Part shown: positions 1 through 64,000 of the stretch, one piece after another
How positions within the stretch are numbered: the stretch's first letter is position 1
Layout of the letters: each line of letters starts with the position of its first letter
Assembly: GCA_029559035.1 (NCBI GenBank)
Contig: JAKQCT010000078.1
Coordinates: forward strand, 1 to 64,000
Reading direction: 5' to 3'
Length of the DNA stretch: 64,000 bases
DNA from: Acidobacteriota bacterium
GTDB taxonomy: Bacteria; Acidobacteriota; UBA4820
Notes under the pieces: model-generated
Databases searched by the model: none
What the model was told of the DNA's origin: nothing
What the model saw: the letters and a program-made list of their open reading frames with translations, nothing else
Made by a program: the position numbers and the translations under genes

Positions 1-2
1 AC

Positions 3-131
3 ACCATTAATTCTCTGGAAAGTTTGTTCTCTCATTTGAAGGGATTGGTTCGAGTGCATAGAGGCCTGAAAGCTGATTTAAAGGACAAAATGATCCGGTT
101 TTTCTTTCAAAATAGCAACAGAAAAAAGTAA
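3..131 (+). mobile_element. Transposase C-terminal end (partial, cut by window edge)
   Basis: An open frame enters from the left edge and ends at a TAA at 129-131, giving 42 residues. It contains N-S-L-E-S-L-F-S-H-L-K followed by V-H-R-G-L. That arrangement resembles the C-terminal Asn/Glu-and-'HRGL' segment of DDE transposases of the IS256/IS1249 type, which would make it the end of the catalytic domain. The stretch is clearly AT-richer than everything to its right, consistent with foreign origin. Whether the element is intact cannot be seen because the rest lies outside the window. The family assignment is from motif memory only. Confidence 0.5.
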
Positions 132-140
132 TTATGCCTG

Positions 141-165
141 AAATTTAAAAATTGCCCGGAGGGCA
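141..165 (-). terminator. Rho-independent terminator of rnpB
   Basis: Read on the minus strand just past the 3' end of the RNase P RNA there is a short hairpin, TGCCC-TCC-GGGCA (153-165), followed by a T-rich tract (141-152). It is a short stem but correctly placed. Confidence 0.55.
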
Positions 166-171
166 GATAAA

Positions 172-524
172 AGGAGGGGACCTGTAAGCCGGATCCTGTT
201 CCCGTTAGGGCGGCAGTCATTCATCTGGAACCGCCGTCACCGGCGGTCTCAAGCAACCTACCCGAAGGCTTCGGCAGGGCGGCCTACAGCGCCTTCCTAT
301 TTGGTCTTGCTCCGCGCGGGGTTTACCTAGCCACCTCCGTTACCGGAGAGTGCGGTGAGCTCTTACCTCGCCGTTTCACCCTTGCCATCCTCCGTTGAGA
401 GGATTCGGCGGTCTGTTCTCTGTTGCACTTTCCGTAGGATCGCTCCTCCCTGCTGTTAGCAGGCGCGCTGCCCAGTGGAGTCCGGACTTTCCTCCGCTCG
501 CGCGGCGACTGCCCGGTCCCCTCC
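172..524 (-). ncRNA. rnpB: RNase P RNA, bacterial type A
   Basis: Catalytic RNA of ribonuclease P, which matures tRNA 5' ends. On the minus strand the 5' region has the conserved GAGGAAAGTCCGGACTCC block (about 477-494) and the ACGGAAAGTGCAACAGA block (about 420-436). The 3' region ends in the conserved GGCTTACAGGTCCCCTCC. The terminal GGAGGGGACC at 515-524 pairs with GGTCCCCTCC at 173-182 to form helix P1, which fixes both ends at a length of about 353 nt. Apparent protein frames across this stretch are fortuitous. A well-spaced promoter lies directly upstream. Confidence 0.95.
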
Positions 525-530
525 ACGGGT

Positions 531-559
531 AATATGGTGGAATCGGGACGAAAAGTCAA
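531..559 (-). promoter_or_regulatory. Sigma-70-type promoter of rnpB
   Basis: On the minus strand TTGACT (559-554), a 17-nt spacer and CATATT (536-531) place the transcription start at about 524-525. That is exactly where the P1 helix predicts the rnpB 5' end. Confidence 0.8.
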
Positions 560-651
560 ATCGAAGAAGGGTCGTTTTCGAATTTCCCGGCTTTTCGGGT
601 AGAATGTTGAAGAAAGCAATAGGGCCGCGAGGCGTTGACGGAGGGATCGTG

Positions 652-1845
652 ATGATGGACAAACGCGTGGTTCGGGGTATGTTGTCGTTTCTGACCGTGG
701 CCGTTCTTCTTCTGACGGCGGGCTGCGGGACGGGGAAGCAGGCGTGGGACCCGCAGGCCGGAGTGGTCCTGAGGGTGACGCCCGATCCGGGGATCGCCTC
801 CTCGGTCCGCGAGGTCGAAAAGATAGATCCTCCGGTTAGGATGAAAGCCGGAGGGCTGTCGGGTGTTATGGGCGGGATGCATCTGAAAGCTTTCAGGGGA
901 GGGACCTACGATCTGAGGATCCCCGTCCCGCAGCTCACGGACGGACAGATCCCGATCTTTTATTCGCTTTCGTCCGAGCCGGTGAACGCCATCGTCGAGT
1001 GCAGGCTCCAGCAGGCTGTGAGCGGCAGCTCCGCCGTCAACGTCCACATCAAAGCCGCGAAAGGAGAGGAAGTCCTCGTCAAGTGGGCTGGTGCCGTGCT
1101 GATCTCCGAAAGTTTCGAGGACGGGGCGATTGAACAGGGAGATCCATACGTGCAGGCTTCGTCGTGCGTCCAGAGCGGAGATCCGAAGATAAAGGGGATC
1201 GCCGAAAAGCTATGGCAAAGTTCCGGAGGCGAAGAAGGATACGCGGCGGGAATACAGAAGTTCATCATGGGGATGAAGCAGGCGAAACAGCCGTCGAGCC
1301 TCGATGCCCTCGGCATTCTCTCCAGCGGCTGCAACACAATCTGCACTTCGAACGCCAACCTCGCCTGCGCGCTGATGCGGGCGAAGAGCATTCCCTGCAG
1401 GAGCGTGGCGGTCATACCGACGATACCGAGGCGATTCGAGATGCACCGCGTCGCGGAATACCGCGACGGGAACAGATGGGTGAGTTTCGACCCTAGCTGC
1501 GTCAACATGGACATTCCACTGAAGCCGTGGCAGAACATAGTGATGGCAAGGACGTCGATCGGCGAGGAGGAGGCCTCGATGAAACCCCGCCCGGGAGCGA
1601 TGGCCGGATGTCCAGTGGGTCAGGAAGCCGAGTTCGCGAGGCTTGGGCTGAACCTCTTCGGCAACGATTTCTTCTGGACCGTCGCGGCGCCTCTCGCGGA
1701 ATTCGAAGTTACGGAGGAGACCGCCTCCATGTCGGCGGATTTGTGGAGGAGGTTCCTTCATACGGGCGAGTTGAGCCCCGCGCAGGTTAAAGCCGCAGGC
1801 GCCCGGGACGCGGCTTCTTTCACCGTTGCCGTCGGCGCGAAGTGA
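652..1845 (+). CDS. Transglutaminase-like domain lipoprotein
   Basis: A 397-residue exported protein. The N-terminus has a basic start, a hydrophobic core and an LTAGC lipobox-like site with Cys25, so it is probably lipid-anchored facing the periplasm. The C-terminal half has a transglutaminase/papain-like core: Cys231 in C-T-S-N-A-N-L-A-C-A-L-M-R-A, His265 in M-H-R-V-A-E-Y and Asp280 in S-F-D-P-S give the expected Cys-His-Asp order. Such domains act as cysteine peptidases or cross-linking enzymes, and the substrate here is unknown. The start was chosen because GGAGGG (640-645) sits 6 nt upstream; a GTG at 649 is an alternative. The frame extends upstream into rnpB antisense, which is not credible as coding. 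The next gene begins 23 bp downstream. Confidence 0.75.
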   Translation: MMDKRVVRGMLSFLTVAVLLLTAGCGTGKQAWDPQAGVVLRVTPDPGIASSVREVEKIDPPVRMKAGGLSGVMGGMHLKAFRGGTYDLRIPVPQLTDGQIPIFYSLSSEPVNAIVECRLQQAVSGSSAVNVHIKAAKGEEVLVKWAGAVLISESFEDGAIEQGDPYVQASSCVQSGDPKIKGIAEKLWQSSGGEEGYAAGIQKFIMGMKQAKQPSSLDALGILSSGCNTICTSNANLACALMRAKSIPCRSVAVIPTIPRRFEMHRVAEYRDGNRWVSFDPSCVNMDIPLKPWQNIVMARTSIGEEEASMKPRPGAMAGCPVGQEAEFARLGLNLFGNDFFWTVAAPLAEFEVTEETASMSADLWRRFLHTGELSPAQVKAAGARDAASFTVAVGAK

Positions 1846-1868
1846 TTGCGGAAGGAGGTTTTCAGGCG

Positions 1869-2411
1869 ATGAACAAGATAGAACAGGCCACGGGAGCCGA
1901 GTTGAGGTTCGTGGAGCCGAAGGCTTTCAAGGAATCCTTCGAGCTCAGGAGCGGACCCGGCCTGATGGGGAAACTGATCTTCGGGTCGTCGATGGGGACC
2001 CTGGCTACCGCGGAAACAGCTTCAGGAATCTGGACCTTCAAGCGGGTGGGGTTTCTCGATCCGCGCGTGACCATAAGGGTAGCAGGCAAGGAAGAAGACA
2101 TCGCCGTTTTCGCGCCGAGGTTCTGGGGAGGAGGGAACCTGGAGTTGAGGGACGGAAGAGGCTTCAAGTGGAGGTCCATCAATTTCTGGTCGACCCGCTG
2201 GGGCTTTACGGACCGCCGGGAAATGCCGGTCGTGGATTTCATTCCCGGGAATGCTGAACCGGGGCTCTCCGGCATCTTCAAGCATGAGGCCGAGGTCAAG
2301 GTGGACGGCTCGGCGTGGAGCCTGCCTGAGCTTCCGCTGCTGATCATGGCGGGCTGGTACCTGATGGTCCTTCAGTACCGGGATTCCGCGGCGGTGGCCG
2401 CCACGACCTGA
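1869..2411 (+). CDS. Hypothetical protein (180 aa)
   Basis: Unrecognised protein directly behind the lipoprotein gene and probably co-transcribed with it. The start at 1869 has a GGAGG 10 nt upstream. The body is rich in short beta-strand-like stretches with repeated glycine, tryptophan and phenylalanine. The motif G-I-W-T-F-K-R-V-G-F-L-D-P and the closing hydrophobic segment L-P-L-L-I-M-A-G-W-Y-L-M-V-L are visible. The overall impression is of a small beta-barrel or tubby/LURP-like fold, but this is a weak guess. No signal peptide is seen. Codon usage matches the neighbours, so the gene is likely real. Confidence 0.6.
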   Translation: MNKIEQATGAELRFVEPKAFKESFELRSGPGLMGKLIFGSSMGTLATAETASGIWTFKRVGFLDPRVTIRVAGKEEDIAVFAPRFWGGGNLELRDGRGFKWRSINFWSTRWGFTDRREMPVVDFIPGNAEPGLSGIFKHEAEVKVDGSAWSLPELPLLIMAGWYLMVLQYRDSAAVAATT

Positions 2412-2493
2412 AAAGGGGGTTTCCCGGAGAAATTTCTCGACGGCGGGCGCCCGCGCCCGGAAGTTGTTGTAAAATATCCTGTCTGGAGTTTGG

Positions 2494-5214
2494 ATGGGAA
2501 CCTTGAGAACGGACGGACTGCTGGCGAACGGCCAGTTCATAGAGATCCAGTACGAAAGGTGGAAGAAGGACCCCGCCTCGGTGGGACCCGAGTGGGACAT
2601 TTTCTTCCAGGGTTTTTCCATGGCTTCCTGCCCCCGCTCCTGCGTCGCCGCGGAGAGTGCCAGGAAGCAGTCGCAGGTGGCAAGCCTCATCTACGCTTAC
2701 AGGAGCCTCGGGCATCTGGGGGCGGACATAAACCCGCTGGAACCGAAGCCCCGACTTCCGGAACCGCTCAAGATAGAATCCTTCGGCCTCTATGAGGATG
2801 ACCTCGGAAGGGTGTTCGACACGGGCCATCTCGGCGGGCCGGAAAGAGCCGCCCTCGAAGAGATCATCGCCTCGCTGACGGAGACTTACCTCGGCACTTG
2901 CGGGGCGGAGTACATCCACATCCAGGACAGGGACCAGAGGCGCTGGCTCCAGAAGGAGATGGAACCGGGGCGAAATAAACCTGAACTCTCCCGCGGGGAG
3001 AAGCTCGAGGTCCTGAAGCAGCTCACCGACGCCGAACTTTTCGAGGCGTTCCTGCAGGGCAGGTACCCGGGCCAGAAGCGCTTCTCGCTGGAAGGGCTGG
3101 AGTCGCTCATCGTTTCGGTCCACGCGATCATCGAGGAGGCGCCGGAACTGGGCGTCGAGGAGATCGTCCTCGGCATGGCGCACAGGGGAAGGCTCAACAT
3201 CCTCGCGAACATCCTCGACAAGCCCTACGAGGAGATATTCTCCGAGTTCGAGGACATCGCTTACGAGAACCTGGCCGGGGGCGACGGCGACGTTAAATAC
3301 CACAAGGGCTTCTCGTCGGACCATGTTAACCGTTCGGGAAAGAGCGTCCACCTGAGCCTGACGCCTAACCCCAGCCATCTTGAAGCGGTCGATCCGGTCG
3401 CTCTCGGAAGGACGAGGGCGAAACAGAGGCTCAGGAACGACACGGATGAAAGGATCAAAGTGGTTCCCGTCCTGATCCACGGCGACGCGGCGTTCGCGGG
3501 ACAGGGGGTTGTCGCGGAGACGCTGAACCTCGGCCATCTGGAAGGATACCGCGTCGGGGGGACGATACACGTCATCGCGAACAACCAGATAGGATTCACC
3601 ACCGCGCCTGAAGAGGGAAGGTCCACCAGGTACGCCACAGAAGTGGCGAAGATGACCGAAGCCCCCATATTTCACGTGAACGCCGAAGACCCTGAAATGG
3701 TTTTCCGTATCTCGCTTCTCGCCCTGAAGTTCAGGCAGAAGTTCCGCAAGGACGCCGTCATAGACATAATTGGATACAGGAAATACGGCCACAGCGAGGG
3801 CGACGAACCCTCCTTCACTCAGCCCCTAACCTACAGGAAGATCAGGTCCAGGCCGTCGGTCCGCGTCATCTACGCGGAAAAACTGCTGAGGGAAGAAATA
3901 CTAACTGAGGAAGAAGCCTCCGGGCTCAAGGATAAATTCACCGAGAGGCTCAGGTTATCCTCTGAAAAGGTCGCGCCCGGAGCGATAGCGCCGACCGCTT
4001 CTCCCTTCAGGGGAAGGTGGGAAGGCTTCGGAAACCCCTACGGTTTTGAAAAAACTGAGACGGCAGTTCCTTCCGACCTTCTTCATGAGGTTTTCTCCGC
4101 TCTCACGAGGATACCACGGGGATTCTCGATCCACTCCAAGCTTGGAAAGAGGATGGATGAGATCGGCAAAGCTTCGCGCGGGGAGGCGCCCGTCGACTGG
4201 GCGCTGGCGGAGCTTCTCGCCTTCGGGACGCTCCTCGCGGAGGGCCACGGCATCAGGCTATCCGGCGAGGACAGCAGGCGCGGGACTTTCTCCCAGAGGC
4301 ACGCCGTCCTCAGGGACCACGAGACCGGCGAAGAATACATCCCTCTCAACAACATCAGGAATGAACAGGGACGCTTCTGCGTCTACAATTCGATGCTCTC
4401 GGAGTTCGCCGTGCTCGGCTTCGACTACGGCTACAGCATCGTCGACCCTCACATGATGGTCCTCTGGGAGGCGCAGTTCGGCGACTTCGTCAACGGCGGC
4501 CAGGTGGTCATCGACCAGTTCCTGTCAAGCTCCCTCTCCAAATGGGGGGTTTCCTCAGGCATCGTCCTCCTGCTGCCCCACGGGAACGAAGGTCAGGGGC
4601 CGGAACATTCGAACGGTTACCTCGAGAGGTTCCTCGCGGGATGCGCGGGCGGGAATATGGAAGTGGTGAACCTGACGAATGCTTCCCAGTATTTCCACCT
4701 GCTAAGAAGGCAGATGAAGAGGCCGTTCAGGAGACCTCTCGTGGTGATGACTCCGAAGAGCCTCCTAAGGAGCGGGTTCGTAGCCTCGCCGCTTCGCGAA
4801 TTCACAGAAGGTTCGTTCGAGAATTTCATCGTTTCGAGAACAGACCCGAAGGATGTGAAACGGCTCATATTCTGCTCCGGCAAGATCTTTTTCGACCTGC
4901 TCGCGGTCTTTGAGGAAACGAACAGGCGGGATGTGGACATCGTCAGGATAGAGCAGCTGTATCCCTTCGACGGCGAGCAGTTCCTGCAGATACTCAGGAG
5001 ATACGGTGGCGCGAGGGAATTCGTCTGGGCGCAGGAGGAGACGAGGAACAGGGGCGCGTGGACATTCATGAGAGAGAAGCTTGAAGAACTGGCCGGAATC
5101 AGGCTGATCTATTGCGGCAGGAAAGCCTCCCCGGGTCCCGCCGGCGGGAGCATGAAACAGCACCTCAGGGAGCAGCGTAATATAGTGTCGGAAGCATTTT
5201 CCGTCAAGGAGTGA
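2494..5214 (+). CDS. sucA: 2-oxoglutarate dehydrogenase E1 component
   Basis: Thiamine-diphosphate-dependent decarboxylase of the 2-oxoglutarate dehydrogenase complex, which oxidises 2-oxoglutarate to succinyl-CoA in the TCA cycle. At 906 residues it is close to the usual 930. The N-terminal segment has the NGQFIEIQYERWKKDP-type E1o start. The G-M-A-H-R-G-R-L-N block lies near residue 227. The ThDP-binding stretch runs from G-D-A-A-F-A-G-Q-G (about 330) to N-N-Q-I-G-F-T-T (about 363). The transketolase-like pyrimidine domain contains S-E-F-A-V-L-G-F-D-Y-G-Y-S (about 635). It is followed 3 bp later by sucB and then lpd, so all three subunits form one operon. A GGAG lies upstream of the ATG. 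Confidence 0.96.
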   Translation: MGTLRTDGLLANGQFIEIQYERWKKDPASVGPEWDIFFQGFSMASCPRSCVAAESARKQSQVASLIYAYRSLGHLGADINPLEPKPRLPEPLKIESFGLYEDDLGRVFDTGHLGGPERAALEEIIASLTETYLGTCGAEYIHIQDRDQRRWLQKEMEPGRNKPELSRGEKLEVLKQLTDAELFEAFLQGRYPGQKRFSLEGLESLIVSVHAIIEEAPELGVEEIVLGMAHRGRLNILANILDKPYEEIFSEFEDIAYENLAGGDGDVKYHKGFSSDHVNRSGKSVHLSLTPNPSHLEAVDPVALGRTRAKQRLRNDTDERIKVVPVLIHGDAAFAGQGVVAETLNLGHLEGYRVGGTIHVIANNQIGFTTAPEEGRSTRYATEVAKMTEAPIFHVNAEDPEMVFRISLLALKFRQKFRKDAVIDIIGYRKYGHSEGDEPSFTQPLTYRKIRSRPSVRVIYAEKLLREEILTEEEASGLKDKFTERLRLSSEKVAPGAIAPTASPFRGRWEGFGNPYGFEKTETAVPSDLLHEVFSALTRIPRGFSIHSKLGKRMDEIGKASRGEAPVDWALAELLAFGTLLAEGHGIRLSGEDSRRGTFSQRHAVLRDHETGEEYIPLNNIRNEQGRFCVYNSMLSEFAVLGFDYGYSIVDPHMMVLWEAQFGDFVNGGQVVIDQFLSSSLSKWGVSSGIVLLLPHGNEGQGPEHSNGYLERFLAGCAGGNMEVVNLTNASQYFHLLRRQMKRPFRRPLVVMTPKSLLRSGFVASPLREFTEGSFENFIVSRTDPKDVKRLIFCSGKIFFDLLAVFEETNRRDVDIVRIEQLYPFDGEQFLQILRRYGGAREFVWAQEETRNRGAWTFMREKLEELAGIRLIYCGRKASPGPAGGSMKQHLREQRNIVSEAFSVKE

Positions 5215-5217
5215 AGG

Positions 5218-6435
5218 ATGCTTGTCGAAGTTAAAGTCCCGGGCGTTGGAGAATCTATCGAGAGCGGGATACTTGTCGAATGGCTGAAAGGAGAGGGCGA
5301 GCTCATCAGGAGCGACACGCCCCTTTTCACGCTGGAGACCGACAAGGTGACCCTGACCGTCAACTCGACCCACACCGGATGGCTGATGAGAAAAGCGAAG
5401 GCCGGCGACGAGGTGAGGATCGGGCAGGTGATCGCGGTCATTGACACCTCCGCCGAAAAAGGCCCGCCGATGGTCGTCCCCACGGCCCCCGCGCAGGAGC
5501 CGGGCGCCCCGATCTCGGCGCCGGCGGGAATGCCCCAGCTGATCGAGAAGCTTGGGGCCGGAGCAACGTCCCCCGCGGTACGCAGGCTGCTGGAGGAGAA
5601 CATGCTGGACGCCTCCGACATCCCGGGCAGCGGCAGGGACGGAAGGATAACTCGCGGGGATGTCCTCGAACATCTTAAACGGAGGAAGGAAGAGGAAGAG
5701 GAGGAGACCGTCCGCACCATCAGCGTCGATTCGATACAGCGCCAGGCAAGGAAACCGATCTCCCCGATAAGGGCGAGGATAGCCGAGAGGCTGATTCAAA
5801 GCATCAGTTCCACGGCGCAATTGACCACCTTCGTGGAGGCCGACCTGACCAATCTTGTCGCGGCGAGGGAGAAGGGCAAGAGGGCGTTCGAAGAAACTTA
5901 CGGCGTTCCGCTCACCTTCATGCCGTTCTTCGTGAAGGCCGTCGTCGAGGGCCTCAGGGCCGTGAGGTCGCTGGCGACATTCATGGCGGAAGACGAGCTT
6001 GTAGAGAACAACTACTTCGACATAGGGATAGCCGTTTCCGCGGAGCACGGCCTCGTGGTTCCCGTCCTGAGGGACGCCGACAGGAAGGACCTTCCGCAGA
6101 TACAGTTAGACATAGCGTCGCTGGCGGAGAAAGTAAGGGAGAAGAAGATATCCCTCGACGAACTGCAGGGAGGCGTATTCACCATCACGAACGCGGGAAG
6201 TTACGGGGGGTTGTTCGGCACCCCGCTTTTGAACCCACCGCAGAGCGGCGTTCTGGGGATATACGTCATCGAGGAAAGGCCCAAAGTCGTGAAGGGCGTC
6301 ATCGAGATAAGAAACCTGTGTTACCTGGCGCTGACCTACGACCACCGGGTGGTCGACGGGAAAGATGCGGGGATGTTCCTGAAAACAGTGTCGGCCTTCA
6401 TCGAAAAACAGGCCGCCCATCTTCTGGAGGTATGA
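5218..6435 (+). CDS. sucB: Dihydrolipoyl succinyltransferase E2 (2-oxoglutarate dehydrogenase complex)
   Basis: Core acyltransferase of the complex, 405 residues. An N-terminal lipoyl domain carries the lipoylation lysine K43 in E-T-D-K-V-T. A short linker leads to a peripheral E1/E3-binding domain around residues 118-155, with S-P-A-V-R-R-L-L and G-S-G-R-D-G-R-I-T. The C-terminal catalytic domain ends in Y-D-H-R-V-V-D-G with His376 and Asp380. Position between sucA and lpd makes the succinyl rather than the acetyl specificity likely. Only three bases separate it from sucA and one base from lpd, which points to tight co-translation for stoichiometric assembly. Confidence 0.93.
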   Translation: MLVEVKVPGVGESIESGILVEWLKGEGELIRSDTPLFTLETDKVTLTVNSTHTGWLMRKAKAGDEVRIGQVIAVIDTSAEKGPPMVVPTAPAQEPGAPISAPAGMPQLIEKLGAGATSPAVRRLLEENMLDASDIPGSGRDGRITRGDVLEHLKRRKEEEEEETVRTISVDSIQRQARKPISPIRARIAERLIQSISSTAQLTTFVEADLTNLVAAREKGKRAFEETYGVPLTFMPFFVKAVVEGLRAVRSLATFMAEDELVENNYFDIGIAVSAEHGLVVPVLRDADRKDLPQIQLDIASLAEKVREKKISLDELQGGVFTITNAGSYGGLFGTPLLNPPQSGVLGIYVIEERPKVVKGVIEIRNLCYLALTYDHRVVDGKDAGMFLKTVSAFIEKQAAHLLEV

Positions 6436-6436
6436 A

Positions 6437-7834
6437 ATGGAAAAGTTCGATCTCACCGTTCTCGGCGGAGGGCCGGGAGGTTACGTCGCGGCGATCAGGG
6501 CCGCCCAGCTCGGAAAGAAAGTGGCGCTCGTCGAAAAGAAACTGCCGCTCGGAGGCACCTGCCTCAACGTCGGATGCATCCCATCGAAGGTGCTTCTGGA
6601 ATCGAGCGACCTTTATCACAAGGCCGAAAAAGAGTTTTCAAAACACGGCATCACGGTGACGGGAGCCTCGATGTCGATAGAGCAGCTCATGGCAAGGAAG
6701 AACAAGGTGGTCAAGGAACTGACGGACGGCATCATGATCCTGGTGAAAAAAGGCAACATCCATTTGATGAGCGGCTTCGGCAGGATCAAGGCGAAGGGTC
6801 TCGTGGAAGTGACGGGCGACGGAGGCATCGAAACGGTCGAGAGCCAGAATATACTCATCGCGGTCGGCAGCGAGCCTGTCGAGCTGCCGTTCCTTCCCTT
6901 CGACGGAGAGAAGATAGTGAATTCGACCGATGCCCTCTCCTTCGACAAAGTTCCCGGAAGCATGATCGTGATAGGAGCGGGGGCGATTGGCCTCGAGCTG
7001 GGCAGCGTCTGGAAGAGGCTCGGGAGCAAGGTCACCTTCGTGGAGATCCTTCCGAGGGTCGCGCCCTTTGCCGACAGCCAGGCGTCCAAGATGCTGGAGA
7101 GGGCTCTTATCGCCCAGGGGCTCGAGTTCAAGCTGGAGACGAAAGTGGTAAGCGGGGAAAAGACCGATAGCGGCGTAGTCCTGACGGTCCAGGACAAGAG
7201 CGCCGGCGAATCGAAGCTGGAGGCGGAGAAGGTCCTCGTCGCCGTCGGCAGGAGGCCCGCGACGAGGAAGCAGGGCTTAGAAGAAGTCGGCATACAGCTC
7301 GACGAGAAGGGGAGGATCAAAGTCGACGAAAACTTCGAGACGACGGTTCCCTCTGTATACGCGATCGGCGACTGCGTCGAGGGAGCCATGCTCGCGCACA
7401 AGGCGTCGGAAGAGGGCGTCGCATGCGTCGAAAAAATGGCCGGGCTCAGCTCGCATGTGAACTACAACGCCATCCCCAATGTCGTCTATACGGAGCCGGA
7501 ACTCGCGCAGGTCGGGATCACCGACGAGGAGGCGAAAGCAAAGGGCGTCGCGGTCAAGACCGGGAAATCCTACTTCAAGGGCAACGGCAGGGCGAAGAGC
7601 CTGATGGCGGAGGACGGTTTCGTCAAGGTGGTGGCGGACGCCGAGACCGACAAGCTCCTGGGGCTTCACATCGTGGGGCCCAGGGCTTCCGAGATGATCC
7701 ACGAAGGAGCGCTCTGCATCGAGTTCGAGGGGACCGCCGAGGACATGGGCATAATGTGCCACGCCCACCCGACCCTTTCCGAATCGCTGAAGGAAGCTGC
7801 GCTCGCAGTCCATAAGAAGGCGATTCACGGGTAA
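6437..7834 (+). CDS. lpd: Dihydrolipoamide dehydrogenase (E3)
   Basis: FAD- and NAD-dependent enzyme that reoxidises the lipoyl arm of E2. At 465 residues it has the standard length. The N-terminal FAD fold shows G-G-G-P-G-G. The redox-active disulfide is in G-G-T-C-L-N-V-G-C-I-P-S-K. The NAD fold shows I-G-A-G-A-I-G-L-E-L-G. The second FAD motif contains Y-A-I-G-D. The dimerisation domain closes with H-A-H-P-T-L-S-E, carrying the His-Glu catalytic pair. It may also serve pyruvate dehydrogenase or the glycine cleavage system, neither of which is in this window. Confidence 0.95.
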   Translation: MEKFDLTVLGGGPGGYVAAIRAAQLGKKVALVEKKLPLGGTCLNVGCIPSKVLLESSDLYHKAEKEFSKHGITVTGASMSIEQLMARKNKVVKELTDGIMILVKKGNIHLMSGFGRIKAKGLVEVTGDGGIETVESQNILIAVGSEPVELPFLPFDGEKIVNSTDALSFDKVPGSMIVIGAGAIGLELGSVWKRLGSKVTFVEILPRVAPFADSQASKMLERALIAQGLEFKLETKVVSGEKTDSGVVLTVQDKSAGESKLEAEKVLVAVGRRPATRKQGLEEVGIQLDEKGRIKVDENFETTVPSVYAIGDCVEGAMLAHKASEEGVACVEKMAGLSSHVNYNAIPNVVYTEPELAQVGITDEEAKAKGVAVKTGKSYFKGNGRAKSLMAEDGFVKVVADAETDKLLGLHIVGPRASEMIHEGALCIEFEGTAEDMGIMCHAHPTLSESLKEAALAVHKKAIHG

Positions 7835-7871
7835 ATGGTTCGGAAGGTTCAGGCTGATTCCGGATGAGAAA

Positions 7872-8084
7872 ATGTTTTCGCCGATGAATCTTTTTGTAGG
7901 GATAGTCACTGGAGGCTTCGGTGCCGGGTATTTCATTTACGGTAAAAGACAGGAGAAATTTATCTTCATGATCGACGGGGTCGCTCTATGCGTATATCCG
8001 TATCTTTTCTCGAATCTGTTCTGGTTGATAACTGTCGGCTTGATCCTTGTGGCGGTTCCTTTTTTATGGAGAGGGGCGGATTAA
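7872..8084 (+). CDS. Small two-helix membrane protein
   Basis: A 70-residue protein with two hydrophobic segments (about residues 6-24 and 40-66) joined by a short loop containing G-K-R-Q-E-K. The sequence G-F-G-A-G-Y-F-I-Y-G-K-R-Q recalls small conserved inner-membrane proteins of unknown function. The Shine-Dalgarno signal is weak, and ATG at 7887 is another possible start. It lies 38 bp after lpd and could be the operon's last gene. No function is assigned. Confidence 0.55.
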   Translation: MFSPMNLFVGIVTGGFGAGYFIYGKRQEKFIFMIDGVALCVYPYLFSNLFWLITVGLILVAVPFLWRGAD

Positions 8085-8113
8085 AAAGAATGGTCCTTTC
8101 TCTTCAGGCTCGA

Positions 8114-8144
8114 GCCATCAGCCATCAGCCATCAGCCTTCAGCC
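8114..8144 (+). repeat. Tandem heptamer repeat GCCATCA
   Basis: Three exact GCCATCA units (8114-8134), a variant GCCTTCA and a closing GCC form a short tandem array in the gap before the initiator tRNA promoter. It is one of several short-period intergenic repeats in the first 20 kb. Confidence 0.85.
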
Positions 8145-8154
8145 TGTATCGTCC

Positions 8155-8183
8155 TTGACAAATCTCGTATTAGGCTATATATT
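8155..8183 (+). promoter_or_regulatory. Strong promoter of tRNA-fMet
   Basis: TTGACA (8155-8160), a 17-nt spacer and TATATT (8178-8183) lie 14 nt before the mature tRNA 5' end. Confidence 0.85.
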
Positions 8184-8197
8184 CTTTCTTCGCATGA

Positions 8198-8274
8198 TGC
8201 GGGGTGGAGCAGTCCGGTAGCTCACTGGGCTCATAACCCAGAGGTCGTAGGTTCAAATCCTACCCCCGCCACCA
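8198..8274 (+). tRNA. Initiator tRNA-Met (CAT)
   Basis: A 77-nt cloverleaf with anticodon CAT at 8232-8234 and an encoded CCA end. Two hallmarks identify it as the initiator. The first acceptor pair is mismatched (T1 opposite C72). The anticodon stem has three consecutive G-C pairs (GGG...CCC) flanking CTCATAA. It is a monocistronic unit with its own promoter and terminator. Confidence 0.96.
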
Positions 8275-8279
8275 AATCC

Positions 8280-8310
8280 GGGCCCGGTTGACTCCGGGCC
8301 TTTTATTTTT
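8280..8310 (+). terminator. Rho-independent terminator after tRNA-fMet
   Basis: The hairpin GGCCCGG-TTGACT-CCGGGCC (8281-8300) is followed by TTTTATTTTT (8301-8310). It overlaps the end of the convergent mscS gene and may also slow transcription arriving from that side. Confidence 0.9.
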
Positions 8311-9169
8311 CCAGTCTTACTTCCATCTTTTGAAAAGGTATTTCGATTCCCAGTCCTTTGAGGACCGACACGACCTCGCTTCTCATCCGGTTCTCGGTCA
8401 GCATCCGTCCCCGGGACGGCCTGACTTTTGCCAGAATCCTGTAGCGAAGGGCTGATTGCCCGAAAAGGGTGATGCCCTGGACCTCGGGATTTTCGAGAAG
8501 GTCTTTGGAAAATTCCTCGTCTCGGGCCAGGTTTTCCGCCGCGCGGGCGAGGGCGGAGAACGCCGTTTCCGGCTCCAGCCCGTAGGGAAGGTCGACGTCG
8601 ACGATCGCCCTGATGAAATCCCTGGACAGGTTGGTTAAGGCTCTGATCTCTCCGTTGGGGATGATGTGGATCTGGCCGCCGAAGGCCCTGATCTTGGTGG
8701 TCCTCAGCGATATGCATTCGACCGTTCCTTCAAAGGAATCTATCTTTATGAATTCCCCGACGCGGTACTGGTCCTCGCTGACGATGAAAAATCCCGAGAT
8801 CATGTCCTTTACGAGATACTGCGCTCCGAAGCCCACCGCGACGCCGGCGATGCCCAGGCCCGTCAAGAGAGGACCGATGGCGACCCCCATTTCTCCCAGC
8901 ACCATCAGGAAAGCGGTTATGTAGATCACCACGTATCCTGTCCTCTTGAGGATTACCGAGATGGTGTCGACCCTGCCCCTGAGGTCCTCGTTCTTTTCCC
9001 CTTCGCGCTCTAGGACTGCTACCGCGCCCTTGACTACCATCCTTCTCCAGAGATGCGCGAGAAAGTAGGCTACCACTATGTATGACGCCGCTATCAGGGT
9101 CCTTCGGAGAAAGTGGGGGAATATCTCGTCCATCCTGACTATGAAGTCCGAGAAGACGTTCAGGATCAT
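8303..9169 (-). CDS. MscS-family mechanosensitive ion channel
   Basis: Small-conductance mechanosensitive channel that releases solutes under hypo-osmotic shock; inner membrane, 288 residues. Two or three N-terminal helices lead to the pore helix, with the Gly/Ala-rich pattern G-L-G-I-A-G-V-A-V-G-F-G-A-Q. The MscS beta domain follows, with V-S-E-D-Q-Y-R-V-G-E-F-I-K-I, and then an alpha/beta cage. The start at 9169 was chosen because ATGA overlaps the upstream stop and GAGGAG precedes it. A longer upstream frame is an out-of-frame shadow of the radical SAM gene. It is the last gene of the pyrKDF operon. Confidence 0.9.
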   Translation of the reverse strand: MILNVFSDFIVRMDEIFPHFLRRTLIAASYIVVAYFLAHLWRRMVVKGAVAVLEREGEKNEDLRGRVDTISVILKRTGYVVIYITAFLMVLGEMGVAIGPLLTGLGIAGVAVGFGAQYLVKDMISGFFIVSEDQYRVGEFIKIDSFEGTVECISLRTTKIRAFGGQIHIIPNGEIRALTNLSRDFIRAIVDVDLPYGLEPETAFSALARAAENLARDEEFSKDLLENPEVQGITLFGQSALRYRILAKVRPSRGRMLTENRMRSEVVSVLKGLGIEIPFQKMEVRLEK

Positions 9170-10137
9170 TCGAACTCCTCCTCTCCCGAACTTCCGGCTA
9201 TCTCGCAATCCCTGCAGAGGGGTATGCTGCCCAGCTTTCCTTCCCAGAAAAGCCGTCTGATGCCTTTCGCTTTCGGCGAGTTCCAAACCTCTTCGATGGA
9301 CGTCTTTCCGACATTGCCGAGGACCACTTTCCTTTCGTAGTCGGTGCAGCAGAGAACCATGTCGCCGTTCCAGAGGATGTAGGCCTGCTTGTAGAGCCTG
9401 GTGCAGTTGACGAACTTTATAAGCGCCGAGTCCTTCGGGGCGAGCTTGCGGGCTTCCTCTATATTGCCGCCGCGGTTCTCGAGAGGCGTCCACTTGGACT
9501 TGATCCCCTTCGACTTCCAAAATTCCGTGGCCTTGTACGGGTCAATCTTGTTGGTGGCGACCATAGTCACGTAGATCTTGAAGAGTTCCTCTCCTCCGGC
9601 CTTCTTCCATTTTTCGATGAGGTTCAGAACGTTCGCCATCGTCTCTTCGAATACCAGGTTGCCCCGCATCGTCTCCTCGTACGGGCCCTTCTCGATCCCC
9701 TGGAAGGAGATGTAGAGAGCCCTCAGGCTCCGTGAGGCCAGCAGGCTGTCAATGGTCCTGTCGTCGAGGCGGGAGCCGTTCGTCGTTATCACGATCTTCG
9801 CCCCGGGGATCTCTTCCTTGATATATGACAGCTTTTCGACGAGCTTCGGATCGAGGAAAGGTTCGTTGTTCATGTAGGGGGAGATCCTGCGGACCCTGTG
9901 AGTCTTGAGCTCGGCGACGATCTTCCTGAAGAGCGCCTCGTCCATGAAGCCCTGTGGCTGGCTCTTGTAGGTCTCCGCGTAGGGGCAGAAGATGCAACGG
10001 GCGTTGCAGGCCGAATGGGTCTCGAACTGGACCGTCTTCGGGAAAGGGGGGACGGGCCGGCTGGTGAGGCCGTACCAAAGCCTTATAAGAAGAGGGTCCT
10101 TCCCTGATGGCGCGTAGAACCGCTGTTTAAGCGACAC
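9166..10137 (-). CDS. Radical SAM protein with SPASM-like C-terminus
   Basis: A 323-residue radical SAM enzyme. The iron-sulfur/SAM motif is C-N-A-R-C-I-F-C near residue 45, followed by P-Y-M-N-N-E-P and I-T-T-N-G-S. The C-terminal part has a SPASM-type cysteine set, with C-T-R-L, L-C-C-T-D-Y and L-C-R-D-C, for auxiliary clusters. Such proteins modify peptides or carry out other radical chemistry; the substrate is unknown and no precursor peptide gene is apparent nearby. It starts with GTG inside a TAGTG overlap with the pyrF stop and ends in an ATGA overlap with mscS, so it is translationally coupled on both sides. Confidence 0.85.
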   Translation of the reverse strand: MSLKQRFYAPSGKDPLLIRLWYGLTSRPVPPFPKTVQFETHSACNARCIFCPYAETYKSQPQGFMDEALFRKIVAELKTHRVRRISPYMNNEPFLDPKLVEKLSYIKEEIPGAKIVITTNGSRLDDRTIDSLLASRSLRALYISFQGIEKGPYEETMRGNLVFEETMANVLNLIEKWKKAGGEELFKIYVTMVATNKIDPYKATEFWKSKGIKSKWTPLENRGGNIEEARKLAPKDSALIKFVNCTRLYKQAYILWNGDMVLCCTDYERKVVLGNVGKTSIEEVWNSPKAKGIRRLFWEGKLGSIPLCRDCEIAGSSGEEEFE

Positions 10138-10862
10138 TATCTTGAAAGCTCCCTTTCGCCTTCCCGCATTTCGTCGAGGATCATATCGCAGGTAGCGGCC
10201 GGATCTTCGGACTTGGTTATCGTCCTTCCGACTACGAGGAAATCGGCGCCGGCCATGACGGCCTCTTTCGGCGTGGCGATCCTCTTCTGGTCGTTCATGT
10301 CGCCGCCCGCGGGCCTGATCCCTGGAGTCAGGATGCAGAAGTCCCTCGGGAAGTATTCCCTGACGACCTTGATCTCCTGAGCGGACGAGACGATGCCGCT
10401 CAGCCCGGCCTCCTTGCCGAGGGTGGCGAGCCGTATGACGGTGTCGCGCGGAGTGCCTCTCATCCCTATCGAACCGAGGTCTTCGGGCCCCATCGAAGTC
10501 AGGACGGTGACCCCGAGGACGAACGGGACGTCGCGCCCCATCTTCTCGGCCTCTTCCCTAGCGCCCTTGACCGCCGCTTCGCACATCGCCCTTCCGCCCA
10601 TGCAGTGGACATTGAGGAGATCCGCGCCGCTCCTCGTCACGACCCTGGCGGCCCACTCCACAGTGTTGGGAATGTCGTGGAGCTTCATGTCCGCGAAAAC
10701 ATTGAACCCTTTCTGCTTGAGTTCCGATACGAGGCTGAGGCCGAACGAGGATGTCGCCTCAAGCCCGACCTTCACCCAGGAAGCGTGCCCGCTGATCTTC
10801 GCGACCAGGTCGTCGAGTACCTTTCTTTCGTTAACGTCCAGAGCTACTACGAGTTGAGCCAT
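10137..10862 (-). CDS. pyrF: Orotidine 5'-phosphate decarboxylase
   Basis: Last step of de novo UMP synthesis, converting OMP to UMP. The 241-residue protein has the canonical V-A-L-D-V start. The active-site D-M-K-L-H-D-I-P-N-T-V carries the Asp-Lys-Asp array. The phosphate-binding end has P-G-I-R-P and V-V-G-R-T-I. It lies 9 bp after pyrD behind a purine-rich GGGGGG ribosome site, and belongs to the operon pyrK-pyrD-pyrF-radical SAM-mscS. Confidence 0.95.
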   Translation of the reverse strand: MAQLVVALDVNERKVLDDLVAKISGHASWVKVGLEATSSFGLSLVSELKQKGFNVFADMKLHDIPNTVEWAARVVTRSGADLLNVHCMGGRAMCEAAVKGAREEAEKMGRDVPFVLGVTVLTSMGPEDLGSIGMRGTPRDTVIRLATLGKEAGLSGIVSSAQEIKVVREYFPRDFCILTPGIRPAGGDMNDQKRIATPKEAVMAGADFLVVGRTITKSEDPAATCDMILDEMREGERELSR

Positions 10863-10871
10863 TCTACCCCC

Positions 10872-11810
10872 CTAACTGCAGGAACGCGGTTTGTCGTTGC
10901 CGTTATGTAACTTTCCAATGATTTCATTCATAGACGAGAAGCCGTGCCGCTCGAGGTACTTTTCGAGACCCTCGATGATCTCTACCGGCGCGAGCGGGTT
11001 CCGGAACAGCGCCGTACCGACCTGGAAGGCCGTGGCCCCTAAAAGCATGAACTCGATACCGTCCTCCGCCTTTTCTACGCCTCCGCAGCCGATCACCGGT
11101 GCTTTTACAGTCTGGCAAGCGTCGTTGACCATCCTCACGGCTATCGGGTGGATCGCCGGGCCGGAAAGCCCTCCCACCCTGTTGTGGATGCGGAACTCGA
11201 TCTTCTCCACGTCCACCGCCATCGCGGGGATCGTGTTAATTACAGTGAGAGCGTCCGCTCCGCCCTCGACCGCGGCCTTCGCCGTCTCCCTGATGTCCGA
11301 GCTGGGGCTGAGTTTCACCCAGAGCGGTTTCTTTATAGCTTTCCTGCAGGCGCTGACCACTTTGTAAACGAGAGGCGGGTTCACGCCGAACTGAATCCCG
11401 CCCTCGGATATGTTGGGGCAGGATATGTTCATTTCGAGCGCGTCCACGCATTCTTCCTGGTCGAGCATGACGCCCGCTTCCGTGTATTCCTCGATCCTGT
11501 GGCCGTAGAAGTTGGCGATGAACACCGTGTCGATCTTCCTCAGCCTCGGAGCCTTGTCCCTGATGAAAGCGTCTATTCCGATGTTCTGGAGTCCGATCGC
11601 GTTGATGAGGCCCGCCGGCGTCTCCCATATGCGGGGCGGATGGGTGCCGCCGCTCCCTTTCACCGACAAACCCTTCAGCGAAACCCCCCCGGCGAGGGAG
11701 ATGTCGAAGAAGTCTTCGAACTCGAGGCCGTAGCCGGCGCAGCCCGAGGCGAGTATCACCGGGTTCTTGAACTTCAGGCCGCCGATCTCAACAGAAAGGT
11801 CTAATCCCAT
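10872..11810 (-). CDS. pyrD: Dihydroorotate dehydrogenase B, catalytic subunit
   Basis: FMN enzyme that oxidises dihydroorotate to orotate. This is the class 1B form, which uses a PyrK partner and ultimately NAD. The 312-residue protein shows L-A-S-G-C-A-G-Y-G near the N-terminus. The catalytic cysteine is in N-I-S-C-P-N. The lysine-containing W-V-K-L-S-P precedes the FMN phosphate-binding I-G-C-G-G-V. The start at 11810 overlaps the pyrK stop by 10 bp; the longer open frame reads into pyrK and is not used. Confidence 0.94.
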   Translation of the reverse strand: MGLDLSVEIGGLKFKNPVILASGCAGYGLEFEDFFDISLAGGVSLKGLSVKGSGGTHPPRIWETPAGLINAIGLQNIGIDAFIRDKAPRLRKIDTVFIANFYGHRIEEYTEAGVMLDQEECVDALEMNISCPNISEGGIQFGVNPPLVYKVVSACRKAIKKPLWVKLSPSSDIRETAKAAVEGGADALTVINTIPAMAVDVEKIEFRIHNRVGGLSGPAIHPIAVRMVNDACQTVKAPVIGCGGVEKAEDGIEFMLLGATAFQVGTALFRNPLAPVEIIEGLEKYLERHGFSSMNEIIGKLHNGNDKPRSCS

Positions 11811-12571
11811 ACGATCTTCCCCGCTTCGAAAATGGGGCCTTCGACGCAGACCCTGTCGTAACGGGTTTCCCCGTCGTCGTGCTTTATCCCGCAGGCGCAG
11901 CCGAGGCAGATTCCGAAGCCGCACGCCATCCTCTCTTCAAGGCTGAAGTAGGCCCTTGTTTTTCCATCGACAAGCTTCGATACCGCTACGAGCATTCCCT
12001 TCGGGCCGCAGGCGAAGACGAAGTCGGCCTTACCGATCCGCTCCTTCGCAATGTCCGTGATAAGGCCCTTCGTTCCCGACGAGCCGTCCTCTGTGGAGAT
12101 CAGCGGCTCGACGCTCAGTGCCCTCAGTTCTTCGAGGAGGAGGATGTCATTCCTTGACCTGGCGCCCTGGCAGAATACGGGAAGGATCTCCCTTTCCACA
12201 AGCTTCTCCGAAAGGTAGTAGAGGGGAGGGACTCCCACACCTCCGCCTATCATCAGGACATTGTCGCCTTTCTTCACTTCCTCGAAGGGGAAGTGGTTGC
12301 CGAGCGGGCCCACTGCGGTCATCGAATCGCCGGCGTTGACCTCGGTCAGCTTCCTTGAGCCCTCCCCGACGATCTTCACGAGGAACGAGACGGTGTGCCT
12401 GTCCTCGGTCATTATCGATATGGGCCTGGCGAGGAGCGGAGTGTATCCCCAGTCTCCCTTCAGCATGTAGAACTGGCCGGGCATCGAAGGCTCGAACTCG
12501 CCCTCAAGCCTGAAAAGGCCGTAGTCGCCGAACTGCCTGCTCTCCCTGACCCTCAAAAGCGTCTTCTTCAT
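11801..12571 (-). CDS. pyrK: Dihydroorotate dehydrogenase B, electron transfer subunit
   Basis: FAD and [2Fe-2S] subunit that passes electrons from PyrD to NAD. The 256-residue protein has a ferredoxin-reductase fold, with R-P-I-S-I for FAD, G-G-G-V-G-V-P-P for the nucleotide and C-G-P-K-G-M. A C-terminal four-cysteine cluster (C-G-F-G-I-C-L-G-C ... V-C-V-E-G-P-I-F) binds the iron-sulfur centre. The start at 12571 has GGAG 9 nt upstream, which is better supported than the ATG nine codons earlier. It is the first gene of the pyrimidine operon. Confidence 0.93.
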   Translation of the reverse strand: MKKTLLRVRESRQFGDYGLFRLEGEFEPSMPGQFYMLKGDWGYTPLLARPISIMTEDRHTVSFLVKIVGEGSRKLTEVNAGDSMTAVGPLGNHFPFEEVKKGDNVLMIGGGVGVPPLYYLSEKLVEREILPVFCQGARSRNDILLLEELRALSVEPLISTEDGSSGTKGLITDIAKERIGKADFVFACGPKGMLVAVSKLVDGKTRAYFSLEERMACGFGICLGCACGIKHDDGETRYDRVCVEGPIFEAGKIVWD

Positions 12572-12610
12572 GAGCGCTCCAAAATGGGCATTATACAAAA
12601 AAACGGGATT

Positions 12611-15211
12611 TCATTCCTCTATCGGCTTCGTCTCGTCCTTCCAGCGCCACTCCCAGGCTTCCTTTTCGCCCTTGAGGCGGCTGTCGAACCATTCCAGCAT
12701 CATCTCCTCGCTGGCCTGCCTGACGGACGGCTTCGAGTTGATCCCGTGGTCCTCGTCGAAGAAGCGCACGAACTCGCAGTCCCTTCCCAGCACCCTCATC
12801 GCCGTGAAGATCTGGTCCGATTCGACAGGGGGGACGTTGGTGTCGCCGGTCCCGTGAATCAGAAGCAGAGGCGTCTTTATCTTGTCGGCGAAGAAGAGGG
12901 GGGAACGGTCCACGAAAATGTCCTTCCTGTTCCACGGGTAGCTGTTCGCGATCGCGGTGTCGCCGTAGTTGAATCCCCACCAGCCCGCGCCCCAATAGGA
13001 GGCTATGTTGGAAATGCCGAAGTAATCGACGGCCGCGGCGAAGAGGTCGCACTTGCCGACGAGGTAAAGGGTCATGAATCCGCCGTATGAGCCGCCGAAG
13101 CAGCCGATCTTCTTCTCGTCCACCGAGGGCCTGAGCTTGATGAGGGCTTTGACTCCTTCGATGATGTCCTCTCCCGCCTCCTTGCCCCAGTCGTTGACGT
13201 GGGCGTCGGCGAATTCCTGGCCGTAACCAACCGAGCCGCGCGGCGTGACGATGTAGACGATGTAGCCCTGTCCGGCGAGCCAGAACATCTCCCACCTCAT
13301 AGCCCTGGCGTACGGTTCGACCCCGCCGTAGTAGGCGACGATCGCGGGATATTTCTTCGCCTTGTCGTAGCCGGGCGGGTAGAGAAGCCATCCCTGAATG
13401 GGCGCGCCGTCCCTCGCGACGATATCGAAAGGCTCCAGGAGGCCGAGTTTTACGCGGGAGAGGGTCTCTTCTCCGGGAGTGTAGATCGTCTTCGTTTCGC
13501 CCGTCTTGAGGTCGCCCACCTTGGTTTTCCAGAAGGAGCCGAGTGCCGAGGTGAAATAGAGAGCCTTGCCCGCTTCGAACGACAGAGAGAGAGATCCCAA
13601 CACTCCGTCGTCGAACGGAACGACAGAGATCTCCTTGGTCGAGGGGGCCATCCTGAAGAGACGGACCCTGTCCTTGTCGGTCGCCATAAAGTAGATGTTG
13701 CCGTCCTTGTGGTTCCACCAGAGGTTCCTTCGTCCGGGCAGGACGGTTATCGCCTGAGAGGATAGCGACGGCCTGAAATCGTCGGTGACGCACTCTTCCT
13801 TGCCGGTCGTGACGTCCACCAGGAAAAGGCTCAGGTTATAGGCGAGGTGTTCGACGGGTTTCAATCCGCCGGGAGGCATGTCCCCGCGCCCGGTCATGAC
13901 GGCGATGGTCTTCCTGTCGGGCGAGAATGCGATCTCGCTGATGTCCGGCCCCCTCTGCCACGAAACGATCTTTCTCGAAGCCGATGTGGCGAGGTCGTAG
14001 ACCCAGATCTCGGTGACGAGGTAGGGCCTCTCCTTCACGAAAACTCCGCGGAGCAAGGCCACCTCCGCTCCGTCGGCGCTCATGGAATAGTCGAAGAGGT
14101 TGCTCTCCCCGGCGGTGAGCTGGGAAAGCGACTTCGACTTGATGTCGAGCGAGAAGAGGTGCGGCCTCTCTTTCCAGTCGCCCCACCTCTGGTACATCTC
14201 AGTGAGGCGGTCGTAGGCAGGTTTCTTCTCTTCTTCTTTTCTCGGAGCGGTCGCGATGAAGTAGATCTTCGAGGCGTCGCTTCCGAATTTAAGCGACTTG
14301 GGATTCGTGAGGCCCTTCGAGACAAGCTCGTTCTTCATCGAATTGAGGTCCATCACCCAGAGGTCCTTCTTGCCCTTGTCTTCGGAGTTCGAGAGGTAGG
14401 CGAGGACGTTGCCCGTTTTGTCGAAAGTGGGAAATGTTATCCCCCGGACGGGGCCGCTCTCGAAGATCAGATGGTCGTTCCATACATCGACCAGCCTGAG
14501 CGTCGTGACTCTCTTATCCTGCTTCTTGTCCACGCTCTGGACGACGAGCGCGGCGACTATGCCGTCGGGGGACATTTCTGTGTCGACAACGAAGGGGGCG
14601 CTGAAGGCGTCGTCCCAGGTGAGCGGGTGGGTGCTTGAGAGCGTCACGGATGGCAGGGGCAGCTTCTCGGCCTGCTTCATCGTGAAGGTCAGGCCGGCCT
14701 TCTTGTCCTTCGGGACGATCGCGCAGAAGGCGAGCCTGTGCAAGCCCCTCGTGAGGACGACTTCCATGGTCGTCTCCTGGTTCTCTTTCGGTTCGACGCA
14801 GTCGATCTTTTTCTCGCCGTCGAGGTAGAGGGATATGGGGACGGAGTGCTTCACGGAAACGGTCGCCCTTGTCCACCTGTCGGCTGCAAGGTAGGCCGCG
14901 CCGGTGACGACGGCGTTTGTCTTGGGAGGATCGATGTTGAGGATGCCCTTGGCGTCGGGGGCGACTTTCTTGTAAGAGCCGCCTTCGGAGGGCCAGAGGT
15001 CGGCAGGATCTACCAGTTCGCCGCCGAGGATGCGTTTCTTCCAGTCGGTTTCGACCTCCTTGCCGAAGGCGGGGGTCGGGACGGCGACGGGAGCGCCGAT
15101 CAGCCACTGGCCGATGTTCGATGACGAACTTTTCTCCTTTGACGGTTCGGCGGAGAATGCCATGACTGAGAGAAGGCAGAGAGCGAGCAACATAAGGGCT
15201 GTCTTTTTCAT
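12611..15211 (-). CDS. Secreted S9-family prolyl oligopeptidase-like peptidase
   Basis: An 866-residue serine peptidase with a Sec signal peptide (M-K-K-T-A-L-M-L-L-A-L-C-L-L ending near A-F-S-A). A long middle region with repeated beta-propeller-type strands (D-L-W-V-M-D-L, I-W-V-Y-D-L) precedes the C-terminal alpha/beta hydrolase. The nucleophile serine is in G-G-S-Y-G-G, the acid in H-G-T-G-D-T-N-V-P and the histidine in D-E-D-H-G-I. It probably degrades oligopeptides in the periplasm or outside the cell, which fits the OPT oligopeptide transporter a few kilobases away. A strong GGGAGGAAT precedes the chosen ATG. The gene is separated from pyrK by 39 bp. Confidence 0.9.
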   Translation of the reverse strand: MKKTALMLLALCLLSVMAFSAEPSKEKSSSSNIGQWLIGAPVAVPTPAFGKEVETDWKKRILGGELVDPADLWPSEGGSYKKVAPDAKGILNIDPPKTNAVVTGAAYLAADRWTRATVSVKHSVPISLYLDGEKKIDCVEPKENQETTMEVVLTRGLHRLAFCAIVPKDKKAGLTFTMKQAEKLPLPSVTLSSTHPLTWDDAFSAPFVVDTEMSPDGIVAALVVQSVDKKQDKRVTTLRLVDVWNDHLIFESGPVRGITFPTFDKTGNVLAYLSNSEDKGKKDLWVMDLNSMKNELVSKGLTNPKSLKFGSDASKIYFIATAPRKEEEKKPAYDRLTEMYQRWGDWKERPHLFSLDIKSKSLSQLTAGESNLFDYSMSADGAEVALLRGVFVKERPYLVTEIWVYDLATSASRKIVSWQRGPDISEIAFSPDRKTIAVMTGRGDMPPGGLKPVEHLAYNLSLFLVDVTTGKEECVTDDFRPSLSSQAITVLPGRRNLWWNHKDGNIYFMATDKDRVRLFRMAPSTKEISVVPFDDGVLGSLSLSFEAGKALYFTSALGSFWKTKVGDLKTGETKTIYTPGEETLSRVKLGLLEPFDIVARDGAPIQGWLLYPPGYDKAKKYPAIVAYYGGVEPYARAMRWEMFWLAGQGYIVYIVTPRGSVGYGQEFADAHVNDWGKEAGEDIIEGVKALIKLRPSVDEKKIGCFGGSYGGFMTLYLVGKCDLFAAAVDYFGISNIASYWGAGWWGFNYGDTAIANSYPWNRKDIFVDRSPLFFADKIKTPLLLIHGTGDTNVPPVESDQIFTAMRVLGRDCEFVRFFDEDHGINSKPSVRQASEEMMLEWFDSRLKGEKEAWEWRWKDETKPIEE

Positions 15212-15247
15212 CTGGAATATTCCTCCCGGGAAAGGGGTCTCATTCAA

Positions 15248-15611
15248 AAGGTATTATAACATCAAGGGCGCAGGGCGATGCTTCGCATCTTGCCAAGGCT
15301 TCGTTAGAGTCTCTCTGTGAGCAAGCTCCCTCCGAGCCTCCAGCTCGCCTTGGTCGCCTTGCGGCTTTCCCTGCGCCTTATCATGCATCGATCCACCCCC
15401 CACACCCAACCATACGCCGACGGCGACGGATCATCTACGTTGTCAAACATCGACGTCCGCATCCTCAGAGTACATCACAGTACACTTCCGGTGCGGCCGT
15501 CTCGTTTTCCTAGTATCTGGCCCATCGGCGTCTATGCGTCAGCGGCTTTGCCGCTGGGCGAAAGATTCAGGCAATCTGCAAATTGATAAGGCAAGGAGCT
15601 ATAATGACAGC
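15248..15611. other. Gene-free gap with inverted repeats
   Basis: About 360 bp between the divergent S9 peptidase gene and a small membrane gene. AAGGGCGCAGGG at 15264-15275 and CCCTGCGCCTT at 15369-15379 form an imperfect inverted repeat. Within it GATGC-TTC-GCATC (15277-15289) is a perfect small hairpin. No credible coding frame or clear promoter was found. It may be a decayed palindromic element. Confidence 0.45.
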
Positions 15612-15622
15612 GAGGAGGCGGT

Positions 15623-15922
15623 ATGGTTGAAAACACGAAAGAAAAGGGTTTGAAAAGTCCACGATTCTATATCAATTTGCTTTTTACTTTCTCGAAGGTC
15701 GTTGTCATTATCGCGGCGTTGCTTTTCCCCCTCTGGTCAATCAGCGCGATATGGAAGTTCTCACAATATGGAGTAAAGGCTTTTTCAATCCCCCTATCCG
15801 ACAACCTTGAATTGCGTTCACGGCTTCCATGTTTAGAGTTGTTGGTGTTTTGGGTCATTTTTCCCATTCTTGCTGTTGCAGGAATCTATTGCCTGATTCA
15901 AGCAAACATAAAGAGAATGTAA
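15623..15922 (+). CDS. Small membrane protein (99 aa)
   Basis: Unrecognised protein with two hydrophobic helices (about residues 20-45 and 70-94) and a short hydrophilic, lysine-containing N-terminus. GAGGAGG about 5 nt upstream of the ATG supports translation. The base composition is visibly lower in GC than the flanking genes, which hints at later acquisition. No partner gene is evident: upstream is a gene-free gap and downstream a repetitive stretch. Confidence 0.55.
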   Translation: MVENTKEKGLKSPRFYINLLFTFSKVVVIIAALLFPLWSISAIWKFSQYGVKAFSIPLSDNLELRSRLPCLELLVFWVIFPILAVAGIYCLIQANIKRM

Positions 15923-15963
15923 AAGAGATAATTTACATTCAGAAATTAATTGAAAAATATTCC

Positions 15964-16031
15964 GCTCATCCTGTTCATCCCTGTTAAATTGTCTTTGTCT
16001 TTATCTTCAGCCTTCTTTGTCTTTTCTCCAT
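15964..16031 (+). repeat. Short-period degenerate repeat, pyrimidine-rich
   Basis: Two copies of TCATCC-TGT separated by one period (about 9-10 nt) are followed by GTCTTT-type hexamers (GTCTTTGTCTTT, ATCTTC, CTTTGTCTTTT). It is non-coding and lies immediately before the RNase HI-like gene. Confidence 0.55.
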
Positions 16032-16061
16032 TCTTTCTGTATCCTTTTGTTTGGAGCTTTG

Positions 16062-16694
16062 ATGAAGGAAAAGAAAAAATATTACGCGTACGAGGTGGGA
16101 GGCGATGAGGGGATAACCGAGTCGTGGGATGTGTGCAAGGAGAAGGTGCACCAGAACCGGGGCGCGAAGTACAAGGGGTTCAAAACAAGGAAGGAAGCCG
16201 AGGAGTGGCTGAAGGCCGGCGCGCACTACGAGAAGAAGGCGGCGAAGAAGGAAGCGCTCAGGGAAGAGCTTGACGAAGACTGGATCTACTTCGATTCGGG
16301 AACGGGCAGGGGAGAGGGCGTCGAGATATCCGTTACCCTGAAGGACGGAACCCCGCTTCTTTTCAAAGTTGTTCCGGAAGGCAGGCTGACGGAGCGGGGA
16401 ACGGTTATCCTCGACAAGGGAAAGACTAACAACTTCGGCGAGCTCGCGGCGCTCTACTCGGCCATAGTGGCGGCGAGGAAGCTGAAGAAGAAGGTTGTCT
16501 GCGGCGACAGCCGGCTGGTGATAGATTTCTGGAGCAGGGGGCATGTCTCGAAAAAGAAGAAAGAGGACAGGGAGCTTCTGAAGCTGGTCCACGAGATCGT
16601 CCCCTTGAGGATCCAGTTCGAGAAGGAGGGCGGCGAGATCCGCCACATCAAGGGCTCCGTCAACCCCGCCGACCTGGGGTTCCATAGAGACTGA
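16062..16694 (+). CDS. RNase HI-like protein with N-terminal viroplasmin domain
   Basis: A 210-residue ribonuclease H family protein. Residues 5-50 are a caulimovirus viroplasmin-type hybrid-binding domain (K-Y-Y-A-Y-E, E-S-W-D-V-C-K, G-A-K-Y-K-G-F-K-T). A lysine/glutamate-rich linker leads to the nuclease fold. Acidic residues expected for the metal site are D78 (Y-F-D-S-G), the Glu in N-N-F-G-E-L-A-A, the Asp in C-G-D-S-R-L-V-I-D and the Asp in N-P-A-D-L-G. It probably removes RNA from RNA/DNA hybrids. The start at 16062 follows GGAG; an upstream in-frame start would add a hydrophobic stretch atypical for the family. Confidence 0.8.
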   Translation: MKEKKKYYAYEVGGDEGITESWDVCKEKVHQNRGAKYKGFKTRKEAEEWLKAGAHYEKKAAKKEALREELDEDWIYFDSGTGRGEGVEISVTLKDGTPLLFKVVPEGRLTERGTVILDKGKTNNFGELAALYSAIVAARKLKKKVVCGDSRLVIDFWSRGHVSKKKKEDRELLKLVHEIVPLRIQFEKEGGEIRHIKGSVNPADLGFHRD

Positions 16695-16708
16695 TACCCG
16701 CTACGCCG

Positions 16709-16798
16709 GAATTGAAAATTGAAAAAAATAAATTGAAAAAGTAAAATTGATGGAATAATATTTCCACCATCTTTCAATTTTCAATTTTCAATAATAAT
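16709..16798. repeat. AT-rich heptamer repeats forming a long inverted repeat
   Basis: AATTGAA-type units on the left (16710-16740) and the complementary CAATTTT units on the right (16773-16792) can fold together. Inside lies a second small palindrome, TGGAA-TAATAT-TTCCA. It sits exactly between convergent genes, so it may act as a two-way transcription stop, although T-runs are irregular. Confidence 0.6.
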
Positions 16799-16819
16799 TC
16801 TTCAATAGGCCGAAGGCGC

Positions 16820-17248
16820 TTATTTGTTCTCCCTGAGCCTCACCCCGTACCTGCAGATGCCGAGCGGCGCTCCCGTCTCGTCCTTCACCTGGAGTGTCTT
16901 TATGTCGTTCGCTCTCGAGACGGCTATCGCGAGGGCCTCCTTCGAGTCGAACGGGAGCTTGTCCCACTTCTCCCTGCTGACGACAGCAACTCCGTCCTCA
17001 TTCTCGTCCTTGGAAAATTCGATGAGCGTCCCGGAGGTTTTCCACTCGCCGACCCTCTGGTTCCAGACCGCTGTTTCGGGCGAGTTCTTCTTTTCCTCAC
17101 TGGCTCTTCCGGCAAAGCTTCCCACGAGGAGATATCCGATGAAAACCACTATTACAATCACTCCGCATCCCGCGACAAGATAAGCGAGGATGGCGGGAAG
17201 CTTGAGGCTTTTCACGCCCGTTTTGGTTTTTGTTTTTCTCCTGGCCAT
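16820..17248 (-). CDS. Membrane-anchored hypothetical protein
   Basis: A 142-residue protein with a very basic N-terminus (R-R-K-T-K-T-K-T) and one transmembrane helix at about residues 19-45. The soluble C-terminal domain has E-E-F/W-x-K-L-P-F-like features (W-D-K-L-P-F-D-S-K-E-A-L-A-I-A) and I-C-R-Y-G-V-R-L. It is probably anchored in the inner membrane with the domain outside. The ATG follows the yjbQ stop with no gap, so the two are co-translated. No function is assigned. Confidence 0.6.
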   Translation of the reverse strand: MARRKTKTKTGVKSLKLPAILAYLVAGCGVIVIVVFIGYLLVGSFAGRASEEKKNSPETAVWNQRVGEWKTSGTLIEFSKDENEDGVAVVSREKWDKLPFDSKEALAIAVSRANDIKTLQVKDETGAPLGICRYGVRLRENK

Positions 17249-17668
17249 CTATTCGCCGATGATCTTCACTAGGACCCGTTTGGGGCGCCGGCCGTCGAAC
17301 TCGCCGTAGTAGATCTGCTCCCACGGGCCGAAATCCAGCTCGCCGCGCGTGATCGCGACGACAACCTCCCTGCCCATGACCGTCCTCTTGATGTGGGCGT
17401 CTCCGTTCACTTCACCGGTGAGGTTGTGTTCGTACCTGGTCGTCGGTTCGTGGGGGGCGAGGGCTTCGAGCCATTTCGCGAAATCCTGAAGGAGCCCCTC
17501 TTCCGCGTCGTTTATGAAGACGGAGGCGGTGATGTGCATCGCGTTGACCAGGCAGAACCCTTCCCGGACCCCGCTCTTTCTCACCGCCTCCTCGACATCG
17601 TCGGTTATGTTGATGAAGTCCACCCGCTTGCCGGTATTGAACTCCAGATATTCCGTGCGGCTCTTCAT
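17249..17668 (-). CDS. YjbQ/UPF0047 family protein
   Basis: A small cytosolic protein (139 aa) of the YjbQ family, some members of which show weak thiamine phosphate synthase activity. Characteristic stretches are [13 protein letters not shown], the conserved [10 protein letters not shown] and N-G-D-A-H-I-K-R, with histidines that bind metal, and [10 protein letters not shown] near the end. Start chosen at ATG 17668, 9 nt after AGAGG; a GTG two codons upstream is too close to that site. It lies 12 bp downstream of the OPT transporter gene. Confidence 0.88.
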
Positions 17669-17680
17669 CGTCACGAACCT

Positions 17681-19711
17681 CTATTCTTCGACCTTCGCTT
17701 TTGTCGCGTCCCAATAAAGGAAGGCGGCCAGGGCGATGAACACGAACAGGCCGAGCCAGTTCGGAAGGCCCGCGTTCTCTCCCCACAGGGTGGGAAGCTC
17801 CTCGATCCCTTTCATTCCGGCGATTGCTCTCGTGACGCCGTCACCCACGCCCGCGAGGGCTCCGCCTGCTATGAAGCCCGAAGCTATCAGGATAGCCTTG
17901 TCGTTCCTGGCCTTGGAAAGAGCGCCGTCCTTCGTCGACTTCTGGATCAGATATCCTACGATCGCGCCGAGGAAGATCGGGCTGTTGAGCTCGATCGGCA
18001 GGTACATCCCGAGGGCGAACGCGAGGGCGGATATCCCCAGCATGGAAACTATCACCGCGATTATCGCACCAAGCCCGTAAAGTATCCACGGAACATCCTT
18101 GCCTCCCATGAAGGCGTTGGCGACGGCCGCCATCGCGCTGGCCTGCGGGGCCGGCATCTGCGGAGTCCCGTAACCGTAGACCTTGGCGAAGAGCATGATG
18201 ACCGAGGTGACCGTCATGCTGGCGAGGGCGGAGCCGAGTATGTTGCTCCACTGGATCGCCTTCGGCGTGGAACCCAGCCAGTGGCCGACCTTGAACTGGG
18301 TGACGAGGGATCCCGACATGGAGAGAGCGGTGCAGACGATCCCTCCGATCAGCAGTATGGCCAGCTTGCCCGAATCGCCCTTGAGGCCGAACGAGGAAAG
18401 CGCGACCGCCGCGATTATCAGCGTGGTAAGCGTCATCCCGGAAATGGGCGTGACTGATATCATCGCGACCGCCCAGGCGGAAACTGCGGAGAAGAGGAAG
18501 ACGATCACGAAGGTGAGTATGAGCGAAAGTATCGAGATCATGAACGCGTTGGGTTCGTTCTTGACCACGACGAAAAGGAAGTAAAGGAAGATCGCCACCG
18601 CGAGGGCGAGGCCCATCGCGACGACCGTCGTCATCGGGATGTCCCTGTCGAGGCGGGTCGAGGAGCCGGATTCCCCTTCGTGTTTCTTGAATACCTGGGA
18701 GACGACCTGCTGAAGAGCCTGCTTGATGACGGGGAGCATCTTGATTATCGAGATGACTCCGGCGGCGAAGATGCCTCCGACGCCGATGTTCCTGACGCCC
18801 TGGAAGATTATGTCTCCGGTGTTCGGGTCCGTCACGCCCCTGAAGATCGCGTCGAAGGAACTGCCGGCGCAGATCGGGTTGAGGTATCCGAACAGGGGGA
18901 TGAGGACGAAATAGGAGAGCATCGACCCCGCCATGATTATCGTGGCGTACTTGAGCCCGATGATGATGCCGAGCCCGAGTACCGCCGCGGAGGTGTTCAT
19001 CGCGAAGACCGCCTTGTACTTCTGGGTGAAGCCGCTCCAAGCGCCTATCAGAGATGTCGTAAAAGTGTCGCTCCAGAACTTGAAGGCGAGGGCGAGGTAG
19101 TCGAGGAGTATGCCGATGCCCAGCGAATATACCAGGACCTTCGCCTGCTTGCCGCCCTTCTCGCCCGCGACGAGGATCTCAGTAGTGGCCGTGCCCTCCG
19201 GGAAGGGGAGCTTCCCGTGCATCTCGTGCGTGAAATATTTTCTGAAGGGGATGAGGAAGAGGACTCCGAGGACCGCGCCGAGGAACGGAACGATGAAGAT
19301 CTGAAGGAAAGTTCCGAGGGTTCCCTGTTCCTTGTCGAGCCCCAGCATGAAGATCGCCGGCATGACGAAGACCGATCCTCCGACGACGATGCCCGAGGTC
19401 GCCCCTATCGCCAGGATGTTGACGTTCTCGATGAGTATGCTCTTTCTCTTGACGAGGGTCCCGAACCCTACCGCCAGGATGCCTATGGGTATTGCGGTTT
19501 CGATCCCCTGGCCGAGCTTCAGCGCGATGAACGAAGCCGCCGCGGAGAAGATGATGATCATCAGGAGCCCGAAAGTGATCGACCTCGCGGTAACTTCGGG
19601 AACCCCCGTTTCATCGGGGATTATCGGAACGTACTTCTCTCCTTCCCTGAGTTCGCGGTAAGCGTTCTCCGGAAGATCAAGCTGAGATCTCTTTTTCTGT
19701 TCTTCGCTCAT
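17681..19711 (-). CDS. OPT-family oligopeptide transporter
   Basis: A 676-residue polytopic inner-membrane protein with about 15 hydrophobic helices. Family features include the N-terminal E-V-T-A-R-S-I-T-F-G-L-L, the motif G-K-L-P-F-P-E-G-T-A-T-T-E-I-L, and the C-terminal G-A-I-V-G-Y-L-I-Q and S-G-F-I-A-G-G-A-L-A-G-V-G-D. OPT proteins import small peptides or metal-siderophore chelates by proton symport. Peptide import is favoured here because a secreted oligopeptidase and an M32 carboxypeptidase lie in the same window. Two in-frame ATGs occur near the start; 19711 was chosen because AGG sits 6 nt upstream. Confidence 0.9.
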   Translation of the reverse strand: MSEEQKKRSQLDLPENAYRELREGEKYVPIIPDETGVPEVTARSITFGLLMIIIFSAAASFIALKLGQGIETAIPIGILAVGFGTLVKRKSILIENVNILAIGATSGIVVGGSVFVMPAIFMLGLDKEQGTLGTFLQIFIVPFLGAVLGVLFLIPFRKYFTHEMHGKLPFPEGTATTEILVAGEKGGKQAKVLVYSLGIGILLDYLALAFKFWSDTFTTSLIGAWSGFTQKYKAVFAMNTSAAVLGLGIIIGLKYATIIMAGSMLSYFVLIPLFGYLNPICAGSSFDAIFRGVTDPNTGDIIFQGVRNIGVGGIFAAGVISIIKMLPVIKQALQQVVSQVFKKHEGESGSSTRLDRDIPMTTVVAMGLALAVAIFLYFLFVVVKNEPNAFMISILSLILTFVIVFLFSAVSAWAVAMISVTPISGMTLTTLIIAAVALSSFGLKGDSGKLAILLIGGIVCTALSMSGSLVTQFKVGHWLGSTPKAIQWSNILGSALASMTVTSVIMLFAKVYGYGTPQMPAPQASAMAAVANAFMGGKDVPWILYGLGAIIAVIVSMLGISALAFALGMYLPIELNSPIFLGAIVGYLIQKSTKDGALSKARNDKAILIASGFIAGGALAGVGDGVTRAIAGMKGIEELPTLWGENAGLPNWLGLFVFIALAAFLYWDATKAKVEE

Positions 19712-19768
19712 CGTCATCCTGCCTTTCCTGAAACCCACACCAAATCAAGGGTAAAGGATACCATTTTT

Positions 19769-19806
19769 AAAATTCAACTCCAAATCCAACTTCAAATTCC
19801 AAATTA
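19769..19806. repeat. Short-period A/C-rich intergenic repeat
   Basis: Variants of TCAACTCCAAATCC and TTCAAATTCCAAATT recur with a period of about 6-7 nt, in the gap upstream of the OPT gene. It looks like a degenerate simple repeat with no coding potential. Confidence 0.5.
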
Positions 19807-19836
19807 TTGTGCCGCTTAATTTTTCAACACCACCCC

Positions 19837-19865
19837 TTGACAAGCCATTTTTTTTGTCTTACAAT
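19837..19865 (+). promoter_or_regulatory. Strong promoter of the H1-like gene
   Basis: TTGACA (19837-19842), a 17-nt spacer and TACAAT (19860-19865) lie 64 nt before the start codon. Confidence 0.85.
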
Positions 19866-19928
19866 TCAGTTGTCCAACATCTTGTGCTGAGCAACTGGGC
19901 AACCGAACTTTGGACAAAGGAGGATACG

Positions 19929-20090
19929 ATGCCAGTGACCAAGAAAGCAGCAAAGAAACCCGCAGTGAAGAAAGCCGTAGCAAAGAAGCCGGTAGCAAAG
20001 AAAGCTTGCGCGAAGAAGACTGTCGCCGCCAAGAAGACGACAGCGAAGAAGCCGGTAGCCAAAAAAGCAGCGGTGAAAAAGGCGAAGTAA
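19929..20090 (+). CDS. Histone H1-like lysine/alanine-rich DNA-binding protein
   Basis: A 53-residue protein made almost entirely of repeats of the type K-K-P-V-A-K-K-A-x. It carries over twenty lysines and no acidic residues, so it should bind DNA or RNA non-specifically, like the tails of bacterial H1-like proteins or AlgP. A consensus AAGGAGG, a near-consensus promoter and a strong terminator make it a monocistronic and probably highly expressed gene. One cysteine occurs in A-C-A-K-K. Such proteins typically compact the nucleoid; that role is inferred from composition only. Confidence 0.8.
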   Translation: MPVTKKAAKKPAVKKAVAKKPVAKKACAKKTVAAKKTTAKKPVAKKAAVKKAK

Positions 20091-20117
20091 ATCTACCATT
20101 GCAGTATTGCTACTCAG

Positions 20118-20143
20118 GCCGCACTTCCGTGCGGCTTTTTTTT
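20118..20143 (+). terminator. Rho-independent terminator of the H1-like gene
   Basis: GCCGCAC-TTCC-GTGCGGC (20118-20135) is followed by eight Ts. Confidence 0.92.
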
Positions 20144-20177
20144 CGCCCGTCCGAACGGCGGGCTCCGTTTCAAAGCC

Positions 20178-20206
20178 TTGACAAAAAAAGATTTATATTG
20201 TCTAAT
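20178..20206 (+). promoter_or_regulatory. Promoter of rpsT
   Basis: TTGACA (20178-20183), a 17-nt spacer and TCTAAT (20201-20206) lie just upstream of the S20 leader. Confidence 0.75.
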
Positions 20207-20239
20207 ACCCCTTTTGAATATTGAAAGCTGGAGGTTGAA

Positions 20240-20497
20240 GTGGCAAATCACAAGTCGGCAGAAAAGCGCGCGAGGCAGAGCGAAAAGAGGAACGCCCGCA
20301 ACCGCCTCGCGAAAGGTCAGATGAAGGGCGTAACGAAGAAGTTCCGTTCCCTTCTCGAAGAGAACAAGGTCGAAGAAGCCAGGAAGATCCTTCCCGAAGT
20401 ATATTCGGTAATAGACAGGACCGAGAAAAAAGGCGTCATCCACGCGAAGACGGCCGCAAGGTGCAAGTCCCGTCTGGCAAAAAAGATCAAAGGTTAA
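20240..20497 (+). CDS. rpsT: 30S ribosomal protein S20
   Basis: Primary 16S rRNA-binding protein of the small subunit, 85 residues. It shows the canonical A-N-H-K-S-A-E-K-R start, the basic helix K-R-N-A-R-N-R-L-A-K, and the closing H-A-K-T-A-A-R-C-K-S-R-L-A-K-K. It begins with GTG behind GGAGG. The non-ATG start is notable because S20 in enteric bacteria uses a UUG start linked to autoregulation; whether the same applies here is inference. It stands alone and converges on the heptosyltransferase gene 3 bp away. Confidence 0.96.
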   Translation: MANHKSAEKRARQSEKRNARNRLAKGQMKGVTKKFRSLLEENKVEEARKILPEVYSVIDRTEKKGVIHAKTAARCKSRLAKKIKG

Positions 20498-20500
20498 AAC

Positions 20501-21553
20501 CTAGCTTTTATCGAGAAGTTCAAGTATCCGCCCTGTCAGGACTCCTGAAGATACGAGTTCCAGGCAGGGCGGTTTTCCGTTCGCGGAGGGATCGCAGTCC
20601 CTGAAAAAACTCTGCCTGCAGGGGGAACATTTCAAGCCGGAATAAACTATCCGCAGCCTGTTCTCGGGAAGCAGGGGAGCCGTCTTCTCGGGACTTCCCG
20701 GGCCGAACACCGCGACGACCGGAGTGCCTACGGCGGAGGCTACGTGCATCGGGCCCGAATCGTTCCCCACGAAAAGCCTCGCGAGGGACAGGAAGGATGG
20801 AAGATCTCCCAGTGGGATCTTTCCCGAGGCGTCCACGCATCCGGGGAAAACCTTTCTGAAAGAATCGACGTAGGGCCTGTCCTCTCCGGTCCCGACGAGG
20901 ACGATTTTCATGCCCGACCTTCCGCCGACATCCGCGGCGGCTTCGGCGAACCTCTCGGCGTGGTACGCCCGCGGGAACTTGCTCGCCCCTATGTGGAAGA
21001 CCAGGAATCCCCTCTCCTCGATCCCCAAGCCTGAAACTATTCCTTTCGCACGTCGGAGGCCGGCTTCTGTGACCGGGAGGAACGGGCGGGGATCAGTAGA
21101 AGATATCCCGAGGGGCTTGATAAGTTCGAGGAACTGAAGCGCGTGGTGGCTGTTCCAGAGCTCTTCCGTCATATCTACCGGATGAGTGAAAAACGGCTTT
21201 CGGGAGTTGACCGAATAGCCTATCCTCGCGGGTATCCCGGAAAGCCTCGCTATGAGCCCGTCCCGGAAGCCTTTGGCGAATACGATCGAAGCATCGTATT
21301 TAACGCCCCTCATCTTCGCCAGAAGGTAAAAGTTCGCCCGAAGGCCTTTTCCTTCTATCGTGATCACTTCGTTTATCCCCGGATAATCGTTGAGCAGAGG
21401 AACGAGATGCCTTCTGACCGCGACGGCGATCCTGATGTCGGGCCTTTCTTTTTTTATCGCTTCCACGCACGCCGTCGCCATGACGACGTCCCCCGCCCAG
21501 TTGGGAAGGCGAAGGAGGACGGAGCCGCCGCGGGGGATCTGAGCCTCTTTCAA
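20501..21553 (-). CDS. ADP-heptose:LPS heptosyltransferase (GT9), WaaF-like
   Basis: Glycosyltransferase that adds heptose to the inner core of lipopolysaccharide; cytosolic face of the inner membrane, 350 residues. GT9 features are L-L-R-L-P-N-W-A-G-D-V-V-M-A at the N-terminus, H-I-G-A-S-K in the middle, and the nucleotide-sugar site F-V-G-N-D-S-G-P-M-H-V-A-S-A-V-G-T-P. K-C-S-P-C-R-Q near the end matches heptosyltransferase II. The start is inferred as TTG at 21553, overlapping the upstream TGA (TTGA). The reading frame is open for almost 600 further bases upstream, but that part lies antiphase inside another gene. The protein shows that the host makes LPS. Confidence 0.87.
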   Translation of the reverse strand: MKEAQIPRGGSVLLRLPNWAGDVVMATACVEAIKKERPDIRIAVAVRRHLVPLLNDYPGINEVITIEGKGLRANFYLLAKMRGVKYDASIVFAKGFRDGLIARLSGIPARIGYSVNSRKPFFTHPVDMTEELWNSHHALQFLELIKPLGISSTDPRPFLPVTEAGLRRAKGIVSGLGIEERGFLVFHIGASKFPRAYHAERFAEAAADVGGRSGMKIVLVGTGEDRPYVDSFRKVFPGCVDASGKIPLGDLPSFLSLARLFVGNDSGPMHVASAVGTPVVAVFGPGSPEKTAPLLPENRLRIVYSGLKCSPCRQSFFRDCDPSANGKPPCLELVSSGVLTGRILELLDKS

Positions 21554-22650
21554 TTCCTGCTCGCGAGGATGAGGAAGATCAGGAGGGCCAGCCCGACGGC
21601 CGCCAGGGCGAAGAATATCTTCCAGAAGCTGTAAGGTTTCTTTCCGTAGATCGCCCCCGTTTGCCCGTTGACCAGGAACGGGAAGTTCCTGCCGTTGTAC
21701 CTGAAAGTGCCCGACCATATCGGGCTCAGGACATGCTTGAAGGTCTGGGCGCTGAGAGCGCAGTCCACTTTGAGGTCCTGGTAGGTGTCGCCGGGGACGT
21801 CCTTCCCGCAGAGATCGTTCTCGGTCATCAGTATCTGGGACTTCGCGATGGCGTAAACCTCCTTGAGCGGCATCTCGCTGTTGAACACTCCGAACCCGGA
21901 AAGGTATCCTGGATCGTACTGCCTGAGACCCTTTTTCACGTCGAACGGGAAGATGTTGTAAAGGGAGATGAGCCTTTCGGTGGTTATCGCCGGAACGAGG
22001 ACGTCGTCGAAGAAGTCCGAGCGCGAACCGGAAGCGGGCTCCCAGCGTATCTTCCGCACCTTCCTCGTCTCGTAGGATGTCTTTCCGGCCCGCGTGACGG
22101 GAACGCTCTCGTTGACGTAGTAATAGTGGCCAGCCTGGGCGGTCCACGTGCAGTCCGCCCTCGCGTCAACGGTGAAGAAGGGAAGGTAGACGCCCTGGAT
22201 CTTCTCGAGCCTGTAAAGTTTTTTCAGAGCTCCTGGGTGGAACCATCCTTCCTTGATCCACGCCTGGAATTTATTCAACGCTTCCTGCCTGCCGACGGAA
22301 AAGGGGATAACGCCGGCGGGCTTTATCATGTCGTCCCTTTCGGCGGTCTCCCCGATGAACCGGCTTCCGCAGAAGGGGCAGGTGACATCCCTTCTCTTTT
22401 CGGCGGAGGATACCCTGGCTCCGCAGTTCTTGCATTGGACTTCGAAGAGGGTCACGCCGTACCCCTTCACGAGACGATCCCCGGAGAGGAACTCCATCAG
22501 ATCCCGCTCCTGTTCTTCGGGAACGAAGGAGGGTCCGGAGGGGATGTCGTATAGAGAATCGCAGTAGGAGCACTTCAACCTCGCGGTCTCGGGGTCGAAC
22601 TCCAGCTCGCCTCCACAGCTTCTGCAAGGAAAAAATTTTTTCTCGTCCAA
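21550..22650 (-). CDS. Zinc-ribbon membrane protein of unknown function
   Basis: A 366-residue protein. The N-terminus has two zinc-ribbon units: C-R-S-C ... C-S-Y-C (residues 9-30) and C-K-N-C ... C-P-F-C (about 74-95). A long mixed domain follows, with G-V-Y-L-P-F-F-T-V-D-A and a tyrosine/tryptophan-rich stretch. A single transmembrane helix ends the protein (about 343-362), so it is C-terminally anchored with the ribbons in the cytosol. Similar proteins are often mis-annotated as primosomal-type helicases. It is translationally coupled to the heptosyltransferase by TTGA, but a role in LPS is only inferred from that. Confidence 0.7.
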   Translation of the reverse strand: MDEKKFFPCRSCGGELEFDPETARLKCSYCDSLYDIPSGPSFVPEEQERDLMEFLSGDRLVKGYGVTLFEVQCKNCGARVSSAEKRRDVTCPFCGSRFIGETAERDDMIKPAGVIPFSVGRQEALNKFQAWIKEGWFHPGALKKLYRLEKIQGVYLPFFTVDARADCTWTAQAGHYYYVNESVPVTRAGKTSYETRKVRKIRWEPASGSRSDFFDDVLVPAITTERLISLYNIFPFDVKKGLRQYDPGYLSGFGVFNSEMPLKEVYAIAKSQILMTENDLCGKDVPGDTYQDLKVDCALSAQTFKHVLSPIWSGTFRYNGRNFPFLVNGQTGAIYGKKPYSFWKIFFALAAVGLALLIFLILASRN

Positions 22651-22671
22651 GCCGAACTCCCGCTCGGGGTT

Positions 22672-22699
22672 TTGAAAACCCCATTAAAGACTATATAAT
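22672..22699 (+). promoter_or_regulatory. Promoter of the ZIP transporter gene
   Basis: TTGAAA (22672-22677), a 16-nt spacer and a consensus TATAAT (22694-22699) lie 34 nt before the start codon. The gap is divergent, so the opposite gene must use another site. Confidence 0.7.
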
Positions 22700-22733
22700 A
22701 TTGCCGTCAAGTTCAAGGAGGCGACGCGGGGTG

Positions 22734-23543
22734 ATGGAATATTTCGCTTCACTGGATCATGTCCTTCAGGCTTTCATAGCGACCCTTTTCACTTGGGGCC
22801 TCACTGCTTTGGGGGCCGGCCTCGTTTTTCTCACTTCCGGGGTCAACCGGAAATTCCTCGACATGATGCTGGGCTTCGCGGCGGGTGTCATGATCGCGGC
22901 CAGCTACTTCTCCCTCCTCAAACCGGCCATAGAGATGACCGAGGCCGAGGGCGGCATACCGTGGCTGCCCGCAGTCGTTGGCTTCACCGCCGGCGGTTTA
23001 GTGCTTTTCCTCATCGACAAGGTGCTGCCGCATCTGCATATCGGGTTCCCGCAGGAAGAAACGGAGGGGATCAGGACCAACTGGCAGAGGAGCGTCCTGC
23101 TGATGCTGGCCATAACCATACACAACATACCCGAAGGCCTCGCGGTCGGTGTCGCTTTCGGAGCCCTCGCCGCGGACATTCCCTCCGCAACATTCGCGGG
23201 GGCAGTTTCGCTCGCCGTCGGGATAGGATTGCAGAACTTTCCCGAGGGGGCCGCGGTGTCCTTTCCTCTCGTGAGGGAGGGGATGAGCAGGACCAGAAGC
23301 TTTTTTTGGGGGCAGTTAAGCGGTATAGTGGAACCTGTGGCGGCCGTATGCGGTGCGCTTCTGGTCGTGGTGGCGAAGCCTGTTCTTCCCTACGCGCTTT
23401 CGTTCGCGGCGGGAGCCATGATATTCGTCGTGGTGGAGGAGCTGATCCCGGAATCGCAGCTCGAGAAGAACACCGACCTGGCGACTCTCGCGACGATGTT
23501 CGGGTTCGCTTTCATGATGATGCTGGACCTCGCGTTCGCTTAG
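22734..23543 (+). CDS. ZIP-family divalent metal transporter
   Basis: A 269-residue inner-membrane transporter with about eight helices. Helices IV and V carry the family signature: H-N-I-P-E-G-L-A-V-G and, one helix on, Q-N-F-P-E-G-A-A-V. The His/Asn/Glu residues there form the metal path. A short histidine-containing loop (L-P-H-L-H-I-G) precedes them. Zinc or other divalent metal uptake is the family role; specificity cannot be read here. The ATG at 22734 lies behind GGAGG, and a GTG one codon earlier is possible. It is followed closely by the HEAT-repeat gene. Confidence 0.9.
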   Translation: MEYFASLDHVLQAFIATLFTWGLTALGAGLVFLTSGVNRKFLDMMLGFAAGVMIAASYFSLLKPAIEMTEAEGGIPWLPAVVGFTAGGLVLFLIDKVLPHLHIGFPQEETEGIRTNWQRSVLLMLAITIHNIPEGLAVGVAFGALAADIPSATFAGAVSLAVGIGLQNFPEGAAVSFPLVREGMSRTRSFFWGQLSGIVEPVAAVCGALLVVVAKPVLPYALSFAAGAMIFVVVEELIPESQLEKNTDLATLATMFGFAFMMMLDLAFA

Positions 23544-23552
23544 GAGGGGAAG

Positions 23553-24020
23553 TTGGAAAAGTTCGACGAACTTGTAAGGAAGCTCAGGGAAGGGACGAGC
23601 AAGGAGAAGATGGAGGCGGCGGCCGAACTTGGCCAGCTCAAGGACAGAAGGGCCGTTCCGTTCCTGAGGAAGGCGATCAAAGATGCAGATGTGGTCGTGA
23701 GGGACAACGCAGCGTTCGCACTGGGACAGATAGGGGCGACGGAGGCTGTTTTCGATCTCGTGTCCCTGCTCGACGATGAAAGCAAGATAGTCCGCAAGTC
23801 CTCGGCGAAAGCCTTGGGAATGCTGAAGGTGAAGGAGGCCGTCCAGCCCCTCATCGTCAAGGTGGACGAGGAATCCTACCTCGTGAGGAAAAGCGTGATC
23901 AGGAGCCTTGTCCAGATAGGAGGGGACAGGGTGAAAATAGTCCTTTCGGAACACCTCAAGAAGGAGGAGAACGTGTTCCTCAGGGAGATGATAACCGGTT
24001 TCCTGGGAAAAAAGAGCTGA
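23553..24020 (+). CDS. HEAT-repeat protein
   Basis: A 155-residue all-helical scaffold protein. Roughly five HEAT/PBS-lyase-type repeats are visible, with consensus pieces such as L-K-D-R-R-A-V-P-F-L, V-R-D-N-A-A-F-A-L-G-Q-I-G, V-R-K-S-S-A-K-A-L-G-M-L-K and V-R-K-S-V-I-R-S-L-V-Q-I-G. It starts with TTG directly behind GGAGGGG. Such proteins mediate protein-protein contacts. It is co-transcribed with the ZIP transporter (9 bp gap), but a functional tie is not shown. Confidence 0.85.
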   Translation: MEKFDELVRKLREGTSKEKMEAAAELGQLKDRRAVPFLRKAIKDADVVVRDNAAFALGQIGATEAVFDLVSLLDDESKIVRKSSAKALGMLKVKEAVQPLIVKVDEESYLVRKSVIRSLVQIGGDRVKIVLSEHLKKEENVFLREMITGFLGKKS

Positions 24021-24063
24021 AGAAGTTCTTGGAGGGGAAGAACTGCATTATGTTTCAAGGCAC

Positions 24064-24092
24064 TTGATTTTTTAAAACAAAGGTATTATATT
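24064..24092 (+). promoter_or_regulatory. Orphan promoter in front of a candidate small RNA
   Basis: TTGATT (24064-24069), a 17-nt spacer and TATATT (24087-24092) are followed by no open reading frame, only a short leader and a terminator. Confidence 0.65.
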
Positions 24093-24098
24093 AAAAGC

Positions 24099-24158
24099 AT
24101 CGAGGGGCCCCCTCCTCTCTCCGAAGCGGTTTGCGAAAGCGAACCGCTTCTTTTTTTT
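24099..24158 (+). ncRNA. Candidate small RNA (about 60 nt)
   Basis: The promoter at 24064-24092 would start transcription at about 24099, and a strong terminator ends at 24158. The intervening RNA begins with a G/C-rich palindrome (GAGGGGCCCCCTC). It then has a C/U-rich linker reading CCUCCUCUCUCC, and finally the terminator hairpin. The linker is complementary to GGAGG ribosome sites. No known family is recognised. The call rests only on promoter-terminator spacing. Confidence 0.45.
24123..24158 (+). terminator. Strong rho-independent terminator (plus strand)
   Basis: GAAGCGGTT (24123-24131) pairs with AACCGCTTC (24142-24150) across a TGCGAAAGCG loop that can itself pair. Eight Ts follow. 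It ends the candidate small RNA and any read-through from the HEAT-repeat gene. Confidence 0.93.
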
Positions 24159-24162
24159 CCGG

Positions 24163-24199
24163 GAAAAAAGAAAAAGCCGCCGGGCTGACCCGGCGGCTT
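24163..24199 (-). terminator. Rho-independent terminator of the acyl-CoA dehydrogenase gene
   Basis: On the minus strand AAGCCGCCGGG-TCAG-CCCGGCGGCTT is followed by TTTCTTTTTT (24163-24173). It lies 26 bp past the stop codon. Confidence 0.92.
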
Positions 24200-24224
24200 T
24201 TCATGCCTGCATGTCAAGAACCGT

Positions 24225-26042
24225 TCAGAAAACGAAATCCATGGCGCTCTTCTCGTCTTCCATCGACTCTGCCCTCGCCTTGACAAAGGGGAGGATCCTC
24301 GAGCCGAAGAAGATTGCCGACTGCACCTTGTTGTTGTAATAGCGGGCGTTCTCGTCTTCTTCGAGGAGGGTGCTCATTTCCTTGCCGCTTCCCTTGACGA
24401 TCGCGTCCAGTTTCCTTCCGGCGACCTCGGCCTGGCTCAACAGGAAGTAACCGCCCAGCGATTCTCCCATCATCTGCATGACCGGCCAAGCGTTCATGCC
24501 GACGAAGAGAAGGTCCTTGTCCTGCGCCATCATCTTCCCGCAGGCCTTCGAAGTGAGATCCAACGCTTCGAGGAGGTTCTTGGCGGCCCTTCCGAGAACG
24601 GGGTCGCCGGCGAGGGTTTCGGCCTTCTCCTTCATCGTCCCGAGAAGCCTCCTTACGGGCTCGCCTTTCTGCATCTTGAACTTGCTGGTCACCAGGTCCT
24701 GCGCCTGGATGTAGTTGGTGCCCTCGTACACGGGGGCGATCCTGGCGTCCCTCATGTACTGCTCGGCCGGCATCTCCATGGTGAACCCGTATCCTCCGTA
24801 GCACTGGAGCGCGAGACTGGTGATCTCGAAACCTCTGTCCGTGCACCACGCCTTGCATATGGGAGTGAACAGTTCGACCATGCCCTGGAAGAAATTCTTT
24901 TCGTCGCCCTGCGAAACGGCCGCCATGTCGATGCACCAGGCAGTGTAGAACTGAAGCGCCCTCATGGCTTCGAGCGTGGATTTCTGTTCCGCAAGGGTCC
25001 TCTTTATCTCCGGGTGGTTCACCAGGAAGATCTGCGGGTGGTGCGGGTCCCTGTTGTCGTAAGGGCGTCCCTGTTTCCTCTCCTTCGTGTAGAGGAGGGC
25101 GTTCTCGTGCGATGTCGACGCGATCGCCAGTCCCTGCAGGCCGACCTCGTACCTGGCCGCGTTCATCATCTGGAACATGTATAGAAGGCCCATCCTCTCC
25201 CTGCCGAGTATCCAGCCTTTCGTGGGGCCCTTTTCCCCGAAGAGAAGAGTGCACGTGGGAGAGCCGTGAATTCCCATCTTGTGCTCGATTCCCGCGGTCG
25301 TCATGTTGTTGTCCGCGCCGACGGAGCCGTCGGGGTTGACCAGCATTTTCGGAACGACGAAGAGCGAGAGCCCCTTGGCCCCCACGGGAGCTTCGGGAGT
25401 TCTCGCCAGAACGGCGTGGATTATGTTCGGGGTGATATCATGGTCCCCCCAGCTGATGAATATTTTCTGCCCCTCGATGTGATAGCTGCCGTCGGGCTGC
25501 TTTACGGCTTTAGTCTGAATATCCCCGAGATCGGAGCCGGCCTGCGGTTCGGTCAGGCACATCGTCCCGGCCCAGACTCCGGTGTACATCTTCTCGCAGT
25601 ATGTCTTCTTGAGCTCGTCGTTGCCGAAGGATTCGATGAGGTGCGCCGACCCCCTGGTAAGCACGAGGGAAAGGGAGAGCCCGCAGTTCGCGCCGATGAT
25701 GAACTCGTTGAGGGCCGTGCTGATGCACTCGGGAAGCCCCATGCCGCCGTATTCGGGAGACGAGGATGAGCCTATATAGCCGGCGGAAGCCACTTCGTGG
25801 AAGACCTTGTGAAAGGAATCCGGGACCGTCACCTTCCCGTCCGCGTACTTCGCTCCGACGCGGTCGCCTTCCTCGTTGGTCGGCCCAATAGTGTTCTTCG
25901 CGAGCTTCAGCGCCTCGTCAACAATCATCTCGAGGTCTTCCCGGCCGAAGTCCGAGAACCGTTCGTTCTTCAGGAGGCGGTCGAGTTCCAGCCACTCGAA
26001 AATATTGAACTTGACGTCACGGCTCTGTGCAATGTAAGGCAT
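24225..26042 (-). CDS. Acyl-CoA dehydrogenase, long bacterial form
   Basis: FAD enzyme that introduces the alpha-beta double bond into acyl-CoA, the first step of beta-oxidation. The 605-residue length matches the form with extra N- and C-terminal domains. M-P-Y-I-A-Q-S-R-D-V-K-F is the typical N-terminal helix. C-L-T-E-P-Q-A-G-S-D and F-I-S-W-G-D-H-D line the flavin and substrate pocket. A-R-Y-E-V-G-L-Q-G and the catalytic base Glu in P-V-Y-E-G-T-N-Y-I-Q follow, then the extra C-terminal helical domain. Acyl-chain length specificity cannot be told. It is monocistronic, with AGGAGGAATC before the ATG and its own terminator. Confidence 0.93.
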   Translation of the reverse strand: MPYIAQSRDVKFNIFEWLELDRLLKNERFSDFGREDLEMIVDEALKLAKNTIGPTNEEGDRVGAKYADGKVTVPDSFHKVFHEVASAGYIGSSSSPEYGGMGLPECISTALNEFIIGANCGLSLSLVLTRGSAHLIESFGNDELKKTYCEKMYTGVWAGTMCLTEPQAGSDLGDIQTKAVKQPDGSYHIEGQKIFISWGDHDITPNIIHAVLARTPEAPVGAKGLSLFVVPKMLVNPDGSVGADNNMTTAGIEHKMGIHGSPTCTLLFGEKGPTKGWILGRERMGLLYMFQMMNAARYEVGLQGLAIASTSHENALLYTKERKQGRPYDNRDPHHPQIFLVNHPEIKRTLAEQKSTLEAMRALQFYTAWCIDMAAVSQGDEKNFFQGMVELFTPICKAWCTDRGFEITSLALQCYGGYGFTMEMPAEQYMRDARIAPVYEGTNYIQAQDLVTSKFKMQKGEPVRRLLGTMKEKAETLAGDPVLGRAAKNLLEALDLTSKACGKMMAQDKDLLFVGMNAWPVMQMMGESLGGYFLLSQAEVAGRKLDAIVKGSGKEMSTLLEEDENARYYNNKVQSAIFFGSRILPFVKARAESMEDEKSAMDFVF

Positions 26043-26205
26043 TATGATTCCTCCTTAAAATCGATTTTGTTAATGGCAAAGATTACCACAAACAAACTCA
26101 AAAAGACAATGATTCCAGGGATGATGGCTCCCGATCTTTATGGTACAATAGCAACGGCTATGTCAGGTCCGTCGCGACCATCCCGGCCGGCGAGGAGTAT
26201 TGCCA

Positions 26206-26775
26206 GTGACCGGGAGAGTTCCACGAACAAAAAGAACGGCCTTGCTGATCCTCGACTGGCAGAAGCTTTTCGTGGACCCTTCCTCTAAGGCGTTCGTAAG
26301 GGGGAGCCCGGAAGCCGCCCCGCGGATCGGATACGCGGCCCGTTTCTTTCTCGATAAAGGCCTCCCGGTAATTGCGTCGGTGCATCACGGGGAGAACGAC
26401 GCAAGGGACCCTTTCTTCAGGTTCTCCGGAAGGACCATCGGCAGAAGCGACCATCTATGCCAACTGGGTGAACCTGTCGCCGGCATCGCCGGGCTGGCGG
26501 TGTATCCAAAAAGCAGCTACTCGCTTTTCGAGAACCGGGAATTCATGTCGGATATCGGGAAAAAAGATATCAGCGGGTTCTGTCTGTGCGGATTGCTAGC
26601 CGACAAATGCGTCCTTGCCAACGCCTTCGCAGCTTTCGACAAGGGGTTCGAGGTGTTCGTGCCGGAAGACTGCGTCGCGGCGAGAGATGAAAGCCTCCTG
26701 TCCTCGGCGCTGTCGATCATGGGGAAGAGCTGCGCGGAGCTCGTCCTTTCCACGGAATTGGAGAGATGCCTGTGA
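26206..26775 (+). CDS. Isochorismatase-like cysteine hydrolase
   Basis: A 189-residue hydrolase of the isochorismatase/nicotinamidase superfamily. The triad is visible: Asp in L-L-I-L-D-W-Q, Lys in Y-P-K-S-S-Y-S-L-F and Cys in L-L-A-D-K-C-V-L-A-N. The metal-binding D-x-H-x..H of nicotinamidases is not clear; the equivalent region reads S-V-H-H-G-E-N-D, so nicotinamidase activity is uncertain. The start is taken as GTG at 26206, 8 nt after GAGGAG; a TTG two codons earlier is too close to that site. Its 3' end overlaps the next gene by 10 bp. Confidence 0.8.
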   Translation: MTGRVPRTKRTALLILDWQKLFVDPSSKAFVRGSPEAAPRIGYAARFFLDKGLPVIASVHHGENDARDPFFRFSGRTIGRSDHLCQLGEPVAGIAGLAVYPKSSYSLFENREFMSDIGKKDISGFCLCGLLADKCVLANAFAAFDKGFEVFVPEDCVAARDESLLSSALSIMGKSCAELVLSTELERCL

Positions 26776-27686
26776 CCGCGGAGCTTTTCATCATCGGTGC
26801 CGGGCCCGCCGGAATATCGGCCGCGATAGAGGCTGCCCGTCTCGGCATCAGCACGGCGGTCATCGAAAAGAACAGGGTCGGGGGCACGGTCTGGTGCGCG
26901 CGCCGGATCGACAATTTTCCTCCTTTGTCTTCGATATCGGGAAAAGCTCTCGGAACGATGTTTCAAAAAAGGTTCGATAGGGCAGGGATAGAACCGATCC
27001 CAGGAGAAGTCAAGGAAATAGCCGCCGGCATCGAATGCGGATTCGACCTTATGACGGGCGCCGGTCAAAAACTTGAAGCGCGAGCGGTCCTTCTCGCGAT
27101 CGGGCAGGTTAACAGGCTTCCCGAAGAACTTGTCCCTTTCGGCGGTCACATCGGATCTCCCGGGGGGATGTATCCTTCCGGCGGGAATGAGGTAGTTGTT
27201 TACGGCGGGGGCGACGCGGCGTTCGACCAGGCGCTGCTGTTCAGCGACAAAAAATGCGGAGTGAGGATCTTCTGCAGGAGTGTCCCGAAGGCGAAAGCTG
27301 CTCTCCTTCGGGAAGCAAGGCTCAGGGGAATACCCGTCAACGAGGGGTTCGTCCTGGAAAGCGCGGCGAAGAGCGGGGCCGCTACAGAAGCGTCTTTCAG
27401 GGGCCCCGATGGGAACAGAACAGTTGTCAGCTGCTCGTGCCTGCTGGCGGCTCTTGGAAAAACGGCCCCGGACTTAAAGATCTGCGGGCGGTTTCTGCCT
27501 GACCTTCTGAAAGAGGGTGTGCGGGAGAGCGGAGAGCTTGCTGTCAGGGGGGTCTTTGCCGCGGGTGATGTCAGAAGGGGAAGGGCGAGGAACGTTGCGG
27601 CTGCGGTCTCCGACGGCATCATGTCGGCGAACGGGGCCCTGGCTTATCTGAAAGGAGTAAGGAATGGGTTCATGGGAGATCGTTGA
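26766..27686 (+). CDS. FAD/NAD(P)-binding oxidoreductase, thioredoxin-reductase-like without CxxC
   Basis: A 306-residue flavoprotein with the TrxR two-domain layout. The FAD motif G-A-G-P-A-G-I-S-A-A is at the N-terminus, the nucleotide motif V-Y-G-G-G-D-A-A-F-D near residue 140, and the FAD-binding G-V-F-A-A-G-D-V at the end. The redox-active C-x-x-C that should follow the NAD-domain entry is absent; the equivalent stretch is G-M-Y-P-S-G-G-N-E. It is therefore not a thioredoxin reductase (a true trxB lies at 43885). A ferredoxin/NADP reductase-like or substrate-specific role is possible. It overlaps the hydrolase gene upstream and the radical SAM gene downstream. Confidence 0.8.
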   Translation: MPVTAELFIIGAGPAGISAAIEAARLGISTAVIEKNRVGGTVWCARRIDNFPPLSSISGKALGTMFQKRFDRAGIEPIPGEVKEIAAGIECGFDLMTGAGQKLEARAVLLAIGQVNRLPEELVPFGGHIGSPGGMYPSGGNEVVVYGGGDAAFDQALLFSDKKCGVRIFCRSVPKAKAALLREARLRGIPVNEGFVLESAAKSGAATEASFRGPDGNRTVVSCSCLLAALGKTAPDLKICGRFLPDLLKEGVRESGELAVRGVFAAGDVRRGRARNVAAAVSDGIMSANGALAYLKGVRNGFMGDR

Positions 27687-28665
27687 GAAAAGGGGAAGCG
27701 AGGATATAGCCGTCGTCTACCTGCTAAGGTCAAGAATGGACGACGGGGTCTTCATCGAGTGCGTCGAATCGCTCGACCCTCCGGTCCCTCCGGAGGAAAA
27801 ATGGGTGATAACGCTGTCCAGCCAGAAGGGTTGCCCCGCCGGGTGCTCCTTCTGCGACGCTTCGTTCTATTACCGGGGAAATCTGTCTGAAGCAGAGCTT
27901 CTGGACCAGCTCCGCGTGATCGTCGACAGGCATGGCGGAGACGGGCGTCTCGATTCTGAAAAGATCAAGCTTCATCTCGCCAGGATGGGGGAGCCTTCCT
28001 TCAACGACAACGTCCCCGGCTTCCTGGAGGAGGTCAAGAGCCGCTATCCCGGAGTGCGGTTCGTTCCCGCCATCGCGACGATCGGGCCCGCCGGAAGAGA
28101 AGAGTGGTTCGAAAGGCTGAAAAGGCTGAAGGACGAATATTTCGGAGAAGGTTTCTTCCAGCTCCAGTTCTCCCTGAACACGACGGACGAAAGATACAGG
28201 AACAAGATGATGCCCGCGAAGAAGATGACTTTCCGCGAGATAAGCCTGCTAGGGGACCGGTGGGTTGTGAACCGAGACAGGAAGGTCACTCTTAATTTCG
28301 CTCTGCACGCGGACGCTCCGTTCGATGCCGGGAGGATCGCGGGGTCCTTCAGCCCTTCATCTTTCCTGGTCAAGCTGACCCCGATGAACCCCACGCGGGC
28401 GGCCTCGGCCTCCGGGATGGAAAGCGACATCGGGTTCGACGGATCGGTCTCCGAAAGGGTGCTCGGAGAGATCGGGCGCCTCGAGAGGGCGGGATTCGAG
28501 GTGATCGTCTCGATCGGCAGCATGGAAGAGATCCTGACAGGATCCAATTGCGGACAGCTTGCTTTCGCCCGTGGCGGGCATGAGACGCGGGACGGCGGAA
28601 GAAGAGTTATAATCGGCGATGGAGGTGCCAGTGGTGAGAAAAGCTCTGACGATAGCAGGATCTGA
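27664..28665 (+). CDS. RlmN/Cfr-like radical SAM protein
   Basis: A 333-residue radical SAM enzyme that resembles the methylsynthase RlmN. S-S-Q-K-G-C-P-A-G-C-S-F-C is the cluster motif, M-G-E-P-S-F-N matches the RlmN M-G-E-P-L block, and F-S-L-N-T-T-D-E-R-Y-R matches the S-L-(H/N)-A stretch. N-C-G-Q-L-A near the C-terminus matches the catalytic cysteine of RlmN. The usual N-terminal helical RNA-binding domain is short or missing, so the substrate may not be 23S rRNA. It starts 22 bp inside the flavoprotein gene with AAGGAG upstream and runs into thiD, in a tightly overlapping cluster. Confidence 0.8.
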   Translation: MGSWEIVEKRGSEDIAVVYLLRSRMDDGVFIECVESLDPPVPPEEKWVITLSSQKGCPAGCSFCDASFYYRGNLSEAELLDQLRVIVDRHGGDGRLDSEKIKLHLARMGEPSFNDNVPGFLEEVKSRYPGVRFVPAIATIGPAGREEWFERLKRLKDEYFGEGFFQLQFSLNTTDERYRNKMMPAKKMTFREISLLGDRWVVNRDRKVTLNFALHADAPFDAGRIAGSFSPSSFLVKLTPMNPTRAASASGMESDIGFDGSVSERVLGEIGRLERAGFEVIVSIGSMEEILTGSNCGQLAFARGGHETRDGGRRVIIGDGGASGEKSSDDSRI

Positions 28666-29425
28666 CGCTTCGGGAGGCGCCGGGATAGAAGCCGATATCA
28701 AGACGTTCCAAGCGTTCGGAGTTTACGGCGCGGCTGTCATCACCGCGGTGGTGGCGGAAAACACTACCGGCGTCCAGGGAATATTCCCCATACCGCCGGA
28801 ATTCGTCAGCCTCCAGATCCGGAGCGTCCTTGACGACATAGGAGCCGACGCGGTCAAGCTCGGGATGCTTTTCGATGAGGGGATCATCGGAGCGGTGGCT
28901 GGAGAGCTGAGAAAATACAGGCCTTCCAACATCGTGGTCGATCCGGTCATGATGGCCAAGAACGGGGACCCTCTTCTCAAACCGGAGGCGAGGGACGCGC
29001 TCGTGGAACAGATATTCCCCCTGGCGGACGTTGTCACTCCGAACCTGAACGAGGCCGAGGCGCTGTCGGGAGGCCGGATAGAAACGGACACGGACCTCGA
29101 GGAGGCCCTGAGGACGATCAGGTCGAAAGGGCCCGGATCTGTCATCATAAAGGGAGGACACTACGGAGAGGACGCGGTCGATTATTTCTACGACGGGGAG
29201 GCTGTCGTTCCGATCCCAGGAAAGAGGATCAGGACGACAAGCACGCACGGGACCGGATGCACATTCTCATCCGCGCTGGCGGCGCTGATGGCGAGAGGGC
29301 TTTCGGCCAAGGATGCGGCGGCAGGGGCTAAAAAGTTCATTGAGAAAGCCATAGAGACGGCGCCTGCGCTGGGCAAGGGATTCGGGCCATTAAACCACGA
29401 CACGGACACCGGTTCACTGTTCTGA
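28634..29425 (+). CDS. thiD: Hydroxymethylpyrimidine/phosphomethylpyrimidine kinase
   Basis: Ribokinase-fold kinase that phosphorylates HMP and HMP-P for thiamine synthesis; some homologues act on pyridoxal. The 263-residue protein starts A-L-T-I-A-G-S-D-A-S-G-G-A-G-I, the family hallmark. It continues with V-D-P-V-M and T-P-N-L-N-E-A, and ends with the anion-hole motif G-T-G-C-T-F-S-S-A. The start is placed at GTG 28634, 8 nt after GGAGG; ATG 28619 is an alternative. It overlaps the RlmN-like gene by 32 bp. No other thiamine gene is nearby. Confidence 0.9.
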   Translation: MRKALTIAGSDASGGAGIEADIKTFQAFGVYGAAVITAVVAENTTGVQGIFPIPPEFVSLQIRSVLDDIGADAVKLGMLFDEGIIGAVAGELRKYRPSNIVVDPVMMAKNGDPLLKPEARDALVEQIFPLADVVTPNLNEAEALSGGRIETDTDLEEALRTIRSKGPGSVIIKGGHYGEDAVDYFYDGEAVVPIPGKRIRTTSTHGTGCTFSSALAALMARGLSAKDAAAGAKKFIEKAIETAPALGKGFGPLNHDTDTGSLF

Positions 29426-29479
29426 AAAGCGACCATGCAGGCTTCCGTTCTCAATTGTCCGGCCGTTGAACCGGGTGTT

Positions 29480-30529
29480 TCACCTTGCCAGGGATATTTT
29501 ACCGGAGCGGTCGTTGAACCTGCCGATCTCCCTGCAGAACTGGCCTGCTGATCTCATGGCCGATTCAAGGCCGGGGATCTTGTCCCGCGGAACCGCGAGA
29601 AGCAGCCCTCCGGACGTCTGCGCGTCAGCCGCCATGAGGAGTTCCGGCTCCGACAGATCCCCGCGCATGTCGAGACCGGGGAGCACGAAAGAAAGGTTGG
29701 CTTTGGTGCCTCCGGGGACGACCCCCTTTTCGGCGAGTTCCCTTGTTCCCGGGAAGAACGGAATGGCATCGAAACTGATCTCCGCCCCCGTTCCTGAAGC
29801 GGAACACATCTCCATCAGGTGGCCGAGAAGTCCGTAACCGGTGATGTCAGTCGCTCCCTTCAGGCCCGAAGACACGGCAACGGACGAAGCCGCGCGGTTC
29901 AGAGATGACATGGACGCCACAACTTCTTCCGCGAGGGACGGGGCGATAATATCGTTCTTTATCGCGGTCGCCGCGATGCCCGTACCGATCGGTTTTGTAA
30001 GAAAGATCCCGTCGCCCGGCCGCGATCCGTCCTTCGTCAGGAGGGCGTCCCTGTCCGCGAACCCTATCACGCACAGTCCGGACTTGGGTTCGTTGTCGTC
30101 TATCGTATGCCCGCCGGCTATCAGGCACCCCGCTTCGGTGGCGGCCGCGGCCGCTCCCTTGAGTATCTCGCCAAGCTCCAGGAGCCGGTATTTCCTCACA
30201 GGGAAGGCGGTCACGTTAAGGGCGAGCGAGGGCGTTCCTCCCATGGCGTAAACATCGGACAAAGCGTTGACCGCGGCGATCCTCCCGAAGAGAAAGGGAT
30301 CGTCCACCACCGGAGTAAAAAAATCCGTCGTGAAGATAAGCGCCCTCCTTTCATCGAGGAGATATACGGCAGCGTCTTCCGGTGAAGCGGTGGGGCTAAT
30401 CAGCCTTGGGTCGGAGAATGTCGGCAAGCCGCGGAGAACCTCCGCGAGGTCCTTAGGACCGATCTTGCAGGCTCAGCCGGCTCCGTGGCTGAGTGATGTA
30501 AGCCTTGGGATAGCTGGCTTTTCGCTCAT
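29480..30529 (-). CDS. selD: Selenide, water dikinase (SelD), selenocysteine-containing
   Basis: Makes selenophosphate from selenide and ATP, the donor for selenocysteine and selenouridine. The protein is 349 residues when TGA at 30475-30473 is read as selenocysteine, residue 19. The translation S-H-G-A-G-U-A-C-K-I-G-P aligns with the G-C-G-C-K active site of E. coli SelD, with U at the catalytic cysteine and K22 at the catalytic lysine. Frame and homology continue on both sides: upstream M-S-E-K-P-A-I-P-R-L-T, downstream L-I-S-P-T, and the ATP-binding D-F-F-T-P-V-V-D-D-P. AAAGGAGGTGA, 5 nt before ATG 30529, confirms the start. A start only after the TGA would remove the active site. It lies 4 bp behind the PEGA gene. 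Confidence 0.92.
30448..30460 (-). promoter_or_regulatory. Putative SECIS apical hairpin in selD
   Basis: Twelve nucleotides after the UGA, the mRNA has a perfect GGUCC-UAA-GGACC hairpin inside the coding region. Its position suits a bacterial SECIS element that recruits SelB; the loop is smaller than in E. coli fdhF. Confidence 0.5.
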
Positions 30530-30533
30530 GCGG

Positions 30534-32642
30534 TCACCTCCTTTCTCCGTCGCCGGTCATCTTCAGAAGGTCTTCGACGAGGGGTAGGAGGAGGACCTTC
30601 CCGTCAGAGCCCAGCCGAGTTCCTTCCGGCAAGGCCTTCAGCGCGGCGAGTTCTTCCTTCGCCTCGTCGAGCCTGCCGAGGTGGAAGAGGGCTACCGCCC
30701 TCAGGTATTTTCGAGTGGGGACGAGACACGCGCTTTGCTCGGCCAACTGCAGGCCGTCGAGGATGTCGAGTGCTACCAGCGGTCTTCCGAGACCTATCTC
30801 CACCGAAGCCAGGCTCAGCTTCGCGGCGGCCAGGGGAAACTCTTCCTCCGACGAGATGACCTCCTGGTTGAACCGGAGCCACTGCTTCCTGCTTCCCGCC
30901 CCGTCGCCGTCGCAAAAGAAAACAGGCTGCGCGTCGAGGATCTCTGCGGACCTGACTTCGGGGCCCCTCGAATAAACGACGGCAAGCTTCTTTCCGGAAC
31001 CGGTAAACCATTTGGCGGCTTCCACTGGGGTCTTTTGTGCTTCTCCTTCGATCGAGGTTATCCTGTCTCCCGGAGCGATCCCGTTCCAGCAACCTCCCGC
31101 CCTGAGGACGACGACTCCTTCACCCCCGTCGGAGAAAAAAAGAGGCCCGGAGAGAGCGACGTCTTTCGCGGGGTCGAATTTTTTCACGAGAAAAGACGGT
31201 TCTCTCGCGTCGAGAAGGAGCGCCGTTGTTTCGTCGAAACCGGAAATGCCGGGGACGTAAAGGCGCAGCGAGGCCACCACGTTCTCCCCTTCCGACGAAA
31301 GCTTGGAGACGAGCAGCCCCTCGCAGCGGTATTTTGAACAGAGCTGCTTCACGGCGGATTCCTGCTCAGCGGCGGATACACCCCTGGTGAAAAAAGTGTC
31401 GGAGAGAAAAGGGTTCTCTTCTTTCGAAAGGACCAGATTGAAAGACTCTATGTTCGAAAGAGCCGAACTCATGGATTCCTGGAACAGAGATCCCGCTTCC
31501 CGGGAGACCTCCTGGTCCATAGACGAACCGAGCCACAACAGTGTCGGGCGTAGCTTCGCGTTGAGGCGGTATGACCGCACTCCCCGCAGTTCGAGTTTCT
31601 GGCTGTATTCTCCCTGGCCTTCCTTGAAGACCCGCACCGTGTGGCTTCCCGAGCAGAAGTCCCTGATCTCGACCGGAGTGCTGCCGTACTTGGTTCCGTC
31701 TATTTCGACCACAGCACTGCGGGGATGGGAATCTACCATGAGCGTCAGTGTTTCCATTTGAAGCTCCAGCGGCTTGATGTACCCCGGTTTGTTCTCGACC
31801 GCATCCAGAGAGACTGGAATGGTGAACTTGCGCGTGGCGTGGCACGGCGCGGAGATTTCTATCCTGTGGTCGCCCGGAGGAAGGTAGAGAGCCTCTATCG
31901 CGAAGAACTCGCCAGGGTCGTTCCCGGTACCCGATATGTACTGAGACCATTCTGGCTTTTCAGAAGCAGCGACGTCGGCGCTTCCAGCGAGGCGCCCGTC
32001 GACGAAAAGCTTGGCGCCCTGGGGGCGGATGAAGAAGAAAACCTTCCTCGCGTTGGGTTTAAGGGAAATCGATTCCTCAACCGACTTGCCTGCGGCGACG
32101 AGGATCTCCCTTGTGAAGGAGTTGTGGCCCATGGCGGAAGCTTTCAGGATGTGAAGGCCTTCCAGAAGCCTTATTGTCCTGCTGCCCGCGAAAGCTTTTC
32201 CGTCTATGGTGATCTCGGCGTCATGCGGGGTGACTGTAAGTACGAGGCTTCCCGCCATCGAGTCGCGCACAGTGTTGAAGAACCGGAGGATCTTGCTGGA
32301 CGACGTGATCTCGGGGCTGACGTCGGGGTCGAGCTTTACCAGCCGGCTGAAATCCTCTCTGGCGTTCTGCTCCCTTCCGAGGTGGAAGTACGACACCGCC
32401 CTGATCTCCAGCGCCTTTTTATACACCGCTTCGTCGCTCTCCTGGAGGCTTCCGTTCTTTTCCCAATCGTCGAGAGTAGATATGAGAGTGCTGAGAGTCT
32501 GAACGCTCTTTTCGAACTTGTAACTGCGGAACTGGTCGCCTGCCTTATCCAACTGCTCTGAGAGAGTGCCGACCTCCTCCATTATGACCTGGGCCGGTGC
32601 TGGCAGGGCTGTCAAGAGGAGCAGCGCGAGGATCTTTTTCAT
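30534..32642 (-). CDS. Exported PEGA-domain protein with helical repeat segments
   Basis: A 702-residue protein with a Sec signal peptide ending in L-P-A-P-A-Q. A helical, TPR-like segment follows (about 25-130, with A-V-S-Y-F-H-L-G-R-E-Q-N-A-R-E-D-F). Several PEGA-type beta modules come next: L-V-L-T-V-T-P-H-D-A-E-I-T-I-D-G-K, V-F-F-F-I-R-P-Q-G-A-K-L-F-V-D-G and L-M-V-D-S-H-P-R-S-A-V-V-E-I-D-G-T-K-Y-G. The C-terminal half has a possible PDZ-like stretch (G-I-A-P-G-D-R-I-T-S-I-E-G) and another TPR-like end. It is probably periplasmic and linked to the cell envelope. It overlaps the preceding gene by ATGA. Confidence 0.75.
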   Translation of the reverse strand: MKKILALLLLTALPAPAQVIMEEVGTLSEQLDKAGDQFRSYKFEKSVQTLSTLISTLDDWEKNGSLQESDEAVYKKALEIRAVSYFHLGREQNAREDFSRLVKLDPDVSPEITSSSKILRFFNTVRDSMAGSLVLTVTPHDAEITIDGKAFAGSRTIRLLEGLHILKASAMGHNSFTREILVAAGKSVEESISLKPNARKVFFFIRPQGAKLFVDGRLAGSADVAASEKPEWSQYISGTGNDPGEFFAIEALYLPPGDHRIEISAPCHATRKFTIPVSLDAVENKPGYIKPLELQMETLTLMVDSHPRSAVVEIDGTKYGSTPVEIRDFCSGSHTVRVFKEGQGEYSQKLELRGVRSYRLNAKLRPTLLWLGSSMDQEVSREAGSLFQESMSSALSNIESFNLVLSKEENPFLSDTFFTRGVSAAEQESAVKQLCSKYRCEGLLVSKLSSEGENVVASLRLYVPGISGFDETTALLLDAREPSFLVKKFDPAKDVALSGPLFFSDGGEGVVVLRAGGCWNGIAPGDRITSIEGEAQKTPVEAAKWFTGSGKKLAVVYSRGPEVRSAEILDAQPVFFCDGDGAGSRKQWLRFNQEVISSEEEFPLAAAKLSLASVEIGLGRPLVALDILDGLQLAEQSACLVPTRKYLRAVALFHLGRLDEAKEELAALKALPEGTRLGSDGKVLLLPLVEDLLKMTGDGERR

Positions 32643-33742
32643 AGCGACACCTTCATCACGGAGCTTTTCTTCCTGTCCAGGACCGTCAGCGAACCTCCGC
32701 CGTCCCACGAGAACAGGTCGGCCTGAAAAGCCTTGTCGCTGCTGGAACCGAGGAATCGCTTGGAGAAATTGAAAAAGGATAGTTCTTTCGAGCCTTTTTC
32801 AAGGATGATGATGTTGCCGGCGAAATCGGGCCGGAAGTCCGACACGCGGCCTACAGGGGCGCCGGAGGCTGCGGGATCCAGGACGAACAGGGGGTCGAAC
32901 CCCGAACTGTATATGGAGATGTCGTCCCCGGAATCGGAGAGTATGAAAACCCTCCCAAGCTCGTCGGTCCTTATCTTCGACGGTTTCCTGATGAGAATCT
33001 GTCTTTCCTCGATGATCTTGCCCCCGTCGTCCAGAAGGAACACTTTCCCGGCGGAATCCAGGATGTAAAGGCCCCCGCCCGGGGCCCGTGCAAAACTCGC
33101 CGCGTCGTTGATCCTCAGAGGCAGCTGGGTCGTCCCCGAAACAGATACGATGGAACTGGATGTGAGGACCAGCGGCTCCCCCTTCCCGTCAAGGATCTCC
33201 TTTCCTCCGGCGATCGTCCGGAAAGCCTGGGGGGAACCGTCAAGGGGATAGGTGTAAAAGGCTTCCGGGGTGAGAACGAACACGGAGCCGCCAGCGGCGG
33301 CCATGGACACTGCCTTTCTTGCAACTTCCTTTGGGACACGGAAAACCTGCGTTTCCGGGAGGAAACGGGCAGGTTCTCTGGCGGGCCCTTCCCTCTTCAG
33401 AAGAAGTTCCGACCGCATCCTGTCCCTTCCGGAGGCGTTCTTCTGTCCCAGCACGAAAGCCGAGGCGTCCAGCGGCTTTCCCAGGCCGATCAGCGTCAGG
33501 AAGAGAAGCTCCCTCCATTCCTCATCGCCGGCCATGCCGGATTCGGAGAGGAGAAGGTGTTTGTACGCTGCTCCTGGGTCGCCGCCGAAAAGTGATCTCC
33601 GGGCAGTGGCCAGAAGCCGGGCGTCGTCCGGCTTTTCTCCGGGAGACGGAGGAAATGTTAGCTGGGCGGCCAGTCCGAGAGAAGCCATAAGAACGAGCAG
33701 AAAGCTAAATGTCCGAAACTTTTTTCCTGGCGAAATCGACAA
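32639..33742 (-). CDS. Exported propeller-like protein, unknown function
   Basis: A protein of about 367 residues with an N-terminal signal or anchor (F-L-L-V-L-M-A-S-L-G-L-A-A). The first 130 residues are helical and TPR-like (G-G-D-P-G-A-A-Y-K-H-L-L-L). The rest shows repeated beta-strand blocks of NHL/propeller type, such as G-G-G-L-Y-I-L-D-S-A-G-K-V-F-L-L-D and L-G-R-V-F-I-L-S-D-S-G-D-D-I-S-I-Y. No ATG lies before the signal peptide. TTG at 33742 is chosen because AAGGAG lies upstream; GTG 33763 and TTG 33778 are alternatives. It overlaps the kinase gene 3' end, and its own end overlaps the PEGA gene by ATGA. Confidence 0.65.
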   Translation of the reverse strand: MSISPGKKFRTFSFLLVLMASLGLAAQLTFPPSPGEKPDDARLLATARRSLFGGDPGAAYKHLLLSESGMAGDEEWRELLFLTLIGLGKPLDASAFVLGQKNASGRDRMRSELLLKREGPAREPARFLPETQVFRVPKEVARKAVSMAAAGGSVFVLTPEAFYTYPLDGSPQAFRTIAGGKEILDGKGEPLVLTSSSIVSVSGTTQLPLRINDAASFARAPGGGLYILDSAGKVFLLDDGGKIIEERQILIRKPSKIRTDELGRVFILSDSGDDISIYSSGFDPLFVLDPAASGAPVGRVSDFRPDFAGNIIILEKGSKELSFFNFSKRFLGSSSDKAFQADLFSWDGGGSLTVLDRKKSSVMKVSL

Positions 33743-35594
33743 CTTTTTTCTGTTCTCCTTCACGAACCTTCCAGTCAAAACGGACTCTCCTTCCTTTCGA
33801 GCTTGTGACCACGACTTCGTGTTTTCCCACGGCCAGTTTTTTTTCTCCGGTCAGGGGAAGGTCGCCGAACGGCCTCCCGTCGATTGTCACGGTGCCGTCC
33901 TCCTCGGGCCTTCCGACGAGGAATACGCTCCCCGTCCTGAAAGGTTCCGCCGAAAGTTCGGTGGTTTCTCCGGGCGTTATGTTCACCGAAACCTCTCTCT
34001 TCCCGAGGACATGTTCGTTAACTATACTTATCGTATGCCGTCCTTCCGGAAGAGTCGCAAGATCGCCCGGCCTTCCTATGAGCTTTCCCTCCTCGAAGAA
34101 CTTGAGTGAGGAGTCGGGGGAATGCAGCTTGATCTTCCCTTCCAGGGCTTTCTGGGACATGGGGGCCTGGAGGCTTTCGACGGAGTAAGGATCGATCTCC
34201 CTGGAAAGATCCGAGAACCCTTCCATCTTCAGCATTACGACGAATGCCGAACAGTCGGCCCTCGGAAGAAGGGCGGGGGTCAGGAATCCCGTCTCCTCTC
34301 CGTCCACGAAGACCATGGCGCCCCGGGGCTCGGAATCGATCCTGAACTGGAAAGGACCCGGCGCGAGCTTGAGGACGACCGGCTCGGGAGTTCGGGAAGA
34401 TATTTCGGTCTCCCCGCTCAGGCACCCCTTCCTCGCCACCAATTTGTGTTTTCTCCTGTCGTTCTCGGAAAGTATGGGGATCTGGACCCGTTTCCCGTCG
34501 AGGAACAGGGCGGCCCCCGGCGGTTCGGTCCTGACTTCCAGGGGCTTCGGAAGGACCTCCTCGCCGCGAGGTTTGCCGAGGGCGAACGGGGCGTTGTCGG
34601 CAGACAGGAAATACTGTATCCCGAAAAGAAGCATCAGCGTGAATATCCCTCCCGAGGCGCCGGCTATGGCGACAACCTTCCAGTCCACGGAATATTTTTC
34701 CCGCTTCTCGACGGGTTTCGGCGGAGGTGGGAGCAGGTCCTGCGGCCGCTTCAGGCGCACCGCCGTCCTGAAAGCTTCCTGGTCCATTACGGCTCTCTGA
34801 AACTCCGCGGCGGTCTGGAACCTATCCTCGGGTTTTTTCGCGAGAGCCTTCATGATTATCGCGAAAAGGCGTGGCGGGATCGACGGCGTGGGTTCCACGG
34901 GAAAGGGAGGGTCTTCGAAGAGGATCTTCTTGAGTATGGTCGATATCGTATCTCCTTCAAAGGGCCTTATCCCCGCTGCAAGCTCATATAACACGACTCC
35001 CAGGGAGAACAGGTCCGACCTCCCGTCCGCCGGCTTTCCGTCCACCTGTTCGGGGGACATGTAGTGAGGGGTCCCCACCAGGAAGCCGTCCCGGGAAAGC
35101 GGCGCGTCGAGGCTTCTGGCAAGACCGAAGTCGGTGATCTTCGCCGTTCCGTCTTCCAGGATCATTATGTTGGAGGGCTTGATGTCGCGGTGCACTACGC
35201 CCTGCTTGTGGGCGTAATCGAGGGCTGACAGAGCCTGGGAAATTATGTCCAGCAGCTTCTCGGTGGGGAGCTTGCTGCCGGGAGAACAGAACTTGTCCAG
35301 GGTGGTGCCCTCGAGGTATTCCATCGCGATGTACGTCGAACCTTCGTCCTCGAAAACGTCGAACACCGTAACGATGTTGGGATGAAGAAGCTTCCCCGCG
35401 GCTTTTGCTTCCGAGATTATCCTCGATATGTGCGACTGGTGTTCTTCCGGGCTCAACCCCGCGTCGTCGCAGATGGTCTTGAGCGCGACATGCCTGTCTA
35501 TCCTGGGATCCCTGGCGAGGTATACCCTTCCCATGGCGCCCTTTCCGATCAGCCTGATTATTCTGTACCTGCCGGCGGTCTCCGGGATGGCCAT
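33705..35594 (-). CDS. Membrane Ser/Thr protein kinase with extracytoplasmic PEGA domains
   Basis: A 629-residue Hanks-type kinase. The kinase domain occupies about residues 10-265: G17-K-G-A-M-G, catalytic lysine K39, H135-R-D and D155-F-G are all present, and M-S-P-E-Q replaces A-P-E. The kinase is therefore predicted active. A single transmembrane helix (about 310-330) follows. Beyond it lie PEGA-like beta modules (V-R-T-E-P-P-G-A-A-L-F-L-D-G-K, I-D-S-E-P-R-G-A-M-V-F-V-D-G, S-V-F-L-V-G-R-P) on the outer side. The ATG overlaps the TGA of the diguanylate cyclase gene, so the two are coupled. Confidence 0.92.
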   Translation of the reverse strand: MAIPETAGRYRIIRLIGKGAMGRVYLARDPRIDRHVALKTICDDAGLSPEEHQSHISRIISEAKAAGKLLHPNIVTVFDVFEDEGSTYIAMEYLEGTTLDKFCSPGSKLPTEKLLDIISQALSALDYAHKQGVVHRDIKPSNIMILEDGTAKITDFGLARSLDAPLSRDGFLVGTPHYMSPEQVDGKPADGRSDLFSLGVVLYELAAGIRPFEGDTISTILKKILFEDPPFPVEPTPSIPPRLFAIIMKALAKKPEDRFQTAAEFQRAVMDQEAFRTAVRLKRPQDLLPPPPKPVEKREKYSVDWKVVAIAGASGGIFTLMLLFGIQYFLSADNAPFALGKPRGEEVLPKPLEVRTEPPGAALFLDGKRVQIPILSENDRRKHKLVARKGCLSGETEISSRTPEPVVLKLAPGPFQFRIDSEPRGAMVFVDGEETGFLTPALLPRADCSAFVVMLKMEGFSDLSREIDPYSVESLQAPMSQKALEGKIKLHSPDSSLKFFEEGKLIGRPGDLATLPEGRHTISIVNEHVLGKREVSVNITPGETTELSAEPFRTGSVFLVGRPEEDGTVTIDGRPFGDLPLTGEKKLAVGKHEVVVTSSKGRRVRFDWKVREGEQKKVVDFARKKVSDI

Positions 35595-37840
35595 CACGGT
35601 CCTTCCGCGATGCGGTTCTTGCCCGCCTGCTTGGCACGGTAAAGCGCGAGGTCGGCGATGTTCAGGAGTTCCTTGTGGTTCCTCGAGTGCTTGGGGAATG
35701 TCGCGATGCCGATCGATACGGTGATCTTCACCGGCTGCGTGATGCTTTCGTCGTACACCGGCTTCTTCTCGACAAGGGACCTTATTCTTTCCGCCACCAT
35801 CCTGGCCTGATGCGAGTCGAGCCCGTTCAGGAGGACCGCGAATTCCTCACCCCCGTACCTTGCCGCCACGTCGTCCTTCCTGGTCACCTCCAGCAGGGTT
35901 TGCCCGATGGACCTCAGAACCGCGTCTCCCGCGAGGTGGCCGAAAGTGTCGTTCGTCTCCTTGAAATTGTCCAGGTCCATCATGAGGATCGAGAATGTCT
36001 GGTTGGAAACGGAAGCCTGCCTGAGCACCCTGGAGAGCGATTCCTGGAAATGCCTGTGGTTGTACAGATTGGTGAGACCGTCCATCACGGCGTCGTGCCT
36101 GGCGACCGCGTGGATCGCAGCGCTTTCGAAGGCGTGGACCGCCTGGTTGGCGAGGATCTCGAGAGCGTTCAGCGTTTCCAGAGAAGGTATCTTTCCGTCC
36201 CGCGGCTCATCAACGGAGATGACGCCGAGTAGGTTGTTGTTGCTTGTCAGGAGCGGGACGAAGAGGGCGTCATCGGGAGCCCAGTCGTCGGGAGACGCGC
36301 CGGAAGGATCATCCATTTTCGGCATGATGGTCGTTGTCGTAGGAGTGACGTTCCTCACCAGATAGCAGTTTCCGATCCGAAACTCCTCCCTGAAGTGCCG
36401 GAGGATGTTCTGTTCGGGAGGCTTCTTTTCCGAGATCTCATTCCACCTGTCGTCCAGGCCCGCCTGGGCGATCCTTTCGAAGCATTTCTCGTCCTGCTTG
36501 TAAAGGCTGATGAGCACCGTTCTGAACCCGAGGCTCTGGGAGATACCGTCGGCGACCTCTTCCAGGATCTCCTGGGAGCTCAGGTGAATCTTGAGCAGGT
36601 TCGATATCTTGAGTATCTCCGAAAGGTAATGCGTCTGTTTCAGAAGGGTCTGGTTGGTGGTCATGAGCTGGCCCTTCAATATCTTGTCCTGGATGTGCCG
36701 CGCGACCTGGGAAAGCGCCGACTGGCAGAACTGCACTTCCGCGGAATCGAAAGGCTGGTCGGACACCCTCTCGAGCACGAGAATCCCGAACGAGATCTCA
36801 TCGGTCGACAGGGGCATTATGATCTGGGATTTCGAGCGGGCGTCGAGCATTGGAGCGAGAGTTTCGCCGGACCTGCATACGGGCTCCTTGAGAGGAGGGT
36901 TGGCCTGAAGGATCTCCTCGAGCGTTCCTATGACGCCGTGAGGGTCCGGAGGGAATTCCCCGGTGGAAAAGATTATCGGCTCCCTTTCCATCTCCAAAGA
37001 CGCAAGATACAGGATATCCCTGTCCCATTTGACGAAATCCTTGAGACCGGTCAGGAAGTTCTTGAGAAAGTTCCGGTCCTCGAGCGATCCGGCCTCGACG
37101 GTCATTATCTGCTGCAGGAACTCCTGCTTCTGCGTGGATCTTATGAGGGAACTGTTCTTCTCGACAAGCTTGAAGTTGACCCTCAGGCTCCAGATCGTCG
37201 ATATGAGAGGAAAGAAGCTCAGTATCAGGAACGGAATGTGGTTTTCGGATATCGCGAGGAGAAAGATCGCAAGGAACGGCGAGGAAATGAACAGGAATAG
37301 AAGGTACTTGAACAGGTAGCTCATCCACTGCCTGATGGAAAAATCGGTTCCGGTGACGATCCTGTCCAAAAGAAGGATGAGGAATCCGAGGAGGGCGAAA
37401 ACGAAAAGCGATATAAGCAGGACCAGGCAGCTCTTGGTCAGGGAGGATCCGGCGGTAAAGGCTCCTGTGGCCTGGAAGAGAAGGGTCGTGACAGCAGTGT
37501 TTACGGAAATCGCCAGGAAAGAGAGCCAGTGCTTCGCCTCCAATCCCCTGAACCCGAACCTGAAAGCTCTTTCAAGGAGGTATCCGAAGCCGTTCAGCAG
37601 GCCCGCGAGAAAGGGGTTCCCGATGAAGAGGACGGCCGGGAAGGCGACTATGTGATCGCTGCTGACATGTCCGAGGCCGGGAAGGGAAACGTCGAAATAG
37701 GTCGCCAGGAAGTAGGCGAAAACAAGCAGGGGGATCAGGTACGCCTTTTCGCAGTTTAGGCCGAGCAAGAAGAAAAGCGATGCCAAGGCAGCCGCCAGGA
37801 GGATCATGATGACAATGCGGCCGGGCGGTATTTTCCTCAA
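35594..37840 (-). CDS. Membrane-bound GAF-domain diguanylate cyclase
   Basis: A 748-residue signalling protein. The first 250 residues contain about seven or eight membrane helices. Two GAF-like sensor regions follow (roughly 280-430 and 450-580), then a GGDEF domain with G-G-E-E-F at 663-667. The inhibitory-site motif R-K-D-D stands five residues before it, so c-di-GMP synthesis with product inhibition is expected. The start is placed at TTG 37840 because AAAGGAGG lies 8 nt upstream; earlier in-frame ATGs lack a ribosome site. The stop overlaps the kinase start. A -10-like TATGAT occurs upstream, without a convincing -35. Confidence 0.9.
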   Translation of the reverse strand: MRKIPPGRIVIMILLAAALASLFFLLGLNCEKAYLIPLLVFAYFLATYFDVSLPGLGHVSSDHIVAFPAVLFIGNPFLAGLLNGFGYLLERAFRFGFRGLEAKHWLSFLAISVNTAVTTLLFQATGAFTAGSSLTKSCLVLLISLFVFALLGFLILLLDRIVTGTDFSIRQWMSYLFKYLLFLFISSPFLAIFLLAISENHIPFLILSFFPLISTIWSLRVNFKLVEKNSSLIRSTQKQEFLQQIMTVEAGSLEDRNFLKNFLTGLKDFVKWDRDILYLASLEMEREPIIFSTGEFPPDPHGVIGTLEEILQANPPLKEPVCRSGETLAPMLDARSKSQIIMPLSTDEISFGILVLERVSDQPFDSAEVQFCQSALSQVARHIQDKILKGQLMTTNQTLLKQTHYLSEILKISNLLKIHLSSQEILEEVADGISQSLGFRTVLISLYKQDEKCFERIAQAGLDDRWNEISEKKPPEQNILRHFREEFRIGNCYLVRNVTPTTTTIMPKMDDPSGASPDDWAPDDALFVPLLTSNNNLLGVISVDEPRDGKIPSLETLNALEILANQAVHAFESAAIHAVARHDAVMDGLTNLYNHRHFQESLSRVLRQASVSNQTFSILMMDLDNFKETNDTFGHLAGDAVLRSIGQTLLEVTRKDDVAARYGGEEFAVLLNGLDSHQARMVAERIRSLVEKKPVYDESITQPVKITVSIGIATFPKHSRNHKELLNIADLALYRAKQAGKNRIAEGP

Positions 37841-37973
37841 GGCAGCGCCTCCTTTCAGGGTAAAAAGTGATTTTATCATATTTCGGCTGAACAGTTGACG
37901 AAAATAAGGGGGAGGAACGGCCACGGACAGCCAAGGCCGGATAAAGGGCCTGCGGATCCACGGCTCCGCGTTT

Positions 37974-38774
37974 CTATCTGAGTGGCAGGATGTTCAACTC
38001 CAGTGGAAAGGACTTTATCCCAAGGGCTTCCACGGCTGGATTGGATGCGGATGCTATCTCTATGAGGTTCGCGGAGTTGAGGAGCGCGAAAAGAGGGAGC
38101 TTCTGCGCGTATCCGCCGCCGACCAGCGGAACCTCGCGTCCCAGGATCGAAACCGCGAACCTGTTGACCTTCAGTCTCGCCGCGAAATCCTGGATCGTCC
38201 CCAGCTTGATGTTGGTAAGGATGTTGCCGAAGTTGTCCGCTCCTATCGCCGCGCCTTTTATGGTTTCCCCCTCGATCTCCTCGGCGGGGATGGGTATCTT
38301 GGTGTAATCCTCGATGGGATCTCCGAACTTGTAGGGTTCGATTCCCGAAGCGAGCCACGCGGCAACGGGGGCGAAAACGTCCCTGCCGTGAAAGGTCTGG
38401 CTCACAGGCTGGCGGAAGTAATGGCTTGAGGTTATATGGTAGACCTGCCTCACATTCTCGGCAGAATAGATGAACGAGAAGATTCCATTGTCGGGGCCTA
38501 TGAAATAATAGTCTTCCGTCACAACGAGTATCGGCCTTCTGGGACCTCCCACGCTGGGATCCACGAGCGCCATGAAGACCGTGTAGACGGGAAAGTCCCT
38601 GTAACCTCTCATGAGCGTGAACCCGGCGGTCATTATGTCGTGGGGCGGCAGTCCGTGGCACATGTCTATTATCGGGGCTTCCGGATTCTGGCTCAGGAGG
38701 GCCGATTTCAAAGAACCGACCCACGGGTCCCTGTAACCGAAGTCGCTGAGCAGCACGATCATCTTGCTAGCCAT
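37974..38774 (-). CDS. SAM hydroxide adenosyltransferase family protein (DUF62)
   Basis: A 266-residue protein of the fluorinase/chlorinase superfamily, most members of which hydrolyse S-adenosylmethionine to adenosine and methionine. Family blocks are L-L-S-D-F-G-Y-R-D-P-W-V-G near the start, the dihistidine-type C-H-G-L-P-P-H-D, the V-D-P-S-V-G-G core, G-P-D-N-G-I-F-S and F-H-G-R-D-V-F-A-P-V-A. In the C-terminal half there is D-N-F-G-N-I-L-T-N-I. No halide-pocket signature is claimed. The start codon overlaps the stop region of the ccmD-like gene, tying it to the cytochrome c maturation operon. Confidence 0.88.
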   Translation of the reverse strand: MASKMIVLLSDFGYRDPWVGSLKSALLSQNPEAPIIDMCHGLPPHDIMTAGFTLMRGYRDFPVYTVFMALVDPSVGGPRRPILVVTEDYYFIGPDNGIFSFIYSAENVRQVYHITSSHYFRQPVSQTFHGRDVFAPVAAWLASGIEPYKFGDPIEDYTKIPIPAEEIEGETIKGAAIGADNFGNILTNIKLGTIQDFAARLKVNRFAVSILGREVPLVGGGYAQKLPLFALLNSANLIEIASASNPAVEALGIKSFPLELNILPLR

Positions 38775-38910
38775 TCTTACCTCCCCTTATTTTTCGAGCC
38801 TTCAAGTAAAGAATGAAGGAGTAAACCGTTATTATAATCCCGATCGAGGAATACGCCGAATGAAAGTAAAAAGAGCTGTCCCTCGCGGCGTCGAGCAAGA
38901 GGGATATCAT
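38767..38910 (-). CDS. ccmD: CcmD-like small membrane protein
   Basis: A 47-residue protein: 16 mixed residues, one transmembrane helix (about 20-36, S-S-I-G-I-I-I-T-V-Y-S-F-I-L-Y-L), then a short basic tail (K-A-R-K-I-R-G-G-K-N). Size, topology and place right after ccmC match CcmD, which assists release of holo-CcmE. The ATG overlaps the ccmC stop (ATGA at 38910-38907). Its own TAG lies inside the first codons of the DUF62 gene, so it is translationally embedded in the operon. Sequence similarity to known CcmD is naturally low. Confidence 0.75.
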   Translation of the reverse strand: MISLLLDAARDSSFYFHSAYSSIGIIITVYSFILYLKARKIRGGKNG

Positions 38911-39566
38911 GGATTTCCTTCCTCAGTCCCTTCGGCTTTCCGTGCCGAGAAGACCCTCCAGAGCAAAAGGGATGCGGCCATGAGCGCCACAGCGAACGAC
39001 GAGAGCAGCAGGGTGTGTTTCATCGGGGGTTCCAGCCCGATCCGCGCGGGGTGGACCGCCGATCCCCACCATGCGATCGCGCGGTTCACCAGCGGCACGT
39101 TCAGAAAAGCCACTATGGACACGACCGCCGAGATCTTCGGCGTCCTCGGATCCCCGGTTCCCAGAGCCCTGATCAGGAGGTATGAGAGGTATGTCATGAA
39201 GAGGATCAGGAAAGAGGTCAGCCTGGGCTCCCAAACCCACCACTTGCCCCAGGCGGAACGCCCCCAGGTTGCGCCTGAAACCAGGACGCAGGCGATCATG
39301 ACCATGCCGGTCTCAACTCCGGAAAAAGCCCACTCGTCGTATTCCTTCTGTCCCGTCGAAAGGAAGGCGATGCTCATAACGAAAGAAAGAAGAAGGAGCC
39401 CGTAAGCGGCGATCGCGCACGGAACGTGATAGTAGAATATCTTCTGGGCTTCACCCATGCTTGCTTCAACCGGGGCGTAGAAAAAAACCGCCGCGAGCGC
39501 CGCCGCGTTAAGGAGCGCTGCGGATAAAGTGGCGGCAACCGCGCACTTCCTTATCTTTTCAGCCAA
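38907..39566 (-). CDS. ccmC: Heme exporter protein CcmC
   Basis: Inner-membrane heme handling protein of system I cytochrome c maturation, 219 residues and six helices. The periplasmic tryptophan-rich heme motif W-G-K-W-W-V-W-E-P-R-L-T-S is intact; the usual Asp is Glu here. Two histidines flank it, in Y-Y-H-V-P and M-K-H-T. TTG at 39566 is chosen because GGAGGA sits 8 nt upstream at the very end of ccmB; the longer frame has no better start. Ends with ATGA overlap to the ccmD-like gene. Confidence 0.9.
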   Translation of the reverse strand: MAEKIRKCAVAATLSAALLNAAALAAVFFYAPVEASMGEAQKIFYYHVPCAIAAYGLLLLSFVMSIAFLSTGQKEYDEWAFSGVETGMVMIACVLVSGATWGRSAWGKWWVWEPRLTSFLILFMTYLSYLLIRALGTGDPRTPKISAVVSIVAFLNVPLVNRAIAWWGSAVHPARIGLEPPMKHTLLLSSFAVALMAASLLLWRVFSARKAEGTEEGNP

Positions 39567-39568
39567 AC

Positions 39569-40243
39569 CTATTCCTCCGCGGCATATTCGAACAACAGCA
39601 TGCATGCGACAAAAAAAAGAATATCAAAGAGAACAAGAAGCCGCAACCAGGGGCTTCCCAGAAGAGGCCCTGAAGCCATGGCAGTGCCGGTCAGCGCAGC
39701 CGCGGCCATGAAAAGAGGGACGAGCAGAGGATAAAGGACCAACGGGTAAAGAAGAGCGGAGCCCTTTTCCTTCGATAGGAGCGCAGAGATCATCGTGGCC
39801 AGCGAAGAATAACCCGCGTTAACGAGCGTGAAAACGAAGGCGAGAGGCAGGAGCGCGTTCCATACTGGCATGTTGAGCAGCGCTCCGGAAAGAAACAGCA
39901 GGAAAAAGCCCAGCGAGGTCATGAAAGCAAGGTTGGCAAGGTATTTTCCCAGGAAGATGGCACCGGAGTCCGAAACCGCCAGGAGAAGAGCTTGGAACGT
40001 TCCGTTCTCCTCCTCCTTCCTGAAGCTGTTCCCGGTGAAAAGGCTTCCGGCAAAAAGGATTATCAGCCAGAGAAGCCCGGACCCTTCCCTCGAGAGGTCC
40101 GCGCCGGTGAGGTCGAGAGAAAAATGGAAGAGAACGATGGAAATGAACGAGAAAAAGAAAGACGCGAGAAAGCTCTCCTTACGGCGCGCCTCCTCGCGGA
40201 TTTCCTTCCCGAAGACAATCAAGGCGGACCGGAGAAGCCTCAC
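39569..40243 (-). CDS. ccmB: Heme exporter protein CcmB
   Basis: Membrane subunit of the CcmAB ATP-binding cassette complex that drives release of heme-loaded CcmE. The 224 residues carry six hydrophobic helices. The N-terminal K-E-I-R-E-E-A-R-R-K-E-S is typical, followed by F-R-K-E-E-E-N-G-T-F-Q-A-L-L. The GTG start overlaps the ccmA stop in GTGA. Confidence 0.9.
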   Translation of the reverse strand: MRLLRSALIVFGKEIREEARRKESFLASFFFSFISIVLFHFSLDLTGADLSREGSGLLWLIILFAGSLFTGNSFRKEEENGTFQALLLAVSDSGAIFLGKYLANLAFMTSLGFFLLFLSGALLNMPVWNALLPLAFVFTLVNAGYSSLATMISALLSKEKGSALLYPLVLYPLLVPLFMAAAALTGTAMASGPLLGSPWLRLLVLFDILFFVACMLLFEYAAEE

Positions 40244-40959
40244 GGCGGGGAGCCTTCTGTTTTTTCATGATAGAGATCCATGATCTTGCCGGAGGGCGGG
40301 GCTTCACCGAAATAGCGGGTCCTGCCCCTGTCCAGGATGAGGAGATCGTCTGCAATCTCGCGCGCTTCCCGGACCTCGTGGGTTACAAGGAGAACTGCCT
40401 TGTTGAACCGCCTGAGAGAGAGCAGGAAAGAGCGGAGCGCTTCCGAACTTTCCTCGTCAAGGCCTGTGAAAGGTTCATCGAGTATCAGTAGTTCGGGGTC
40501 GGAAAGGAACAGCCTGGCGAGGGAAAGCCTCTGCTGCATTCCCCTGGACAATTCCCCGGCCAGTTTTGAACGGTGGGAAGCAAGGCCGAACTGCTCCATG
40601 AGCCCGACGATCTTTTGCTCCCGCGCCGGTATGTCGTAAAGAGCCGCGAAAAACTCGAGGTTCTCCTCCGCGGACAGATGGTTGTATAAAAAAAGCTGAT
40701 GGGAAAGGTATCCGAGGCGAGTCCGAAACTCTCCCCTTTTTTTGGCGCAAACCGGTTCCCCCTCCCAAAGGATAATGCCCGATGATGGCCTTGTAAGAAG
40801 AGCGAGTATCCTCAAGAGAGTTGATTTGCCCGCGCCGTTGGGTCCCAGAACGAGCGTGTTCCGCCCTTTTTCCGCGAAAAAGCTCACTTTCTCAAGTGCT
40901 GACGCACGTCCGTAGGACCTGCTGACTTCCCTGACTTCAAGAAAAGGAACTGCGCCCAT
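40240..40959 (-). CDS. ccmA: Heme exporter ATP-binding protein CcmA
   Basis: ATPase of the CcmAB complex, 239 residues. Walker A is G-P-N-G-A-G-K-S-T, the signature is L-S-R-G-M-Q-Q-R-L-S-L-A-R, Walker B is L-L-I-L-D-E-P and the switch histidine is in L-V-T-H-E-V-R-E. It is the first gene of a coupled ccmA-ccmB-ccmC-ccmD-DUF62 series. ccmE, ccmF, ccmG and ccmH are not in the window. Confidence 0.9.
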   Translation of the reverse strand: MGAVPFLEVREVSRSYGRASALEKVSFFAEKGRNTLVLGPNGAGKSTLLRILALLTRPSSGIILWEGEPVCAKKRGEFRTRLGYLSHQLFLYNHLSAEENLEFFAALYDIPAREQKIVGLMEQFGLASHRSKLAGELSRGMQQRLSLARLFLSDPELLILDEPFTGLDEESSEALRSFLLSLRRFNKAVLLVTHEVREAREIADDLLILDRGRTRYFGEAPPSGKIMDLYHEKTEGSPP

Positions 40960-41030
40960 GAATCCATTTTACAGAAGTCGGCGGCAAAATGCACCAACGG
41001 CATGTTGATCCAGGACGCGGGTTATATCCT

Positions 41031-41058
41031 TGACCTTTTCGGTCTCATCTGCTAATAT
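41031..41058 (+). promoter_or_regulatory. Promoter of tRNA-Gly and its repeat array
   Basis: TTGACC (41031-41036), a 16-nt spacer and TAATAT (41053-41058) lie 12 nt before the mature tRNA. Confidence 0.75.
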
Positions 41059-41070
41059 ACCCATTTTTGA

Positions 41071-41146
41071 GCGGGAATAGCTCAGCTGGTAGAGCACAAC
41101 CTTGCCAAGGTTGGGGTCGCGGGTTCGAATCCCGTTTCCCGCTCCA
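41071..41146 (+). tRNA. tRNA-Gly (GCC)
   Basis: A complete 76-nt cloverleaf with an encoded CCA end. The anticodon loop C-T-T-G-C-C-A in a five-pair stem gives GCC. Its T-arm and 3' acceptor strand are repeated twice downstream at 185-bp intervals. Confidence 0.96.
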
Positions 41147-41331
41147 TTTTTTATCCCACCAAAACGAGGATGAGAAACCGCGACCGAAGGGGGTTAACGG
41201 GGGAAGAAGCTTCCCCCGTGGTAAGTGCATCTTCGAAGTCGGGAAGGGATCTTGCAAGGGAAACCGGAAGGTTGCCCTTGCAGGAGCGGCGAGCCGCGAC
41301 GGAGGGGGTTCGAATCCCGTTTCCCGCTCCA
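41147..41331 (+). repeat. 185-bp tRNA-Gly-linked tandem repeat, unit A
   Basis: The unit starts right after the tRNA CCA and ends with a second copy of the tRNA T-arm, 3' acceptor strand and CCA (about the last 27 nt). It holds three hairpins. ACGGGGGAAG-AAG-CTTCCCCCGT is at 41197-41219. A 12-pair stem with one A-G mismatch and a GGAA tetraloop is at 41253-41282. GCGG-CGAG-CCGC is at 41286-41297. No gene is called: frames across it run through the tRNA itself. Confidence 0.9.
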
Positions 41332-41516
41332 TTTTTTATCCCACCAAAACGAGGATGAGAAACCGCGACCGAAGGGGGTTAACGTGGGAAGAAGCTTCCC
41401 CCGTGGTAAGTGCATCTTCGAAGTCGGGAAGGGATCTTGCAAGGGAAACCGGAAGGTTGCCCTTGCAGGAGTGGCGAGCCGCGACGGAGGGGGTTCGAAT
41501 CCCGTTTCCCGCTCCA
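41332..41516 (+). repeat. 185-bp tRNA-Gly-linked tandem repeat, unit B
   Basis: Nearly identical to unit A; I see two substitutions. The one in the third hairpin (C to T, at 41472) keeps pairing as a T-G wobble. The one at 41385 (G to T) breaks a pair in the first hairpin. It again ends with the tRNA-Gly 3' segment and CCA. Confidence 0.9.
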
Positions 41517-41555
41517 TTTTTTATCCCACCAAAACGAGGATGAGAAACCGCGACC
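41517..41555 (+). repeat. Partial third copy of the 185-bp repeat
   Basis: The first 39 bases of the unit recur after unit B, then similarity stops abruptly at 41556. Confidence 0.85.
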
Positions 41556-41606
41556 CGCATGAATTAATCCGAAGACGCTCTTCGCCAGGTGTGCACATTC
41601 TTTGAC

Positions 41607-41635
41607 TTGACAAATAGTCCATCAGAGCATATTTT
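41607..41635 (+). promoter_or_regulatory. Promoter of the response regulator gene
   Basis: TTGACA (41607-41612), a 17-nt spacer and TATTTT (41630-41635) lie 23 nt before the start codon. Confidence 0.75.
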
Positions 41636-41658
41636 AATTATCGAGAGAGAGGTGTGAA

Positions 41659-42042
41659 ATGTTCAGGAAAAAGGTAGTCCTGGTTATTGATGATAACCCA
41701 GACCTACTGGACATTGTGGATGCCATCCTGTCGAACTCCGGCTACATTGTCGCCAAAGCCCAGTCCGGAGAGAATGGAATCCAGGTCGCCAAGGGCCTTC
41801 ATCCGGACCTCATACTTCTCGACATCAACATGCCGAGAATGGACGGCTGGGAAGTGCTCTCGCTGCTGAAGGGGCAGGACGAGACTAGAACTGTCCCCGT
41901 CGCGATCTTTTCCGTCAGGACCGACCTGAGGGATAAGATGATGGGGTTTCAGAAAGGCGCGATCGATTATATTTCAAAACCCTTCCAGTACAACAGGCTT
42001 ACAGAGAAAATAGAAAAGATACTTGAAAGAACCTCCGCTTGA
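41659..42042 (+). CDS. Single-domain response regulator (CheY-like receiver)
   Basis: A 127-residue stand-alone receiver. The acidic pair is in V-I-D-D-N-P, the phosphorylation Asp in L-L-D-I-N-M-P-R-M-D-G, and the signalling Lys in S-K-P-F. The switch residue before it is Ser in I-F-S-V-R. No output domain and no kinase are adjacent, so it likely relays a signal from elsewhere. Own promoter and terminator make it monocistronic. Start codon preceded by GAGAGAGGTG. Confidence 0.92.
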   Translation: MFRKKVVLVIDDNPDLLDIVDAILSNSGYIVAKAQSGENGIQVAKGLHPDLILLDINMPRMDGWEVLSLLKGQDETRTVPVAIFSVRTDLRDKMMGFQKGAIDYISKPFQYNRLTEKIEKILERTSA

Positions 42043-42078
42043 TATTTTTCTGGAGGACCGGATGACCCTGAAAGAAGA

Positions 42079-42102
42079 GCGCCTCGCCGAGGCGCAGTTT
42101 TT
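42079..42102 (+). terminator. Rho-independent terminator of the response regulator gene
   Basis: GCGCCTCG-C-CGAGGCGC (42079-42095; a few inner pairs must open to form the loop) is followed by AG and five Ts. Confidence 0.85.
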
Positions 42103-42183
42103 ATGTTCGCGGGTCTTCGGCGAGATTTTTTTATCCCATGATCCTGGAAGTTGCCGGACTCACGAAATCGGAAACTGCGGCTG

Positions 42184-43431
42184 ATGGGGAAGCAAAAGTT
42201 CTGGCGGCTGTTTTTGTTTATAAAGATCTGCGCCTCGGCGGCGATATTCTATGTCCTGGTCTATTTTCTGTTGGATCTCGGGCTCGCGGCCGCACTTTCT
42301 TTGATGGAAAGGCAGTACGAGGGTGACCTGGCAGGTTTTAATGCGGCATCCGGCGGAAGCGCAAGGCGTTCGGACATTAGTTCGACCATGGCGCTGGAGC
42401 ACGCCGTCAGGAGATCAGGATTCACTCTCAGGAGCATGGAACCTGTTGAAAAGGGAGGGGGGCTGGACAGCTTTTCGAGCCTGACCCACCAGTTCCTGGA
42501 ATCGATCCTTGAGACTCCGGACGACAGGGTCGAGCCGCCCGAGGAGAGGCTGATGGAGTATATGCGGCTCATGGAGGACAACGCCCTTGCCATAAGGGGA
42601 GCATTGCTTGCGGGCACCGATCCGGTGTGGACAGGGGACGACACGGGCGAGATCGACCAGCTCAAAGTAAGCAGGATAGGGGAATGGCTGGCGGCGGAAT
42701 CGTTGAGGGCCGCCGGAGAGGGAAGGATCCAGGATTCGGCACTTTTCGCCGAGGCGCTGAACAGGCTGAGCCTCAGCCTCCTCGGAGAAAGGACGCAGAA
42801 CTGCTGGCTGACGGCGGTTTCCCTGGGACAAACCTACGCAGGCGTGGCCAGGAAGATAGGCGGAAAACATCCGGGGATCATGCCTCCCGAAATATCGCCG
42901 TACGAGGAATCCCTCCGGGGGACCATATTGACGCGCATGGAACGGCTTATCCGGGGAACCAGAAAGATGGAGAAGATCCATCATTACAGGATCCATCGCA
43001 GGGAATTGATCGTCTGGAGGACTTACGGAAGACTGTGGTACAGGTATTCCCTCATGAGGGAGATAAAGGCCAGGCACAGGGACTATCTTGATTCGCTGGA
43101 TTTCCTCTCGTGCGAGAAGATATCACCGGTCAGGACGGGGAATATGAGAAAGAGCGTCTGGATGACCAACGGCGGGGAATTCCGGATAGAGGATATGAGA
43201 TACAGGCTTCAAAAACTTGCGTTCTCCTTTGAATTCACCAGATGGGTAATGTCGGGAAAAAGTTTCCCTGAAGAAGGCCTGCTCGGATGCCCCCGGGTGC
43301 GGGCGCGCGCGAAGGAGAAAGACGGCAGAAGGACTATCAGTTTCGACACGCCTTTCGGGACCAAAAAGAGGGACGGGGTGATAGACCTGCCGACAAGCTT
43401 CACCTATCCTGAGAAATTGCCTGACGAATGA
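42184..43431 (+). CDS. Membrane-anchored hypothetical protein (415 aa)
   Basis: Unrecognised protein. One transmembrane helix lies near the N-terminus (about residues 10-38), preceded by basic residues. The remainder is a large, mainly helical domain rich in Arg, Glu and Leu, presumed outside the cytoplasm. Visible pieces include E-E-R-L-M-E-Y-M-R-L-M-E-D-N, W-L-T-A-V-S-L-G-Q-T-Y-A-G and R-G-T-R-K-M-E-K-I-H-H-Y-R-I-H-R-R-E-L. The extreme C-terminus is basic and beta-like. No catalytic motif was identified. The ATG at 42184 has only a weak ribosome site; a TTG at 42151 is the alternative. Confidence 0.6.
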   Translation: MGKQKFWRLFLFIKICASAAIFYVLVYFLLDLGLAAALSLMERQYEGDLAGFNAASGGSARRSDISSTMALEHAVRRSGFTLRSMEPVEKGGGLDSFSSLTHQFLESILETPDDRVEPPEERLMEYMRLMEDNALAIRGALLAGTDPVWTGDDTGEIDQLKVSRIGEWLAAESLRAAGEGRIQDSALFAEALNRLSLSLLGERTQNCWLTAVSLGQTYAGVARKIGGKHPGIMPPEISPYEESLRGTILTRMERLIRGTRKMEKIHHYRIHRRELIVWRTYGRLWYRYSLMREIKARHRDYLDSLDFLSCEKISPVRTGNMRKSVWMTNGGEFRIEDMRYRLQKLAFSFEFTRWVMSGKSFPEEGLLGCPRVRARAKEKDGRRTISFDTPFGTKKRDGVIDLPTSFTYPEKLPDE

Positions 43432-43461
43432 CCTGAAAACACGTTCCCTCAGGAATCTGGA

Positions 43462-43866
43462 TCAAAGAGCTTCGTTCGAGATTGAGACCTCGGCTCCCAC
43501 ATGGAACAGTTCGCTCACGGTGACGGGCTCGTTCGAGTTTGGGACCGGGATCTTCTTCTCAAGAAGGCTGTTGTCGATCGCCACCAACACGTTGCCGTTC
43601 TCTTGTATCGTGAGGACCCTTCCTATCCCGGGGCGGAACTGCGCAGTCCCGACCGAATAGATCAGCCTCACCGACATTCCCGGTTTCACCTTGCTGGAAG
43701 GATCTTTCGTGATGGATGATGACTCCATCCTGACGGTGGCTGTGGTGATCTGGTCCTTTTTTTCAATGGAAGTTATCCTGCCCTGCATGGCGGGGTCACC
43801 CCCTATTCCGGCGAACAGAGGGACAAAGAGAAAAATGCAGACGAGGCAAAAAGCGGAGTTTTTCAT
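43462..43866 (-). CDS. Small secreted protein, unknown function
   Basis: A 134-residue protein with a signal peptide (M-K-N-S-A-F-C-L-V-C-I-F-L-F-V-P-L-F-A, cleavage likely near A-G-I-G-G). The mature part looks all-beta, with valine- and isoleucine-rich strands such as G-R-I-T-S-I-E-K-K-D-Q-I-T-T-A-T-V-R-M and G-M-S-V-R-L-I-Y. This could be a small OB- or barrel-like domain. It lies 18 bp after trxB in the same direction, so it is probably co-transcribed. No function is assigned. Confidence 0.6.
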   Translation of the reverse strand: MKNSAFCLVCIFLFVPLFAGIGGDPAMQGRITSIEKKDQITTATVRMESSSITKDPSSKVKPGMSVRLIYSVGTAQFRPGIGRVLTIQENGNVLVAIDNSLLEKKIPVPNSNEPVTVSELFHVGAEVSISNEAL

Positions 43867-43884
43867 TTTATCCTCCCGCGGCCA

Positions 43885-44826
43885 TTATAAGCCTTTTTCG
43901 CAAAGCCATCTTTCGCATTCAAGGGCTGCCATGCATCCCGAGCCCGCCGCCGTGACGGCCTGCCTGAAATGCCTGTCCTGGACGTCGCCCGCCGCGAAGA
44001 GCCCGTCCACGCTCGTTCTCGTGGAACCGGGCGCGGTCACGACGTAACCTTCGTCATCCATTTCCACCAGGCCTTTCAGGAACCCAGTATTCGGCTGATG
44101 CCCTATAGCGTAGAAAAGCCCCCTTGCTTCGAGCCTGGTCCTTTCTCCGGTAGCGACGTTCCTGACGATGACGCCCTGAAGCGAACTGTCGCCCTCCGCG
44201 TCTTCGAGGACGCTGTTCCAGACGACCCTTATCTTGGGACTTTGAAGCACTCTCTCCTGCATGGCTTTCGACGCCCTGAAGGCGTCTCTTCTGTGCACGA
44301 GGAAAACCTCCGAGGCGAAATGGGTGAGATACATCGCCTCTTCCATGGCCGTGTCGCCTCCCCCCACGACCACCAGCTTCTGGTTCCTGAAGACGGGCAG
44401 GCCTCCGTCGCAGACCGCGCAAGCGGATATCCCCCTGTTCCAGAGCTTCGGTTCTGACGGGAGGCCGAGTTTTTTGGCCGTTGCGCCCGTGGCGATAACG
44501 ACGCTGTGAGCTTCAACGCTGGTAGCGCTTCCCCGGATCACGAAGGGGCGGACTGAAAGGTCTATCCCGGTGATGTCCTCCGAGATCAGCCTCGTGCCGA
44601 ACTTCTCCGCCTGTTTCCTCATCCGCGACATCAGCTCGGGCCCGTCAATCCCCTCCGGGAAACCGGGGAAATTCTCGATCTCCGTAGTGGTCATGAGCTG
44701 TCCCCCGGCGACTCCCCCGTCTATGAATCCTTCGAAACATACAGGTGCCAGGGAGGCCCGCGACAGGTAGATCGCCGAAGTCAGCCCGGCGGGGCCCGAT
44801 CCGATAATGACGGTTTTTTCTGTCAA
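43885..44826 (-). CDS. trxB: Thioredoxin reductase
   Basis: NADPH-dependent flavoenzyme that reduces thioredoxin, 313 residues. FAD motif G-S-G-P-A-G-L-T-S-A at the N-terminus, N-F-P-G-F-P near residue 55, redox-active C-A-V-C-D-G, NADPH motif V-V-G-G-G-D-T-A-M-E-E-A, and C-terminal G-L-F-A-A-G-D-V. It is followed by a small secreted protein gene and preceded by the M32 carboxypeptidase gene with a 13-bp gap. Confidence 0.95.
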   Translation of the reverse strand: MTEKTVIIGSGPAGLTSAIYLSRASLAPVCFEGFIDGGVAGGQLMTTTEIENFPGFPEGIDGPELMSRMRKQAEKFGTRLISEDITGIDLSVRPFVIRGSATSVEAHSVVIATGATAKKLGLPSEPKLWNRGISACAVCDGGLPVFRNQKLVVVGGGDTAMEEAMYLTHFASEVFLVHRRDAFRASKAMQERVLQSPKIRVVWNSVLEDAEGDSSLQGVIVRNVATGERTRLEARGLFYAIGHQPNTGFLKGLVEMDDEGYVVTAPGSTRTSVDGLFAAGDVQDRHFRQAVTAAGSGCMAALECERWLCEKGL

Positions 44827-44839
44827 GGCGCTCTCCTTC

Positions 44840-46321
44840 CTATGCGAACAGGGGGTCGTACTTGCACGAGAGGTATTCGAGGAACGGCTCCGCGGATGGC
44901 GGGCTGCCGGTTATCATCCTGATGAGGTCCCTCGGAGGGAACAGTTTTCCGTGACGGTGGACCTTTTCCCTCATGTAGTTCTTCACTTCCGTCAGCCTGC
45001 CGGCCGAGATCAGCTCGTCCAGGCCGCCAAGCTCCTTTTGCATGGCTCTTGCGATCTGCGCCGAATAAAGGTTGCCCAGCGAATATGTCGGGAAGTAGCC
45101 TATCAGACCGACAGACCAGTGGACGTCCTGCATAACTCCAAGATTGTGGGAAGGAGGCTCGATCCCGAAAAGGTCCGAGAACTTCGCGTTCCATATCTCG
45201 GGCAGGTCCGCCGTCCTGATCTCTCCGCGGATGAGACCCTTTTCGATCTCGTAACGAAGTATGATGTGGAGGTTGTAAGTCACCTCGTCGGCTTCGACCC
45301 TTATGAATGAAGCTCTCACCGAATTGACCGCCCGGTAGAAGTCCTCCGCCGTAGTCCCCGCGAATGCTCCTCCCGTCTCGGAAAGGATCATTGGGTGGTA
45401 TTTCCCCCAGAACGCCCTCGACCTTCCGATCAGGTTCTCCCAAAAACGGGATTGTGATTCGTGGATCCCGAGCGAGCACGCCTGTCCGGCAGGGTCCCTG
45501 AAATGCTCCGGATCGAGGCCCTGCTCGTAAAGCGCGTGGCCGCCTTCGTGAAGGACCCCGAAGAGCGAAGTCGGAAGAAAGTCTTCCCTGTATCTGGTGG
45601 TCAGTCTCACGTCGTTCATCGTTCCCGAAGTGAAAGGATGCGCGGAGACGTCAAGCCTCCCCGCTTCCATGTCCAAACCCATCTCGGCCAGGAAGAACCG
45701 CCCGATCTTTTCCTGGATGTCGCGGGGGACGGTCCCCCCGAGCACCTTGTCCGCGTCCGAGCCGGTGCGGGAGTATTTTTTCACCATTTCCCTGATTCTT
45801 TGCTTGAGGCTCTCGAACAGGGGGTCGAGTTCCCTGACGGTCATTCCCAGCTCGTAATCGTCGAGAAGAAAATCGTACGGCTCCTCGGGATTCCCAAGGG
45901 CCGCGATCTCCCTGGTTATCGATATCACCCTATCCAGGCTTGGGAGAAATGCCTGGAAATCCGAGGCCGGCTTCGCTTTTTCCCAGGCTGACTGCGCCAT
46001 CGCGCAGGCCCTGCTCTTTTCGGCGATGAGCGCCGACGGTATTTTTCTCTGGCGGTCGAAGAACCTTTTCGCTTCGCGGAGGTTGGCCCTGTCCCAATCG
46101 TCATCCGCCCCGGATTCGAACTCACGGATCACTTCTTCCATTGAAGGCGAGGTCATTTTTTCGTGGGCGATCTTGGCGAGGACGGACAGGGAGCCGGCCC
46201 TCTGGTCGTTGCCCTTGACGGGCATCATCACCTGCTGGTCCCATTCGAGGACCTGCTGGGCTTCCATGAGGTTGTGGATCTCCCGGTACGCTTTATAGAA
46301 ATTTTCCTTCCTGTTGTTCAC
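44840..46321 (-). CDS. Carboxypeptidase Taq (M32 metallopeptidase)
   Basis: Cytosolic zinc carboxypeptidase, 493 residues, of the usual length. The metal site is G-V-L-H-E-G-G-H-A-L-Y-E-Q-G, with the third ligand expected in the following I-H-E-S-Q-S-R. The family signature H-E-S-Q-S-R-F-W-E-N and the C-terminal Y-F-P-T-Y-S-L-G-N are present. It likely trims peptides imported by the OPT transporter. GTG at 46321 is chosen because AGGAGG is 6-7 nt upstream; a TTG six codons earlier overlaps that ribosome site. Confidence 0.93.
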   Translation of the reverse strand: MNNRKENFYKAYREIHNLMEAQQVLEWDQQVMMPVKGNDQRAGSLSVLAKIAHEKMTSPSMEEVIREFESGADDDWDRANLREAKRFFDRQRKIPSALIAEKSRACAMAQSAWEKAKPASDFQAFLPSLDRVISITREIAALGNPEEPYDFLLDDYELGMTVRELDPLFESLKQRIREMVKKYSRTGSDADKVLGGTVPRDIQEKIGRFFLAEMGLDMEAGRLDVSAHPFTSGTMNDVRLTTRYREDFLPTSLFGVLHEGGHALYEQGLDPEHFRDPAGQACSLGIHESQSRFWENLIGRSRAFWGKYHPMILSETGGAFAGTTAEDFYRAVNSVRASFIRVEADEVTYNLHIILRYEIEKGLIRGEIRTADLPEIWNAKFSDLFGIEPPSHNLGVMQDVHWSVGLIGYFPTYSLGNLYSAQIARAMQKELGGLDELISAGRLTEVKNYMREKVHRHGKLFPPRDLIRMITGSPPSAEPFLEYLSCKYDPLFA

Positions 46322-46394
46322 TTTCCCCTCCTTTGTCAAGCACTATAATTTAGCACATCCGGCGGCGGGAACCAATACCGTTGGGAGGGGCAGG

Positions 46395-46471
<77 letters not shown>

Positions 46472-46480
46472 AAGAGAGGG

Positions 46481-46557
46481 TGGGGTGAGTAACGGGGATC
46501 GAACCCGCGACGGCCGGATCCACAGTCCGGAGCTCTACCAGCTGAGCTATACTCACC
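46481..46557 (-). tRNA. tRNA-His (GTG)
   Basis: A 77-nt minus-strand cloverleaf including an encoded G(-1) that pairs with the C73 discriminator, the hallmark of tRNA-His. The anticodon loop C-T-G-T-G-G-A gives GTG. CCA is encoded. Confidence 0.95.
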
Positions 46558-46586
46558 AAATTGGGGCATCGCCCCGCAACCATAAT

Positions 46587-46615
46587 AAATTACCTTTATT
46601 TTTCAAAATGGTCAA
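46587..46615 (-). promoter_or_regulatory. Promoter of the tRNA-His/tRNA-Arg operon
   Basis: On the minus strand TTGACC (46615-46610), a 17-nt spacer and TAATTT (46592-46587). A GGGGC-GAT-GCCCC hairpin follows in the leader before tRNA-His. Confidence 0.7.
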
Positions 46616-47600
46616 GCGGCACCGCACGGGCGATCGCTCGGCTTTTGGCAGGGCGAAGCGACAGGGCGGCGTTCCGGAAAGGAGTGCGGACCATCGGATC
46701 CTCAAGCGAAAAGCGTTCCGGGAAGGAAAAATTCGTCGATCGACGAGCCGAGCCTTGCCTGGCGGGACAAACCGTTCCTTCGTCTTCACACGTTGCTCGT
46801 TTCTGGCCTCCCGAACCTTGATGCCGTGTGCGCGGAAGATTCCTTCGAGAAACTGCACGGCACTTTCCGAGGATATGGCCCCGAGCTTCCCGGAATCCTA
46901 TGGGACGAGAGAAGGTCCTCAAGCGAGGCGAAGCAGTCTGCTCCGTAGAATCCAAAAGGACTGCAACCCGGACCGGAAATTACCACGGCGGAGCTTCATT
47001 GTCTGAGAGGAGGTAAAACATTGCAGCCTGAGTGGCGGACGTTTCTCTCCAGCGGGGCTTCAGAAATCTGGGCCGCTAGAAGTTGATGACAATCGCCGGA
47101 CCACGACAAAATATGACCAGAAATTGACAATAATTGGCGGCGAATCTGCCGGGCCTCTTGATCGCTTCCTTGATTATCCAGATGCAGGTGAAGACCAGGA
47201 AGAGCGTTTTGAAGAGCGTGACTAGTTTTCGATCTTTTAGTGCCCGTTGGGGTGTTCCGGTTCGAGTGGCTTGGCAGCCTCCTTTACCGCGAACAGGGTT
47301 TGAATCGTTGCCGGAAGGTCCAGCGCCGGATGTCCCGGTTCCGAAATGATACCCGAGGCTGCATGTTTAGAAACCTACCACGGCTTTTCCCCCTATCAAG
47401 ATGATTGCGGCCGCGAGGGAGACCGGCGCCGCTCTCTTTTTCTTGTTGCAGGGGGATCCCGTGGATATCAGCAGTGTTACTAAAAGTTACGGACATTCGA
47501 AGGTTAACGGGAACGGCTGACGCTTCGCATCGGGATAACTCCTGATAAACATTGCGAAAGGGAACAGGCACGGATTTTGCAATGTTTCCAACGAGAGGAT
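46616..47600. other. Gene-poor kilobase, possibly decayed coding DNA
   Basis: About 985 bp without a gene I can support. Short open frames occur on both strands (for example minus 46858-46553 and 46986-46786), but none has a ribosome site plus a family-like pattern. The minus-strand pieces at 46.8-47.0 kb look coding-like in codon choice but are in different frames, which suggests a frameshifted remnant. The rest is of mixed composition with no repeat or RNA that I recognise. Confidence 0.4.
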
Positions 47601-47603
47601 AGT

Positions 47604-47792
47604 ATGGCGGACAAATGCCCGGTATGCGGCGAAAACTCGAGAGAGGCCCCCGGCGCTATAGATTTTTCGCAGGGCGAGAAGAAACTCCGTTTCTGCAGCC
47701 TCACCTGCCTGAGGATCTTCCAGCAGTTCCCGGAGGTTTATCTGTCCGAGAACATTGACGAAGTAGACATCCTGGAAGACAGCCGGGCATGA
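47604..47792 (+). CDS. Small TRASH/YHS-like zinc-binding protein
   Basis: A 62-residue protein with cysteine pairs C-P-V-C-G (residues 5-9) and, after a short strand, F-C-S-L-T-C-L-R-I-F. This is the layout of TRASH/YHS metal-binding modules used in metal sensing or trafficking. The C-terminus is acidic. The start at 47604 follows GAGAGG; the frame runs upstream but has no better start. No metal transporter gene is adjacent. It converges on the Usg-like gene. Confidence 0.7.
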   Translation: MADKCPVCGENSREAPGAIDFSQGEKKLRFCSLTCLRIFQQFPEVYLSENIDEVDILEDSRA

Positions 47793-47801
47793 CCGATAGT
47801 A

Positions 47802-48743
47802 TCATCCCTTCCCGGCGCGTTCCATGTTCTTCAGGCAGGATGTCATCTTTTTTAGGGCCATTTCCGCTTGTGACCTGAACGGGTCGAACCTGGCCCATCC
47901 CCAGATCCTTTCGCTCCCCACGCATTCGAGGTAGAACTGGATGTCAGAGCGTTGCTCCGGAGCGTAAAAGTCCGATAGGTCTTTGAGGCGGGTGAAGGCG
48001 GGGTCATTGCCTAGCGAGCTGACGATGTCTTTCACGGTCTTTTCGCAGTCGCCGCTTATTTCCATCATGAAAGACACCGACGAGCCGTGGAAAACGGGGA
48101 CCTGAACTACGGTCCTCGAAAGGGGGCCGTCGAATCCGCTGAGCATGCGGGCGGCCTCTTCCGTGCCTCCTCCATCCACTGGTTTTCTCGCGAGGATGTT
48201 GAATGCCAGCTGTTCCTTGAAGACGGACGATTCAGGTTTCTTGAAATTGAGGATGGAAGAGGTCTGGTTGAAAAGCTCCTTGATCCCGGCTTCCCCAAAG
48301 GCCGAAGCGGAAAGGAATATACACCATGAAAAGCTTTTCAGGCGCTCCCTGCCCGCAGCCCTGAGAAGCGACGAGATCAGGTGGGTCTCGGCCGGAGGCA
48401 CGAATTCACCGCAGGCGTCCCGGGAGTCCTTTTCGCCGGAAAGGTCGATCAGTATCGTGCCGTGACCGGCCCTCTGCGCTTCGGCAAATCCCCTGGCGCG
48501 AGGGGACCCGCCGATCAGGAAGATGACGTTGAAATCCTTTAGGTATTCTTCGGAAAGCGGAAGGTAGAGCCTGCACTCGTCGCTATCGTCAAGATTGATG
48601 GAAAAATCTTCGGGACTCTCGTCGAAGGAGACGATGGAGCATTCGTCCGCTCCCTCCTTCCTGAGAAGGTTGAAAAGTTCGTTCTCGAGAAGAGGGTCCT
48701 TCCCGACAAGCGCGCAGCGAAAAGAACTGTCAAGGAGCGGCAT
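47802..48743 (-). CDS. Aspartate-semialdehyde dehydrogenase-like (Usg-type) protein
   Basis: A 313-residue protein with the ASADH two-domain layout. The N-terminal part starts C-A-L-V-G-K-D-P-L-L and has F-L-I-G-G-S-P-R-A. The C-terminal part carries L-S-A-S-A-F-G-E-A-G-I-K-E-L, F-N-I-L-A-R and V-P-V-F-H-G-S-S-V-S-F. The catalytic cysteine motif N-C-S-T is not present; the corresponding stretch reads P-P-A-E-T-H-L. It is therefore probably inactive as a dehydrogenase, like Usg-1. Start taken at ATG 48743; an ATG eight codons earlier would overlap pssA. It follows pssA by 7 bp. Confidence 0.7.
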   Translation of the reverse strand: MPLLDSSFRCALVGKDPLLENELFNLLRKEGADECSIVSFDESPEDFSINLDDSDECRLYLPLSEEYLKDFNVIFLIGGSPRARGFAEAQRAGHGTILIDLSGEKDSRDACGEFVPPAETHLISSLLRAAGRERLKSFSWCIFLSASAFGEAGIKELFNQTSSILNFKKPESSVFKEQLAFNILARKPVDGGGTEEAARMLSGFDGPLSRTVVQVPVFHGSSVSFMMEISGDCEKTVKDIVSSLGNDPAFTRLKDLSDFYAPEQRSDIQFYLECVGSERIWGWARFDPFRSQAEMALKKMTSCLKNMERAGKG

Positions 48744-48750
48744 CCCGGCC

Positions 48751-49545
48751 TTACTCTGTCGCGGCATCCGGCGCCTGGGAGGGATGTCTCAACTTTTCAA
48801 GCAGGTAGGATATCGGTCCCGAAGCCATGAAGACAAGGGCGATTATCAGGAAAATGAGCTGATATCTCAGTATGACGAGGATCACGAAGACCGCCAGGAA
48901 GAACAGGAAAGGAGCGGGCATCCTTTTCCGCATGTCCAGTTCTTTGAACGACCGGTATTTTATCTTGCTCACCATCAGGAAAGCGACGAGCACCACGTAT
49001 GCCAGGGTGATGGTCTTCAGGGATATCAGGAGCACGTGAGAATTGGCGCGGATCTTCTCGAGGAACGCCGCGTCGAGGTAGTAGAGAGGGAAAAGCGCCG
49101 CCGCCGCGGCAGCCGGGATCGGGAGGCCCACGAAGTACCTCTTGTCCATGACCTGTCCCTGAATGTTGAACCTGGCGAGCCTTATCGCTCCTCCGAGGGG
49201 AAGGAGGAATGCGAAGAGCCAGCCGAACTTCCCGAGCTCGGAAAATCCCCAGAAATAGAGGATGAGAGCGGGGGCGATGCCGAAGGACAGGAAATCGGCG
49301 AGCGAGTCGAGCTCTTTCCCGAAATCGCTTGTCGTGCCGGTCATCCTGGCTATGCGCCCGTCGACCATGTCGAGTATCCCCGCGAGCAGGCACATGTCCA
49401 CCGCGGCCTCGAAATTGCCCTTTATCGCGAACATGATCCCGTAGTAGCCGAGGAACATGTTGCCGAGAGTGAAGAGCGAAGGAAGGATGCTGACACCCCT
49501 TCTGAGCTGTATCTGTTTCCGTTTGAGGCTGAAACGGTGGCTCAT
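48751..49545 (-). CDS. pssA: CDP-diacylglycerol--serine O-phosphatidyltransferase
   Basis: Makes phosphatidylserine from CDP-diacylglycerol and serine in the inner membrane, 264 residues. The CDP-alcohol phosphotransferase signature is complete: D-G-R-I-A-R, then G, D and D in T-S-D-F-G-K-E-L-D-S-L-A-D. About six to eight hydrophobic helices follow. The ATG overlaps the psd stop (ATGA), the usual psd-pssA arrangement that channels serine lipid into phosphatidylethanolamine. Confidence 0.93.
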   Translation of the reverse strand: MSHRFSLKRKQIQLRRGVSILPSLFTLGNMFLGYYGIMFAIKGNFEAAVDMCLLAGILDMVDGRIARMTGTTSDFGKELDSLADFLSFGIAPALILYFWGFSELGKFGWLFAFLLPLGGAIRLARFNIQGQVMDKRYFVGLPIPAAAAAALFPLYYLDAAFLEKIRANSHVLLISLKTITLAYVVLVAFLMVSKIKYRSFKELDMRKRMPAPFLFFLAVFVILVILRYQLIFLIIALVFMASGPISYLLEKLRHPSQAPDAATE

Positions 49546-50156
49546 CGGATTTTTCCTTTCGCCATCGGGCTTATGCCCCCCCTGACACGGTCTCCAGGTT
49601 TCACGAGAAGTTCGCAGGTGCTTTTGGGCAGCACCACGTCGACCCTCGACCCGAACGCTATTAGGCCTATCTCCTGACCCCGCCTGAGGTTCTCTCCCGC
49701 CTGCTTGAGCGGATGGATCCTCCGCGCGATCAGCCCCGCTATCTGCGTGCACTCTATGTCGCCGAACCTGGTTTCAATGACCCACCGGAGCCGTTCGTTC
49801 TCCAGCGAAGCCTTTTCGTGGTATGCCGCGAGGTATGTACCCTGGGAATATTCTTTACTGAGGATCACGCCTTCCGCCGGAGACCTGTTGATGTGTACGT
49901 TCATGACCGACATGAAGACGGATAGGAAGATCTTCTCTCCGTCATCGGTTACCTTTATTATCTTTCCGTCCGCCGGAGAGACCAGTATTTCAGGCCCGCC
50001 TTCGAAGACCCTCCTGGGATCTCGGAAGAAGAAAAGCGAAAAGAGGAAGAACAGGAAAGGAGGCGCGGCGGCGTAATACAGGCCGGCGGCCGCGAAAAAA
50101 GCTGCCAGGAGGCCTCCCGACAGCGCGTATGGGATCGCTTCTCTTCTTACCTTCAT
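49542..50156 (-). CDS. psd: Phosphatidylserine decarboxylase proenzyme
   Basis: Converts phosphatidylserine to phosphatidylethanolamine. This is the short form of 204 residues. Two N-terminal membrane helices are followed by the conserved V-S-P-A-D-G-K and F-M-S-V-M-N-V-H-I-N-R-S-P. The self-cleavage site is Gly-Ser in I-A-F-G-S-R-V-D-V, where the Ser becomes the pyruvoyl group. It is coupled to pssA by an ATGA overlap. Confidence 0.93.
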   Translation of the reverse strand: MKVRREAIPYALSGGLLAAFFAAAGLYYAAAPPFLFFLFSLFFFRDPRRVFEGGPEILVSPADGKIIKVTDDGEKIFLSVFMSVMNVHINRSPAEGVILSKEYSQGTYLAAYHEKASLENERLRWVIETRFGDIECTQIAGLIARRIHPLKQAGENLRRGQEIGLIAFGSRVDVVLPKSTCELLVKPGDRVRGGISPMAKGKIR

Positions 50157-50223
50157 TCATCCTCCAGACAACTAATATTAAACCGCATCGGACTTTTTGT
50201 CGAGAATCGGAACGGCTCCGGTT

Positions 50224-51180
50224 TCAACCCTTCGCCGTTCTCCCGCCAAGGACGATCGAGCCGGTCACCTTCGTTCCCTCGGCCACGGCCGTTCCCGGCA
50301 GGATGACGGAATTTTCGATGAAAGCCCCTTTTCCGATGATGCATCCTTGCCCTATGGCAGCGAAACCTTTCAGCTTCACCGCCTCTCCGAGAACTGCCGA
50401 ATCTTCTATCAGGGAGGAGCACGATAACGAAGCCTCGAACCTGCTTCCCGGCGGCGGGCGCATTATCCCGTTCCTCATCTTGTCCAGGCAGTCGCGGGTC
50501 GCCTCGAGAAAGCTTTTCGCTGATCCGAGGTCGTGCCAGGCCCCCTCCAAAACCGTTCCTCCGACTTTTCCCGCCATGATGGAAGGCTTCAGAATCAGGG
50601 GCACGAGATCCTCTTTTTTCCTTTCTGTCACCCGATCGATGAAAAGTCTTCTGGCAGCGTACACTCCGCAAAAGAAGTGTTCTCCCTCTCCTATCGAGGA
50701 GACCATTCCTTCCGGATCCAGGGAGACCGGAGTATAGCTGTCGCCCGGTCTCCTTTTCTTGAGGAGAAGGACCGCTTCCTCACTTCCTCTCAGCAGCCGC
50801 TCTTCGAGCATCCCCAGCTGCGGCTCCAGGAACATGTCTCCGTTCAGGACGAAAAAGGGGCCGTGGAGCCTTTCCTTCAGGTCGAAGAAGAGGCCCGCCG
50901 TCCCCAGGATCTCCGGCTCGTGAGAAAAGGCCAGTTCCATCTTGCCACGAAATGACGATGCCGCCTCGACAATCTGTTCGGGAAGATGATGCGTGTTGAT
51001 GAAGACCCGTTTCACGCCGTAATCCGCGAGGCTGTCGAGAAGACGGCAGATAAGCGGGCGGTTGAGGAAATGCAGGGCCGGCTTGGGAACGTCGAGCGTT
51101 ATCGGCCTCAGCCTCTCGCCGTATCCCGCGGCGAGCAGGACGGCGTCGGTGATCCGCGGAGAATTTTTTTCAGCGGCCAT
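50224..51180 (-). CDS. Sugar-phosphate nucleotidyltransferase with beta-helix tail
   Basis: A 318-residue NDP-sugar pyrophosphorylase-like protein. The N-terminal nucleotide-binding motif is A-V-L-L-A-A-G-Y-G-E-R-L-R-P-I-T, followed by V-P-K-P-A-L. L-N-G-D-M-F supplies the metal-binding Asp. The last 75 residues carry hexapeptide-type turns (I-E-D-S-A-V-L-G, I-G-Q-G-C-I-I-G-K-G-A-F-I) of a left-handed beta-helix. Mannose-1-phosphate guanylyltransferase or glucose-1-phosphate homologues are closest by eye. It overlaps the CYTH gene by 11 bp. A cell-surface sugar role fits the LPS gene elsewhere in the window. Confidence 0.83.
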   Translation of the reverse strand: MAAEKNSPRITDAVLLAAGYGERLRPITLDVPKPALHFLNRPLICRLLDSLADYGVKRVFINTHHLPEQIVEAASSFRGKMELAFSHEPEILGTAGLFFDLKERLHGPFFVLNGDMFLEPQLGMLEERLLRGSEEAVLLLKKRRPGDSYTPVSLDPEGMVSSIGEGEHFFCGVYAARRLFIDRVTERKKEDLVPLILKPSIMAGKVGGTVLEGAWHDLGSAKSFLEATRDCLDKMRNGIMRPPPGSRFEASLSCSSLIEDSAVLGEAVKLKGFAAIGQGCIIGKGAFIENSVILPGTAVAEGTKVTGSIVLGGRTAKG

Positions 51181-51745
51181 TATCGGTCTTGAAAAGTATG
51201 TCTCCGAAAGGTACTCCCTTCTCTCTGCAAATCTCTGAGTATATCGCGGCGTAGGACCTCTTGCTGAAGGTGTCTGGGTCGAGGCCCAGCTTCTCGGTAA
51301 CGGCGAGGATCGATTCCTCATCGCCCTCGACCTCGAGGAAGAAGCCGAAGGGCAGTTCGTCCATGCAGACGAGCGCGCCGAGAAACGAGAACTCCTCGCG
51401 GTATTTCTGGTACTTGAAGAACCCCCTGAGGCCGAGGCTGTGAAGGATGCTTTTGACGGCCTGGATGTCCAGGCAGAGCGTCTCGGATTCAGGCCTTGTC
51501 TTGAACTTCTCGTGCGGGACGACTTTCCCTTTGAAAGTGAGCAGTGCGCCCTCCGGGAGCTCTCTTATCCTCAAAAGGCATCCCGCGGCCGACAGCGACC
51601 TGTCGGCGTAATCGTAAAGGGTGTTCGACTCGAAATGCCTTTCCTTGACAGGCGCGGCTCCCTCGGCGACGATCCGTTCCCTCATCGCCTTCGGGTCCCT
51701 GACCGGTACCTTTACTTCCACTTCCATCTGAGCGTGCTTGTCCAT
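51170..51745 (-). CDS. CYTH-domain protein
   Basis: A 191-residue protein of the CYTH (CyaB/thiamine-triphosphatase) superfamily. The signature E8-V-E-V-K12 is at the N-terminus. Charged strands line the barrel: T-L-Y-D-Y-A-D-R, L-L-R-I-R-E, L-T-F-K-G-K-V and F-L-E-V-E-G-D-E-E-S-I. These are expected to bind a triphosphate and two metal ions. Activity could be class IV adenylate cyclase or triphosphatase; both are known in the family, and nothing here decides. The 5' end overlaps the YigZ gene by 34 bp. Confidence 0.87.
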   Translation of the reverse strand: MDKHAQMEVEVKVPVRDPKAMRERIVAEGAAPVKERHFESNTLYDYADRSLSAAGCLLRIRELPEGALLTFKGKVVPHEKFKTRPESETLCLDIQAVKSILHSLGLRGFFKYQKYREEFSFLGALVCMDELPFGFFLEVEGDEESILAVTEKLGLDPDTFSKRSYAAIYSEICREKGVPFGDILFKTDNGR

Positions 51746-52353
51746 CTTTCCCTCAATTCCGCCAGCGCATCCTCGAGTTTTCCGGCCATGTCCACCGGCA
51801 CTTCGCAGACGGCGCGGCAGTTCTCCTCGCGCGTTTCATCCAGGGGCGCGCCGCCCGTTTTCGACAAAATGTGCCTGAAATGCCCTTCGAGGGCGAACGG
51901 CATCGAAACCTCGATGGTCTTCATGGGCACGAATTCCTTCAGCTTCGCGTTCCCGATGGCCATCGACGCCGATTCGCCGAAAGCCTTTGCAAGCCCCCCC
52001 GTTCCGAGCTTCGTCCCGCCGAAATACCTCACGACGACGAGCAGCGAATTGGTCAGCCTGGCGTGCCTGAGGGCGTTGAGGATCGGATCGCCCGCGCTGT
52101 GCGGGGGCTCGCCGTCGTCGCTCGCTTTCTCCGTGATCTCCGCGCCAGTCCCGAGCCTCAGGGCGTAGGGCTGGTGCGACGAGTCGTGAAACTTCTTCTG
52201 AAGCTCCCTGCGCCTTGAACCGGCTTCCTCCGCCGAGGGGCAGGGATAAAGGAAGGAGAGGAAGCGCGAGGCCTTCTCCCTGAGATTCCCCTCGCCGATT
52301 TCGACAGGAACGAAATAGGTTTCTTTCCGCTCAGAAAGAGGAGACGGCTTCAT
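51712..52353 (-). CDS. YigZ/IMPACT family protein
   Basis: A 213-residue protein of the YigZ family. The conserved N-terminal domain has S-R-F-L-S-F-L-Y-P-C, the H-Q-P-Y-A-L-R segment and D-D-G-E-P-P-H-S-A-G-D-P-I-L. The core continues with V-V-V-R-Y-F-G-G-T-K-L-G-T-G-G-L, the family hallmark. The C-terminal DUF1949-type domain follows. Homologues are linked to translation and stress but have no settled activity. The start at ATG 52353 overlaps the STAS gene by 23 bp; a TTG four codons earlier is possible. Confidence 0.88.
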   Translation of the reverse strand: MKPSPLSERKETYFVPVEIGEGNLREKASRFLSFLYPCPSAEEAGSRRRELQKKFHDSSHQPYALRLGTGAEITEKASDDGEPPHSAGDPILNALRHARLTNSLLVVVRYFGGTKLGTGGLAKAFGESASMAIGNAKLKEFVPMKTIEVSMPFALEGHFRHILSKTGGAPLDETREENCRAVCEVPVDMAGKLEDALAELRERWTSTLRWKWK

Positions 52354-52672
52354 CAAGAGAGCCAAAGAACTTAAGGAAATCGGTGAGCCCTAGAAGGTCG
52401 AAGACCTTGTAGATCTTGGGCGCCGTCCGAGCCAGGACGATGTCTCCGCCCCTGTTCCTCAAACCCTGGATCTTCGAAAGGATCACTTCGAGGCCTGAAG
52501 AGCCGAGGTAGTTCAGTTTTTCGAAATCGACGACGATCTTGGTGTGTTCCTCGGAGATCAGCCCGCCCAGCGCCTCCGAGAAAAGGATGGCGTTGTGGGC
52601 GTCGAGAAGGCCGTCGAGAGTTATGATCCCGATGTCGCCCTTTTTCCTGATATCCACTTTTAGGCTCGTCAT
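52331..52672 (-). CDS. STAS-domain anti-sigma factor antagonist
   Basis: A 113-residue SpoIIAA/RsbV-like protein. I-I-T-L-D-G-L-L-D-A-H-N-A is the N-terminal STAS strand and L-N-Y-L-G-S-S-G-L-E-V-I carries the phosphorylatable serine. It would bind an anti-sigma kinase when unphosphorylated. No anti-sigma kinase or phosphatase is adjacent, so the partner lies elsewhere. It sits 22 bp after pta in the same direction. Confidence 0.88.
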   Translation of the reverse strand: MTSLKVDIRKKGDIGIITLDGLLDAHNAILFSEALGGLISEEHTKIVVDFEKLNYLGSSGLEVILSKIQGLRNRGGDIVLARTAPKIYKVFDLLGLTDFLKFFGSLDEAVSSF

Positions 52673-52694
52673 CTTCCTGTCCTTTCAGTCACCT

Positions 52695-53705
52695 TCAGCG
52701 GTTCTCCCTGATGTCCAGGGCCTGTACCCCCGTTATCGCCGCCACGTCCGCTATGTCGGACGGGGTGCACCCGCGGCTGAGGTCGTTCGCCGCCCTGGCG
52801 ATACCCTGGAGAAGAGGGCCGAGGGCGGTAGCCTTGCCTACCCTCTCCGTTAGTTTATACGCGATGTTCCCCGAATTCAAATCGGGGAATATGAGAACGT
52901 TCGCCCTCCCCGCGATCTTCGAGCCCGGAGCCTTCGACGCGCCGATCTTCGGAACGAGCGCGGCGTCGGCCTGGAGCTCCCCGTCCACGAGGATGTCGGG
53001 CCTTCTCGTCCTGACGATGTCGAGAGCCTTCAGGATCTTCTCCAGCGACGGGTCCTTTGCCGAACCTTTCGTAGAGAAGGAAAGCAGCGCGACCCTGGGT
53101 TCGTTGCCCGTAAGAGACCTGTATGACCTCTGGGCCGATATCGCTATCTCTGCAAGCTGTTCGGCGTTCGGGTTAGGGACCACTCCGCAGTCGGAGTAGA
53201 GCATCACTCCCTCGTCTCCGAACTCCCCGTCGGGAAGCACCATCAGGAAGAACGACGAGACCGTTTTTATCCCTCGCTCCGGGCCGAAGGAGCGCAGGTA
53301 CGCCCTCACGCTTTCAGATGTCGTATGCGTGGCGCCCGAAACGATCCCGTCGGCCATACCGAGGCCGACCATCATGCAGCCGGCGTAGAGCGGCTTCCTG
53401 ACCGTTTCCCAAGCCTCCGTTTCGGTCATCCCCCTGCTCCTCGTCCTTTCGAGGAAAAGAGCCGATGCGTCGCGGAGGAACTTTTCGCTTTCGGGGTCGA
53501 AGACCTCGATACCCGCGATGGAGAATCCCGACCGTATCGCGGCGTCTTCTATTTTCTTGGCGCTGCCGACAAGAACGGGAATCGCGGTCCGGGAGGAAGC
53601 GATGGCGGCCGCGGCCTCGATCGTCCTCGGGTCCTCGGCCTCGGGGAGCGCTATGCGCGCGGGGTTCCTTCTCGCTTTTTCTCTGATGGCGTCCAAAATA
53701 TTCAT
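52695..53705 (-). CDS. pta: Phosphate acetyltransferase
   Basis: Interconverts acetyl-CoA and acetyl phosphate, 336 residues, the short form containing only the catalytic domain. Visible blocks are [47 protein letters not shown] and [15 protein letters not shown] phosphate butyryltransferase or related acyltransferase is less likely because of the full Pta motif set. No acetate kinase gene is adjacent. Confidence 0.9.
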
Positions 53706-53739
53706 GATTAATTTTCCAAGATGAAAAGCTTATCAGGAA

Positions 53740-53776
53740 AGGAGAAAATAAAAAAGGGGGACGTTGGTCCCCCTTT
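53740..53776 (-). terminator. Rho-independent terminator of the HU gene
   Basis: On the minus strand AAAGGGGGAC-CAAC-GTCCCCCTTT (53776-53753) is followed by TTTATTTTC. Confidence 0.9.
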
Positions 53777-53797
53777 CAAAGACTGGGTCGAAAGCAG

Positions 53798-54082
53798 TTA
53801 TTTCTTTCCGCTCTTAACCGTGTCGGCCAGGCTCTTGCCCGGTTTGAACTTCGCGACCTTCTTCGCCGCGATCTTGATCGGCTTGCCGGTCTTGGGGTTG
53901 CGGCCTGTGCGGGCCTTCTTCTCGACAACCGAGAAGGTTCCGAATCCGACGAGCGTGATCTTGTCGCCCTTCTTGAGAGCCTTCTGGATGACACCGGTGA
54001 AGGCGTCAACCGCGTTGCCGGCGCTCGCTTTGCTCAAACCTGCCTGATTTGCTACCTGTGCGATCAATTCGGTCTTGTTCAT
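53798..54082 (-). CDS. HU-family nucleoid protein
   Basis: A histone-like dimeric DNA-bending protein, 94 residues. The N-terminal helices begin M-N-K-T-E-L-I-A-Q-V. The beta-arm carries G-F-G-T-F-S-V and R-T-G-R-N-P-K-T-G-K-P-I-K-I, with the intercalating proline. It is monocistronic with a consensus promoter and strong terminator, which predicts high expression. Confidence 0.95.
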   Translation of the reverse strand: MNKTELIAQVANQAGLSKASAGNAVDAFTGVIQKALKKGDKITLVGFGTFSVVEKKARTGRNPKTGKPIKIAAKKVAKFKPGKSLADTVKSGKK

Positions 54083-54115
54083 CGACTTACTCCTCCTTTC
54101 AAAGATTCCTCGTAT

Positions 54116-54144
54116 AATATATACTCCAATTTCCCGTTTGTCAA
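54116..54144 (-). promoter_or_regulatory. Promoter of the HU gene
   Basis: On the minus strand TTGACA (54144-54139), a 17-nt spacer and TATATT (54121-54116). Confidence 0.88.
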
Positions 54145-54197
54145 GGGTTTCGGGCAGGCATGCCGCCCGTAACGCCTGTGGGAGAAGGACTTTAGCG

Positions 54198-55439
54198 ATG
54201 ATTTATATAACTATTTCATTCAAAAGGACTTACGGGCAGGCGTCTCTCGTGATGCCCGTGTTCAGGGAACTTCAGGAGGCTTGGCACCCTGAAATCGTCG
54301 TGGGATGGGTGTTACGGGCGATCGGAAAAAACGCCTTAAAAGCCGAAAGGGCGGTCTTTTTGGGAAAATGCGCGATCCCAATGGCGGCGGGCTTTTCGAG
54401 CATGTTCCCCGAAACGCCCAAGTTGGTCTATTCCACGCTTCCCGAACGCGACACCAAGAAAATCAGGAACGCCAGGATCCTTTACGGCACGCATCCCGCG
54501 CAGTCGCGCGCCAACATGAAGAACTCTTCGGCGGCGAAGGAGTGGCTCAAGGGAACTAGCGGGAACCTTGTGGCATTCGTTTCAGGAGGAACCAGCGCTC
54601 TTCTCTCTTCGCCTCCGCCCGGCTGGACTTTGAAAGAAGTTGCGGAAGTGGAGGGGGCGCTTCTCGCCTCGGGGGTTCCGATCGGGAAGATCAACGCCGT
54701 GAGGATGTCTCTCTCCACTCTGAAAGCGGGAGGGATGGCGGAACTCGTGAAGCCGTTCTTCGTCAGGTCGTTCCTCTGGTGCGACGTTCCGAAGGAAGAG
54801 TCCAGGGTCACCGGGAGCGCGCCCTTCTGGAGCAATCCATTCCGCTCGAAAGACGCGCCCGCAAAAATACTGAAGGAATACGGCATCGTTCCTCCGAAGC
54901 CTGTTCCCGAGAGAAACAGTTTCAGAGAAGTTCCCGGTTCGGGGGTCTTCAGGCTCGCCGACGGAGAAACGATGACCGAGGATTTTGTAAGGCGGCTTGG
55001 CGAAAAAGGGATCTCGGCAAGAAAGGTGGACATCCCGGAAGGAACGGTAGCCGAGAAAGCGGCGAAGCTGATATCCTCTGCGGCGGGGAAGGCCGACAGG
55101 CCAAGTGTCCTCGTCGGAGGCGGCGAGTACCCCGTCGCGGTCAGGGGGAAGGGCAGGGGAGGAAGATGTTCACATCTTGCAGCCCTCGTGGCGAAGGAGC
55201 TTCGCGATAAAAAGAGATGGTCCTTCGCTGCAGTTGCGACCGACGGCGAGGACGGCGGGGGTGGCGCGGGAGCGTTCGTTTGCGACGAGAGTCTTCCTTC
55301 GACAGGGGAGATTGATGACGCCATCAAAAGGAGCGACACCGCGGCGCTCTTCGAGCGACACGGCGGACTCGTTCCGAGAGCTTCGACCGGGAACAACCTC
55401 AGGGACCTCTGGTTCCTCGTCCTGGAGGAGGAGAGTTGA
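54198..55439 (+). CDS. Glycerate kinase, MOFRL type
   Basis: A 413-residue class II glycerate 2-kinase-like protein (GckA/TtuD family), producing 2-phosphoglycerate from glycerate. The N-terminal domain has a lysine-containing V-F-L-G-K-C-A-I-P-M and the glycine-rich V-S-G-G-T-S-A-L-L. The C-terminal MOFRL domain has V-G-G-G-E-Y-P-V, G-K-G-R-G-G-R and A-A-V-A-T-D-G-E-D-G-G-G-G-A-G-A-F-V. The ATG at 54198 follows GAAGGA; the upstream frame extension crosses the HU promoter and is not coding. The end overlaps hemW by TTGA. Confidence 0.9.
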   Translation: MIYITISFKRTYGQASLVMPVFRELQEAWHPEIVVGWVLRAIGKNALKAERAVFLGKCAIPMAAGFSSMFPETPKLVYSTLPERDTKKIRNARILYGTHPAQSRANMKNSSAAKEWLKGTSGNLVAFVSGGTSALLSSPPPGWTLKEVAEVEGALLASGVPIGKINAVRMSLSTLKAGGMAELVKPFFVRSFLWCDVPKEESRVTGSAPFWSNPFRSKDAPAKILKEYGIVPPKPVPERNSFREVPGSGVFRLADGETMTEDFVRRLGEKGISARKVDIPEGTVAEKAAKLISSAAGKADRPSVLVGGGEYPVAVRGKGRGGRCSHLAALVAKELRDKKRWSFAAVATDGEDGGGGAGAFVCDESLPSTGEIDDAIKRSDTAALFERHGGLVPRASTGNNLRDLWFLVLEEES

Positions 55440-56599
55440 CGGAAAAGAGCGGCCTCTACATCCATGTCCCGTTCTGCTTCAGCCAGTGCAGCTATTGCGA
55501 TTTCTACAAGAAGAAGGCGGAGCGGGTCGAGGACGGCTATGTCGGGCTCGTTTTAAAAGAGGCTTCATTATACAAAGAAGAGGAAAAGATCCCTCTCGAC
55601 ACCCTTTACTTCGGCGGAGGAACGCCTTCGCTCCTCGAACCCCCTCAGCTCGGCAGGTTGTCCGAGGGTCTCGGCGAGGTGTTCGAAATCGGAGAAGGAT
55701 CAGAGATCACCATCGAGGCCAACCCCGAAACCCTGACAAAAGAGAAGCTCGAGGGCTACCGCGCTCTCGGTATCAATCGCCTCTCGCTCGGCGTGCAGAG
55801 CCTCAGGGACGAAGTACTTGCGGCGCTTTCGAGAAATGTCGGATCCGAAGGGGTCCTCGGAAAACTCGAGATCATTTCCGGGATCGGGTTCGACAGCCTC
55901 TCCTGCGACCTGATCCTGGGCGCTCCCGGTTCTTCTTCACGCGATGTGCAAGAAGACCTCGGAACACTTCTTCGGTTTCCCTTCGACCATGTTTCTCTCT
56001 ACATGCTGGACCTGCACAGGGGGACCAGGCTCTACGAGCAGGTCAAAGGCGGCCTCTCCCTTCCTGGGGAGGAAGAGGTGATGGAAAGCTACCGCGGGGC
56101 CGCGGAATTCCTGAAGCAGGCGGGATTCATACATTACGAGATATCCAACTTCGCGAAAAAGGGAAAGGAGTCGCGCCACAACCTCAAGTACTGGAAAAGG
56201 GAGTGGACGGTCGCCCTCGGCCCTTCGGCGCACGGCTACTTCAGGGGAACGAGGACGAAGAACCCGGCTTCTCTCGATGAGTGGTCGGAGAAGCTCGAAA
56301 GGGGAGAATTCCCCTACGAGGAGTCGTTCGAGGAGACGCCGGAAGAGAAGCTGGAGAACGAGATCATCTTCGGCCTCAGGCTCGGCGAAGGCGTCGATCG
56401 GGGTTCGCTTGACCGATACCTCGGGGCGGCCGGCAGGGAAACCGAAAAGGCCCTCGCACCGCTTCTGGCCCAAGGCTACGCGCGGGAGGATGGGGGAAGG
56501 CTGAAACTGACCTTCGATGGATTCTGCCTCTCCAATGAGGTAATATCCTTTATTCTTTCCGACAGTTTCGGTCGCAAGCGCGGGGAAGAGGGACGATGA
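55436..56599 (+). CDS. hemW: HemW-like heme chaperone, radical SAM
   Basis: A 387-residue protein of the coproporphyrinogen dehydrogenase-like family. The cluster motif is H-V-P-F-C-F-S-Q-C-S-Y-C-D-F, followed by F-G-G-G-T-P-S. I-N-R-L-S-L-G-V-Q-S is the family signature, and the HemW C-terminal domain ends the protein. The extra N-terminal cysteine of true HemN is absent, which favours HemW, a heme-binding chaperone. Heme trafficking fits the ccm genes in the window. TTG start overlapping the upstream TGA; its own stop overlaps the next ATG. Confidence 0.87.
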   Translation: MTEKSGLYIHVPFCFSQCSYCDFYKKKAERVEDGYVGLVLKEASLYKEEEKIPLDTLYFGGGTPSLLEPPQLGRLSEGLGEVFEIGEGSEITIEANPETLTKEKLEGYRALGINRLSLGVQSLRDEVLAALSRNVGSEGVLGKLEIISGIGFDSLSCDLILGAPGSSSRDVQEDLGTLLRFPFDHVSLYMLDLHRGTRLYEQVKGGLSLPGEEEVMESYRGAAEFLKQAGFIHYEISNFAKKGKESRHNLKYWKREWTVALGPSAHGYFRGTRTKNPASLDEWSEKLERGEFPYEESFEETPEEKLENEIIFGLRLGEGVDRGSLDRYLGAAGRETEKALAPLLAQGYAREDGGRLKLTFDGFCLSNEVISFILSDSFGRKRGEEGR

Positions 56600-59094
56600 T
56601 AAAGATAGAGGAATACGGTTTTCTCAGGAATGTCGAGAAGCCCTCCAGGTACACCGGCGGCGAGCTTTACGAAACGGTCAAGGACGACTGCGGGACGCTG
56701 GTCCGCGCCGCGATCGCCTTCCCGGAAGTCTATGACATCGGGATGAGCAACGTCGGCCTGCAGATCCTCTACAACATCCTCAACAACCAGCCCGACATCT
56801 GGGCAGAGAGGGTCTTCATGCCGCTTCCCGACATGGAGGAGGAGCTCAGGAAAAGGGAGATCCCCCTCTACGGCCTCGAATCGGGAAGGGCGCTGAACGG
56901 TTTCGACGTCGTCGGCTTCTCTCTCCAATACGAGCTGACCTACACCAATGTCCTCGCGATGCTTTCCCTGGGGAAGATCCCCCTTCGCTCGGAGCGGAGA
57001 AACGACGGCGACCCGGTCGTCATAGCTGGCGGACCCTCGGCGATCAACCCGGAGCCGATGAGCGCCTTCATCGACGCGTTCTTCATCGGCGACGGCGAGG
57101 AGGGTTTCGTCGAGATTTGCAGGTCGCTCAAGGCTTCGAAAGGAAAGCCGAGAAGCGAAAGGCTGGTTGCTCTTTCGAAGATAGAAGGAATCTATGTCCC
57201 ATCGCTTTACGAAAAAGAGATCGACCCGAAAAGCGGCAGGGTCTTCGTCGGGAAACCGAGAGTCCCCGAGCATCCCTTCCCCGTCAAGAGAAGGATCATC
57301 GCCGACCTCGGGAAGTTCGCCTTTCCGCTGAAGCCTGTCATCCCCAACCACGAGATAGTCCACGACCGCTTCAGCTACGAGATCGCGCGCGGCTGCAACG
57401 TCGGATGCAGGTTCTGCGAGGCGGGGTTCTACTACAGGCCGGTCAGGAACAGGGGCAGATCCACGGTCATGAACGACCTCGTCGAAGTGGAAAGGACCAC
57501 GGGCTACGACGGCGCGAGCCTTTTAAGCCTCAGCACCGGCGATTACCCGGAGGTGGATTCGCTCCTCATGGAAATAAAAGAGACCTTCGGGACGGAGGAC
57601 TACACCCTGACTCTTCCCAGCCTCAGGGTAACTTCTCTGAAGCCCGAGATACTGGATTCATTCAGCAGGAAAAAGAAGATGGCTTTCACCATCGCACCCG
57701 AGGCGGGTAGCCAGCGGCTCAGGAACGTCATCAACAAGAAGATATCGGAGGACGAGATCCGCGAGGCTGCGGAGACGCTCTTCTCCTACGGCTGGTCTTC
57801 CCTCAAGCTCTACTTCATGCTCGGCCTTCCGACCGAGACGGAAGAAGATGTCCGGGCGATAGCGGCGGTGGCGAAGATGATCGCCTCCATCGGCAAGCAG
57901 AAGGGAGTGAAGAAGCTCAGCGTCAGCGTCTCCACCTCGTCCTTCATCCCCAAGCCGTTCACGCCATTCCAGTGGGAGCATGTCCCTGCGAAGGAAGATC
58001 TCAGGCGGAAGCAGGACTGGCTCAAGAACAACCTCAAATCGCCCGTCTCGTACAAGTGGCACAAGATAGACGCTTCGATGCTCGAAGCTGTCTTTTCGAG
58101 GGGGGATTCGAGGCTCTGCGATGTCCTCGAGAAGGCGTTCGAACTGGGGTGCAGGCTCGACGGCTGGACGGAGCATTTCAAGTTCGAAGAGTGGCGGCAG
58201 GCGTTCAGCGCCTGCGGGCTCGACTTTGACTCGCTCGTCCACGCGAAGTTCGAGGAGGACTCCCCGCTCCCCTGGGACGTCATCGACCTCGGAGTGAAAA
58301 AGGAGTTTTTCAAGAGGGAGAGAAAGAACGCCTTCGACGAGAAGCTCACCGACACATGCTCCGGCTCGCACTGCTTCTCCTGCGGGGATTTTCGCGGCCT
58401 GTGCCGGAATCTTGAAGAAGCAGTGCCGGAAGAAAAAACCGAACGGCGAACAGCGCTCAGGGCGCTTCCCGGCGAAGCGAAGTGGTACAGGGCGAAATTC
58501 AGGAAAAGCTCGCCGCTACACCTTGTCGGCCATCTCGATTTCGTCAAGAACGTTTCGAAAGGCTTCAGGCGGGCGGGGATAAAGCTCGAATACACCGAAG
58601 GGTTCCACCCCTTCCCCAAGATGGAGATCGTCTCGCCTCTGCCGCTAGGAGTCGAAGGCGAAGAAGAGCTGATGGACTTCAAAGCGTTCCCCTTTGAGAC
58701 GTCCGCCCCCGCTTCCGCTCTCAACGATGTTCTTCCCGAAGGCGTCAGGTTCCTGAGCGTTATCGAGAGGATGCCCGACGAGAGGCATCTCTGCGACTTC
58801 ACTGTCCACCACTACGAGCTGGACATGAGAGCCTTCACTGATGACGAGCTCAAGGACATAACCGGGAGAACCGAAGAATTCATCGCCTCCGATTCGCTCG
58901 TGGTCACGGCAATAAAAAAGGGCGAAAAGAAAGAGACCGATATCAGGAAGAAGTTGCTCGGTGCGAAGATCAACGGATGCGTCATCGAACTCGAGCTTCT
59001 CAACGGAGGCCTCAACAAGGTCCTCGAAGTGATCGTCCCGCAAGAAGAAAGCCACAAGATAAGGGCGAAGAGGAAATTTCTTTCAATACCCTGA
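56596..59094 (+). CDS. B12-binding-type radical SAM protein fused to DUF2344 domain
   Basis: An 832-residue protein. The first 200 residues form a cobalamin-binding-like domain (P-E-V-Y-D-I-G-M-S-N-V-G-L-Q-I-L, V-I-A-G-G-P-S-A-I-N-P-E). The radical SAM core has I-A-R-G-C-N-V-G-C-R-F-C-E-A-G-F. From about residue 630 a DUF2344-type domain follows (Y-R-A-K-F-R-K-S-S-P-L-H-L-V-G-H-L-D, Y-T-E-G-F-H-P-F-P-K-M). Members often stand as one fused or two adjacent genes and have no settled substrate. It overlaps hemW by ATGA. The RNase E/G and ribosomal L21/L27 genes that often follow in other bacteria are not here. Confidence 0.9.
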   Translation: MIKIEEYGFLRNVEKPSRYTGGELYETVKDDCGTLVRAAIAFPEVYDIGMSNVGLQILYNILNNQPDIWAERVFMPLPDMEEELRKREIPLYGLESGRALNGFDVVGFSLQYELTYTNVLAMLSLGKIPLRSERRNDGDPVVIAGGPSAINPEPMSAFIDAFFIGDGEEGFVEICRSLKASKGKPRSERLVALSKIEGIYVPSLYEKEIDPKSGRVFVGKPRVPEHPFPVKRRIIADLGKFAFPLKPVIPNHEIVHDRFSYEIARGCNVGCRFCEAGFYYRPVRNRGRSTVMNDLVEVERTTGYDGASLLSLSTGDYPEVDSLLMEIKETFGTEDYTLTLPSLRVTSLKPEILDSFSRKKKMAFTIAPEAGSQRLRNVINKKISEDEIREAAETLFSYGWSSLKLYFMLGLPTETEEDVRAIAAVAKMIASIGKQKGVKKLSVSVSTSSFIPKPFTPFQWEHVPAKEDLRRKQDWLKNNLKSPVSYKWHKIDASMLEAVFSRGDSRLCDVLEKAFELGCRLDGWTEHFKFEEWRQAFSACGLDFDSLVHAKFEEDSPLPWDVIDLGVKKEFFKRERKNAFDEKLTDTCSGSHCFSCGDFRGLCRNLEEAVPEEKTERRTALRALPGEAKWYRAKFRKSSPLHLVGHLDFVKNVSKGFRRAGIKLEYTEGFHPFPKMEIVSPLPLGVEGEEELMDFKAFPFETSAPASALNDVLPEGVRFLSVIERMPDERHLCDFTVHHYELDMRAFTDDELKDITGRTEEFIASDSLVVTAIKKGEKKETDIRKKLLGAKINGCVIELELLNGGLNKVLEVIVPQEESHKIRAKRKFLSIP

Positions 59095-59105
59095 GGTATA
59101 AAATC

Positions 59106-59137
59106 GGGGCAAGCCCATCTTCCAGCGGTCTTGCCCC
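59106..59137 (+). other. Hairpin in the gap after the radical SAM gene
   Basis: GGGGCAAG (59106-59113) pairs with CTTGCCCC (59130-59137) over a 16-nt loop, with no T-run after it. The remaining 59138-59309 shows no gene or clear signal between the two convergent genes. Confidence 0.45.
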
Positions 59138-59309
59138 ATAGCCTTTCTGTCCGTGTGTCGGTGATTGGAGGGACAGGCGAGCCAATATCAAAGATGCTGC
59201 AGAATGGAAAGAATTTCCGTGACCTCCGTCACATTATCGCGAATCGCTGGCAATCCTGTCCGTGCGGGTGAAGCCGTCGGTTTTCAAGTTTCATAAGGTG
59301 CGCTGATTC

Positions 59310-60389
59310 TTAAAATCGATCCCCGACGAACGACACTTTCCACAGCGAAACTCCTTCGACCGGGACTTCCTGCCTTTCCCAGCTTTCGCCGCCGTCTTTC
59401 GTGACCACTATCACTCCTGCCGGTTGGGACGGGTCGGTCGAGGCAGTGTTCCCGCCGACGGCTATCGCGTTCTTCCTGTTTACGCAGGTTATGCCCTCGT
59501 ATTTGTAGGTTGGTGCGGGGTTGAACCGCTTCGCTTCGGGCGTGCCGTCAACGATCCTGACAAAAAATATCAGGCCTCCCGATTCTCCGCCCAGGTTTTG
59601 GACCGCCCAGAAGCTGTTCTCCGTTGGCGAGCAGATGTCGTCAATGTCGTTCGGCCCGGAAATGTCTCCCAGGTTTTCCCAGCTCTCGCCTCCGTCGGTT
59701 GTCATGAAGAGCGTCCCACGCCACCAGGGGAAGCAGAACGCCACCTTCTTGGAAAAGGCTCCGACCATGTGGACGCCGTTGTTGTCGTAATCGTAATCGA
59801 CGAACTCCCTCCGCCAGCTGGCGCCGTTGTCGAACATGTGGATCATGCCTTGCTTTCCGCCCTCGTCGTCGGCTATGTACATCTCCGTTCTCTTTTTTCC
59901 CCTGACGGCTATCCTGTTGACCTGGTTGATGGTGATGTCAGGATGGGGCACGAGCACCCAGTTCAGGCCTCCGTCAACGGTCCTCAGCACTTCTCCCCTG
60001 AGCCCGACCGCCCACGCCTTCTTCCTGCTCAGCCCCCTTATCTGCTTTACGGGACCGACGCCTTCGGGAACTTGCTGGTCGGTCCAGCTCTTCCCTCCGT
60101 CCGAGGTGTGGATGATCCTTCCAGCGTTATCGGAGCCCAGTGCTATCCAGGCGGTCTTTTCGTCAACCGCGCTGACGTCCATCCCGTCGAACCCCAACAG
60201 GCCGGCATCCTCTCCCTGCACCGTCCAATGTTTTCCTCCGTCCTTCGTGTGAAGGATGACGCACGAAAACGATGAGTCGCGGCCGATTATCCAGCCGGTC
60301 TTCAATTCGGCAGGTTCGCCGCAGGCAGGCAGGAGAGGAAAAGAGCCGATGAGGATGACGAACAAAACGAGAGGAATACGGTTTTTCAT
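59310..60389 (-). CDS. YCF48-like/BNR-repeat lipoprotein
   Basis: A 359-residue lipoprotein with a signal peptide ending L-L-P-A-C-G. At least five Asp-box-type repeats are visible, for example H-T-K-D-G-G-K-H-W-T, H-T-S-D-G-G-K-S-W-T, R-T-V-D-G-G-L-N-W, M-T-T-D-G-G-E-S-W and V-T-K-D-G-G-E-S-W. These give a sialidase-like propeller of the photosystem II stability factor (YCF48) type. In non-photosynthetic bacteria the role is unknown, and cell-surface binding or assembly is usual speculation. The gene lies 9 bp after a small secreted protein gene. Confidence 0.85.
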   Translation of the reverse strand: MKNRIPLVLFVILIGSFPLLPACGEPAELKTGWIIGRDSSFSCVILHTKDGGKHWTVQGEDAGLLGFDGMDVSAVDEKTAWIALGSDNAGRIIHTSDGGKSWTDQQVPEGVGPVKQIRGLSRKKAWAVGLRGEVLRTVDGGLNWVLVPHPDITINQVNRIAVRGKKRTEMYIADDEGGKQGMIHMFDNGASWRREFVDYDYDNNGVHMVGAFSKKVAFCFPWWRGTLFMTTDGGESWENLGDISGPNDIDDICSPTENSFWAVQNLGGESGGLIFFVRIVDGTPEAKRFNPAPTYKYEGITCVNRKNAIAVGGNTASTDPSQPAGVIVVTKDGGESWERQEVPVEGVSLWKVSFVGDRF

Positions 60390-60398
60390 TTCTACGCC

Positions 60399-60923
60399 TC
60401 ACTTTCTGATGGTAAGGGAGGAGGAATGGTTCCCGATAAAGATCCGTTCGCTGTAAACTTCCACTCCGCCCGCGATGAGCGAAGCATCAATGATCCCTCT
60501 TTCCGGAGTGAAGCGCTCGTCGTAGGAATTTCCTTCGATGGAGGCCTTCCATTTTCCCTTTCCGAAATCCACTTCCGCAGCCACTCCGTCCGAAGCGTAA
60601 TCGAGAATGCCCCCGTTCTCCAGTTTCCTGGTGAACTCCTCCAGGCTGAGCAGGGGCAGGTCGATCCGCTTTCCGTTGAGCACAATCGAGAGGTCCCCGG
60701 AAAGCCCGCCATGGGGGAAGTCGCCTTTTGCGACGATGTCGCCAGTCCCGGCGGCGGAGTCGTTATAGCCTTTGAGAACTTGTATCGCGTCGTGGGTATA
60801 AAGCCATTCGTGAAGCATGTTGTTGCAGAAGAATCCCTTGCCGCCCCTTGCATCGGCGGAAAACAGGGAGATCCCGAAAAAAAACGCTGAAAAGAAGGAA
60901 ACTTTACTTCGTTTAAAGTTCAT
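60399..60923 (-). CDS. Secreted hypothetical protein (174 aa)
   Basis: A protein with a signal peptide (K-V-S-F-F-S-A-F-F-F-G-I-S-L-F-S-A-D-A). The mature part begins with F-F-C-N-N-M-L-H-E-W-L-Y and continues with mostly beta-like sequence and many Gly/Asp turns. No known domain is recognised. GGGAGGC before ATG 60923 fixes the start. It is the first gene of a two-gene unit with the YCF48-like lipoprotein, so the two may act together outside the cytoplasm. Confidence 0.65.
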   Translation of the reverse strand: MNFKRSKVSFFSAFFFGISLFSADARGGKGFFCNNMLHEWLYTHDAIQVLKGYNDSAAGTGDIVAKGDFPHGGLSGDLSIVLNGKRIDLPLLSLEEFTRKLENGGILDYASDGVAAEVDFGKGKWKASIEGNSYDERFTPERGIIDASLIAGGVEVYSERIFIGNHSSSLTIRK

Positions 60924-60952
60924 TGCGCCTCCCTGAAAAAACACATGAAAAT

Positions 60953-60980
60953 TCTATAAAACATGCGCTTTGTCTTGCAA
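60953..60980 (-). promoter_or_regulatory. Promoter of the secreted protein/YCF48-like unit
   Basis: On the minus strand TTGCAA (60980-60975), a 16-nt spacer and TATAGA (60958-60953). Confidence 0.5.
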
Positions 60981-61063
60981 GTCCGCGGCAATTGCTGAAG
61001 AAGCCTTCCGATTCTTTCCCTTTCACTTTTTTCCTGGGGTTCCATGGATTTAAACACGATTGA

Positions 61064-61092
61064 TTGTAACTGCGGGAGAATTCCATTAGAAT
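61064..61092 (+). promoter_or_regulatory. Possible promoter of the patatin-like gene
   Basis: TTGTAA (61064-61069), a 17-nt spacer and TAGAAT (61087-61092) end 21 nt before the start codon. The -35 match is partial. Confidence 0.4.
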
Positions 61093-61113
61093 TTCATTTA
61101 CGAGGGTTTCGAA

Positions 61114-62001
61114 ATGAAAAAATGGCAGATCCTGCTCGTCCTTCTGGTCCTGATCTCCTGCCAGGCGAAGAAACCGCCGGAGACGATCTTCGCGCCCGTC
61201 AAGCTGACGCCCGTTACGGGTAAAAAAGTGGGCCTCGCCCTGGGCGGGGGAAGCTCCCGCGGCTTCTCGCAGATCGGGGTGATCAAGGTGCTGGAGGAGG
61301 AAGGGATCCCTATTTACTGCGTGGCGGGATCGTCCTCCGGGGCGCTCATCGGCGCGCTTTACTGCGACGCGGGCGGGCTCGACGATATCGAGAGGATCAC
61401 TTCAGAAGTGAAGGTGAGCGAGCTCATCGACTACAACATATTTAGGCTGATAAGGGGCAGGTGGCTCATCAAGGGGGAAAGGCTGGAGCGGTTCCTAAGG
61501 AGGAACCTCAGGCATAAGAACATCGAGGACCTTCCCATACCTTTGGGCGTCGTCGCCACCGAGATGAGTAGCGGTGACAGGGCTGTCTTTCGCAGCGGGA
61601 GCATAGAGGCCGCGGTTAGAGCGTCTTGCGCGATACCCGGCCTTTTCCAGCCGGTCAGGATAGGGGAAAAGGTGTACATAGACGGAGGGATGTCGGATCC
61701 CGTACCGGTCGCTCTCGCGCGGGAGATGGGCGCCGATGCAGTGATAGCGGTAGTCATCCCGGACGACCTCCCCGAAGAGCTTCCGAAGTCGGCACTCAAA
61801 TCGATCAAGTACAGCCTCACCGTGCTCTTTTCCAAGATGACCGAGCACATGGTGAAAGAAGCGGATGTCATCATCAGGCCCGAATGCGGAATAACGAGGT
61901 TCGACGATATTTCCAGAAGGCGGGAGATGATCCTGGCGGGCGAGAAGGCCGCGCGGGAGGCGATGCCGAAGATAAGGGAGATCCTGGAGAAACAACCGTA
62001 A
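61114..62001 (+). CDS. Patatin-like phospholipase lipoprotein (RssA type)
   Basis: A 295-residue lipid hydrolase. The signal peptide ends L-I-S-C-Q, a lipobox-like site, so membrane anchoring is likely. The patatin oxyanion motif is G-G-G-S-S-R-G, the nucleophile serine is in G-S-S-S-G-A-L-I and the catalytic Asp is in Y-I-D-G-G-M-S-D-P. The domain spans almost the whole protein. The physiological substrate is unknown. A promoter-like TAGAAT lies just upstream. Confidence 0.9.
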   Translation: MKKWQILLVLLVLISCQAKKPPETIFAPVKLTPVTGKKVGLALGGGSSRGFSQIGVIKVLEEEGIPIYCVAGSSSGALIGALYCDAGGLDDIERITSEVKVSELIDYNIFRLIRGRWLIKGERLERFLRRNLRHKNIEDLPIPLGVVATEMSSGDRAVFRSGSIEAAVRASCAIPGLFQPVRIGEKVYIDGGMSDPVPVALAREMGADAVIAVVIPDDLPEELPKSALKSIKYSLTVLFSKMTEHMVKEADVIIRPECGITRFDDISRRREMILAGEKAAREAMPKIREILEKQP

Positions 62002-62013
62002 AAAAGAGCTATA

Positions 62014-62042
62014 TTGACTTGTTGTCCGTTCGCCAATAGAAT
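62014..62042 (+). promoter_or_regulatory. Promoter of the metalloprotease gene
   Basis: TTGACT (62014-62019), a 17-nt spacer and TAGAAT (62037-62042) lie 37 nt before the start codon. Confidence 0.75.
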
Positions 62043-62079
62043 CTCCTTTTAAACTGCGGCAATTCTTGAGGAGGGAGTC

Positions 62080-64000
62080 ATGGGCAAGGGTTTTTTTTCA
62101 AAACTGTTCCCGGTTGTCTTAACGGTGGTGCTCGTTTTTTCTCTGGCGGCTGCGTCTTACGAACGGCTGCCCGTGGAAGGGAATTGGGTCGTGGAAGGAG
62201 CGAGGGCAATGCAGGTGCCTTCGTCCCCGCTGACCTATCACGCGTTGAAAGGCGACCCCGTTGTTATTCGTTTTATCGTGGAACCTGGCGACATGGAACT
62301 GTTCAACGGGGCTCGGCGCGATCTGTCCGTTCCGGATGCCCTTCAGCCGAAAGCCATCGAGAGCGTCTCCCCGGGGGAGATTTACTCATACAAGCTGGAG
62401 CCTTCGGAACTAGGAGATCACGATATCGAGATAAAAATAGAATCCGCAGAACGGGGATTCAAGTTGTCCTACGCCGTGCGAATAACAGTTCACGGCGATC
62501 TGGCTTCCGTTCAAGACTGCATGATGCCCCCGCCTCCGCCTATTCCGCTTGTGCCTTCCCCGGCCGGCATCGATGCCAACCCCGGGAACTCCCTTTCGAG
62601 AAAGGAGTTCGCGCCTGCCGAGTATGCGCATGTTCACGGTCTTGCCCTCACTTACGCATACCCTGACAACCGAAGGTACATGCTCCGCGGCTTGAGGATG
62701 GAACTGAGGGATGGAGAAACGGTCCTGGGCACTCTCAACACTTCCGACCAGTTGGGGGAAGGAAGGTGGGAAACTGAATTCAGCGATTATGTCGATGAGA
62801 GCGACGATTCTTACCATCACGCCACGACTTCGGGCCAGTTCGATTTCGGCGAAGTTTACGTGGGAGCCTCTGGCAAGACACTGATCCTGAGGGAGATATT
62901 CCAGTTTTACTCCGGTTCGGACGGCACTTCGCTGAACGGGACCCAACGGTTCAAATCGGAGGATTCGACATTCAACCAGGTGACTCTCGACTGGGCGGTT
63001 ACCTTCGCGTCGGGACAGGAGAACCAGGTATGGCTGAGAACCCCTGCGTTCGTTCTCTCGGCGACGAACGGCTCTCTGGCCGACGAGGCGATGCACGTCC
63101 AGCTTGATGCGGCGAGGATGTACCACTTCTTCGCCGAGGGTATCCCGTGGGAAAGCCCCACGGTCACGAGCTTCATCATAGACCTCGCTGACACGAGCTC
63201 ACCGCATTGCGGCGGGGTGACCGTCAACCTTACCGGGTGGAACAACGACTATCTTTCGTACGCGTATACCGACTCCATTCGGCACGAATACACACATTCG
63301 CTTCACTGGAAGATGCGCGGAGGAAGTTTTCCCCCCTTCACCTCAGGAGGTAGCACTAACCACGGCGGATGCAGCAATCCCCATTCGGCCGATAGCCTGG
63401 GGGAAGGATACGCGCGTTATATTCCAACGGCAGTCTTCCGTACAGGCAACAGCTATGACTGGACGGCAACCAGCACGACAAGTATGGATATTTGTGGTGA
63501 CTATTGCGAAAGCGTTCCCGATGACAGGCACGAGTGGGCCGTCGGCAGGGCGTTGTGGAGATCCGCCCAGAACTCGGGCGCTCCCGATAGCTTTTTCGCC
63601 TGTTCCGGCTCGGCCCTGGATTCGGGTGATGCCGACTATGTCGAGGATTATTTTAACGACATCGTTTCCAACTGCCCGAATGACCGGTCCACCTGGGATG
63701 GGTTCTGGTGCAGTGCCGTCAACTATGACACGACGGCGCCTTCGAACCCAAGCCCCATCTTCTCGTCGGCTTCACCCGAAGGATGGGTGAACGAGGCTTC
63801 ATGGTCATGGCTTGAACCGTTCGACGATCTCTCGGGAATCCTGGGATATTCCGTTCTGATCACTCCCGGGACGGTCGGCGTCCTGCCCGACGATACGAGG
63901 GATATTGACGCGGTCAACAATTATTCCCCCGCGGCGACTCCCGCCGACGGCCCATACTACTTCAGCATTCGCACCCAGGATAGAGCTCTGAACTGGAACA
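62080..64000 (+). CDS. Secreted zinc metalloprotease with C-terminal FN3-like domain (3' end outside window)
   Basis: An open frame of 640 codons with no stop before the window ends. GAGGAGGGAG precedes the ATG. A signal peptide covers about residues 1-25. The middle holds H402-E-Y-T-H406 and, 36 residues on, Glu442 in L-G-E-G-Y-A-R-Y. This matches the H-E-x-x-H...E zinc site of gluzincin-type proteases. Several cysteines around residues 380-500 may form disulfides. From about residue 548 (Y-D-T-T-A-P-S-N-P) a domain starts that ends Y-Y-F-S-I-R-T-Q-D-R-A-L-N-W, the pattern of bacterial FN3-like surface modules. The peptidase family is not identified with certainty. Confidence 0.82.
   Translation, partial: MGKGFFSKLFPVVLTVVLVFSLAAASYERLPVEGNWVVEGARAMQVPSSPLTYHALKGDPVVIRFIVEPGDMELFNGARRDLSVPDALQPKAIESVSPGEIYSYKLEPSELGDHDIEIKIESAERGFKLSYAVRITVHGDLASVQDCMMPPPPPIPLVPSPAGIDANPGNSLSRKEFAPAEYAHVHGLALTYAYPDNRRYMLRGLRMELRDGETVLGTLNTSDQLGEGRWETEFSDYVDESDDSYHHATTSGQFDFGEVYVGASGKTLILREIFQFYSGSDGTSLNGTQRFKSEDSTFNQVTLDWAVTFASGQENQVWLRTPAFVLSATNGSLADEAMHVQLDAARMYHFFAEGIPWESPTVTSFIIDLADTSSPHCGGVTVNLTGWNNDYLSYAYTDSIRHEYTHSLHWKMRGGSFPPFTSGGSTNHGGCSNPHSADSLGEGYARYIPTAVFRTGNSYDWTATSTTSMDICGDYCESVPDDRHEWAVGRALWRSAQNSGAPDSFFACSGSALDSGDADYVEDYFNDIVSNCPNDRSTWDGFWCSAVNYDTTAPSNPSPIFSSASPEGWVNEASWSWLEPFDDLSGILGYSVLITPGTVGVLPDDTRDIDAVNNYSPAATPADGPYYFSIRTQDRALNWN

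Follow-up and report, generated by a model that had tools for sequence, protein, structure and literature searches.

The selenophosphate synthetase SelD encoded in this DNA is almost certainly itself a selenoprotein, in which UGA codon 19 specifies selenocysteine (Sec) and the SECIS is most likely the stem-loop at positions 30447 to 30429. That SelD is a selenoprotein was the central claim of a first-pass annotation of the window (the whole stretch of 64,000 nucleotides that was analyzed), and the claim is supported by the presence of selA, selB, and tRNA-Sec in the source genome and by the conservation of the TGA codon in relatives. The gene, the position of its UGA, the conservation of this codon, the presence of selA, selB, and selC, and a SECIS candidate with covariation can all be read from the DNA of the source genome and its relatives. 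The features are as follows (all on the reverse strand).

29480..30529 (-): coding sequence of selD, codon 19 specifying Sec; matches TIGR00476, with homology both before and after the TGA
30527..30544 (-): ribosome-binding site AAAGGAGG together with the ATG start codon (30529-30527), overlapping the end of the upstream open reading frame (ORF; stop at 30536-30534)
30473..30475 (-): TGA (UGA) codon predicted to encode selenocysteine, at the aligned position of the essential Cys (C17 of Escherichia coli SelD)
30448..30460 (-): hairpin GGUCC-UAA-GGACC, 12 nt after the UGA, taken for the SECIS in the first-pass annotation; not a conserved SECIS
30429..30447 (-): most likely SECIS, UCGCGGAG-GUU-CUCCGCGG, based on the bacterial SECIS rules, conserved pairing, and compensatory changes

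The selD reading frame and its UGA codon

The selD frame begins with the ATG at 30529 and runs through 18 sense codons to the TGA (30475-30473), from which it continues for 330 more codons to the stop codon at 29482-29480, giving a product of 349 residues when the TGA is read as U. A spacer of 7 nt separates the ribosome-binding site AAAGGAGG from the ATG. The 349-residue product matches the TIGR00476 selD model with 355.6 bits (cut-off, 125) over profile positions 1 to 309 of 311, a full-length match above the cut-off that makes it a member of the SelD family. Both the proposed start (a consensus ribosome site and ATG 30529, followed by 18 codons to the TGA) and the proposed continuation of the frame past the TGA through the whole of SelD were thus confirmed.

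In the alignment through the TGA with the best solved relative (SLSHGAG-U-ACKIGPK here versus QYSHGAG-C-GCKISPK in 3u0o), U19 falls on the Cys of "SHGAGCGCKI," and GAG-U-ACK aligns with GAGCGCK, so that the catalytic Cys/Sec and the Lys of the N-terminal loop of SelD are both present and the TGA lies exactly at the active-site cysteine, as had been noticed from the letters of the gene (G-A-G-U-A-C-K). A search of 60 relatives with this protein as the query found intact SelD orthologues in the same family and order (55 to 59% protein identity; motif SHG(A/S)G-U-ACK), all eight of which have a single TGA, located as in the selD of the window. The SelDs of other families in the phylum mostly have a single internal TGA as well, and a minority have none. 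The gene thus contains an in-frame UGA at the Cys of its homologues that is conserved in relatives, as is required of a selenoprotein gene.

Two readings that dispense with selenocysteine were weighed against these data. The TGA is one base change away from TGC or TGT and might therefore reflect an error of sequencing or assembly in a Cys codon, or the mutation of such a codon in a pseudogene; a sequencing error of this kind had been named in the first-pass annotation as one of two findings that would refute its claim. The conservation of the TGA in 8/8 intact family and order orthologues excludes a sequencing error, and together with its presence in most SelDs of the phylum, and in a genome with the full Sec machinery and another UGA selenoprotein (see below), it leaves the error or pseudogene reading with a negligible probability. 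The second reading holds that there is no readthrough and that a shorter SelD begins at the TTG at 30427, which is the first mechanical ORF start 3′ of the TGA and yields an ORF of 315 amino acids. This start removes 34 residues of SelD including the active-site loop, which bears out the prediction that automated annotation would truncate the gene by about that number. As the start used by the cell it is extremely improbable, because a protein starting there would be missing the active-site loop at the N terminus (SHGAG-U-ACK), the part of the frame that precedes the TGA shares homology with known SelDs and has a good ribosome-binding site at its start, and the UGA is kept among relatives.

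Directly upstream of selD, a gene on the same strand (30534-32687) encodes a protein with TPR and PEGA domains, beyond which lies a gene resembling those of Ser/Thr kinases (33705-35597). On the forward strand, a ThiD-like gene for a phosphomethylpyrimidine kinase (28619-29425) is convergent with selD and ends ∼55 bp from the selD stop. The window also contains a bacterial class A RNase P RNA (169-524, reverse strand; 315 bits).

Selenocysteine machinery and further selenoprotein candidates in the genome

A selenocysteine-containing SelD implies that selA, selB, and selC are present elsewhere, as the first-pass annotation had pointed out, and all of them were found in the same draft genome (2.86 Mb in 99 contigs; 95% complete). 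The tRNA-Sec gene scored 72.7 bits (gathering score, 47 bits) and was also called by ARAGORN as tRNA-SeC with anticodon TCA; selB scored 330.2 bits with neighbours in frame (cut-off, 242) and encodes a GTPase domain and a C-terminal SelB-wing_3 domain; and selA scored 480.1 bits. The genome thus holds the selA, selB, and tRNA-Sec genes that a selenoprotein gene requires. Among the 12 nearest relatives, seven have both SelD and SelB, and three (G001, G003, and G011) have neither over the cut-off; G001 and G003 belong to the same family as the source genome, and their joint loss of the two speaks for the selenoprotein reading; G011 is 64% complete. Of the remaining two, the draft genome G008 has SelB with SelD not found, which counts against that reading, and in G010, which has SelD, SelB does not exceed the cut-off and is represented only by a short fragment at the end of a contig.

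A second UGA selenoprotein gene in the genome encodes the formate dehydrogenase alpha subunit FdhA, with one TGA in the motif CARL-U-HSST and a GUCGCC-GGUCU-GGCGAC hairpin 12 nt downstream of it. An FdhA paralogue reads CARL-C-HAST, its Cys aligning with the TGA of FdhA; the Sec-type gene (L118; G000:C47:20299-22305) and the Cys-type paralogue (L117; G000:C47:40335-42326) lie 18 kb apart on one contig. With selD and fdhA, at least two genes of this genome would use UGA for Sec. Searches of the genome for SelU/YbbB (selenouridine use; one control genome over the cut-off) and for the large subunit of NiFe(Se) hydrogenase (controls matched) gave no match, and a search for GrdB/PrdB gave none in the genome or in the control. 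A homologue of FlpD is present and has no TGA. In two relatives, frames that resemble EF-Tu and contain one "TGA" were rejected as candidates; the one copy checked shows an ordinary EF-Tu stop followed by the next gene. A pair of SelDs occurs in some relatives within the phylum (G027 and G024; L096, L098, and further matches): one has a TGA, and the other, which is TGA-less, lies in a much longer frame (∼750 amino acids) and is perhaps the known Ndh-SelD fusion.

Candidate SECIS hairpins downstream of the UGA

The window contains no SECIS match in Rfam at the gathering threshold, and the published constraints for bacterial SECIS elements were therefore implemented directly: an apical loop of 3 to 9 nt with a G in the first two positions, a stem of 4 to 16 bp, a distance of 16 to 37 nt from the UGA to the loop, and a minimum free energy (MFE) of −7.5 kcal/mol or lower (PMC13188914). 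The hairpin at 30447-30429, which lies just past the range covered by the first-pass entry (30529-30448), falls within all of these limits, with a stem of 8 bp that ends in a U-G pair, a GUU loop with an apical G located 33 nt after the UGA, and a folding energy of −11.6 kcal/mol. It forms in 9/9 sequences of the family and order; over the eight distinct sequences, 98.4% of cells are paired, and two pairs carry compensatory changes, with both partners replaced (G-C to C-G or U-A, and C-G to U-A). A hairpin fitting the SECIS model was found in 54 of the 77 Sec-type SelDs collected versus 0 of the 14 Cys-type SelDs, counts that are uncorrected for G+C content or phylogeny. The stability of the hairpin is not exceptional by itself, being matched under the model by 8% of synonymous-codon shuffles, and the case for it rests on comparison rather than on stability. 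On these grounds, the stem-loop at 30447-30429 is most likely the SECIS of selD.

The first-pass annotation had instead assigned this role to the perfect hairpin 12 nt downstream of the UGA (30460-30448). Such a hairpin is indeed present and is perfect in the source sequence, and the MFE fold places both hairpins side by side inside a longer stem, which would also allow the two to act as one composite element. However, its 3-nt loop (UAA) contains no G and its energy is −5.8 kcal/mol, so that it misses the published criteria for both loop and energy, and its outer pair is broken in five and its inner pair in two of the eight distinct family and order sequences. Its unvarying pairs sit in the codons for G/S-P-x-D-L, which are also conserved at the protein level. 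The mere presence of the hairpin means little, since one with at least five Watson-Crick pairs arises in 55% of synonymous-codon shuffles of the same stretch. The hairpin at 30460-30448 was rejected as the SECIS because of the loop-G rule and the loss of pairs in relatives, and we consider it unlikely that it serves as the SECIS, whether alone or in a composite element. The SECIS preferred here thus remains the stem-loop at 30447-30429.

Proposed mechanism and relation to known Sec-containing SelDs

UGA codon 19 would be translated as selenocysteine by means of Sec-tRNA-Sec, for whose synthesis SelA would use the selenophosphate supplied by SelD. SelB would deliver the Sec-tRNA-Sec by binding the SECIS hairpin of the transcript, most likely 30447-30429, and the Sec in the flexible N-terminal loop (GAG-U-ACK) would act in place of the catalytic Cys found in other SelDs. 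The decoding of the UGA, the binding of SelB, and the enzymatic activity of SelD are what this gene content would lead one to expect, and ATP-dependent selenophosphate formation by SelD and selenium in the protein are predicted from it. Because the translation of SelD would need SelD's own product, the UGA and the two adjacent hairpins could also be imagined as a selenium-sensing switch that sets the level of SelD beyond plain Sec insertion, an idea that we regard as very unlikely.

Sec-containing SelDs are known in some bacteria, as the first-pass annotation had stated, and are both common and long known. They rank among the top two bacterial selenoprotein families in abundance (PMC1794560) and second among prokaryotic ones in how widely they are distributed (PMC13188914). 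As here, the Sec-containing SelDs of, for example, Deltaproteobacteria and Clostridia have the UGA at the Cys position of the N-terminal loop with a SECIS hairpin downstream (PMC1794560, PMC13188914), selA, selB, and selC in the genome, and FdhA as a further selenoprotein alongside SelD. Two positions beyond Sec, the SelD described here has Cys (U-A-C-K), in contrast to the Ala or Ser of many Sec-containing SelDs, which is not a difference of substance. Cys-type SelDs (E. coli; 3u0o) share the fold family and length of this SelD and align over most of its length, but have the catalytic Cys where it has Sec, and lack the model-fitting SECIS-like hairpin in all 14 cases compared. With the bacterial SECIS of formate dehydrogenase, the selD candidate shares a small apical loop starting with G or GGU, a G+C-rich stem, and a location 16 to 37 nt from the UGA; the distance is 33 nt in selD versus 18 nt in fdhA of the same genome. 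Judged by its sequence, selD agrees with Sec-containing SelDs in every criterion and departs from them in none.

As this arrangement is already known, the selD result adds a record, not a principle. It provides a clean example of stop-codon recoding in which ordinary gene calling truncates the protein at its active site, and it places this lineage among the Sec-decoding bacteria.

Follow-up and report, generated by a model that had tools for sequence, protein, structure and literature searches.

The tandem repeats behind a tRNA-Gly gene of an Acidobacteriota bacterium belong to a previously unnamed family of structured gene-end elements. The array lies in a stretch of 64,000 nucleotides (contig JAKQCT010000078.1, positions 1 to 64,000), referred to here as the window. 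In the reading that we prefer, with a probability of roughly 0.65, a small, structured mobile element without an ORF, which enters at a gene end and duplicates that end, makes up the array in two full tandem copies and a third of another. To our knowledge, there is no class of element with inverted and direct ends that both derive from the target. A search of the open-access literature, with the closed literature outside its scope, returned nothing on such elements. The newness rests on the occurrence of these target-derived inverted and direct ends at unrelated genes, and not on the unproven guide function considered below.

The Array at tRNA-Gly(GCC)

The host gene, tRNA-Gly(GCC), is located on the plus strand at 41071-41146. 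ARAGORN and Rfam (RF00005, 71.2 bits) both identify it, and the initial annotation had described it as complete. Tandem Repeats Finder places an array at 41121-41555 (period 185, 2.4 copies, 99% matches) with a score of 856, and the runner-up array anywhere in the window scores just 79. In the register of this program, unit 1 (185 bp) spans 41121-41305, unit 2 spans 41306-41490 and a partial third unit spans 41491-41555, all on the plus strand. Unit 2 differs from unit 1 at 2 of 185 positions. The partial unit contains a copy of the tRNA 3' end, a spacer and the segment A' described below, stops exactly after A', and matches unit 1 without mismatch over its length; counted from after the CCA, it is the 39 bp at 41517-41555. 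The two near-identical units and the 39-bp third copy recognized earlier are thus confirmed, and so is the observation that every full unit closes with the T-arm, acceptor strand and CCA of the tRNA.

Two properties had been overlooked. One is the presence of A', a reverse complement of the variable loop and T-arm, in each unit, and the other is the occurrence of the same element at numerous further genes, both in this genome and in relatives. In unit 1, A' (GGATGAGAAACCGCGACC) is found at 41168-41185 on the plus strand, with further copies at 41353-41370 (+185) and 41538-41555 (+370). In each unit, this segment is close to, although not exactly, the reverse complement of the variable loop and T-arm of its own tRNA. 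Pairing places the complementary target segment, GG|TCGCGGGTTCGAATCC, at 41115-41132 on the plus strand of the tRNA gene, and every unit carries it in antisense. The left edge of the duplication at this gene is projected to 41116|41117. The core follows on the plus strand at 41171-41301 in unit 1, where it terminates in CCGCGACG and scores 63.7 bits with covariance model R2, and at 41356-41486 in unit 2 (53.4 bits). The copied 3' end of the tRNA, called B, comprises the T-arm, acceptor strand and CCA. It abuts the first core at 41302-41331 on the plus strand; the next copy is at 41487-41516.

The folding of 41071-41555 is stronger than that of shuffled sequences (z = -6.7), as is the folding of one unit (z = -3.6). 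No known RNA family in Rfam covers the units, even at permissive thresholds up to E=10. Long ORFs run across the tRNA and the repeats on both strands at 41045-41543 (MERETGFEP.., SGKRDSNPRP..). ORFs that run over tRNAs are typical spurious protein annotations. Elsewhere in the window, the minus strand at 169-524 encodes an RNase P RNA (class A, 315 bits).

Structure of the Core

The core consists of three hairpins, P2, P3 and P4, that show compensatory changes. On the plus strand of the window, P2 is found at 41197-41219 in unit 1 and 41382-41404 in unit 2, P3 at 41253-41282 and 41438-41467, and P4 at 41286-41297 and 41471-41482. Covariation in an alignment of 8 sequences made without reference to structure was 0.353, compared with 0.209 in shuffles. 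An alignment of 63 sequences, which was fitted to the model, gave 0.368 compared with 0.146 in shuffles (0/500), and slid controls of this alignment drop to 0.07-0.15. Cells with double changes numbered 239 in the 63 sequences and 71 in shuffles. Covarying hairpins of this kind suit either an RNA or a folded single strand of DNA.

Distribution of the Family

The family comprises dispersed ORF-less elements with a core of about 130 nt in Acidobacteriota, namely Thermoanaerobaculaceae and relatives. The genome of the window has the core at 74-82% identity behind tRNA-Pro(CGG), tRNA-Gly(TCC), tRNA-Asp and the tmRNA gene, and a worn copy behind tRNA-Gly(CCC). At each of these loci, the end copy comes from the gene in front, and A' is antisense to that same gene. 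In relatives of the same family, the element is present behind tRNA-Pro(GGG), where it is also tandem. A divergent core, type II, follows tRNA-Ala(CGC), tRNA-Ala(GGC), tRNA-Pro(TGG), tRNA-Gly(CCC) and tRNA-Asn in relatives, and occurs as three tandem copies behind tRNA-Pro(TGG) in the genome of the window.

The initial annotation had proposed a search of related genomes and a model built from the units. tRNA-Gly(GCC) carries the element in nine genomes, and model R2 finds copies in 12 of the 13 genomes of the order. Among 59 checked copies, 29 lie no more than 1 kb behind a tRNA or tmRNA. Most of the remaining inspected copies are at the ends of protein genes (thiolases, lpd, a fumarase-like gene, an ntrC-like regulator and an rlmB-like gene, names that are a reading of the translated ends), and two inspected copies sit at gene starts. 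With model R1 and strict filters, matches in 396 genomes of the phylum were confined to this order. One scan of GTDB genomes with the DNA pattern of the type I core gave 4 matches, of which only that in a Thermoanaerobaculum MAG is at a tRNA; the others are without a tRNA and look like chance. Our search found no longer copies carrying an ORF or gene. If our reading is right, numerous copies without annotation should exist behind tRNA and housekeeping genes.

Several other repeats were seen in these genomes. In one relative (G002), many contigs break inside the element soon after a tRNA (L054, L058, L065, L114, L125 and L134), and a common spacer module (CCCAAAGAAGGGGG..) begins a few bases past the CCA. 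Together, the breaks and the common module suggest near-identical recent copies. In the genome of the window, a different, AT-rich tandem unit of 147 bp at tRNA-Leu(TAA) also has copies ending in the tRNA 3' end (L036 1614-1980, C54), without a type I or type II core. At tRNA-Ala(CGC) of the same genome, two downstream copies of the tRNA 3' end accompany yet another hairpin-rich core (L026 1501-1890, C62). Three relatives (G004, G005 and G006; L066, L067 and L068) contain an intergenic repeat that is dispersed in up to 18 copies per genome. It measures about 200 bp, has terminal hairpins and CTAGTGT/ACACTAG ends, and partly resembles the Rfam family RF02937. This repeat was considered as a member of the same family through RF02937 and rejected, since the two share the P2-like part only.

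Target-Derived Ends and the Junction

The anatomy of the element is constant. The core ends in GCGACG, and the very next base opens B, the copy of the host gene end, which is about 25-84 bp long (26-76 bp in the protein-gene cases). Immediately 5' of the core is A', which reproduces in inverted orientation the part of the gene around the left edge of the duplication. Of 51 tested copies, 38 have a B that exceeds the 95% null. In 27 of these 38, A' complements the gene sequence at B's left edge (p<0.05; 25 of them p<0.01). Several of the copies that failed sit inside tandem arrays, where the test took the previous unit. Some weak copies miss the A' or the B test. The match of A' is specific to the gene in front. 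When 59 T-arm segments were compared, no segment fitted A' better than that of its own gene in 15 of 18 tRNA and tmRNA elements. The own-gene scores summed to 188, compared with a permutation mean of 144 (sd 6), and this sum was reached in 0 of 100000 permutations.

Proteins and tRNAs alike show a left edge of the duplication that resembles G|CCGCGG. Aligned on the end of the core, the protein-gene junction reads NNG|CCGCGGC, with G at -1 (12/12), C at +1 (11/12) and +2 (10/12), and G at +5 (10/12) among the loci, which include orthologues of one gene in different genera and are not all independent. The tRNA junction, GG|(T/C)CGC(G/T)GG, is a variant of this motif at the border of the variable loop and the T-stem. 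A' crosses the junction, covering roughly -3 to +7 at protein genes and extending as far as +20 at tRNAs. Because A' spans the junction and B begins at the end of the core, both ends of the insert copy the target, the left one inverted and the right one direct. At tRNA-Gly(GCC), A' is recognizable across genera while the adjacent spacer loses all likeness.

Occupied and Empty Sites

Sites that hold the element in some genera lack it in others. The lpd gene is occupied in two genomes of the order (G005 and G009) and empty in three others (G004, G006 and G007) and in the genome of the window itself (window 7570-7828). In G009 (L161 1501-1657 and downstream), the only differences over the reading frame between the displaced end of lpd and the gene copy are synonymous changes and the stop codon (TAA/TGA). 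Either the displaced end served for some time as the functional end of the gene, or allele exchange followed the insertion. Such a pattern is not predicted by a simple recent duplication. At some loci, the second B is worn while A' matches the gene.

Proposed Mode of Insertion and Alternative Explanations

These elements are most likely small non-autonomous mobile elements with target-derived ends. As is general for transposable elements, one core is found at unrelated sites, the target is duplicated and empty sites exist; the support for mobility comes from the comparison of occupied and empty sites and not from observed movement. The element would enter close to the end of a gene, at a site resembling G|CCGCGG. 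The gene end, often with downstream sequence, would be duplicated, and the copy joined to the gene body would be complete, so that the gene keeps working. The inserted core would bear the inverted target copy at its left end and abut the second B at its right end. B has a fixed left edge and a variable right edge, which suggests that the break is staggered and that one of the cuts, at the junction, is sequence-specific. The variable length of B is unlike most transposases. Arrays may lengthen when further elements enter at the junction already used, or through unequal crossing-over.

The core may be moved by an enzyme supplied in trans. None was found among the partners looked for, which were a reverse transcriptase, a Y1 transposase and an ORF in longer copies. 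Y1_Tnp is present in 10 of 13 genomes, and G001 and G003, both with copies of the element, gave no match to it. The RVT_1 reverse transcriptase was not found in G000-G003 (drafts, 88-97% complete). A target-primed retroelement, which calls for a host reverse transcriptase, was rejected on the basis of these four drafts.

The role of A' allows two forms of the mobile-element reading. A' may direct the cut by pairing, recognizing the target as a guide, in a geometry comparable to the internal guide sequence of introns or the guide at the foot of the hairpin in IS200/IS605. Alternatively, A' may be a scar, in which the displaced strand end folds back at the junction and copies it, while B is a filled-in staggered break. 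This variant differs from the mobile-element explanation only in the role of A'. It would account for A' and B matching every target from the start and both beginning at the junction, and palindrome-like target sites (GCCGCGGC, T-arm) would favour the fold-back. The survival of A' across genera at tRNA-Gly(GCC) beside an unrecognizable spacer suggests retention, however, and A' is likewise retained in E. coli at tyrT and proK in several species. We regard a scar as rather unlikely. The persistence of A' favours a kept function, and gene conversion could also maintain it. On a bolder and still doubtful view, the elements are minimal mobile RNAs or DNAs that use A' as a guide into conserved gene ends and spare the host gene, with E. 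coli rtT as a long-known but unrecognized example.

The initial annotation proposed that the units are co-transcribed with the tRNA, as in rtT, that tRNA 3' enzymes free structured small RNAs from them, and that the array is kept for that function. The covarying hairpins suit RNA, the plan matches E. coli rtT, which is annotated as RNA, and no terminator-like site was found between the tRNA and unit 1 in the window, where read-through is possible. Co-transcription and release do not hold generally, however. Most tRNA-Gly(GCC) orthologues have a terminator-like hairpin with a T run between the CCA and A', and in the proK array of Enterobacteria every unit includes a terminator between the CCA and the element. 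Because terminators intervene in both cases, the element is usually outside the tRNA transcript. Many copies are at protein genes, two of them at gene starts; these give tRNA enzymes nothing to process, and the duplicated end is the end of a reading frame. The RtT model also fails to match the array, and we consider this explanation improbable.

The elements might instead be remnants of phages or islands that integrated at tRNA 3' ends, with the B copies as attL and attR. Each unit is indeed flanked by direct repeats of the tRNA 3' end, and the genes hit are of the kind used by integrases. Against this, a single covarying core is combined with a different attachment sequence at each gene, the units are without integrase or cargo, none of 50,697 phage records gave a match, plasmid matches are limited to tRNA ends of 32-34 bp, and A' is left unexplained. 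A phage attachment remnant, which the initial annotation had named as a possible source of the region, is therefore very improbable. It had also named an assembly duplication. An assembly artefact or a chance local tandem duplication would fit units that are 99% identical in a draft genome of 99 contigs, but it is contradicted by independent arrays of different units, found at further loci and in additional genomes, and by arrays in complete E. coli genomes; it is almost certainly wrong.

If the preferred mobile-element reading is true, there is a bacterial mobile element that takes both ends from its target, one as a direct copy by which the gene is rescued and the other as an inverted copy fitting the junction. 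The tyrT repeats of E. coli, a decades-old finding with no consensus on their role, would also gain a purpose or an origin. Should A' be a guide, the family would represent a natural sequence-directed insertion system that spares genes.

Comparison with Known Systems

The closest parallel is the rtT array of E. coli (tyrT, RF00391; also proK of Enterobacteria). The likeness, noticed in the initial annotation, is real and goes deeper than was noted. In both arrays, tandem units straight after the tRNA end in its 3' end and hold a hairpin core and an A' that is antisense to the T-arm of its own tRNA across the junction. A' scores 16 against its own tRNA and 10-11 against others for tRNA-Tyr, 13 and 10 for tRNA-Pro, and 14 and 10 for tRNA-Gly; at the second rtT locus, proK, A' fits tRNA-Pro. 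Annotated rtT units at tyrT number 0-5 among sampled E. coli genomes (NC_000913 tyrT and 5426 E. coli genomes). The RtT family is characterized by an RNA of about 171 nt that is freed from the tRNA transcript. The Rfam search with the rtT model that the initial annotation had called for gave no match in 41060-41660 up to E=10, whereas E. coli copies score 133-138 bits, and models R1 and R2 score rtT weakly (best 9.9 bits, E 0.03). The junction is in the T-loop in E. coli and at the border of the variable loop and T-stem in the window family. Copies at protein genes occur in the window family, whereas none was seen in E. coli, where the search was not systematic. The window array is built like rtT, but it is not called a member of RtT, as homology of the cores is not demonstrated by covariance models. 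It would be a new variant of rtT if rtT repeats are counted as an already known kind.

Clostridiales-2 RNA (RF02937) has a P2 hairpin and flanking letters like those of type II cores (25.3 bits at L054), a resemblance that covers only part of the core. Membership in RF02937 was rejected, since the scores of 13.9 bits in the window, 25.3 at L054 and at best 30.7 in relatives compare with a gathering score of 58.6. The order of a group I intron (5' exon, P1 loop, guide, core, 3' exon) parallels that of A, loop, A', hairpins and B, with A being the target segment in the gene. Unlike in a group I intron, the core is too small and the gene is already intact without splicing; a group I intron was rejected as there is no Rfam group I match at E<=10.

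Integrative elements that restore the 3' ends of tRNA or protein genes also leave an intact host end, place the displaced copy at the far side and use conserved ends. In contrast to them, the family described here is about 130-190 bp long, is without an integrase, combines one core with many unrelated attachment sequences, and has the inverted A'. Small non-autonomous repeats such as MITE and REP/BIME are likewise short, ORF-less, hairpin-containing and present in many copies. Unlike them, this family has a long and variable target duplication (25-84 bp), ends that come from the target and no terminal repeats of its own. The duplication of a gene end, which leaves the gene intact, together with an inverted copy of the insertion site appears to be a new means by which small genetic elements establish themselves in a genome.
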